Assembly: GCA_024636755.1 (NCBI GenBank) | Contig: JAGXGL010000017.1 | Location: 1 to 38,011, forward strand | DNA: 38,011 nucleotides | Reading direction: 5' to 3' | From: Guyparkeria sp. | Lineage (GTDB): Bacteria; Pseudomonadota; Gammaproteobacteria; Halothiobacillales; Halothiobacillaceae | In this document: piece after piece, positions 1 through 38,011 of the stretch | Layout of the letters: each line of letters starts with the position of its first letter | Position numbering within the stretch: position 1 is the first letter of the stretch | Made by a program: the position numbers and the translations under genes | The notes under the pieces: model-generated | The model's input: only the letters and a program-made list of their open reading frames with translations | What the model was told of the DNA's origin: nothing | Databases searched by the model: none

Positions 1-127
1 ACTGCTCCGGCTGCTCGAGCGGCTCGCCGAACGCGGTCAGGTGGCCCGCATCGACACGCGCGACGTGTGAACAGCCGCCGAGAAGGAAGGCCGAGGTGAG
101 TAGCGTGAGCACCAGAAGGGATTTCAC
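1..127 (-). CDS. Putative lipoprotein, N-terminal 42 residues (cut by window edge)
   Basis: The reverse strand reads from a GTG at 127 with a GAGG-type ribosome binding site about ten bases upstream. The 42 visible residues begin with a lipoprotein signal: two charged/polar residues after Met, a run rich in Leu, then the lipobox LLGGC with the lipidated Cys at position 19, followed by Ser-His. This suggests an outer- or inner-membrane-anchored periplasmic protein. It lies just downstream of the permease gene in the same direction (43-base gap). I do not recognise the mature part. Caution: the opposite strand also carries an open frame ending with a stop at 68-70 and with equally high third-position GC, so a plus-strand gene ending there is a real alternative. 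Confidence 0.5.
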   Translation of the reverse strand, partial: MKSLLVLTLLTSAFLLGGCSHVARVDAGHLTAFGEPLEQPEQ

Positions 128-169
128 GTCGTGACGCCTCGTTGGGTGTGGGGATGTCTTGCCCGGAGT

Positions 170-1459
170 TTAGCCTCCAAGGCTGCCGGCCGCCGCGAAG
201 ATCCCCTGGGTGATCAGGGCGCCGGTGGACAGCAGCAGCCCAGCCCAGGGGATCCACCGTGGAACGTTCGGCACGTCCTCGGGTTGGCCACGACGCTTGA
301 GGACGATCAGCGAGGCATTCACCGTGATGAAGACGGCCAGCATGATCGCGCTGGTCAGATTCGCCAGGGTCGCCAGTGGCAGAAAGAGAGCCAGCACTAG
401 CACCGTCGCGCTCACCGCGACGGTGGCGACGATCGGCGTGTGTGTGCGTGGGTTGATCCGTCCCAGTGCCTGCGGGGCCCCGGCTTGGTCGCGGCCCATG
501 TCCATCAGCAGGCGCGTGGCCATGATGATCTGGCCCAGCGCGCCGTTGACGATGATGAACAGGCTGATCAGCCCCAACGGCACACCCGGATGCCCCTGCG
601 CCTCAACCACGGCGACCAGCGGGGCGTGGGCCTGTGACAGGTCATCCGGCGATAGCACGCTGGTGGCGGCGATGGCTACCAGCGCGTAGACCACGAGTGA
701 AATCACCACGGCACTGACGATCGCGCGCGGCATGGTGCGCTTGGCGTCGTGAACCTCCTCGGCGAGGTTGGCCATGTCCTCGAAGCCGATGAACGAGTAG
801 AACGCCAGGAAGGCGCCCAGAAACAGTCCGGTGATCATGCCGAATTCGAGCCCGCTCAGCGATTCTGCCAGCCGTACCGGCGCGTCCCCCATCGCTGGGA
901 CCGCCACCCAGACCACGTACCCCAGTCCGGCCATGCCGAGTAGCGTGGTGGCGGCCATGAACCAGGCGCTCTCGCGCATGCCCGCGATCGCGATGCCACC
1001 CAGTGCCAAGGTAACGATAATCAATGTCCAGGTCCGGGGCAGATCGATGAAAAGAGACGCATAGCGCTCGAAGCCGGTAAGGATGGTTGCCCCCGAGACG
1101 GTGCCGGTGGCTACCAGTCCCCAGCCGATGGCGATACACAGCCCCCGTCGACCAAATGCCTGGCGGGCGTAGTCGATCGGCCCGCCGGCCTCCGGGATGC
1201 GTGCGGTGAGTTCGCTGAACGACAGCGCCGTGAGCGAGGCGACCAGCGCGGCGAGGATGAAGGCAAACGGCGTGAGCAAGCCGGCTGCCCCGGCGACCTC
1301 GCCGATCACCACGTAGATCCCCGCGCCCAGAATGGACCCCAGGCCGTATAACGTCAGCAGCACCGGGCCGAGCTCGCGCCTAAGCACGGCCTGCCGCGGT
1401 GACGGGAGGCCTTGAGGTGGGGATGGAGTGTCGTGCCGGCCGTCGGGATTGCGCGTCAT
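170..1459 (-). CDS. APC-superfamily amino-acid permease
   Basis: The 429-residue protein is a polytopic inner-membrane transporter with about 12 hydrophobic segments. The first membrane segment carries the family signature GSILGAGIYV (residues 41-50), where backbone atoms bind the amino-acid carboxylate and amino groups in this superfamily. A second conserved patch, around GFEDMANLAEE, is typical of the cationic amino acid transporter/YfnA-like branch. The likely role is proton-coupled amino-acid uptake or exchange; the substrate cannot be read from sequence. The ATG at 1459 gives the standard family length. It is divergent from mltF, with about 110 bases between the two starts that must hold both promoters; I see no convincing -35/-10 pair there. 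Confidence 0.85.
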   Translation of the reverse strand: MTRNPDGRHDTPSPPQGLPSPRQAVLRRELGPVLLTLYGLGSILGAGIYVVIGEVAGAAGLLTPFAFILAALVASLTALSFSELTARIPEAGGPIDYARQAFGRRGLCIAIGWGLVATGTVSGATILTGFERYASLFIDLPRTWTLIIVTLALGGIAIAGMRESAWFMAATTLLGMAGLGYVVWVAVPAMGDAPVRLAESLSGLEFGMITGLFLGAFLAFYSFIGFEDMANLAEEVHDAKRTMPRAIVSAVVISLVVYALVAIAATSVLSPDDLSQAHAPLVAVVEAQGHPGVPLGLISLFIIVNGALGQIIMATRLLMDMGRDQAGAPQALGRINPRTHTPIVATVAVSATVLVLALFLPLATLANLTSAIMLAVFITVNASLIVLKRRGQPEDVPNVPRWIPWAGLLLSTGALITQGIFAAAGSLGG

Positions 1460-1570
1460 GATCCGGAGTGTAGCGCCGTGGCGGGCCGGTGCCGAGCCGT
1501 CGTGCCTAGTGAGCTACCATGTTGTCGGTTCGATGCCCGAGACACACGCCCTAAACGTGGAGCGCCTTGC

Positions 1571-2926
1571 ATGCCCCCATTCCTCTTGATGATTCCGATC
1601 GGCGTCTTGCTGCTGCTTTCCGGGTGCGCTGATGACAGGCCGGATGCCGCGTTTGCCTCGCCATTCGACACGCAGCAGTTGGTGGTGGCGACGCGAAATG
1701 GCCCCACCGCCCGTTACCTGGGACGCGATCAGTCGGCAACCGGGCCCGAGCACGATCTGGTCATGGCCTTTGCCGACAGCCGTGGCTGGGTGGTGGATTG
1801 GCAAGTGCATGAATCGACCGCAGAAGTGATCGAGGCGTTGGCGACGGGCCGTGCCCATCTCGCCGCGGCCGGGCTGACTCATCTGCCGGCCCGGAGCGAA
1901 CGGTTTGAGCCGGGTCTGGTGCACGGGGAGGTGGTCCAGCAGGTGGTCTGCCATCGCGACGATCGCCCCTTGCCGGACACCATTGAAGGCCTGGCCGGGG
2001 TGGATCTGCAGGTGACGGGGGATTCGAGTTACGTCGCTCGGCTGGAAGAATTGGCGCGGACGGTGCCGGATCTGACCTTTGTCGCCGACCCGTCACGCAG
2101 CAGTGAGGTGCTGCTGACCCAGGTGGCCACCGGCGAGGTGGGCTGTACCGTCGCCGACTCGTCGATCGTGCGAATGGTGCGCCGGTACTGGCCGCATCTC
2201 GAGGTGGCGATGAATCTCGATCAGAACGAACCCGTGGGCTGGTATGCGGCTGCCGGGCACACCGAAGTGGCCAAGGCCACGCGCCGTTGGCGCGAGAGTG
2301 AGGCGGGCGAGGCGGCGGTGGCGGCGATGCGCGAGCGCTATTACTCGCACATCGAAGAGTTCGATTTCGTCGACATGAGGGCGCTCAATCGTCGGCTTGA
2401 CGACCGTCTGCCGCACTACCTGGACGAATTCCGACAGGCTTCGGAGGAAACCGGTTTGCCCGTGGACCTGCTCGCCGCGATGGCCTACCAGGAATCGCAT
2501 TGGGACCCGCAAGCGACCTCACCCACCGGGGTGCGCGGCATCATGATGCTCACCCGGCCAACCGCCGAGTCGCTGGGGGTGGAGGATCGGCTCGATCCGC
2601 GTGAGTCGATTCTCGGCGGAGCGCGTTATCTTGCCGATCGTCACGCCCGCTTGCCGGAGGATATCCCCGAGCCGGATCGCACCTACCTGGCCCTGGCCAG
2701 TTACAACCTCGGGCGGGCACACGTGCTGGATGCGCGTCGGCTGGCCCGTGATCTCGGCCTCGATCCGGACTCGTGGGTCGACATGCGCGAGGTGCTGCCG
2801 TTGAAGGCTGACAAGCGCTACTACCCGCAGACCAAGTACGGCTATGCCCGCGGCTACGAGCCGGTGCACTATGTCCGCCGTATCCGCAATTACCGCGACG
2901 TGATCGATCAGGCCCTTGCCGATTGA
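1571..2926 (+). CDS. mltF: Membrane-bound lytic murein transglycosylase F (MltF)
   Basis: This 451-residue lipoprotein cleaves peptidoglycan strands non-hydrolytically, forming 1,6-anhydromuramic acid ends. From the ATG at 1571 the signal peptide ends in the lipobox LLSGC with Cys19; a longer upstream-extended frame exists but would bury this signal, so 1571 is preferred. A GGAG lies about ten bases before it. Residues about 36-260 form the periplasmic solute-binding-like (SBP_bac_3) regulatory domain and about 290-430 the SLT lysozyme-like domain. The catalytic Glu is E308 in MAYQESHWDP, followed by the family block SPTGVRGIMMLT. Length and domain order match MltF (YfhD). It stands alone on the plus strand between divergent and convergent neighbours. 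Confidence 0.93.
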   Translation: MPPFLLMIPIGVLLLLSGCADDRPDAAFASPFDTQQLVVATRNGPTARYLGRDQSATGPEHDLVMAFADSRGWVVDWQVHESTAEVIEALATGRAHLAAAGLTHLPARSERFEPGLVHGEVVQQVVCHRDDRPLPDTIEGLAGVDLQVTGDSSYVARLEELARTVPDLTFVADPSRSSEVLLTQVATGEVGCTVADSSIVRMVRRYWPHLEVAMNLDQNEPVGWYAAAGHTEVAKATRRWRESEAGEAAVAAMRERYYSHIEEFDFVDMRALNRRLDDRLPHYLDEFRQASEETGLPVDLLAAMAYQESHWDPQATSPTGVRGIMMLTRPTAESLGVEDRLDPRESILGGARYLADRHARLPEDIPEPDRTYLALASYNLGRAHVLDARRLARDLGLDPDSWVDMREVLPLKADKRYYPQTKYGYARGYEPVHYVRRIRNYRDVIDQALAD

Positions 2927-3160
2927 CCTCGAATGCATGGCCAAGGAGGACACTTGGCTTTCGCTCGCCGGTGTCCCGACGTGGCATTGGCGGTGTGCTT
3001 GTCCGTCCGGGCACCGCTGCGCGGGTCTTGAGACGGGTATCCTCGATGGCCTCGCCAGGTCTGTCGGTGAACCCTCGTCCTTCGACCTCGTCCTTTGAAT
3101 CGGCTCCCTGCCGATCCGGATCGGTCCCTTTAAGGGGAACGGGAATTTCTTGCGCTCACG

Positions 3161-3184
3161 AAAAAGCCCCGGCCATGCCGGGGC
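3161..3184 (-). terminator. Rho-independent terminator of the small lipoprotein gene
   Basis: On the minus strand a perfect 8-bp GC stem (3177-3184 with 3166-3173, 3-base loop) is followed directly by five T residues (complement of 3161-3165). It lies about 25 bases after the stop codon of the lipoprotein gene at 3210. The rest of the gap between mltF and this gene (2927-3157) shows no supported feature. Confidence 0.8.
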
Positions 3185-3209
3185 CTGAACATCAGGGCGT
3201 GCGTGCCGA

Positions 3210-3428
3210 TCAGTAGTTGTTTTCTTCGTCGACTTCGTCGCCCATCTTGTCGATTTCGTCGCCCATCTCGTCGGTTGCCTCATCGACCGCCTCGCCGGCT
3301 TCTTTCACGGTCTCGTCGAACTGCTCGCCAGTCTCTTCGGCGGGACCTTGGTTGTCGTTGTCGGAACAGCCGGCGAGGGTCAGGCCCAGGGCCATCATCA
3401 GGGCGATCAATGCGTTACGTGCGTTCAT
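3210..3428 (-). CDS. Small acidic lipoprotein
   Basis: This 72-residue protein has a clean lipoprotein signal ending in LTLAGC (Cys21). The mature part of about 51 residues is strongly acidic and built from loosely repeated units such as GEAVDEATDEMGDEIDKMGD, with Asp/Glu and small hydrophobic residues spaced to form an amphipathic helix. A near-perfect AAGGAG precedes the ATG, predicting strong translation. A short stem-loop (3447-3462, 5-bp stem) lies just upstream of the ribosome binding site. It is monocistronic with its own terminator. No enzymatic domain is visible. Similar small lipoproteins occur in halophilic gammaproteobacteria, but I do not know a function; a stress or envelope role would be a guess. 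Confidence 0.75.
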   Translation of the reverse strand: MNARNALIALMMALGLTLAGCSDNDNQGPAEETGEQFDETVKEAGEAVDEATDEMGDEIDKMGDEVDEENNY

Positions 3429-3481
3429 GTGTTGCTCTCCTTGTCTGCCGGAACGATCCGGCGAATGTGTGTCGGACTCGA

Positions 3482-3506
3482 AAATTGAAGGGGCAGCTTC
3501 TCTGCC
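3482..3506 (-). terminator. Possible terminator downstream of the nitroreductase gene
   Basis: Reading the minus strand, a 5-bp stem GGCAG/CTGCC with a 5-base loop (3492-3506) is followed after a few bases by four T residues (complement of 3481-3484). The stem is short and the T-run is displaced, so this is a weak candidate. Confidence 0.3.
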
Positions 3507-3539
3507 GCCACCCTTTGGAGGTCAGCGGGACCGACAAGT

Positions 3540-4142
3540 TCAGAATCCATCGACGAGCCGTACCTCATCAAGCGAAAGCTGCCCCGGGCGTGGCCAGACG
3601 TCGGCCGCCTTCTTGCCGATCGCGACCATGAACGAGATCAGGTGGTCATCGGGCAGGTCGATCAGGCGGCCGACGGCCTGGTAATCAAAGCCGTCCATGG
3701 GGCAGGAGTCGAGCCCCATTTCCCGCGTGGCGAGCATCAGGCTCTGCCCGGCGATGCCGCAGCTGCGCATCACCTCGTCGCGTTCGACCTGCGGTTTGTC
3801 GCGGTAATAGGCGTCGATCGCGCCGGCCATCATCTCGCGCACCTCGGCCGGTGCCCCTCGCCAGACGCGCTCGGCCTGGGTTTGCCAGACGTCGCGACGA
3901 CCGCAGAGGATCACCAGCATGGAGGCATCGGTCACCTGCGCCTGATCCCAGGCCACGTCCCGGATCGCCTGGCGGCGGGCGGGATCACGCACCACGACGA
4001 ACCGCCAGTGTTGCAGGTTGAAGGCAGTCGGTGACTGCATCGCCAGTTCGATCAGTCGGTCCTGGTCGGCCTCGGATAATTGGTGTTCCGGGTCGAACTG
4101 CTTGATGGCGCGTCGGGTCGCAATCGCCTCGCTGACTTGCAT
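3540..4142 (-). CDS. Nitroreductase-family FMN oxidoreductase
   Basis: This 200-residue protein belongs to the NAD(P)H/FMN nitroreductase fold, normally a cytosolic homodimer. The N-terminal RRAIKQFD (residues 10-17) is the family's FMN phosphate-binding motif, and SPTAFNLQHWRFVVV (about 37-51) is the second flavin-contacting block. The C-terminal region around ISFMVAIGKKAADVWPRPG resembles the usual closing segment. A GAGGAGAAGG ribosome binding site precedes the ATG at 4142. The natural substrate is unknown; family members reduce nitro compounds, quinones or flavins. It follows hslR on the same strand after a 108-base gap that contains its likely promoter. Confidence 0.87.
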   Translation of the reverse strand: MQVSEAIATRRAIKQFDPEHQLSEADQDRLIELAMQSPTAFNLQHWRFVVVRDPARRQAIRDVAWDQAQVTDASMLVILCGRRDVWQTQAERVWRGAPAEVREMMAGAIDAYYRDKPQVERDEVMRSCGIAGQSLMLATREMGLDSCPMDGFDYQAVGRLIDLPDDHLISFMVAIGKKAADVWPRPGQLSLDEVRLVDGF

Positions 4143-4174
4143 GCCTTCTCCTCGTGCTGTGGATCTGTTGCGCG

Positions 4175-4180
4175 AGTATA
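4175..4180 (-). promoter_or_regulatory. Candidate -10 element of the nitroreductase gene
   Basis: The minus strand reads TATACT here, five of six matches to the sigma-70 -10 consensus, about 32 bases before the start codon. No good -35 box is found 17 bases upstream, so the promoter would be weak or activator-dependent. Confidence 0.35.
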
Positions 4181-4207
4181 GGCATCGTGTCGGTGGTTCG
4201 CCGGCCC

Positions 4208-4235
4208 GGGGGGGTAGCGGGGGTAGCGGGGGTGC
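4208..4235. repeat. Short 9-bp tandem repeat with G-runs
   Basis: The unit GGGGGTAGC occurs twice exactly (4210-4218, 4219-4227) followed by a partial third copy (4228-4235). The plus strand has G-runs of 7, 5 and 5. The transcribed strand for hslR and nitroreductase would be C-rich here. It lies between the two genes, just upstream of the candidate nitroreductase promoter. Confidence 0.7.
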
Positions 4236-4250
4236 TCGAGATCGACCGGT

Positions 4251-4676
4251 TCAGAACGATTTGCCGCGCAGGGCCCGTAGCAGGGCGCGGGCTTGTTTGG
4301 CCGGCTTGTGGTGGGGATTGAGCTCGCGCTCGACGCGCTGTTGCTCGGCGACCCGCTGGCGTTGCTCGATGCTCCCGGGCGTCTCCCGGTAGAGCAGCGC
4401 GGCCTCGCTGGCGGCCCCCCGTTTGGGATTGAGCGCTTGGACATCGACGATGAATCGCATGCCGGCCTTGCCGATGGTCAGCCGATCGCCGGGCCGCACC
4501 GACTTGCCGCGCTTGGTCACCGTCTGGCCGTTGAGCTCGATCTTGCCGCCGTCGATGGCCGTCGAGGCAAGCTGGCGCGTCTTGAAGAAACGCGCGGCCC
4601 ACAGCCAGGTGTCCAGACGTTGGCTGGCGCTGTTGGCGGAGGCATCGGCGGGGGAGGTTGTGGGGCGTTTTTTCAC
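4251..4676 (-). CDS. hslR: Hsp15-like S4-domain RNA-binding protein (ribosome-associated heat-shock protein)
   Basis: The 141-residue protein has an S4 RNA-binding domain at about residues 19-70: RLDTWLWAARFFKTRQLA begins it and the GKIELNG and VRPGDRLTI segments complete it. The C-terminal tail is rich in Arg/Lys (KPAKQARALLRALRGKSF). This matches HslR (Hsp15), which binds stalled 50S subunits carrying peptidyl-tRNA and helps recycle them. The start is a GTG at 4676 followed by six A residues; no strong ribosome binding site is seen upstream. It is divergent from the GST gene, with 86 bases between them. Confidence 0.85.
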   Translation of the reverse strand: MKKRPTTSPADASANSASQRLDTWLWAARFFKTRQLASTAIDGGKIELNGQTVTKRGKSVRPGDRLTIGKAGMRFIVDVQALNPKRGAASEAALLYRETPGSIEQRQRVAEQQRVERELNPHHKPAKQARALLRALRGKSF

Positions 4677-4762
4677 GATGGTGGCGGCAATCGGAGCGTC
4701 AGGTGGGCTAAGCTCGTGCCCTTGTCGGGCAAGACCCGTGGCTTTTTCGATGTGGAGGCATC

Positions 4763-5431
4763 ATGCAACTCGAACTGATCAGCTTCAAGCTCTGTCCCTT
4801 TGTCCAGCGCTCGGTGATCACCCTCAAGCACAAAGGGGTGCCATTCGACACCACGTTCATCCAGCTCAACGATCTGCCGAGCTGGTTCGACGAGGTCTCG
4901 CCGCTGGGCAAGGTGCCGGTGCTCAAGGTCGATGGCGAGGTGCTGTTCGAGTCGGCGGTGATCAACGAATTCCTCGATGAATCCTTCGGCGAGCGCATGC
5001 TGTCGGAGGATGCGTTCGAGCGCGCCCAGCAACGGGCCTGGATCGAACTGGGTTCGGCGGGACTGATGGCGATGTTCGGGGCGATTACCGCCCCGGAGGA
5101 GTCCGCCAGTACCGCCAAGCGTGACGAATTGGCCAAGCTGTTCGGCCATTTAGAGAAACACCTCGCCAAAAAGCCGCCGGCCCCATATTTTGCAGGCAAA
5201 CAGCTTTCGCTGGTGGATACCTCGTTCGCCCCGCTGTTCCAGCGGCTGTTCGCCTTGCCGGAGTCACTGCTCGACTGGAATGCGATCCCGACGGTGATGC
5301 GCTGGGGCGAGCGATTGGCCGACGAGCCGGTCATTCGTGAGTCGCTCCCGGAAGGTTTCAGTGAGCTCTTCCCGATGATGCTGAAAAAGCAGAACGGCTG
5401 GTACGCGCAGCAGTATCTGGCGAAGGACTGA
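4763..5431 (+). CDS. Glutathione S-transferase family protein (CPF motif type)
   Basis: The 222-residue cytosolic protein has an N-terminal thioredoxin-like domain (about 1-80) and an all-helical C-terminal domain. The N-terminus has KLCPFVQR at residues 9-16, the Cys-Pro-Phe active-site arrangement of omega-like GSTs, which act as thiol transferases or glutathionyl reductases rather than classical conjugating enzymes. GKVPVLKVDG and FESAVINEFLDE supply the conserved cis-Pro and glutathione-binding Glu-Ser. A GGAGG ribosome binding site sits before the ATG. It is convergent with the YeeE gene, only 20 bases apart. The exact substrate cannot be inferred. SspA (a GST-fold stringent starvation protein) is unlikely because it lacks the catalytic Cys context. 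Confidence 0.85.
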   Translation: MQLELISFKLCPFVQRSVITLKHKGVPFDTTFIQLNDLPSWFDEVSPLGKVPVLKVDGEVLFESAVINEFLDESFGERMLSEDAFERAQQRAWIELGSAGLMAMFGAITAPEESASTAKRDELAKLFGHLEKHLAKKPPAPYFAGKQLSLVDTSFAPLFQRLFALPESLLDWNAIPTVMRWGERLADEPVIRESLPEGFSELFPMMLKKQNGWYAQQYLAKD

Positions 5432-5451
5432 AGATCGCGCCCGGTGGCGTT

Positions 5452-5877
5452 TTAGTCTTTCTCGAGGCGGCGATTGATCCAACTGCCGGCACCCGCGCCC
5501 AGCAGGATCCCGGCGCCGACCCACACGGCGAACCCCTTGCCTTCGCCGATCATTGCCAGCGCGGTGCCGGGGCACACCCCGGTGGCGGCCCAGCCCAGAC
5601 CGAACAATACCGCGCCGACGATCAGCCCCCGCTTGAACGGCTTGTGCTCGATCGAGATCGGCTCGCCGGTGTTGCGTGCGCGCCAGCCAAACCGCCAGGC
5701 CAGCCACGTGAGGGCGCCGCCGACGGCCACGGCAGTGGCGATCACCCACAGCAGGCGCAGGTCCTCGAACAGGAGCAGGTCACTGATGATCGCCGGGCTG
5801 GTCGCCCCGGCGCGGCTGAGCAGAAAGCCGAACGCGGTGCCAAAGACCAGGAACAACAGATTGCGTCGATTGATCAT
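5452..5877 (-). CDS. YeeE/YedE-family half-transporter, distal subunit
   Basis: This 141-residue membrane protein has about four hydrophobic segments and the family signature GLGWAATGVCPGTALAMIGEG near residues 93-113, with a conserved Cys in the CPG turn. In the full-length relative TsuA, equivalent loops with Cys line the path for thiosulfate. The gene starts three bases after the stop of the upstream paralogue, so the two are translationally linked and probably form a heteromeric permease equivalent to one full-length YeeE. A role in thiosulfate or other sulfur-compound movement is inference from the family. Confidence 0.85.
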   Translation of the reverse strand: MINRRNLLFLVFGTAFGFLLSRAGATSPAIISDLLLFEDLRLLWVIATAVAVGGALTWLAWRFGWRARNTGEPISIEHKPFKRGLIVGAVLFGLGWAATGVCPGTALAMIGEGKGFAVWVGAGILLGAGAGSWINRRLEKD

Positions 5878-5880
5878 CGC

Positions 5881-6396
5881 TCAGACTCCCAGCATCCAGG
5901 CGGCCAGTTGGGCGGTGCCCACCGCGACCGCAAAGAAGACGGCCGACGCCACCAGGCTGGCCGGTGCGCCCATCGCGACCCCGGCAATGGTGTGACCCGA
6001 GGTGCAGCCGCCGGCCAGCCGGGCGCCCAGGCCAATCAGCAGGCCACCGACCAGCCACCAGATCGCCGATCCGAGCGTGGAGTCCGGCACCAGGGCGCTG
6101 TAGAAGCGCCCGAACTCCGCGGCGGTGCCCTGCCAGCCGGGCGCGCCATCCGTGAGGGCCGCGATCACACCGCCGAGCAGGATGCCGAGCAGGAACACGA
6201 TCCGCCAGTCATCCTGGGAGTCGCGTGTTGCGCCCGGCTTGAGGCGGCCGGCCAGGTTGGCGAAGCCGGTCGAGCAGGAGAGCGGTTGGTCGGCAAGCCA
6301 GCGTTGGGCGAAGGCGAGCAGGCCGATCAGCACGCCCACCAGTACCGGCGTCCACAGTGGGGAAAAGAGCGCGTCGAGGAGCGTTTGCATCGTCAA
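5881..6396 (-). CDS. YeeE/YedE-family half-transporter, proximal subunit
   Basis: The 171-residue membrane protein has four to five hydrophobic segments. Two family motifs are visible: LSCSTGFANL near residues 39-48 and GLGARLAGGCTSGHTIAG near 120-137, the latter being the hallmark Cys-containing loop of YeeE/YedE proteins. The start at 6396 is TTG, placed about five bases after an AGGT; an ATG two codons later (6390) is the alternative. It is the first gene of a two-gene unit with the paralogue at 5452. It follows minE on the same strand after 139 bases, and a stem-loop lies in that gap. Confidence 0.85.
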   Translation of the reverse strand: MTMQTLLDALFSPLWTPVLVGVLIGLLAFAQRWLADQPLSCSTGFANLAGRLKPGATRDSQDDWRIVFLLGILLGGVIAALTDGAPGWQGTAAEFGRFYSALVPDSTLGSAIWWLVGGLLIGLGARLAGGCTSGHTIAGVAMGAPASLVASAVFFAVAVGTAQLAAWMLGV

Positions 6397-6482
6397 TCAC
6401 TACCTGGTTGGCGGATCTAGCACCTTAGCTGGACGGGCGTGCCGGCGCCAACAGATGTTTTTTACCCGCCCATAACGACGAA

Positions 6483-6503
6483 CACCCCCGGCGGGCGGGG
6501 GTG
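6483..6503 (-). terminator. GC-rich stem-loop after minE
   Basis: An 8-bp stem (6483-6490 with 6496-6503, 5-base loop) lies 33 bases past the minE stop. No T-run follows directly on the minus strand, so it may be a processing or Rho-assisted end rather than a canonical intrinsic terminator. Confidence 0.4.
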
Positions 6504-6535
6504 GCAGGCGTCATTCGAATGGCAAGGTGGCCCGT

Positions 6536-6820
6536 TCAGTCGGACCGCTCGTTGCCTTCCCCCTTCTCGGGCAGGGTGATATTGAGCTCGAACAGTTCGA
6601 ACTGTTCGTTGTGCTCGACCTCGAACTTGACCGCATCGTCCTCGACGTGGACGTACTTGCGGATCACCTCGAGGATCTCCTTCTGCATTTCGGGCAGGTA
6701 GTGCGGCGCACGGAACTGCCCCTGGCCGCGTTCATGCGCGATCAGGATCTGCAGCCGCTCCTTGGCCATCTTGGCTGACGGGTCTTGTGACCGGTTACGA
6801 AAGATATCCAGCAATCCCAT
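6536..6820 (-). CDS. minE: Cell division topological specificity factor MinE
   Basis: The 94-residue protein starts with MGLLDIFRNR, the amphipathic membrane-binding sequence of MinE, followed by the MinD-interacting helix (AKERLQILIAHER, about 20-32) and a C-terminal dimerisation domain. MinE stimulates the MinD ATPase and drives pole-to-pole oscillation, keeping the MinC inhibitor away from midcell. It begins three bases after the minD stop, as in the usual minCDE operon. Length is normal. Confidence 0.96.
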   Translation of the reverse strand: MGLLDIFRNRSQDPSAKMAKERLQILIAHERGQGQFRAPHYLPEMQKEILEVIRKYVHVEDDAVKFEVEHNEQFELFELNITLPEKGEGNERSD

Positions 6821-6823
6821 GGC

Positions 6824-7639
6824 TTAACTCCGACCGAACAGGCGACCGAGGAACGACTTCTTCTCGGTCTCGATGAAACGCATGGGGACCTCTTCGCCCA
6901 TCAGACGGGCGACCGCGTCGCTGTAGGCCTGACCGGCATCGGTGTTCTCGTCGAGAATCACCGGCCGGCCGGCGTTGGATGCCTGCAGTACGGCGTGCGA
7001 TTCCGGGATGACACCCAGCAGCGGGACGGCCAGGATCTCGAGCATGTCCTCGACCGAGAGCATCTCGCCGGTGCCGACCCGCTCAGGGGCGTAGCGGGTG
7101 ATCAGCAGGTGCTCCTTGATGGAGGTCTCGCCATCCTTCGCCCGACGCGACTTGCTGGCGAGGATGCCCAGCATGCGGTCGGAATCGCGCACCGAGGAGA
7201 TCTCGGGGTTGGAGACCACGATGGCCTCGTCGGCGTAGTACATCGCCAGTTGGGCGCCACGCTCGATGCCGGCCGGCGAATCGCAGACGATGTAATCGAA
7301 GCCTTCCTCGCGCAGGTCGTTGAGGACCTTGCCGACGCCTTCCTCGGTCAGCGCGTCCTTGTCCTTGGTCTGCGAGGCGGGCAGGACGTAGAGGTTGTCG
7401 ACTTCCTTGTGGCGGATCAGGGCCTGGTTGAGGCCCGCCTCGCCCTGGATGACGTTGACGATGTCGTAGACCACGCGGCGTTCGACGCCCATGATCAGAT
7501 CGAGGTTGCGCAGGCCGACGTCGAAGTCGATCACCACGGTCTTCTTGCCGGCCATGGCCAGGCCGCTCGAAATGGCGGCGCTGGTCGTCGTTTTGCCAAC
7601 GCCGCCCTTGCCGGAGGTTACCACCAGGACTTTGGACAC
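6824..7639 (-). CDS. minD: Septum site-determining ATPase MinD
   Basis: The 271-residue ParA/MinD ATPase carries the deviant Walker A motif SGKGGVGKTT with the signature Lys11 and catalytic Lys16, and a C-terminal amphipathic membrane-targeting helix ending KSFLGRLFGRS. ATP-bound dimers sit on the inner membrane and recruit MinC or MinE. The start codon is GTG at 7639, preceded by GGGAG at proper distance; starting here gives the canonical MSKVLVVTSGKGG. The gap to minC is 139 bases, longer than in many operons, and may hold an additional promoter, though none is clear. Confidence 0.97.
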   Translation of the reverse strand: MSKVLVVTSGKGGVGKTTTSAAISSGLAMAGKKTVVIDFDVGLRNLDLIMGVERRVVYDIVNVIQGEAGLNQALIRHKEVDNLYVLPASQTKDKDALTEEGVGKVLNDLREEGFDYIVCDSPAGIERGAQLAMYYADEAIVVSNPEISSVRDSDRMLGILASKSRRAKDGETSIKEHLLITRYAPERVGTGEMLSVEDMLEILAVPLLGVIPESHAVLQASNAGRPVILDENTDAGQAYSDAVARLMGEEVPMRFIETEKKSFLGRLFGRS

Positions 7640-7778
7640 GGATTGTCTCCCTAATCGCGAAATATTGTTGACGTCATGCCCCGCGGGGCGGGGTCGTCAG
7701 GTGGGGCGGACTGTGCCACAAAGGCGGGCCTTTCCCAACGACCGTGAAATTCTTCCGTTCGCGCCGCACTCGCGGCGT

Positions 7779-8564
7779 TCAGTCGAACGGATGGACCATC
7801 AGTTGGCCGTCGACCAGTTCTATCACCACGCGCTTGCCCCAGGCCGGATGTCGCGCCAGTTGTTCCCCATCGAGGAAGGTGCCGCAGATGGCGATGATCT
7901 CCGGCTCGAAGGACTCGCAGAAGATCCGCGCCTCGGTCTGGTTGCCGGCGCCGGCTGCGGCAGTGCCCTTGAGCGCGCCGTGGATGTAGATCGATCCGTC
8001 GGCCACCACGCGGGCCCCGGCGCCGACGGTGTTCATCACCACCATGTCCTGACCCCGGGCGTACAACTCGGTGCCCGAGCGGACCGGGTGGCGCAGGATC
8101 ATCGGGGGCACCGGGCCGGGCGAGCTCGTCGGGGCCGTGTCGACTGCCGGTTCCGGTTCCGGTTCCGCTGCCTTGACCGGCTCTGGTTGGACTGCCGGTT
8201 CGGGCGGGGCCTGGGTCTGGGCTGTCTGGTCGTCGAAGACCGGCAAGTCGGCGCCGCGAGCCTGGGTCTTCTGCTGGTCGTTGCCGTGGACCACGCCGAC
8301 CGGTTCGAGGCGATAGTTGCGCAGCAGGCTCACCAGGGCGGGGAAATCGATCCACTTGCCGCTGTCCGCGATCGCCGCCAGATCGATCACGCAAGGCTGT
8401 CGTTCGTCACCGACCCCGGGGTTGCCGAAACGCTCGCTCAGGCTGCGGGTGAGCTTGAGCAGGTGTGTCTCGTAAAGGTGAACATGGGTGAGCGCCAGCG
8501 AGCGCTGATCGATGTCGAGTGCCGGGGCGTCGGTTCTCGCGGCCTTGCGGGAGGTTGCGGTCAT
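7779..8564 (-). CDS. minC: Septum site-determining protein MinC
   Basis: The 261-residue FtsZ assembly inhibitor has an N-terminal domain (about 1-105), a linker rich in Pro, Glu and Ala (about 120-155), and a beta-helical C-terminal domain that binds MinD and FtsZ. The C-terminal domain shows the family features RSGTELYARGQDMVVMN and GAGARVVADGSIYIHGALKG. It is the first min gene and lies 98 bases after zapD on the same strand. The long charged Pro/Glu linker is longer than in some relatives but does not disturb either domain. Confidence 0.93.
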   Translation of the reverse strand: MTATSRKAARTDAPALDIDQRSLALTHVHLYETHLLKLTRSLSERFGNPGVGDERQPCVIDLAAIADSGKWIDFPALVSLLRNYRLEPVGVVHGNDQQKTQARGADLPVFDDQTAQTQAPPEPAVQPEPVKAAEPEPEPAVDTAPTSSPGPVPPMILRHPVRSGTELYARGQDMVVMNTVGAGARVVADGSIYIHGALKGTAAAGAGNQTEARIFCESFEPEIIAICGTFLDGEQLARHPAWGKRVVIELVDGQLMVHPFD

Positions 8565-8662
8565 TGATGAGCTCTATTTTCGTCCTGATGTTGGTAAAGC
8601 CAAGTCAGATCAGCGTGATCCCCGCCGGTCCCTGACCGATCGACATTCGAGTCGCTGGTTGG

Positions 8663-9442
8663 TCACAGGCGACACAACGCGAGGCGGAACTCGATGTCCT
8701 CGTGGACCTGACGGGGATGCCCGTTCTCGCGGTCCAGCGTCATGAAACGCACGGTGAAGCGGTGCTTGCCGGCACTGATCTCGGGGTACGCGCCATTGTC
8801 ATCGTCGATCATCACGCGTAGCAACTGGTAGGGCGTCGCACTCTCGATGCTCTGCTGCAGGAAGCCTTCGTCGGCGACCACCGACATGGTATCAACGCTG
8901 TTGCGGATCAGGCTGATGACCAGTTCGTTTGCCAGACGAATGTCCGTAAACGGCTCCAGCCAAACATCGATGTCCTCGCGGCGCTCGGCGTCCGGAAGGC
9001 TCAGCCAGTAGTGCAGGCCGGGGATGTCGAATTCGCACAAAGCACCGGGGATCGAGGCGCGCTGGCGCACGGCGTTCAATAGCTCGTGAGTTTTCAGATG
9101 CGCACCGGGCTGGGCGTGGTAGCCGTGCAGCGCCTTGATCAGGCCGTTCTGCTGATCGAGCAGGGCATTGAGCTTGTCGCGATCGACACCGGGGGTATCC
9201 GGCACGTTCCTCAGGCGGGCCTGCTGTCGCTCGAGCTCCTTGATCAGCTCGCGCTTGATGTCGATGCGCGAGAGGACATCGGCGGCCTCGAGCAGCAGGA
9301 GCACCGTGCAAAGCGTGTCGTCCCGCGAGCTGCTTTGCAGGTGATGGTCGATGCGGGCGAACAAATTGTCGAGCCTGAGGCAGGCCCGGATCCGTTCGTT
9401 CAGTGGTTGCTCGTAGATTTTCAGAGGTGCGTTCCGATCCAT
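8663..9442 (-). CDS. zapD: Cell division protein ZapD (YacF)
   Basis: The 259-residue protein matches ZapD, a cytoplasmic factor that binds the FtsZ C-terminal peptide and bundles protofilaments in the Z-ring. Recognisable family stretches are YEQPLNERIRACLRLD near the N-terminus and PGLHYWLSLPDAERREDI in the middle. The N-terminal region is helical and the C-terminal half is beta-rich, as expected. It begins 42 bases from the edge of the structured element at 9484-9756, and no strong ribosome binding site is visible before the ATG at 9442. In many gammaproteobacteria zapD sits with coaE and yacG; here it directly precedes minCDE. Confidence 0.92.
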   Translation of the reverse strand: MDRNAPLKIYEQPLNERIRACLRLDNLFARIDHHLQSSSRDDTLCTVLLLLEAADVLSRIDIKRELIKELERQQARLRNVPDTPGVDRDKLNALLDQQNGLIKALHGYHAQPGAHLKTHELLNAVRQRASIPGALCEFDIPGLHYWLSLPDAERREDIDVWLEPFTDIRLANELVISLIRNSVDTMSVVADEGFLQQSIESATPYQLLRVMIDDDNGAYPEISAGKHRFTVRFMTLDRENGHPRQVHEDIEFRLALCRL

Positions 9443-9483
9443 TGGCTGCCGATGCGGGTCGAGGATGTGTCGGCCGTCTCGCG

Positions 9484-9756
9484 TTAGGGAAGCTTTGCAC
9501 GAATGCGCTGCCGCTCTGGCCAGGCGAGCCGTTCGTGATCAAGGCGTGTCGTCGCCGGCGTGCCGGTGGCCACGTCAAGACGGCGCAACGCCGATCACGG
9601 GCGGCTCGTCAGGCCCGCAGGGCGCGCCTTGAGCCGGACATCTGCTGTGTTGCCGTCCTCGGAAAGGGAATCCCCCTTCCGCGTCGGACGGCCGTCTTGC
9701 AACTGCCCGGCTCAAGGCACGCAGAGCGGTATGCCATTCGTGCAAAGTTTCCCTGA
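9484..9756. repeat. Near-palindromic structured element (three-armed inverted repeat)
   Basis: This element fills most of the 375-base gap between metH and zapD. The outer arms pair 9484-9518 with 9722-9756, interrupted only by a 3x3 internal loop and a few G-U pairs; both arms contain CTTTGCACGAATG. Inside are two hairpin arms: 9526-9540 pairs with 9593-9607 (15 positions), and 9626-9637 pairs perfectly with 9707-9718 (12 bp). The second arm continues as 9652-9658 with 9686-9692 and an apical hairpin at 9661-9680. No convincing protein-coding frame is present. It could be a non-autonomous mobile element with ~35-base terminal inverted repeats, or a structured RNA. I see no clear target-site duplication flanking it. 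I do not recognise it as a known RNA family. Confidence 0.75.
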
Positions 9757-9766
9757 TCATTCTCGG

Positions 9767-9801
9767 CCTGCTCGGGGGATAACTCAACTCCCGCGAGCAG
9801 G
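9767..9801 (-). terminator. Stem-loop just after metH, terminator-like without T-run
   Basis: An 8-bp stem (9767-9774 with 9794-9801), extended by three more pairs across a single bulge, lies 17 bases past the metH stop codon. No run of T follows on the minus strand. It may end or protect the metH transcript, or be part of the structured region next to it. Confidence 0.45.
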
Positions 9802-9817
9802 GCCTGCTGCGTGACGG

Positions 9818-13513
<3,696 letters not shown>

Positions 13514-13640
13514 GGGCGACGCGCGGTCCTGGAGCGGCCGGGCCGTCGTCCTGCACAGGCGGGCAGGCCGCACGGCCGGCGCGGTGAATTTAAGACGGGG
13601 CAGTATAACGTAGAGCCCCTGCTGGGAGGGGAGGGATGGG

Positions 13641-14195
13641 TCAGGGCTTGCGCGACTTGCGCTGGGATTGACGCAGGCGCAGGCGGCGTTGAGCGCGACG
13701 GCGTCGCTTGTGCATCGAGATATGGAAGCGCCAGATCAGGCGGATGGTGGCAAAGCCCAGCAGGGCGCTGACGAACGACAGGGTGACCAGGCCCACGCCC
13801 AGCGGCAGCCAGATCGCGGGCAACTGGCTCATGGCATAACCAACGCTCATCTCGCCGGTTGGCGGGGCCAGTTCCGCGCCCGTGAGCATCGCGCCGATCT
13901 GGTAGGCCAACCAGAGCAACGGCGGGATGGTGACCGGATTGGTGGTCCAGACGAGCGCAACGGCCAGGGCGATGTTGACCCGCATCGCGATCGCCCCCAC
14001 GGCAGCGATCAACATCTGGCCCGGCAGCGGAATGAAGGCGAGAAACAGACCGAGGGCGACGCCGCCGGAGACCGAGCGGCGGTTCAAGTGCCAGAGGTTC
14101 GGATCGCCGAGGAATTGCGCCACCGGGCGCAGGAACGGCTGATTGACGATTCGCTGGCGATTGGGTGTCAGGCGACGGAAAAACTTGCGTGGCAT
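13641..14195 (-). CDS. DUF2062 membrane protein
   Basis: The 184-residue protein has a basic N-terminus, a central region of three to four hydrophobic segments and a very basic C-terminal tail ([21 protein letters not shown]). The block [21 protein letters not shown] and the following [13 protein letters not shown] are the hallmarks of DUF2062, an inner-membrane family of unknown function. It lies 127 bases upstream of metH on the same strand, so the two may be cotranscribed. The Arg-rich tail could contact membrane phospholipid or nucleic acid, but that is speculation. Confidence 0.85.
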
Positions 14196-14285
14196 ACGGG
14201 GCTCGTCAAACGTCAGCTTGCCGGACGGTGTGATCGCGGATCACCTGCCGCGCCAGGGAATGGCCGTGACCAAGGCCCGGAGTCA

Positions 14286-14738
14286 TTAAAAGCTTTTCAG
14301 CAGGTCCCGCACCTTGCGACTCAGCGTCATGTAGTCGCGCTTTTCCTCATCGGTCAACTCACCGATCACCTGATGGCGAAAGCCGGCGAGCGCCGTGTCG
14401 GCCGCCTCGATTCGCGCATGGGCATCGGGTTTGAGCCAGATGGTCTTGGCGCGCCGGTCGGACTCGGAGATCCGTCGCTCGATCCAGTCGCCTTTTTCCA
14501 GGCCGTCGAGCAACTTGACCAATGTCGGACCTTCGATGGCCAGTTCGCCAGCCAGTTCCTTCTGCGTGCGGCCTTCGCCCTCGTCGCGCAGGATGCGCAA
14601 CACGGCCCAAGCGGACGCGGTCAGATCGAATTCACTCAGGATCTTGTTGATCTGGACGCGCCATAGCCTGGAGACGTCGAATACCAGGCGGGTAATCTCG
14701 TCTTCGCGTTGCTGGACCGGGTTGGGGGATTGGGTCAT
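14286..14738 (-). CDS. MarR-family transcriptional regulator
   Basis: The 150-residue winged-helix protein contains the MarR architecture: N-terminal dimerisation helix, recognition region TQKELAGELAIEGPTLVKLL (about 64-83) and wing SESDRRAKTIWLKPDA (about 93-108). It probably dimerises on a palindromic operator and responds to small aromatic ligands or oxidants, resembling the SlyA/HpaR type. The ATG at 14738 gives the normal family length; an ATG at 14771 would add eleven residues, and neither start has a strong ribosome binding site. It is divergent from pyrG across 257 bases and upstream of the DUF2062 gene on the same strand. Confidence 0.88.
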   Translation of the reverse strand: MTQSPNPVQQREDEITRLVFDVSRLWRVQINKILSEFDLTASAWAVLRILRDEGEGRTQKELAGELAIEGPTLVKLLDGLEKGDWIERRISESDRRAKTIWLKPDAHARIEAADTALAGFRHQVIGELTDEEKRDYMTLSRKVRDLLKSF

Positions 14739-14905
14739 GGGCTGGTGCCGACTGTCATGGGAATCAAACATCTGTATGGTCGCATTACTTGCGCGTTTTG
14801 GCCATCCCGCGGGTTCGCACCGAGGTGCGTGGATCGTCGTTGCTCGCCGGTGTTGATGCAGGCCGCCACGGGCGGGCCGCGGCGCTTTCCGCGCTGGGTG
14901 GATAG

Positions 14906-17496
<2,591 letters not shown>

Positions 17497-17506
17497 GCCG
17501 AACAGT

Positions 17507-17531
17507 GGCCGCCCGAAACGGCTGGGCGGCC
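17507..17531 (+). other. Stem-loop between kdsA and eno
   Basis: A perfect 8-bp GC stem (17507-17514 with 17524-17531) with a 9-base loop starts 11 bases after the kdsA stop. No T-run follows, so it may act as a processing or pausing site instead of a full terminator. Confidence 0.45.
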
Positions 17532-17564
17532 GACAAACGAATGACCGGGCCGGGCGCGGCATAG

Positions 17565-18893
<1,329 letters not shown>

Positions 18894-19014
18894 GGCAGAC
18901 GTCTTGGCTTTCGGGGCGCACTGACTCCATGCTTCTCATCCCATCGATGCGTTGCGGCGAATCCTCTCGGATGGTCGTGAGTGCTGCACCGGTGGCGGGT
19001 TTGGCGAGCGTCTC

Positions 19015-19356
19015 GTGCGCCTGCTGACCGTCATCCTTGTGTTGATGGTCGCCGGCCTGCAGTGGCGGGTCTGGGTCAGCGAGGCCTCGGTGGGTGAAGT
19101 GAACGCCAAGCAGGATCGTCTGTCGATCCTGCAGGCCGAACAGACCCGGCTTGAACGGCGCAACGAGACGCTGGCCGCCGAGGTGGGCAGTCTGCGTGAG
19201 GGCATGGATGCCGTCGAGGCACAGGCGCGCCTGACGCTGGGCCTGGTGCGCGAGGGCGAGCGTTTCTACCAGGTGGTCGAGGCCGTCCGTCCCGATACGA
19301 TTACCCCGCCGGTGGTCGACCCGAGCCGCGTGACCTCTCCCTCGATCGGCGAGTGA
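19015..19356 (+). CDS. ftsB: Cell division protein FtsB
   Basis: FtsB is a bitopic inner-membrane divisome protein that forms a complex with FtsL and FtsQ. The preferred start is GTG at 19015, giving 113 residues with a cytoplasmic stub of about four residues, one membrane segment (LLTVILVLMVAGLQWRVWV) and a periplasmic leucine-zipper-like coiled coil (about 24-65) followed by the conserved ARLTLGLVREGERFYQVVE. The frame extends upstream to a TTG at 18952, but that would add a Cys- and Gly-rich stretch not typical of FtsB. The order eno-ftsB-ispD-ispF is the standard gammaproteobacterial one and supports the call. Confidence 0.9.
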   Translation: MRLLTVILVLMVAGLQWRVWVSEASVGEVNAKQDRLSILQAEQTRLERRNETLAAEVGSLREGMDAVEAQARLTLGLVREGERFYQVVEAVRPDTITPPVVDPSRVTSPSIGE

Positions 19357-19434
19357 TTCGTCGATGAGTCGCTTGCGGTCGTTTCGTTTCCCAACGCTCA
19401 TTGACCTTCTCATGCCGTTCCGTGGGGCAGGGCG

Positions 19435-20229
19435 ATGAGCGCCTCTGTCACCCCCTTGCCGCCCGCCCCGGCGACCCCGGCCGAGGCCGGGCGCTGGTGG
19501 CTGCTCGTGCCGGCCGCCGGTTTCGGTCGGCGCATGGGTAACGACACGCCCAAGCAGTACCTGAGCCTGGGCGCGCGTTCGGTGCTGGAGGTGACCCTGT
19601 CGCGGTTTGCCAACCTGCCGGGTCTCGCCGGGGTGGTGCTGGTTACCGGCGACGGGGTCCCGGAAGGCGCGCTGGATGCGCTGCATCTCGTCGGCGTCCC
19701 GATTCACCGCGTCAACGGGGGCGCCAGCCGGGCGCTGAGCGTGCGCAACGGACTGGCCCTATTTCGTGATCGCTGGGCAAGCCTCTCGCCGCGAGCGCGC
19801 CACGAACCGACCGACGGGTTGGGCGAGTGGGTGATGGTCCATGACGCCGCGCGACCCTGCGTGGAACCGGCGGACCTGCATCGGCTATTGGCGGCGGCCC
19901 GTTACCCGGAGGGCGCGCTGCTGACCGCACCGGTGCGCGACACCATCAAGCGGGTCGATGCCGACGGGCGGGTAACCGAGACCGTGGATCGCCGTGTGCT
20001 GCGCCATGCCTTGACCCCGCAGCTGTTCCCGGTGGGCGTGCTGCTCGAGGCGATCGAACAGGGTCTGGCGGCCGGGGCGGATATCACCGACGAGGCCTCG
20101 GCGCTCGAACGCCTGGGGCTGTCGCCCTTGGCCGTTGACGCCGGCACGGACAACCTCAAGATCACCCACCCGGAGGATCTCGGCATCGCTCGGGTGATCC
20201 TCCGGCGACAGGGAGTGCTCGATGATTGA
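19435..20229 (+). CDS. ispD: 2-C-methyl-D-erythritol 4-phosphate cytidylyltransferase
   Basis: The 264-residue enzyme activates MEP with CTP in the non-mevalonate isoprenoid pathway. The nucleotide-binding loop [18 protein letters not shown] is at about residues 26-43, and [11 protein letters not shown] carries the metal-binding Asp; [12 protein letters not shown] and [11 protein letters not shown] close the domain. It has about 20 extra Pro/Ala-rich N-terminal residues compared with E. coli IspD (236 residues), so a start nearer the conserved core is possible, but none is better supported. It overlaps ispF by 8 bases. Confidence 0.95.
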
Positions 20230-20725
20230 TCCTTTCTCGCTGCGTATCGGCCACGGTTTCGACGTGCATGCCTTCGAGCCCGGCGATCATCTGTGGATCG
20301 GTGGTTGTCGTATTCCCTTCGATCGGGCCTTTCGGGCGCATTCCGACGGGGATGTCCTGCTGCATGCGATTTGCGATGCCCTGTTGGGTGCGGCCGGGTT
20401 CGGGGATATCGGCCGGCACTTTCCGGACACGGATCCCGCCTGGGCGGGAGCCGACAGTTGTGACCTGCTGCGCCGGGTCGTCGAACGGATCGCCCAAGAC
20501 GGTTGGCAGTTGGTCAATGTCGATGCGACCGTGATTGCGCAGGCGCCCAAGCTCGCCCCCTGGGTCAGCCCCATGCGCGACTCGATCGCGGCCGCCGGCG
20601 GCTGGTCGACCGATCAGGTGAACGTCAAGGCAACGACCTCGGAAAAACTGGGCTTTACCGGACGGGGCGAAGGCATCGCGGCCGAGGCCGTGGTCATGCT
20701 GTCGCGCGCGCCGCTGGCGGATTGA
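20222..20725 (+). CDS. ispF: 2-C-methyl-D-erythritol 2,4-cyclodiphosphate synthase
   Basis: The 167-residue protein forms the cyclic diphosphate intermediate, two steps after IspD, with release of CMP. Zinc ligands Asp14 and His16 are in GHGFDVHAF, and His48 is in [18 protein letters not shown]. The C-terminal part has [21 protein letters not shown], the conserved nucleotide-contacting block. The gene starts inside the last codons of ispD, indicating coupled translation. It is slightly longer than E. coli IspF (159) at both ends. Confidence 0.96.
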
Positions 20726-20852
20726 TTTATGGGGGGCGGCCAAGTAGTCTTGTCGCCCGTTTCCCGGGGCGGTACGTGCAATGCGCAGTGCCGCCGCTCG
20801 GGCTGACCGTTAAAAACATCTGGCTCTTGAACATTTGAATTGGAACCATCGG

Positions 20853-21623
20853 ATGCGTAAACCGATCGTCGTAGGAAACTGGAAGCTCAATGGCACATTG
20901 GCCGACAACGAGTCGCTGGTGCTGGGCACGCTCGACGGCATGCCGTCGCTCGAAGGCATCGACGTGGCCGTCTGCCCGCCGTTCGTCTTTGTGCCGCAGG
21001 TCGCCCGGCTCGCCGATTCGACCGCGCTGGATGTCGGGGCGCAGAACTGCTCCGAACACGACAGTGGCGCCTTTACCGGCGAAGTCGCCGCGCCGATGCT
21101 GGCCGACGTGGGCGCGCGCTACGTGATCCTGGGTCACTCCGAGCGGCGCGCGATTTACGGCGAGACCGACGAGGTCGTCAACGCCAAGGTCAAGGCGGCG
21201 CTGGCCGCCGGCCTCACGCCGATCCTCTGCGTCGGCGAGACGCTCGAAGAGCGCGAGGCCGACGAGACCGAGGCGGTGGTGCGTCGCCAGCTGGCCGCGG
21301 TGATCAGTGGTAACGGCATCCAGGCCTTCGACCGGATCGTGATTGCCTACGAGCCCGTCTGGGCGATCGGCACCGGACGGACGGCCTCGCCCGAGCAGGC
21401 TCAGGCCGTACACGCGTTCATCCGTGGCCAGTTGGCGGATCACGACGCCGGCATCGCGCAATCGGTGCGCATTCAGTACGGTGGCTCGATGAAGCCCGCT
21501 AACGCGGCCGACCTTCTCGCGCAGCCGGATATCGACGGTGGCTTGATCGGCGGGGCGTCGCTCAAGGCCGAGGATTTTCTGGGAATCTGCCGCGCCGCGG
21601 CGGACACGGTAGGTAAGCAATGA
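20853..21623 (+). CDS. tpiA: Triosephosphate isomerase
   Basis: The 256-residue TIM barrel interconverts dihydroxyacetone phosphate and glyceraldehyde 3-phosphate. Catalytic residues are in place: Asn9 and Lys11 in GNWKLNG, electrophile His95 in ILGHSERR, and base Glu167 in YEPVWAIGTG. The ATG at 20853 gives the canonical MRKPIVVGNWK; a TTG 18 bases upstream also exists but extends past the conserved N-terminus. It overlaps secG by four bases. The 127 bases between ispF and tpiA show no secure promoter, so the gene may be read from either an upstream transcript or an undetected start site. Confidence 0.97.
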   Translation: MRKPIVVGNWKLNGTLADNESLVLGTLDGMPSLEGIDVAVCPPFVFVPQVARLADSTALDVGAQNCSEHDSGAFTGEVAAPMLADVGARYVILGHSERRAIYGETDEVVNAKVKAALAAGLTPILCVGETLEEREADETEAVVRRQLAAVISGNGIQAFDRIVIAYEPVWAIGTGRTASPEQAQAVHAFIRGQLADHDAGIAQSVRIQYGGSMKPANAADLLAQPDIDGGLIGGASLKAEDFLGICRAAADTVGKQ

Positions 21624-22039
21624 CCACATTTGTAATCATCATTCACGTGCTGCTGGGTGTGGCCCTGATCGGGCTGGTATTGATCCAGCATGGTAAGGGG
21701 GCGGATGCCGGCGCCGCGTTCGGTTCGGGCGCGTCTGGCACCGTTCACGGGGCGCGTGGGCCAGCAAACACCCTGCAGAAGGTGACCGGGTGGATGGTGG
21801 TGGCCTTTTTTGGCACCAGTTTGTTGCTTGCCTACGTGATTACCTCTTCCCAGGAGCCCTCGAGCGTGGTAGATTCTGCACCCGTTTCCGAGACTGGAAA
21901 CGCGCCAGAGCAAGGCGGACGCACCCCGTCCGACAAGCCGGCAGGCACGCCGACCGACGTCCCATCCTCGAACTCGGCGGCACCCTCTGGGCAGGAAGAC
22001 GGCAGCACCCAATCGCCGTCGGATGTGCCCGGACAGTAA
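21620..22039 (+). CDS. secG: Preprotein translocase subunit SecG
   Basis: The 139-residue inner-membrane protein is the small SecYEG subunit that aids SecA-driven export. It has two membrane segments (about 4-22 and 55-74) joined by the conserved cytoplasmic loop LIQHGKGADAGAAFGSGAS. The C-terminal 60 or so residues are an extra disordered tail rich in Ser, Pro, Gly and acidic residues, making the protein longer than E. coli SecG (110). Its ATG overlaps the tpiA stop (ATGA). The stop codon lies inside the first strand of a stem-loop. Confidence 0.95.
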   Translation: MTTFVIIIHVLLGVALIGLVLIQHGKGADAGAAFGSGASGTVHGARGPANTLQKVTGWMVVAFFGTSLLLAYVITSSQEPSSVVDSAPVSETGNAPEQGGRTPSDKPAGTPTDVPSSNSAAPSGQEDGSTQSPSDVPGQ

Positions 22040-22058
22040 CGGCGGGCAATCGCCGTTA
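22037..22058 (+). other. Stem-loop containing the secG stop codon
   Basis: A perfect 8-bp stem (22037-22044 with 22051-22058), 6-base loop, begins with the secG TAA. No T-run follows, so read-through into the tRNA is expected. It may serve as an RNase processing or stability element between mRNA and tRNA. Confidence 0.5.
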
Positions 22059-22094
22059 CGACTGGATCAAGCGATGATCCGGTTGACAATCAAA

Positions 22095-22179
22095 GCGGAC
22101 GTGGTGGAACTGGTAGACACGCTATCTTGAGGGGGTAGTGGCGAAAGCTGTGTGGGTTCGAGTCCCACCGTCCGCACCA
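22095..22179 (+). tRNA. tRNA-Leu (anticodon GAG)
   Basis: The 85-base gene includes an encoded CCA end. The acceptor stem is GCGGACG pairing with CGTCCGC; the D-loop region is GTGGAACTGGTAGACAC; the anticodon stem CTATC/GGTAG (one T-G pair) holds loop TTGAGGG with GAG at 22129-22131. The long variable arm (TGGCGAAAGCTGT region) is the class II feature of leucine tRNA, and the T arm GTGGGTTCGAGTCCCAC is standard. It reads codons CUC and CUU. It sits between secG and nuoA in the same direction, a gene order known from other proteobacteria, so it is probably cut out of a tpiA-secG transcript. Confidence 0.97.
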
Positions 22180-22264
22180 AACACACTTTTCCGGTTCGAT
22201 TCGCTATTCTTGTACGTGGCCGTTGAGTTTTCCGGCGCGTGCAAGGCGGTCGAACGCGCAGAAA

Positions 22265-22294
22265 AAACCGGCCGGGATCGACCTGGCCGGGTTT
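22265..22294 (+). terminator. Stem-loop in the nuoA leader (attenuator or weak terminator)
   Basis: The stem pairs 22265-22273 with 22285-22294 (one bulged G) around an 11-base loop, flanked by A-run on the left and TTT on the right. It lies between tRNA-Leu and nuoA, 19 bases before the nuoA start. The T-run is short, so full termination is doubtful. Confidence 0.4.
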
Positions 22295-22312
22295 CGAGCA
22301 AGAGGGTGTCAG

Positions 22313-22669
22313 ATGCTTGAAGGCTACATTCCTATCCTGATCTTCTTCGGTGTGGCCACCCTGTTCTCCCTGGGGCTCCTGGTCATCGGTCAGGTGCTGG
22401 CACCCAATCGGCCGGATGCGGCCAAGCTGGATGCGTACGAGTGCGGCTTCCCGCCGTTCGAGGACGCGCGCATGAAGTTCGACATCCGCTACTACCTGGT
22501 CGCCATCCTGTTCATCATCTTCGATCTGGAGATCGCCTTCCTGTTTCCCTGGGCCGTTGCGCTCGAGGACATCGGCGGCTTCGGGCTCGCGGCCATGGCC
22601 ATTTTCCTGGGCGTGCTCGTGATCGGCTTTATTTACGAGTGGAAGAAGGGGGCGCTGGAATGGGAGTAG
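22313..22669 (+). CDS. nuoA: NADH-quinone oxidoreductase subunit A
   Basis: The 118-residue membrane subunit of complex I has three membrane segments. The loop between the first and second contains [20 protein letters not shown], the conserved Cys-bearing loop that lies near the quinone site in complex I structures. The ATG at 22313 is chosen for the family length and the GAGGGTG ribosome binding site; the frame is open further upstream into the tRNA spacer. It overlaps nuoB by ten bases and is the first gene of the 14-gene operon. Confidence 0.95.
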
Positions 22670-23139
22670 AAGGCGTTCTGGAGAAGGGCTTTGTCACCAC
22701 GTCGGCCGACAAGCTGATCAACTGGGCGCGTACCGGCTCGCTCTGGCCGATGACCTTCGGCCTGGCCTGCTGTGCCGTCGAGATGATGCACGCTGGCGCG
22801 GCCCGTTACGACCTCGACCGTTTCGGCGTGGTGTTCCGTCCGAGTCCGCGTCAGTCCGACGTGATGATCGTGGCGGGCACCCTGGTCAACAAGATGGCCC
22901 CGGCATTGCGCAAGGTCTACGACCAGATGGCCGAGCCGCGCTGGGTGATCTCGATGGGTTCCTGCGCCAACGGCGGCGGCTACTACCACTACTCCTACTC
23001 GGTGGTACGCGGCTGTGACCGGATCGTGCCGGTCGATATCTACGTGCCCGGGTGCCCGCCGACCGCCGAGGCGCTCTTGTACGGGATCATCCAGTTGCAG
23101 AACAAGATCCGTCGCACCAACACCATTGCGCGTGCCTGA
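22660..23139 (+). CDS. nuoB: NADH-quinone oxidoreductase subunit B
   Basis: The 159-residue peripheral-arm subunit holds the terminal 4Fe-4S cluster N2 that donates electrons to quinone. All four ligands are visible: the adjacent Cys37-Cys38 in [10 protein letters not shown], Cys102 in [10 protein letters not shown] and Cys132 in VPGCPP. The start ATG at 22660 lies within the last codons of nuoA, so the genes are translationally coupled. The conserved [14 protein letters not shown] segment confirms the family. Confidence 0.97.
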
Positions 23140-23172
23140 CGGGTACCGGCAAGCACAGGGGTAGCCTCATCC

Positions 23173-23868
23173 ATGAATCTGCAAACGGCCCTCAAGGAAA
23201 CCATCGGCGAGTACATCGTCGATCAGACCTTCGACCGCGGTGAACTCACCATCCAGGTCGAGGCCAAGCACTGGCGCGAGGTCGCCCAGCGCCTCGAATC
23301 GAGCGAAGCCACGCGTTTCGAGCAGTGCGTCGACCTGTGTGGCATCGACTACCTCGAGTACGGCATTGACGAGTGGGCCGGCGAAGAGACGGTCTCCTAT
23401 ACCGGTTACAGCCGTGCCGTCGAGCCGAACACCAGTGGCTGGCTCAAGTTCGGCGACGAGCCGGACTTGGGGGATCTGGGCCGCCCGCGCTTTGCCGTGG
23501 TCGCCCACCTGCTGTCTTACACCCACAACTGGCGCCTGCGCGTGCGGGTCTATTGCCCAGACGACGAGGCCCCGGTGGTGCCATCGGTCGTGTCGGTGTG
23601 GGCCGGGTTGAACTGGTTCGAGCGCGAGGCGTTCGACCTGTTCGGCATCCTGTTCGACGGTCACCCGGACCTGCGTCGGATCCTGACCGACTACGGCTTT
23701 GTCGGTCATCCGTTCCGCAAGGACTTCCCGCTGATCGGGCATGTCGAGGTGCGCTACGACGCTGAGAAGCAGCGGGTGGTCTACGAACCGGTGTCGATCG
23801 AGCCTCGGGTGCTGGTGCCGAAGGTGCACCGCGACGACAGCCGCTACATTGACCTCGACGAGGGCTGA
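23173..23868 (+). CDS. nuoC: NADH-quinone oxidoreductase subunit C
   Basis: The 231-residue 30-kDa subunit lies at the base of the peripheral arm. The signature [24 protein letters not shown] appears near residues 140-165, followed by [17 protein letters not shown], which defines the family. It is separate from NuoD, unlike the fused NuoCD of E. coli, and ends three bases before nuoD. Confidence 0.96.
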
Positions 23869-23871
23869 TAG

Positions 23872-25125
23872 ATGCCGGAAATCGCCAACTACACCCTGAA
23901 TTTCGGTCCCCAGCACCCGTCGGCCCACGGGGTGCTGCGCCTGGTGCTCGAGATGGACGGTGAAACCGTCGTCCGCGCCGACCCGCATATCGGGTTGCTG
24001 CACCGCGCGACCGAGAAGCTCGCCGAGAGCAAGCCCTACAACCAGTCGATCGGTTACATGGACCGACTCGATTACGTCTCGATGATGTGTAACGAGCACG
24101 CCTACGTGCGCGCCATCGAGCAGTTGCTGGATCTGGAGATCCCCGAGCGCGCCCAGTACATCCGGGTGATGTTCGACGAGATCACCCGCATCCTCAACCA
24201 CCTGCTTTGGCTGGGGGCGCACGCGCTCGATATCGGCGCCATGGCGGTATTCCTCTACGCCTTCCGTGAGCGCGAGGATCTGATGGACTGCTACGAGGCG
24301 GTCTCCGGGGCCCGCCTGCACGCCACCTACTACCGCCCGGGTGGCGTGGCACGTGACCTGCCGGACTCGATGCCCAAGTACCAGGCCTCCAAGTGGCACA
24401 GCGAGCGCGACGTCAATCGCATGAACGAAGCGCGCCAGGGCTCGTTGCTCGACTTCCTCGAGGACTTCACCGACCGTTTTCCGAAGTATGTCGACGAGTA
24501 CGAGACGCTGCTGACCGACAACCGCATCTGGAAACAGCGCACCGTCGATATCGGCGTGGTCTCCAAGGAACGCGCGCTGCAGATGGGCTTTACCGGCCCG
24601 ATGCTGCGCGGCTCCGGCATCGAATGGGATCTGCGCAAGCACCAGCCCTACGCGGTCTACGACCAGCTCGACTTCGACATCCCGGTGGGCAAGAACGGCG
24701 ACTGCTACGACCGCTACCTGGTGCGCGTCGAGGAGATGCGGCAGTCCAACCGCATCATCCGCCAGTGCATCAACTGGTTGCGCAAGAACCCGGGCCCGGT
24801 GATGGCTGACGACCACAAGGTTGTCCCGCCGCGCCGCGAGGAGGTTAAGGCGGACATGGAGTCGCTGATTCACCACTTCAAGCTGTTCACGGAGGGGTAT
24901 ACCCTGCCGCGCGGCGAGGCCTATGCCGCCGTGGAACACCCGAAGGGCGAATTTGGCATTTACTTGGTTTCCGACGGGGCCAACAAGCCGTATCGTCTCA
25001 AGATTCGGGCGCCGGGGTTTGCCCACCTGTCGGGTCTCGACGAGATGTCACGTGGGCACATGCTGGCCGACGTCGTGGCAATCCTCGGCACCCAGGACAT
25101 CGTATTCGGAGAGGTCGACCGCTGA
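23872..25125 (+). CDS. nuoD: NADH-quinone oxidoreductase subunit D
   Basis: The 417-residue 49-kDa subunit, related to NiFe-hydrogenase large subunits, forms the quinone-binding pocket with NuoB. Recognisable stretches are [20 protein letters not shown] near the N-terminus (with the quinone-contacting His in the HPSAHG turn), [15 protein letters not shown], and the C-terminal [17 protein letters not shown] and [12 protein letters not shown]. Its stop shares one base with the nuoE start. Confidence 0.97.
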
Positions 25126-25622
25126 TGACCGAGAGCAAACTCCACCTGCTGACCGATCACAGCCGCGAGGAAATCGACGGCTGGCTCGCGCGCTACCCCG
25201 AGGACCAGAAGCAGTCGGCCTCGCTGGCCGCGCTGCGAATTGCGCAGCACCAGAACGACGGTCACGTCACCGTCGATCTGATGGACGCGATCGCCGAGTA
25301 CCTCGGGATGGAGCCGATCTCGGTCTACGAGGTGGCCTCGTTCTACTCCATGATCGAGACCAAGCCCTGCGGGCGTCATCACGTCTCGGTCTGCACGAAC
25401 ATTGCCTGCTCGCTGATGGGATCCGACGAGATCGTCGATCATTGCGAGAAAAAGCTCGGCATCAAGACCGGTGAGTCGACGCCCGACGGCCGGATCCTGT
25501 TGAAGCAGGAAGAGGAATGCCTGGCGGCCTGCGGCGGCGGTCCGATGATGCAGGTCGATCACGTTTACTACGAGAATCTGACGCCCGAGAGGGTCGACGA
25601 AATTCTCGACAAGCTGGATTGA
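25125..25622 (+). CDS. nuoE: NADH-quinone oxidoreductase subunit E
   Basis: The 165-residue thioredoxin-fold subunit carries the off-path 2Fe-2S cluster N1a of the NADH dehydrogenase module. Ligands are Cys90 and Cys95 ([11 protein letters not shown]) and Cys132 and Cys136 (EECLAACGG). It works with NuoF to oxidise NADH. It overlaps nuoD by one base and stops four bases before nuoF. Confidence 0.96.
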
Positions 25623-25626
25623 CGCC

Positions 25627-26934
25627 ATGAGTTTCAATTACGTCAGTCACACCCCGGTCTGCTTTGCCACGCTCGAACACGAGCAGCCGTGGTCGTTGGA
25701 GGCCTACCTTGCCTCCGGCGGCTACCAGGCCTGGAAGAAGATCCTCGAGGAAAAGACCGACCCGGCGCTGGTCATCGAGGAGATCAAGACCTCGAATCTG
25801 CGTGGTCGCGGTGGGGCCGGTTTCCCGACCGGGCTCAAGTGGTCGTTCATGCCGCGCAACGCCCCGGGGCAGAAATACATCGTCTGCAACTCGGACGAAT
25901 CCGAGCCGGGCACCTTCAAGGATCGCCAGATCCTGATGAACAACCCGCACGCCTTGGTCGAGGGTATGGCGATCGCCGGCTACTCCATCGGCGCGACCAA
26001 GGGCTACAACTACATGCGCGGCGAGTTCTCGGACCTGGTGTTCGAGCGCTTCGAACAGGCCGTCCGGGAAGCGTACGAGTACGGCGTGCTGGGCGGGAAC
26101 ATCCAGGGCTCGGGCATCGACTTCGACCTATACGGTTCCCTGGGCGCCGGCGCCTACATCTGTGGCGAGGAAACAGCGCTGCTTGAATCGCTCGAGGGCA
26201 AGAAGGGCCAGCCGCGCTTCAAGCCGCCGTTCCCGGCCAACTTCGGCCTGTACGGTCGGCCGACCACGGTCAACAACACCGAGACGCTGTCCTCCGTGCC
26301 GGCGATCATGCGCAATGGCGGCCAATGGTTCGCCGATCTGGGCGTGCCCAACAGTGGCGGCGTGAAGATCTGGTCGGTATCGGGCCACGTCAACAAGCCG
26401 GGCGTGTTCGAGATCCCGATGGGCACCCCGTTTGCCGACCTGCTGGAAATGGCCGGTGGCATGCGCGGTGGCAAGAAGTGCAAGGCCGTGATCCCGGGCG
26501 GCACCTCGTCGCCGGTGATCCCGGGCGGGATCATGCTCGAGACCAACATGGACTACGACTCGATTGCCAAGTCGGGCACGTTCCTGGGCTCGGGCGGGTT
26601 GATCGTCATGGATGAAGACACCTGCATGGTCAAGGCGCTGCGCCGCGTGGCGCAGTTCTATTACAAGGAATCCTGTGGCCAGTGCACGCCGTGCCGCGAG
26701 GGTACCGGCTGGCTGTACCGCATGCTCAACCGGATCATCGACGGCAAGGGCACGCTCGAGGATCTCGACCGTCTCGACGACGTGGCCAGCAAGATCGAGG
26801 GACGCACCATCTGCGCCTTCGGTGATGCCGCCGCCACGCCGGTTCGGAGCTTTATCAAGCACTTCCGACCGGAATTCGAGTACTACATCAAGCACGGCCA
26901 CAGCATGGTCGACCGCGCATCCCAGGCGGCCTAA
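25627..26934 (+). CDS. nuoF: NADH-quinone oxidoreductase subunit F (NADH/FMN-binding)
   Basis: The 435-residue subunit binds NADH, FMN and 4Fe-4S cluster N3. The nucleotide motif [13 protein letters not shown] is at about residues 59-71, with the FMN-binding [20 protein letters not shown] downstream. Cluster ligands are Cys350, Cys353 and Cys356 in CGQCTPC, and Cys396 in the [12 protein letters not shown] segment. The 28 bases to nuoG contain no separate promoter signal. Confidence 0.97.
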
Positions 26935-26962
26935 GGCCGGCCGTGCAATCAGGTTTCCAGGT

Positions 26963-29353
26963 ATGAGTGACGAGCAGATTACCTTTGAAGTTGACGGCAT
27001 GACCCTCCAGGGCAACCCGGGGGACATGCTGATCGAGGTGACGGACAAGGCCGGGATCAACATCCCGCGCTTTTGTTATCACCGCAAGCTGTCGATCGCG
27101 GCCAACTGCCGCATGTGCCTGGTGGAGGTCGAGCGCGCGCCCAAGCCGTTGCCGGCCTGTTCGACACCGATTTCCGAGGGCATGAAGGTCTCCACGCGTA
27201 GCCCCAAGGCGATTAACGCCCAGCGCTCGACCATGGAGTTCCTGCTGATCAACCACCCGCTCGACTGCCCGATCTGCGATCAGGGCGGCGAGTGCGAGCT
27301 CCAGGACGTGGCCATGGGCTACGGCGAGGGCGTCGGTCAGTACTCCGAGGCCAAGCGTGTGGTCAAGGACAAGGACATTGGTCCGCTGATCGCCACCGAC
27401 ATGACCCGTTGCATTCACTGCACACGCTGCGTGCGCTTCGGCGAGGAAATCGCCGGCCTGAAGGAACTGGGCGCGACCGGTCGTACCGATCAGATGGAGA
27501 TCGGCACCTACATCTCCAAAAGCGTGACCTCGGAGCTTTCCGGCAACGTCATCGACCTGTGCCCGGTCGGCGCGCTGACGGCCAAGCCGTCGCGCTACAC
27601 GCACCGTCCCTGGGAACTGGTGCAGCACAAGCACCTGTCGACGTATGATGCCTTCGGCTCGAATCTCTATATCCACACCCGCGACGGGCGGGTAATGCGC
27701 ACCGTTCCGCGCGAAAACGATGCGGTCAACGAGACCTGGATCGCCGACCGCGATCGCTATGCCTACACCGGCCTGTTTACCGACGATCGCCTGACCCGTC
27801 CGATGGTCAAGCGTGACGGCGACTGGGTTGCCGTGAGCTGGGAAGAGGCGCTCGACGCTGCCGCTCAGGGCATTCAACAGATCGTGAACAAACAGGGTCC
27901 GGCCTCCCTCGGCGCGTTGGTCTCGCCCAACGCGAGCCTCGAGGAGCAGTACCTGACCGCGCGCATCGTCCGCGGCATGGGCTCGAACAACATCGATCAC
28001 CGTCTGCGTCAGACCGACTTCTCCGGCGATGCCGACGATCCGGTCATGCCGTGGCTGGGCATGGATATTCCGGCGATCGCCGATCTGAACGCGGCCGTGA
28101 CGGTCGGTATGGCAGTGCGTGAAGAGGTGCCGCTGTTTGCCCACCGCCTGCGCCAGACCGCGCTGAACAACCAGGCACGGGTCACCCTGATCCATCCCTA
28201 CCAACAGGATCTGACCTTCCCGGCGCGCCAAGCCCCGAGCAAGGTGGCCGACGGCGGTGAGCTGGGCAGCCTGCTCGCCCTGCTCAAGGCGGCCGGTGGT
28301 GAGATCCCGTCGAATCTGTCCGATCACCCGGTCGCCGAGATCGAGGACGCCGCGGCGATTGTCAACGAACTGAAAGAGGCCGGGAACGCCGCGATCTTCT
28401 TCGGTGCCGTGGCACAGAATGCCCCCGACTTCGCCGCGATGCGTGCCGTGGCCGCCGAGCTGGCGCGTCTGACCGGCGCTCAACTGGGCATCGTCGCCCA
28501 GGGCGGCAACGCCGCCGGCGCTTGGCTGGCCGGTGCGGTGCCGCATCGTGCCGCTGGTGGTGCGGATGCCGTCGGTCACGGTCGTCATGCCGCGGACATG
28601 CTGGCCGAGCCCTGCGAGGCGATGATTCTGCAGGGCGTCGAGCCGGAATACGACTCGGCGGCGGGTCAGGCGGCAATCGCACGCCTGGAACAGGCCGGTT
28701 GCGTGGTCGCCATCACCAGTTACGTCACCCCGGCGATGAAGCGTTACGCCGACGTGCTCTTGCCAATGGGCACCGCGGTCGAAACCGCCGGCACCTGGGT
28801 CAACGGCGAAGGTCGTTGGCAGTCGGTGAACGGCTCGGTTCGTCCGTTGGGCGAGTCGCGTCCGGCCTGGAAGATCCTGCGGGTGCTGGGCAACCTGCTC
28901 GACCTCAACGGCTTCGATTACATGGCGGTCACCGAGGTGCGCCGCGAGATCCAGGGGCATTGCCAGGAAGTCGCACTCGAGAACAAGACCACGTCGCTTG
29001 CCGATGCCCGCTTCGAACTGCCGGCAATGGCTGGGCAGGGCGGTTATCAGCGCATTGCCGCGGTGGCGATGTACGGCATCGATCCGGTAATCCGCCGCGC
29101 CGCGCCGTTGCAAGGCACCGAAAAGGCCGAGATGCAGCGGCACGTGCTGGTCAATCCGGCCGACGCTGAGCGCGAAGGGTGGGCCGATGACCTGACCGCG
29201 ATGATCGAACAGGATGGCTTGCGCGCTGAATTGCCGATTCGCGTTGATCCGCGCGTCATGCCGGGCAGCGTCGTCGTGTTCAGCGGCATGCATGCCGGCG
29301 AACTGGCCGCGCGTCCCGGCAAGGTCGAAATTCAGGTGGAGGTCGCCGCATGA
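26963..29353 (+). CDS. nuoG: NADH-quinone oxidoreductase subunit G
   Basis: The 796-residue subunit relays electrons through three clusters. 2Fe-2S N1b: Cys38, Cys49, Cys52, Cys66. N4/N5 region: His98, Cys102, Cys105, Cys111 and Cys150, Cys153, Cys156, Cys200 (CPVGALT). A degenerate molybdopterin-oxidoreductase domain follows from about residue 220. The extra Cys motif for cluster N7 found in E. coli and Thermus is absent: there are no Cys residues in the segment immediately after CPVGALT. The ATG at 26963 starts the conserved [12 protein letters not shown]; the open frame upstream is not coding. It overlaps nuoH by four bases. Confidence 0.96.
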
Positions 29354-30408
29354 TCACCGAATGGCTTTCCCCGGTCATCGGCTGGATGTCGCCGTCCTGG
29401 CAGTACTTCGTCGTGCACGTGCTGCTCACGTTGGTGATTGTCTTGCCGGTTGTGCTTGCCGTCGCCTACCTGACGCTGGCCGAGCGCAAGGTCATCGGCT
29501 ACATGCACGTACGTATCGGCCCCAACCGGGTCGGCCCGCGCGGGCTGTTCCAGCCGTTCGCCGACGTGTTCAAGCTGATGTTCAAGGAGGTGATCACCCC
29601 GACGGTCGCCAACAAGTTCATCTTCTACCTCGCGCCGATCCTGATGCTGGTGGCCGCGCTGGTCGCCTGGGCGGTCATCCCGTTCGACGACGGCTGGGTG
29701 CTGGCCGACATCAACGCGGGGCTGCTCTACGTGCTGACGATCGGCGCGGCCGGCGTCTACGGCGTGATCCTGGCCGGCTGGGCCTCGAACTCGAAATACG
29801 CACTGCTCGGCGGCATGCGCTCGGCGGCCCACAAGGTCGCCTACGAGCTGGCGATGGGCTTTGCGCTGGTCGGCGTGCTGATGGTCTCCGGGAGCCTGAA
29901 CCTTTCCGAGATCGTGCGTGGCCAGGAGGGCAGCATCATCCACTGGTACTGGCTGCCGCTGTTGCCGATGTTCGTTGTCTACTTCGTCTCCGGCGTGGCC
30001 GAGACCAACCGCGCTCCCTTCGATATCTCCGAGGGTGAATCGGAAATCGTCGCCGGCTTCCACGTCGAGTACTCGGGCATCGCCTTCGCCCTGTTCATGT
30101 TGGCCGAGTACGCCAGCATGATCCTGATCTCGGCGCTGGCCGCGGTGCTGTTCCTGGGTGGCTGGCTGTCACCGTTCCAGGGCACGTTCCTCGAGCCGGC
30201 GTTCGCCTTCGTGCCGGGTATCGTCTGGTTCATACTCAAGATCTCGGTTCTGTTGTTCGTCTTCATCTGGTTCCGCGCGACTTTTCCGCGGTTCCGCTAC
30301 GACCAGATCATGCGACTGGGCTGGAAGGTCTTTATTCCGGTAACCATTCTCTGGATCGTGGTGGAAGGCGCATTCTTCTACTTTGAAGTCGGCCCGTGGT
30401 TCGGTTAA
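29350..30408 (+). CDS. nuoH: NADH-quinone oxidoreductase subunit H
   Basis: The 352-residue, about eight-helix membrane subunit joins the peripheral and membrane arms and lines the entrance of the quinone chamber. Conserved loops are [20 protein letters not shown] and [19 protein letters not shown], the latter rich in acidic residues tied to coupling. It starts within the nuoG stop (ATGA) and ends 13 bases before nuoI. Confidence 0.97.
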
Positions 30409-30421
30409 GGGGAAGCCTGCA

Positions 30422-30910
30422 ATGAACGCGATCAAGCATTTTTTCAAGACGTGGTTCCTGTGGGAGCTGTTGCTCGGCATGTCGGTGACCGGCAAGTACT
30501 TTTTCGGTCACAAGTACACCGTCCAGTACCCGGAGGAGAAGACCCCGCAGTCGCCGCGTTTCCGTGGTCTGCACGCGCTGCGCCGCTACGCCAACGGCGA
30601 AGAGCGCTGCATTGCCTGCAAGCTCTGCGAGGCCGTCTGCCCGGCGCTGGCGATCACCATCGAATCCGAGCAGCGCGAGGACGGCACGCGCCGGACCACG
30701 CGCTACGACATCGACCTGTTCAAGTGCATCTACTGCGGCTTCTGCGAAGAGGCCTGCCCGGTGGATTCGATTGTCGAGACAAGGGTTTACGAGTACCACT
30801 TCGAGAATCGTGGCGAGAACATCATGACCAAGGAGAAACTCCTCGAGATTGGTGACCGCCTCGAGCCACAGATCGCGGCGGACCGCCTTGCGGATGCCGC
30901 GTACCGGTGA
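30422..30910 (+). CDS. nuoI: NADH-quinone oxidoreductase subunit I
   Basis: The 162-residue ferredoxin-like subunit carries 4Fe-4S clusters N6a and N6b. The ligands are Cys63, 66, 69, 73 ([12 protein letters not shown]) and Cys102, 105, 108, 112 ([12 protein letters not shown]). The N-terminal amphipathic helix anchors it near the membrane. The ATG at 30422 is preferred over an upstream in-frame codon that would overlap nuoH. The stop codon falls inside a stem-loop, and the next gene starts only after 164 bases. Confidence 0.97.
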
Positions 30911-30937
30911 TGTTTACCGGCAACGGGTAATCGGTAC
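30901..30937 (+). other. Stem-loop at the nuoI stop codon
   Basis: The outer stem GTACCG (30901-30906) pairs with CGGTAC (30932-30937); an inner stem pairs 30914-30918 with 30926-30930. The nuoI TGA (30908-30910) is in the internal loop. No T-run follows. Confidence 0.5.
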
Positions 30938-30944
30938 GGGGTGA

Positions 30945-30993
30945 CGTGCCGGCGGGCGGTGGTCGTGGTAACGTCCCGTCCGGTCGTGGCACG
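30945..30993 (+). other. Second stem-loop in the nuoI-nuoJ spacer
   Basis: CGTGCC (30945-30950) pairs with GGCACG (30988-30993), with further GC pairing just inside (GGCGGG region against CCCGTCC). It immediately follows the first stem-loop. Together they occupy more than half of the only long gap in the nuo operon. No terminator-type T-run is present. Confidence 0.5.
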
Positions 30994-31074
30994 GCGCCCC
31001 GCACCTGAAACAACGAACGAAACAACGGTCAACCGGCTCAGGGGCGGACACCCGCTCCCAGCAGAAGGATAGTC

Positions 31075-31731
31075 ATGTCGCTCTACCAGATCCTTTTCTA
31101 CGTATTTGCCTCGGTCGCGGTGGTCGCCGCCATCCGGGTGGTGACGGTCAGGAACCCGGTGCACGCCGCCCTGTTCCTGGTGCTGACGTTCTTCTCCACC
31201 GCGCTGATCTGGATATTGATGGAGGCGGAGTTCCTCGGCATCGTGCTGCTGCTCGTCTACGTCGGCGCGGTGATGGTGCTGTTCCTGTTCGTGGTGATGA
31301 TGCTCGACGTCAATATCGCGCCGTTGCGCGAGGGCTTCATCCGCAACCTGCCGGTGGGCGTGTTGGTCGCGCTGGTAATGATCGTCGAACTGGCCTTGAT
31401 CCTCGGCCCGGCGACCTTCGGGCTGGAGCTCTACCCGGCATCGGAGCCGGCTGCGGCGGACGCGGGTAACACGCGCGCCATCGGCCAGGTGCTCTACACG
31501 AAGTTCGTCTACCCGTTCGAGATCGCGGCATTCATCCTGCTGGTCGCCATCGTGGCGGCGATCGCGCTCGCCCATCGCCGCCGCCCGGGCGTCCACTACC
31601 AGGACATCGACGCCCAGGTGCGTGTGCGGGCCGAGGATCGCGTACGCATTGCCGAGCTGGATGATGACAAGACCCGCCGTGGTGATGTCGCGGGTGACTC
31701 CAAAGCCAACCAGGATAAGGAAACGTCATGA
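31075..31731 (+). CDS. nuoJ: NADH-quinone oxidoreductase subunit J
   Basis: The 218-residue membrane subunit has five hydrophobic segments. The segment [21 protein letters not shown] is the conserved helix with a pi-bulge involved in coupling. The C-terminal 50 residues form a charged cytosolic tail (ending [22 protein letters not shown]) that is longer than in E. coli NuoJ (184). An AGAAGGA ribosome binding site precedes the start. Its stop overlaps nuoK by four bases. Confidence 0.95.
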
Positions 31732-32033
31732 TCAGCCTGTCCGAGTTCCTGATCTTCGGCGGTCTGCTGTTCTCGATCAGCGTCGCCGGCATCTTCCTCA
31801 ACCGCAAGAACGTGCTGGTGCTTCTGATGGCCATCGAGCTGATGCTGCTCGCGGTGAACGTCAACTTCGTGGCGTTCTCGCATTTCTCCGGTGATATCGA
31901 CGGCCAGGCGTTCGTGTTCTTCGTCCTGACCGTGGCCGCGGCCGAGGCGGCGATCGGTCTGGCGATCCTGGTGACGCTGTTCCGCAATCGACGCACGATC
32001 AACGTCGAAGACCTGACCGAGATGAAGGGCTGA
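31728..32033 (+). CDS. nuoK: NADH-quinone oxidoreductase subunit K
   Basis: The 101-residue, three-helix membrane subunit is an MrpC-like component of the proton path. Conserved acidic residues appear in [17 protein letters not shown] and in the third helix [14 protein letters not shown], both part of the central hydrophilic axis. It overlaps nuoJ (ATGA) and ends four bases before nuoL. Confidence 0.97.
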
Positions 32034-32037
32034 TCCA

Positions 32038-33999
32038 ATGGAAAAGGTTTACCTTGCCGTCGTACTTGCCCCGCTGATCGCCTCGATCATCGCGGGCCTG
32101 TTCGGACGACAGATCGGTCGGTCCGGCGCCCACTGGGTGACCATCATCGGCGTGGCGATCGCGTTGGCCGCGTCCCTGTACGCCTTCTATATGCACGTCT
32201 TCGGCGGGCTGTCGACGTTCGACGCGACCGTCTACACCTGGATCGCCTCGGACCTGTTCGAGTTCAATATCGGGTTCCTGGTCGATAACCTCACCGTGAT
32301 GATGATGGTGGTGGTTACCGCCGTCTCGCTGATGGTGCACATCTACACCATCGGCTACATGCACGATGATCCCGGCTACCAGCGCTTCTTCAGCTACATC
32401 TCGCTGTTCACCTTCTCGATGCTGATGTTGGTGATGGCGAACAACCTGTTGCAGTTGTTCTTCGGCTGGGAAGCCGTTGGCCTGGTTTCATACCTATTGA
32501 TCGGCTTCTGGTACAAGCGCGAGTCGGCGATCTTCGCCAACCTCAAGGCCTTCCTGGTCAACCGGGTGGGTGATTTCGGCTTTTTGCTCGGCATCGCCGC
32601 GATCCTGGCGTACACCGACTCGTTGCACTACGCGACCGTGTTCGAGCGGCTGCCCGAACTGGCCGACATCACGGTTGAGTACTGGCCGGGCGTCGAGTGG
32701 TCGCTGATCAGCGTGATCGCGATCCTGCTGTTCATCGGCGCGATGGGTAAGTCCGCGCAGGTGCCGCTGCACGTGTGGCTGCCGGATTCCATGGAAGGCC
32801 CGACGCCGATCTCGGCACTGATCCACGCGGCGACCATGGTCACCGCCGGCATCTTCATGGTGGCGCGCTTCTCGCCGCTGTTCGAGCTGTCCGACGCCGC
32901 ACTGTCGTTCATCCTGGTGATTGGCGCGGTGACCGCGATCTTCATGGGCCTGCTGGGCATCGTCCAGCACGACATCAAGCGCGTGATCGCCTACTCGACG
33001 CTCTCGCAGCTCGGTTTCATGACGGCAGCACTGGGCGTCTCGGCCTACAGCCCGGCGCTGTTCCACCTGATGACCCACGCCTTCTTCAAGGCACTGCTGT
33101 TCCTGGCGGCGGGCTCCGTGATCATCGCGCTGCACCACGAGCAGGACATGCGCAAGATGGGCGGGCTGGCGAAGAAGTTGCCGATCACCTTCGCGACCTT
33201 CTTTATCGGGGCACTGGCGCTGATCGGCCTCCCCGGCACCTCCGGGTTCTACTCGAAGGAGTCGATCATCTACGCCGTGGCTGCCTCCGAGCTGCCGGGG
33301 GCGGAGTTCGCCTACTGGGCGCTGTTCATCGGCGTGTTCGTGACCGCGTTCTACACCTTCCGCATGCTGTTCCTGGTGTTCTTCGGCGAGTCGCGGATGG
33401 ATGCCCACACCGAATCGCACGCCAAGGAATCGCCCAAGGTGGTCACCGTGCCGCTGATGCTGCTGGCCGTGCCATCGCTGATTATCGGTTTCCTCGTGGT
33501 CGAGCCGTGGCTGTTCGGCGCCTACTTCGATGACTCGATCCGCGTACTTGCCACTCATGGTGCGATGGCCACCCTGGAAGACCAGTTCAAGGGCGCCTGG
33601 GGCATGTTCCTCTACGGCTGGACCACGCCGGTGGTCTGGATGGCGCTGGCCGGTGTGGCCTTGGCGGCGATCATGTACCTGGGCATGCCGAAGGTGCTGC
33701 CGCCGCTGTTCGCCCGCGTGTTCGCCTGGCCCAAGCGAATCCTCGACGAGGGCTACGGCTTCGACAGCTTCAACAACACCGTCATCGCCGGCGGCTCCCG
33801 GCTGCTGGGTCGTGGTCTTTGGCAGGGCGCAGACCTGCGGGCGATCGACGGCTGGCTGGTCAATGGCACGGCCGCGCTGGTGGGCTACATGGCCCGCACC
33901 TGGCGCCTGATCCAGACCGGTTACCTCTACCACTACGCGTTCGTCATGATCCTCGGCCTGATCGGGCTGATGACCTGGATCGTGTTCATTGGCGCGTAA
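32038..33999 (+). CDS. nuoL: NADH-quinone oxidoreductase subunit L
   Basis: The 653-residue antiporter-like subunit sits at the tip of the membrane arm and has the long lateral helix at its C-terminus. Motifs include FFGWEAVGLVSYLLIGFWYK (with the key Glu), GKSAQVPLHVWLPDSMEGPT and SALIHAATMVTAGIFM (channel Lys/His residues) and GLPGTSGFYSKE. About 15-16 helices are visible. Length agrees with the family (E. coli 613), with some extra residues in the C-terminal third. Confidence 0.97.
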   Translation: MEKVYLAVVLAPLIASIIAGLFGRQIGRSGAHWVTIIGVAIALAASLYAFYMHVFGGLSTFDATVYTWIASDLFEFNIGFLVDNLTVMMMVVVTAVSLMVHIYTIGYMHDDPGYQRFFSYISLFTFSMLMLVMANNLLQLFFGWEAVGLVSYLLIGFWYKRESAIFANLKAFLVNRVGDFGFLLGIAAILAYTDSLHYATVFERLPELADITVEYWPGVEWSLISVIAILLFIGAMGKSAQVPLHVWLPDSMEGPTPISALIHAATMVTAGIFMVARFSPLFELSDAALSFILVIGAVTAIFMGLLGIVQHDIKRVIAYSTLSQLGFMTAALGVSAYSPALFHLMTHAFFKALLFLAAGSVIIALHHEQDMRKMGGLAKKLPITFATFFIGALALIGLPGTSGFYSKESIIYAVAASELPGAEFAYWALFIGVFVTAFYTFRMLFLVFFGESRMDAHTESHAKESPKVVTVPLMLLAVPSLIIGFLVVEPWLFGAYFDDSIRVLATHGAMATLEDQFKGAWGMFLYGWTTPVVWMALAGVALAAIMYLGMPKVLPPLFARVFAWPKRILDEGYGFDSFNNTVIAGGSRLLGRGLWQGADLRAIDGWLVNGTAALVGYMARTWRLIQTGYLYHYAFVMILGLIGLMTWIVFIGA

Positions 34000-34035
34000 C
34001 GCCCATACCGATAACAAGCGAAGGATAACGGTTCG

Positions 34036-35556
34036 ATGCTGACCTCCTGGCCCATACTGAGCCTGCTCGTCTGGTTGCCGATCGCGGCAGGCCTTGCCGT
34101 CATGCTGTTCGGCGAACGGCGTGCCACCTCGGCGCGCTGGTTCGCGCTGATCGTCTCCGTCGTGGTCTTCGTGATCAGCCTCGGCCTGATCGTGGGCTTC
34201 AACACCCAGACCGCCGCGATGCAGTTCGTCGAGCACCTGCCGTGGATTCCGGCCTTCGGCATCAACTACGCGCTGGGCGTCGACGGCATCTCGATGCCGC
34301 TGATCGTGCTGACCACCTTCACCACCATCCTCGTGGTGGTCGCCGCCTGGGAAGTGATCAAGGACAAGGCCCACCAGTACCTGGCCGCGTTCCTGATCAT
34401 GGAAGGGATGATGAACGGCACCTTCGCCGCGATGGACGCCATCGTCTTCTACTTCTTCTTCGAGGCCATGCTGATCCCGATGTTCATCATCATCGGGATC
34501 TGGGGTGGCCCGCAGCGGGTGTACGCGACGATCAAGTTCTTCCTGTACACCTTCCTCGGCTCGGTGTTCATGCTGGTCGCGCTGATCTACATGTACTTCC
34601 AGGCCGGCAGCTTCGCCATCCCGGTGCTGCACGAATTGCCGCTGACGCTGACCGAGCAGATCCTGATCTTCCTGGCGTTCCTGATTGCCTTCGCGGTCAA
34701 GATCCCCATGTGGCCGGTGCACACCTGGTTGCCGGATGCGCACGTCGAGGCGCCCACCGGCGGCTCGGTCATCCTGGCGGCGATCATGCTCAAGATCGGT
34801 GGTTACGGCTTTCTGCGCTTCTCGCTGCCAATGACGCCGGACGCCGCGGCGACGCTCGACTGGCTGGTGATCGCGCTGTCGCTGATCGCGATCGTCTACA
34901 TCGGCCTGGTGGCAATGGTCCAGTCGGACATGAAGAAACTGGTCGCCTACTCGTCGATCTCGCACATGGGCTTTGTCACCCTCGGCCTGTTCTTGATCTA
35001 CATGATCGTTGCCAATCCGGACAACACCTCGGCCAGTGGCGTGACCCTGGCGCTCGAGGGCGCGATGGTGCAGATGATCTCCCATGGCCTGATCTCCGCG
35101 GCGATGTTCCTCTCGATCGGCGTGCTCTACGACCGGCTGCACAGCCGTGACATCTCGGCCTATGGCGGGGTGGTCAACACGATGCCGTGGTTCGGCGCGC
35201 TGGTGGTCTTGTTCGCGATGGCCAACGTCGGCCTGCCGGGCACCTCGGGCTTCGTCGGCGAGTTCATGGTCATCCTCGCGGCGTTCAAGGCGAACTTCTG
35301 GATTGCGTTCGCCGCGGCCCTCACCCTGATCATCGGTGCGGCCTACACCCTGTGGATGGTCAAGCGCGTGATCTTCGGCGAGGTGAAAAATGAAGGGGTG
35401 AAGACCCTTCAAGACCTGAACTTCCGCGAGGCCTGGATGCTGGGTGTGCTCGCATTCCTGATCGTGTTGATCGGCGTCTGGCCGAACCCGCTGGTCGAGG
35501 TCATGCACGCCTCGATCGAGAACCTGGCGCAACAGGCGCTGACCACCAAGTTGTAA
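34036..35556 (+). CDS. nuoM: NADH-quinone oxidoreductase subunit M
   Basis: The 506-residue antiporter-like subunit has about 14 helices. Family blocks are LGVDGISMPLIVLT, the channel region KIPMWPVHTWLPDAHVEAPT, SSISHMGFVTLGLF and GLPGTSGFVGEFMV. It forms one of three proton channels together with NuoL and NuoN. It lies 36 bases after nuoL and ten before nuoN. Confidence 0.97.
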   Translation: MLTSWPILSLLVWLPIAAGLAVMLFGERRATSARWFALIVSVVVFVISLGLIVGFNTQTAAMQFVEHLPWIPAFGINYALGVDGISMPLIVLTTFTTILVVVAAWEVIKDKAHQYLAAFLIMEGMMNGTFAAMDAIVFYFFFEAMLIPMFIIIGIWGGPQRVYATIKFFLYTFLGSVFMLVALIYMYFQAGSFAIPVLHELPLTLTEQILIFLAFLIAFAVKIPMWPVHTWLPDAHVEAPTGGSVILAAIMLKIGGYGFLRFSLPMTPDAAATLDWLVIALSLIAIVYIGLVAMVQSDMKKLVAYSSISHMGFVTLGLFLIYMIVANPDNTSASGVTLALEGAMVQMISHGLISAAMFLSIGVLYDRLHSRDISAYGGVVNTMPWFGALVVLFAMANVGLPGTSGFVGEFMVILAAFKANFWIAFAAALTLIIGAAYTLWMVKRVIFGEVKNEGVKTLQDLNFREAWMLGVLAFLIVLIGVWPNPLVEVMHASIENLAQQALTTKL

Positions 35557-35566
35557 GACGTTCCCT

Positions 35567-37003
35567 ATGACACTCGCCTCACTGAACCTGCAACCGGTCC
35601 TTCCCGAAATCGTCCTCGCGGCGATGGCGTGCCTGATCCTGCTCGTCGATCCGTTCCTGCCCAAGCGCGGGCCGACGGTGAGCTTCGTGCTCTCCATCCT
35701 CACCCTGGTCGCCCTGTTCGTGATCACGTTGGTCCAGATGGATGACAGCGTGCGCATGAGCTTCGGCGACATGGTGGTCAACGATCCCATGGCCGATCTG
35801 ATGAAGCTGGTGGTCTACGTACTGGTCGCGGCGGTATTCGTCATCTCGCGCACCTACCTGCGCCAGCGCGGCATCGACAAGGGTGAGTACTACATGCTCG
35901 GCCTGTTCGGCGTGCTGGGGATGATGATCACCATCTCCTCCAACCACCTGCTGCTGCTCTATCTCGGCCTCGAACTGATGTCGCTGGCCCTGTATGCCAT
36001 GACCGCCTTCAAGCGTGATGACGGTCGTGCCTCCGAGGCGGCGATGAAGTACTTTGTGCTTGGCGCGCTGGCCTCGGGCATCCTGCTCTACGGCATGTCG
36101 CTGCTCTACGGCGTCACCGGTGACCTGACCCTGACCGCGATCGCCGATTCGGTTGCTGGTGGCGAGGACTCGATGGCGCTCAAGGCCGCCTTGGTGCTGA
36201 TCGTGGTCGGCTCGGTGTTCAAGATGGGGATCGCCCCGTTCCACATGTGGTTGCCCGACGTCTACGAAGGGGCGCCCACGGCCGTGACGCTGTATCTGGC
36301 CGCCGCACCGAAGGTCGCCGCGCTCGCCCTGGTGATGCGCCTGCTGGTCGATGGCATGGGGCCGTTGTTCGCCGACTGGCAGCCGATGCTGATCGTGGTG
36401 GCGATGCTCTCGATGGCGATTGGCAACGTGGTCGCCATTGCGCAGACCAGCTTCAAGCGGATGCTGACCTACTCGACCATCGGTCACGTCGGTTTCATCC
36501 TGCTGGGTGTGCTGGCCGGTACCAACGAGGGGTACGCCGCCGCGTTGTTCTACACCATCGCCTATGCCGTGATGACCATCGGTGGCTTCGGCATCATCTT
36601 GCTGCTGGCCCGCCAGGGCTTCGAGGCCGAGAGCATGGACGACCTGAAGGGGCTCAACGATCGTAGCCCGGTGATGGCATTCGTCTTCCTGTTGCTGATG
36701 TTCTCGATGGCCGGCATCCCGTTCACCTTCGGCTTCTGGGCGAAACTGGCCGTGCTGCAGTCGATCGTCGGGGTGGGCCTGTGGTGGCTCGCCACCTTCG
36801 CCGTGGTCACGGCGGTGATCGGGGCGTTCTACTACCTGCGCGCGGTCAAGATGGTCTACTTTGACCAGCCGGAGGACACCAGCCCCATCCAGGCCGATCT
36901 CAATGTACGAGGCGTGCTGGTGCTCAGCGGCGCCTCGATGCTGATCTTCGGCCTGTACCCGACCGGCCTGACCGCACTGACGGCCGGTGCCTTCGGACTG
37001 TAA
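35567..37003 (+). CDS. nuoN: NADH-quinone oxidoreductase subunit N
   Basis: The 478-residue antiporter-like subunit has about 14 helices. Diagnostic parts are LLLYLGLELMSLALYAMTAF (key Glu in the fifth helix), FKMGIAPFHMWLPDVYEGAPT and YSTIGHVGFILLGVLAG. It is the last canonical complex I gene and is followed 36 bases later by the DUF2818 gene. Confidence 0.97.
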   Translation: MTLASLNLQPVLPEIVLAAMACLILLVDPFLPKRGPTVSFVLSILTLVALFVITLVQMDDSVRMSFGDMVVNDPMADLMKLVVYVLVAAVFVISRTYLRQRGIDKGEYYMLGLFGVLGMMITISSNHLLLLYLGLELMSLALYAMTAFKRDDGRASEAAMKYFVLGALASGILLYGMSLLYGVTGDLTLTAIADSVAGGEDSMALKAALVLIVVGSVFKMGIAPFHMWLPDVYEGAPTAVTLYLAAAPKVAALALVMRLLVDGMGPLFADWQPMLIVVAMLSMAIGNVVAIAQTSFKRMLTYSTIGHVGFILLGVLAGTNEGYAAALFYTIAYAVMTIGGFGIILLLARQGFEAESMDDLKGLNDRSPVMAFVFLLLMFSMAGIPFTFGFWAKLAVLQSIVGVGLWWLATFAVVTAVIGAFYYLRAVKMVYFDQPEDTSPIQADLNVRGVLVLSGASMLIFGLYPTGLTALTAGAFGL

Positions 37004-37039
37004 CCCGACACTCTCACACGCCATCGAAACGAGGCCTAC

Positions 37040-37357
37040 ATGATCGCCGACTGGATTATCGCGAGCTACCTGATCGGGCTGTTCGTCCTGGCGAACCTGC
37101 CGTTCATCAATCAGCGACTGTTCCTGGTGATCCCGGTGGTCGAGCCGGGCCGCCAAAAGTCGTTCTGGTGGCGGATCGTCGAATGGCTGGTCTACTTCGT
37201 CACCGGCATGGGCACGGGTCTCTATATCGAATACTCGATCGGCGGTATTGAGCCCAAGGGCTGGGAGTTCTGGGCCGTGTCGGCCTGCATCTTCGCCGTC
37301 TTCTCGGTGATCGGCTTTATCTGGCAGTACCAGTTGCGGAAACACCTACAGGTCTGA
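37040..37357 (+). CDS. DUF2818 membrane protein downstream of nuoN
   Basis: The 105-residue protein has three hydrophobic segments (about 5-25, 50-70, 78-97) and resembles DUF2818, a small family often encoded directly after nuoN in beta- and some gammaproteobacteria. Conserved-looking stretches are FVLANLPFINQRLF and WRIVEWLVYFVTG. Position in the operon suggests a role in complex I assembly or stability, but no function is established to my knowledge. A strong terminator follows 37 bases after its stop. Confidence 0.85.
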   Translation: MIADWIIASYLIGLFVLANLPFINQRLFLVIPVVEPGRQKSFWWRIVEWLVYFVTGMGTGLYIEYSIGGIEPKGWEFWAVSACIFAVFSVIGFIWQYQLRKHLQV

Positions 37358-37394
37358 CAGGTCCTTAGCCCGCCCGCGGGATCGCCTACGCATG

Positions 37395-37432
37395 AAAAAC
37401 CGCCAGTCGAGCAAGGCTCACTGGCGGTTTTT
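37395..37432 (+). terminator. Strong bidirectional rho-independent terminator ending the nuo operon
   Basis: A 13-bp perfect stem (37395-37407 with 37420-37432) bears A5 on the left and T5 on the right, and the loop itself contains a 4-bp GAGC/GCTC stem. It works in both directions: it ends the nuo transcript on the plus strand and could end the minus-strand gene that stops at 37568. Confidence 0.93.
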
Positions 37433-37567
37433 CTTGTCTGGTTGCTTTGTCGTGTTGTCGCTACGACCTAAGCCGGAGGCGGTGGGCCTGCTCGGTCGTT
37501 GCCTTGTCCGTTGCCCCGCCGCCCCGTTGTCCGATGCGCGAAGGGGAGGGCGGCTTCTCACAGGCTG

Positions 37568-38011
37568 TCACTGGCGGCCTGTCGATTGATCGCCGGGCTG
37601 CTCGCTGGATGCGGATTCCGGTTCGGCACTGTCGGACGCCGCATCCGGTGATTCGACATTAGGCCCGGTGGGTGGATAGACCAGGCTTGCCGGGCGCTCA
37701 CGGATCAGTTGCCAGTACGCCCGCGCAAGGTTGCGGGGCCGGGCGATGCGGGTACCGCGCGCCCGCAGGGCGACGTTGAGCGCCAGGGCGAAGCTCACCG
37801 TGAGGTTGACCGCGCCGATCAGCAGCACGAAGCCCAGCAACAGGACGAACATCAGCGGCCCGACGAACTCGTGCGACATCGCGTAGCCCAGATCCGCCGA
37901 CGAGAAGGCGACGTGGCGAATGTCGAGTGGCAGGCCAAGCAGGTAGCCCACATAGCCGGTAGAGCCGAGCATCACGCCGAAGGCGAAGTTGCTGATCAGG
38001 GCGCCGTAATG
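37568..38011 (-). CDS. C-terminal part of a Gcr-like 'site-specific recombinase' family membrane protein (cut by window edge)
   Basis: The frame is open from the window edge to the stop at 37568, giving at least 147 residues; an internal GTG at 37975 is not the true start. The visible part contains YGALISNFAFGVMLGSTGYV, GLPLDIRHVAFSSADLGYA and a membrane segment FVLLLGFVLLIGAVNLTVSF. These resemble the C-terminal region of pfam SpecificRecomb (Gcr), a family named after a recombinase activity but predicted to be membrane-embedded. The last 40 residues form a disordered tail rich in Pro, Ser, Glu and Asp. The function is uncertain. Confidence 0.7.
   Translation of the reverse strand, partial: HYGALISNFAFGVMLGSTGYVGYLLGLPLDIRHVAFSSADLGYAMSHEFVGPLMFVLLLGFVLLIGAVNLTVSFALALNVALRARGTRIARPRNLARAYWQLIRERPASLVYPPTGPNVESPDAASDSAEPESASSEQPGDQSTGRQ

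Follow-up and report, generated by a model that had tools for sequence, protein, structure and literature searches.

The closest published case to the element described here is MITEPsy1 of Pseudomonas syringae, an IS5-type MITE whose transposition was shown in vivo, probably by ISPsy2, and which has the terminal inverted repeat (TIR) GGAAGGTCTGAAAAAGCC and a 4-bp duplication, CTAG or YTAA (PMC3189936). The Guyparkeria element is like it in the start of the TIR (GGAAGGTCTG / ..CCTCTG), in this target duplication and in being non-coding and multi-copy. MITEPsy1 itself is 100 nt long with 18-nt TIRs, its TIR diverges after GGAAGGTCTG, and a two-arm structure is not reported for it, which sets it apart by description, not by sequence (PMC3189936). 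Insertion sequences (ISs) of the IS5 group, such as IS5, ISKpn26 and the IS beside atzC on pADP-1, have the same kind of terminal repeat, GGA..TCTGCACGAATC, and a YTAR duplication (seen on pADP-1 and in Acidovorax), but carry a transposase gene and have no three-armed module. Finally, the Chunjie MITE of Geobacter uraniireducens and the QMITEs of Coxiella are of the same size class, intergenic, with a stable predicted fold and many truncated copies; their ends and duplications are different, and the description consulted reports no arm module conserved across genera (PMC10969869).

In the window (the whole stretch of 38,011 nucleotides that was analysed), the element lies between two genes read in the same direction: a 1251-aa minus-strand ORF, metH, that ends at 9818, and a minus-strand ORF that starts at 9442, annotated as zapD in the sequence-only reading. 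An unprompted search for inverted repeats found three pairs at this site, 9486-9518/9722-9754 (33 nt, 85%), 9518-9540/9593-9615 (23 nt, 83%) and 9615-9658/9686-9729 (44 nt, 70%). The predicted fold of 9484-9756 is the three-armed form, with an MFE of -198.4 kcal/mol. Dinucleotide shuffles give -129.9 +/- 4.7 (z -14.7), and 0 out of 100 of them are as stable. The sequence-only reading had described a closing stem with two internal arms, in a hierarchy that random DNA should not give. The repeat search and the fold bear out this arrangement, and the shuffles bear out its excess over random DNA. Its coordinates needed small corrections: the four outermost bases on each side are target-site flanks, and the limits of the arms were redrawn (Table 1).

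Table 1. Parts of the element copy between metH and zapD, in window positions.
Feature	Position	Strand	Remark
Element proper (mobile)	9488-9752		about 265 bp, non-coding
Left target-site flank TTAG	9484-9487		4-bp YTAR/CWAG duplication of the family; right copy decayed here
Left terminal inverted repeat GGAAGCTTTGCACGAATGCGCT	9488-9509	+	same end on IS5-family insertion sequences
Internal arm 1, module forward	9518-9613	+	covariance model R1, 83.2 bits
Arm 1 loop motifs	CAAGGCG 9540-9546; CAACGC 9586-9591	+	
Central linker with mini-stem, CCCGCAGGGCG	9614-9624		sequence and predicted fold
Internal arm 2, module reversed	9625-9721	-	score with R1 on the minus strand, 76.9 bits
Arm 2 loop motifs, with substitutions	9647-9652; 9693-9699	-	
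Right terminal inverted repeat	9731-9752	-	inverted-repeat search, alignment of copies
Right target-site flank CTGA	9753-9756		CTCG, CTTG, CTGC in orthologous copies

The element is highly repeated within the genus. A DNA search of its own genome gave 39 matches on many contigs, and it was found in 10 out of 11 Guyparkeria genomes (its own and 9 of 10 others), mostly as many full-length copies per genome. Outside the genus there was a single weak match in one of 46 genomes. Searching with the TIR as a pattern, with at most one mismatch, returned as many as 66 forward matches and 63 reverse ones in one genome, and the reversed control pattern returned none. Across the Guyparkeria genomes the copies sit mostly between genes, as called by a simple codon-score gene caller, and their neighbours are unrelated genes.

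We then read the metH-zapD junction in ten relatives, with the zapD protein as anchor. The site is filled in the window genome and in G002, G003 and G009, and G010 has a shortened, decayed copy. In G001, G005, G006, G007 and G008 the site is empty, with the flanks abutting and only 4-7 bases between them. Since five relatives have an empty site, the copy in the window was inserted here and does not represent a gene that the locus had ancestrally.

The copies fall into two subfamilies, with B (L178) about as abundant as A. Their consensus sequences are identical at 176 of 276 aligned positions and differ strongly in the arm stems, and both have the same three-armed fold. The loop sequences are common to A and B, these being ATCAAGGCG / GCAACGC in arm 1 and CATCTGC.GCGTTG / CGCCTTGCATCTG in arm 2. 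As for coding potential, the best reading frame of subfamily A is open in 29 of 65 copies, and most copies have no frame open throughout. In subfamily B several frames stay open in 40-48 of the 65 copies, which is what GC-rich sequence would give on both strands. The best identity between copies at different sites of the same genome is around 98%, which falls short of demonstrating recent activity.

Size variants with the same ends range from 55 to 338 bp (L185-L191), and have lost arms, kept a single arm or gained an extra hairpin. A 162-bp element with ends of this type and a single module lies upstream of an IS481 transposase gene on plasmid pRK1-5 of Cupriavidus basilensis (L197:3005-3166). 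In G010, two copies are found in tandem (L072:403-948), arranged as TTAT-element-TTAT-element-TTAT, as if one had landed next to the other at the duplicated target.

One possible reason for keeping such copies is a role as transcript-processing or insulating hairpins near genes. This would agree with an orientation bias within tandem gene pairs, where the element is antisense to its neighbours at 26 versus 11 independent sites in subfamily A, after removal of orthologous duplicates, and at 18 versus 10 in subfamily B (full copies, loci L001-L099 and L177-L278). This is a modest bias that depends on the same simple gene caller. A T-run follows the stem in only 1 of the 65 copies on each side, so that these are not intrinsic terminators. 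We consider this role improbable.

For the ends and target site we used alignment A1, with 65 full copies and the element taken as GGAA...TTCC. The left TIR has the family form GGAA[AC/GG/CC]TCTGCACGAAT. Exact 4-bp duplicates flank 18 of the 65 copies, when 4.5 are expected from shuffled right flanks, and 0 out of 1000 shuffles reach 18. Other duplication lengths or offsets do no better, except the inner TA inside the tetramer. The favoured target tetramers are CTAG, TTAG, TTAA, CAAG and CTAA. Subfamily B gives 19 of 65 against 7.4 shuffled (shuffle maximum 16). Dispersed copies with target duplications had been named beforehand as the mark of a mobile element, and both were found. A repeat of the REP/BIME/REPIN type, moved by a RAYT tyrosine transposase, would also be extragenic and palindromic, with hairpins as an inverted pair. 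Here, the element is far larger than the 20-40 bp of REPs (PMC3733652) and, unlike them, has TIRs and a target duplication, which are typical of DDE transposases. This reading is highly improbable.

Autonomous insertion sequences of the IS5 family have ends that match those of the element, GGAA..TCTGCACGAAT. When the TIR alone (30 bases) was compared by BLAST with 72,556 plasmids, hits 1 and 2 adjoined IS5-family transposase genes, on pADP-1 and on an Acidovorax plasmid. Both ISs have the TIR TCTGCACGAATCC at both ends, with flanks TTAG/TTAG and CTAA/CTAA. The pADP-1 transposase contains the DDE_Tnp_1 (Pfam) and DUF772 domains, matches NCBIfam transpos_IS5_4, and shares approximately 54% identity with IS5-like elements, IS5 and ISKpn26 among them.

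In the Guyparkeria genomes, searches with the Pfam domain and with the pADP-1 protein found no IS5-type transposase with this TIR, the window's own genome being 79% complete. Two candidates were rejected. The sole DDE transposase of the genus (L100, in G002) has no such TIR, and a 1.1-kb TIR pair on contig C4, taken as a possible autonomous copy, consists of a subfamily B element of 266 bp and a solo end that is unrelated to it. With no matching transposase found in the genus, the family looks stranded or only now and then mobilised. In a sister genus of the same family (L213, L214 and L217) there are IS5-type elements and remnants whose TIR, GGAAGGTCTGATCAATC / GGAACCTCTGATTGAATCC, is related to this one without being the same, and their flanks include TTAA and CTAG among others.

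Altogether, we read 9488-9752 as a copy of an IS5-group MITE, belonging to a family that is new in Guyparkeria, with a probability of roughly 0.88. The copies have TIRs and a 4-bp duplication, are short, non-coding, multi-copy and dispersed, and are present or absent at orthologous sites. MITEs usually, though not necessarily, have a cognate transposase in the genome that carries them; none was found here. A non-autonomous element with long terminal inverted repeats was one of two options of the sequence-only reading, and it is borne out by the dispersal of the copies, their target duplication, the empty sites and the ends of IS5 type. As for the mechanism, an IS5-group transposase would have acted in trans, cutting at the GGAA...TTCC ends, and the element would then have inserted at a CTAG-like target; that enzyme would now be missing from the sampled genomes. 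This transposition part rests on the ends, the target duplication, the autonomous relatives and the empty sites, together with the MITEPsy1 precedent. The MITE kind is already known, and the structured interior is the new part.

The interior of the element is an inverted pair of modules of around 96 nt. Each module consists of a variable outer stem, CAAGGCG, an inner stem, a GNNG bulge, a hairpin, the inner stem again, CAACGC-NG and the outer stem. In alignment A1, 97.8% of cells pair, and double changes are seen at 34 of 90 pairs. Double-changed cells number 280, against 80 in shuffles, a cell count that is inflated by related copies. When the partner is slid by 1-3 columns, pairing falls to 37-44%, although the structure was derived from the same sequences and so this control favours it. 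Strong covariation among homologues, which the sequence-only reading had proposed to look for, is therefore present in the arm stems. It also speaks against a chance or decayed structure without history. Such a structure would fit the several mismatches and the decayed target duplication (TTAG/CTGA) of the window copy, but the z of -14.7 and the 65 aligned, covarying homologous copies already refute it, and its probability is negligible. The absence of homologues with preserved arms, which would have pointed that way, is the opposite of what we found.

We also looked at wobble pairs for a preferred strand. With pairs predicted from both strands, subfamily A has 54 G.T versus 36 A.C (p 0.07), and 19 versus 24 among singletons. 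Subfamily B goes in the opposite direction, with 33 versus 55 (p 0.02). An initial plus-strand excess of G.U (108 vs 50) was discarded as an artefact of using plus-strand RNA energies in the choice of pairs, as the mirror set gives 67 vs 137. There is no consistent evidence of one transcribed strand at the element level. The element contains one module in each orientation, so no strand preference is expected at that level.

These results bear on the other option raised at the outset, a structured RNA. As a stand-alone non-coding RNA or riboswitch gene of metH or zapD, it would account for the strong fold, the conserved and covarying arms and the location between two co-directional genes. Against it, dozens of copies are dispersed beside unrelated genes, orthologous sites are empty and wobble pairs have no consistent strand preference. 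Furthermore, an Rfam scan of the window gave no match at 9484-9756; its sole match is a tRNA gene at 22095-22176. A locus-specific RNA gene is thus very unlikely, and what stands of the idea is the conserved, strongly covarying fold of the arms.

The MITE model itself does not account for the conserved arms, since the ends are all that a MITE requires. We suggest that they are kept because they are recognised as folded single strands, either as hairpin DNA at replication or transposition, or as a transcript. Such recognition would raise transposition or the tolerance of insertion. Unpaired bases that stay fixed within freely changing stems are as expected if a folded single strand is recognised. 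Integron attC sites are folded imperfect palindromes with conserved unpaired bases, and offer a possible analogy for this reading of the arms. They differ in that the arm foot here has no conserved bases and the arms are not in cassette arrays. We regard retention of the arms through recognition as plausible, at a little under an even chance.

To follow the module beyond the genus, we built a covariance model, R1, from arm alignment A2. This comprises 38 arms of Guyparkeria or related MAGs, together with single arms from Thiomicrorhabdus, Nitrosomonas, a Cupriavidus plasmid and a contig of Ca. Blackburnbacteria, and most pairs of its outer stem show several Watson-Crick types. R1 also recognises arms that it was not trained on: the second arm of each of the two Thiomicrorhabdus loci, one more Nitrosomonas locus and the second Blackburnbacteria arm. 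It gives no match on the IS loci L198 and L199 or on the empty site L202. The Blackburnbacteria locus (L133:631-902, MHBW01000015) is a weak two-armed match outside Pseudomonadota, on a short contig that could be misbinned.

Among 398 sampled Pseudomonadota genomes, R1 matches at E <= 1e-5 in 75, about one in five, and in 45 of 213 genera. Copy numbers per genome are at least those recorded, with at most ten candidates scored in each. In 29 matched genomes outside training, all four Watson-Crick pair types occur at most outer-stem positions and CAAGGCG and CAACGC are kept. A partner module lies inverted beside the first at 15 loci, and the enclosing elements of these 15 sampled pairs are 261-280 bp long, with differing terminal repeats. 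At least two of these repeats resemble IS5-family ends. Short queries traced these two by BLAST, with weak E-values: GGGC.TGTTCACACTAA to ISs of around 0.8 kb on Cupriavidus plasmids, one of them annotated as IS5 family, and GGGGGCGTTCTCAAT to an 829-bp Marinobacter element. The latter we judged IS5-like from its sequence, and the annotated gene adjoining it is an IS630 transposase. For two further terminal repeats, the same type of search produced no informative match. Five module loci from outside training had no match in Rfam even at E 0.1. We found no described family with these features in the open-licence literature; a description under another name may exist.

Among IMG/VR contigs classed as viral, module matches were observed at L331, L393, L392, L324, L340, L367, L390, L336, L339, L368, L325 and L383. 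The motif pattern alone proved mostly due to chance in viral contigs, with a covariance-model match in 12 of 80 loci.

In terms of base composition, the GC content of the stems tracks that of the flanks (rho 0.62, p 3e-4), as does the loop region (rho 0.45, p 0.015). Stem GC that follows flanking GC suggests that the module has been long resident in each lineage. The same correlation also counts in favour of palindrome correction, in which template switching or repair copies mutations from arm to arm, and stems match without any function. Terminal and internal stems do change in concert, with G-C to C-G flips and few intermediates, and the singleton mismatches of subfamily A are strand-symmetric. 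Correction should, however, erase asymmetric internal loops, yet the AAGG/AACG mismatches are almost invariant across genera, and the total length is near-constant. Furthermore, in the genomes outside training, the loop-proximal pairs (columns 15-19 with 84-87 of alignment A4) comprise 29 G.T against 2 A.C in the module orientation, an excess in one orientation that counts against correction. This excess would fit recognition of that strand, and is only a hint, the model itself having been trained on T.G there. Overall, palindrome correction is a real possibility, at clearly less than even odds.

Returning to recognition of the folded arms, its widest form is that the inverted pair of modules of around 96 nt is an undescribed structured mobile unit of Pseudomonadota. 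Elements of a fixed length, 261-280 bp, would all carry one conserved two-armed core, and their many different terminal repeats would belong to transposases of IS5 type and perhaps of other types. The stems would be rebuilt by compensation in each lineage, and CAAGGCG/CAACGC would be held constant by a factor, of the host or of transposition, that reads the arms as folded ssDNA or RNA. We put this forward tentatively, as a proposal that could well be wrong.

The presence of the module in about 45 of 213 sampled genera, under differing terminal repeats, suggests that the interior of some bacterial MITEs is not filler. The element is a testable case of selection for a folded strand, and it allows compensatory selection to be tested directly against palindrome correction by template switching. 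Lastly, the covariance model could give a name to thousands of unannotated "intergenic palindromes".
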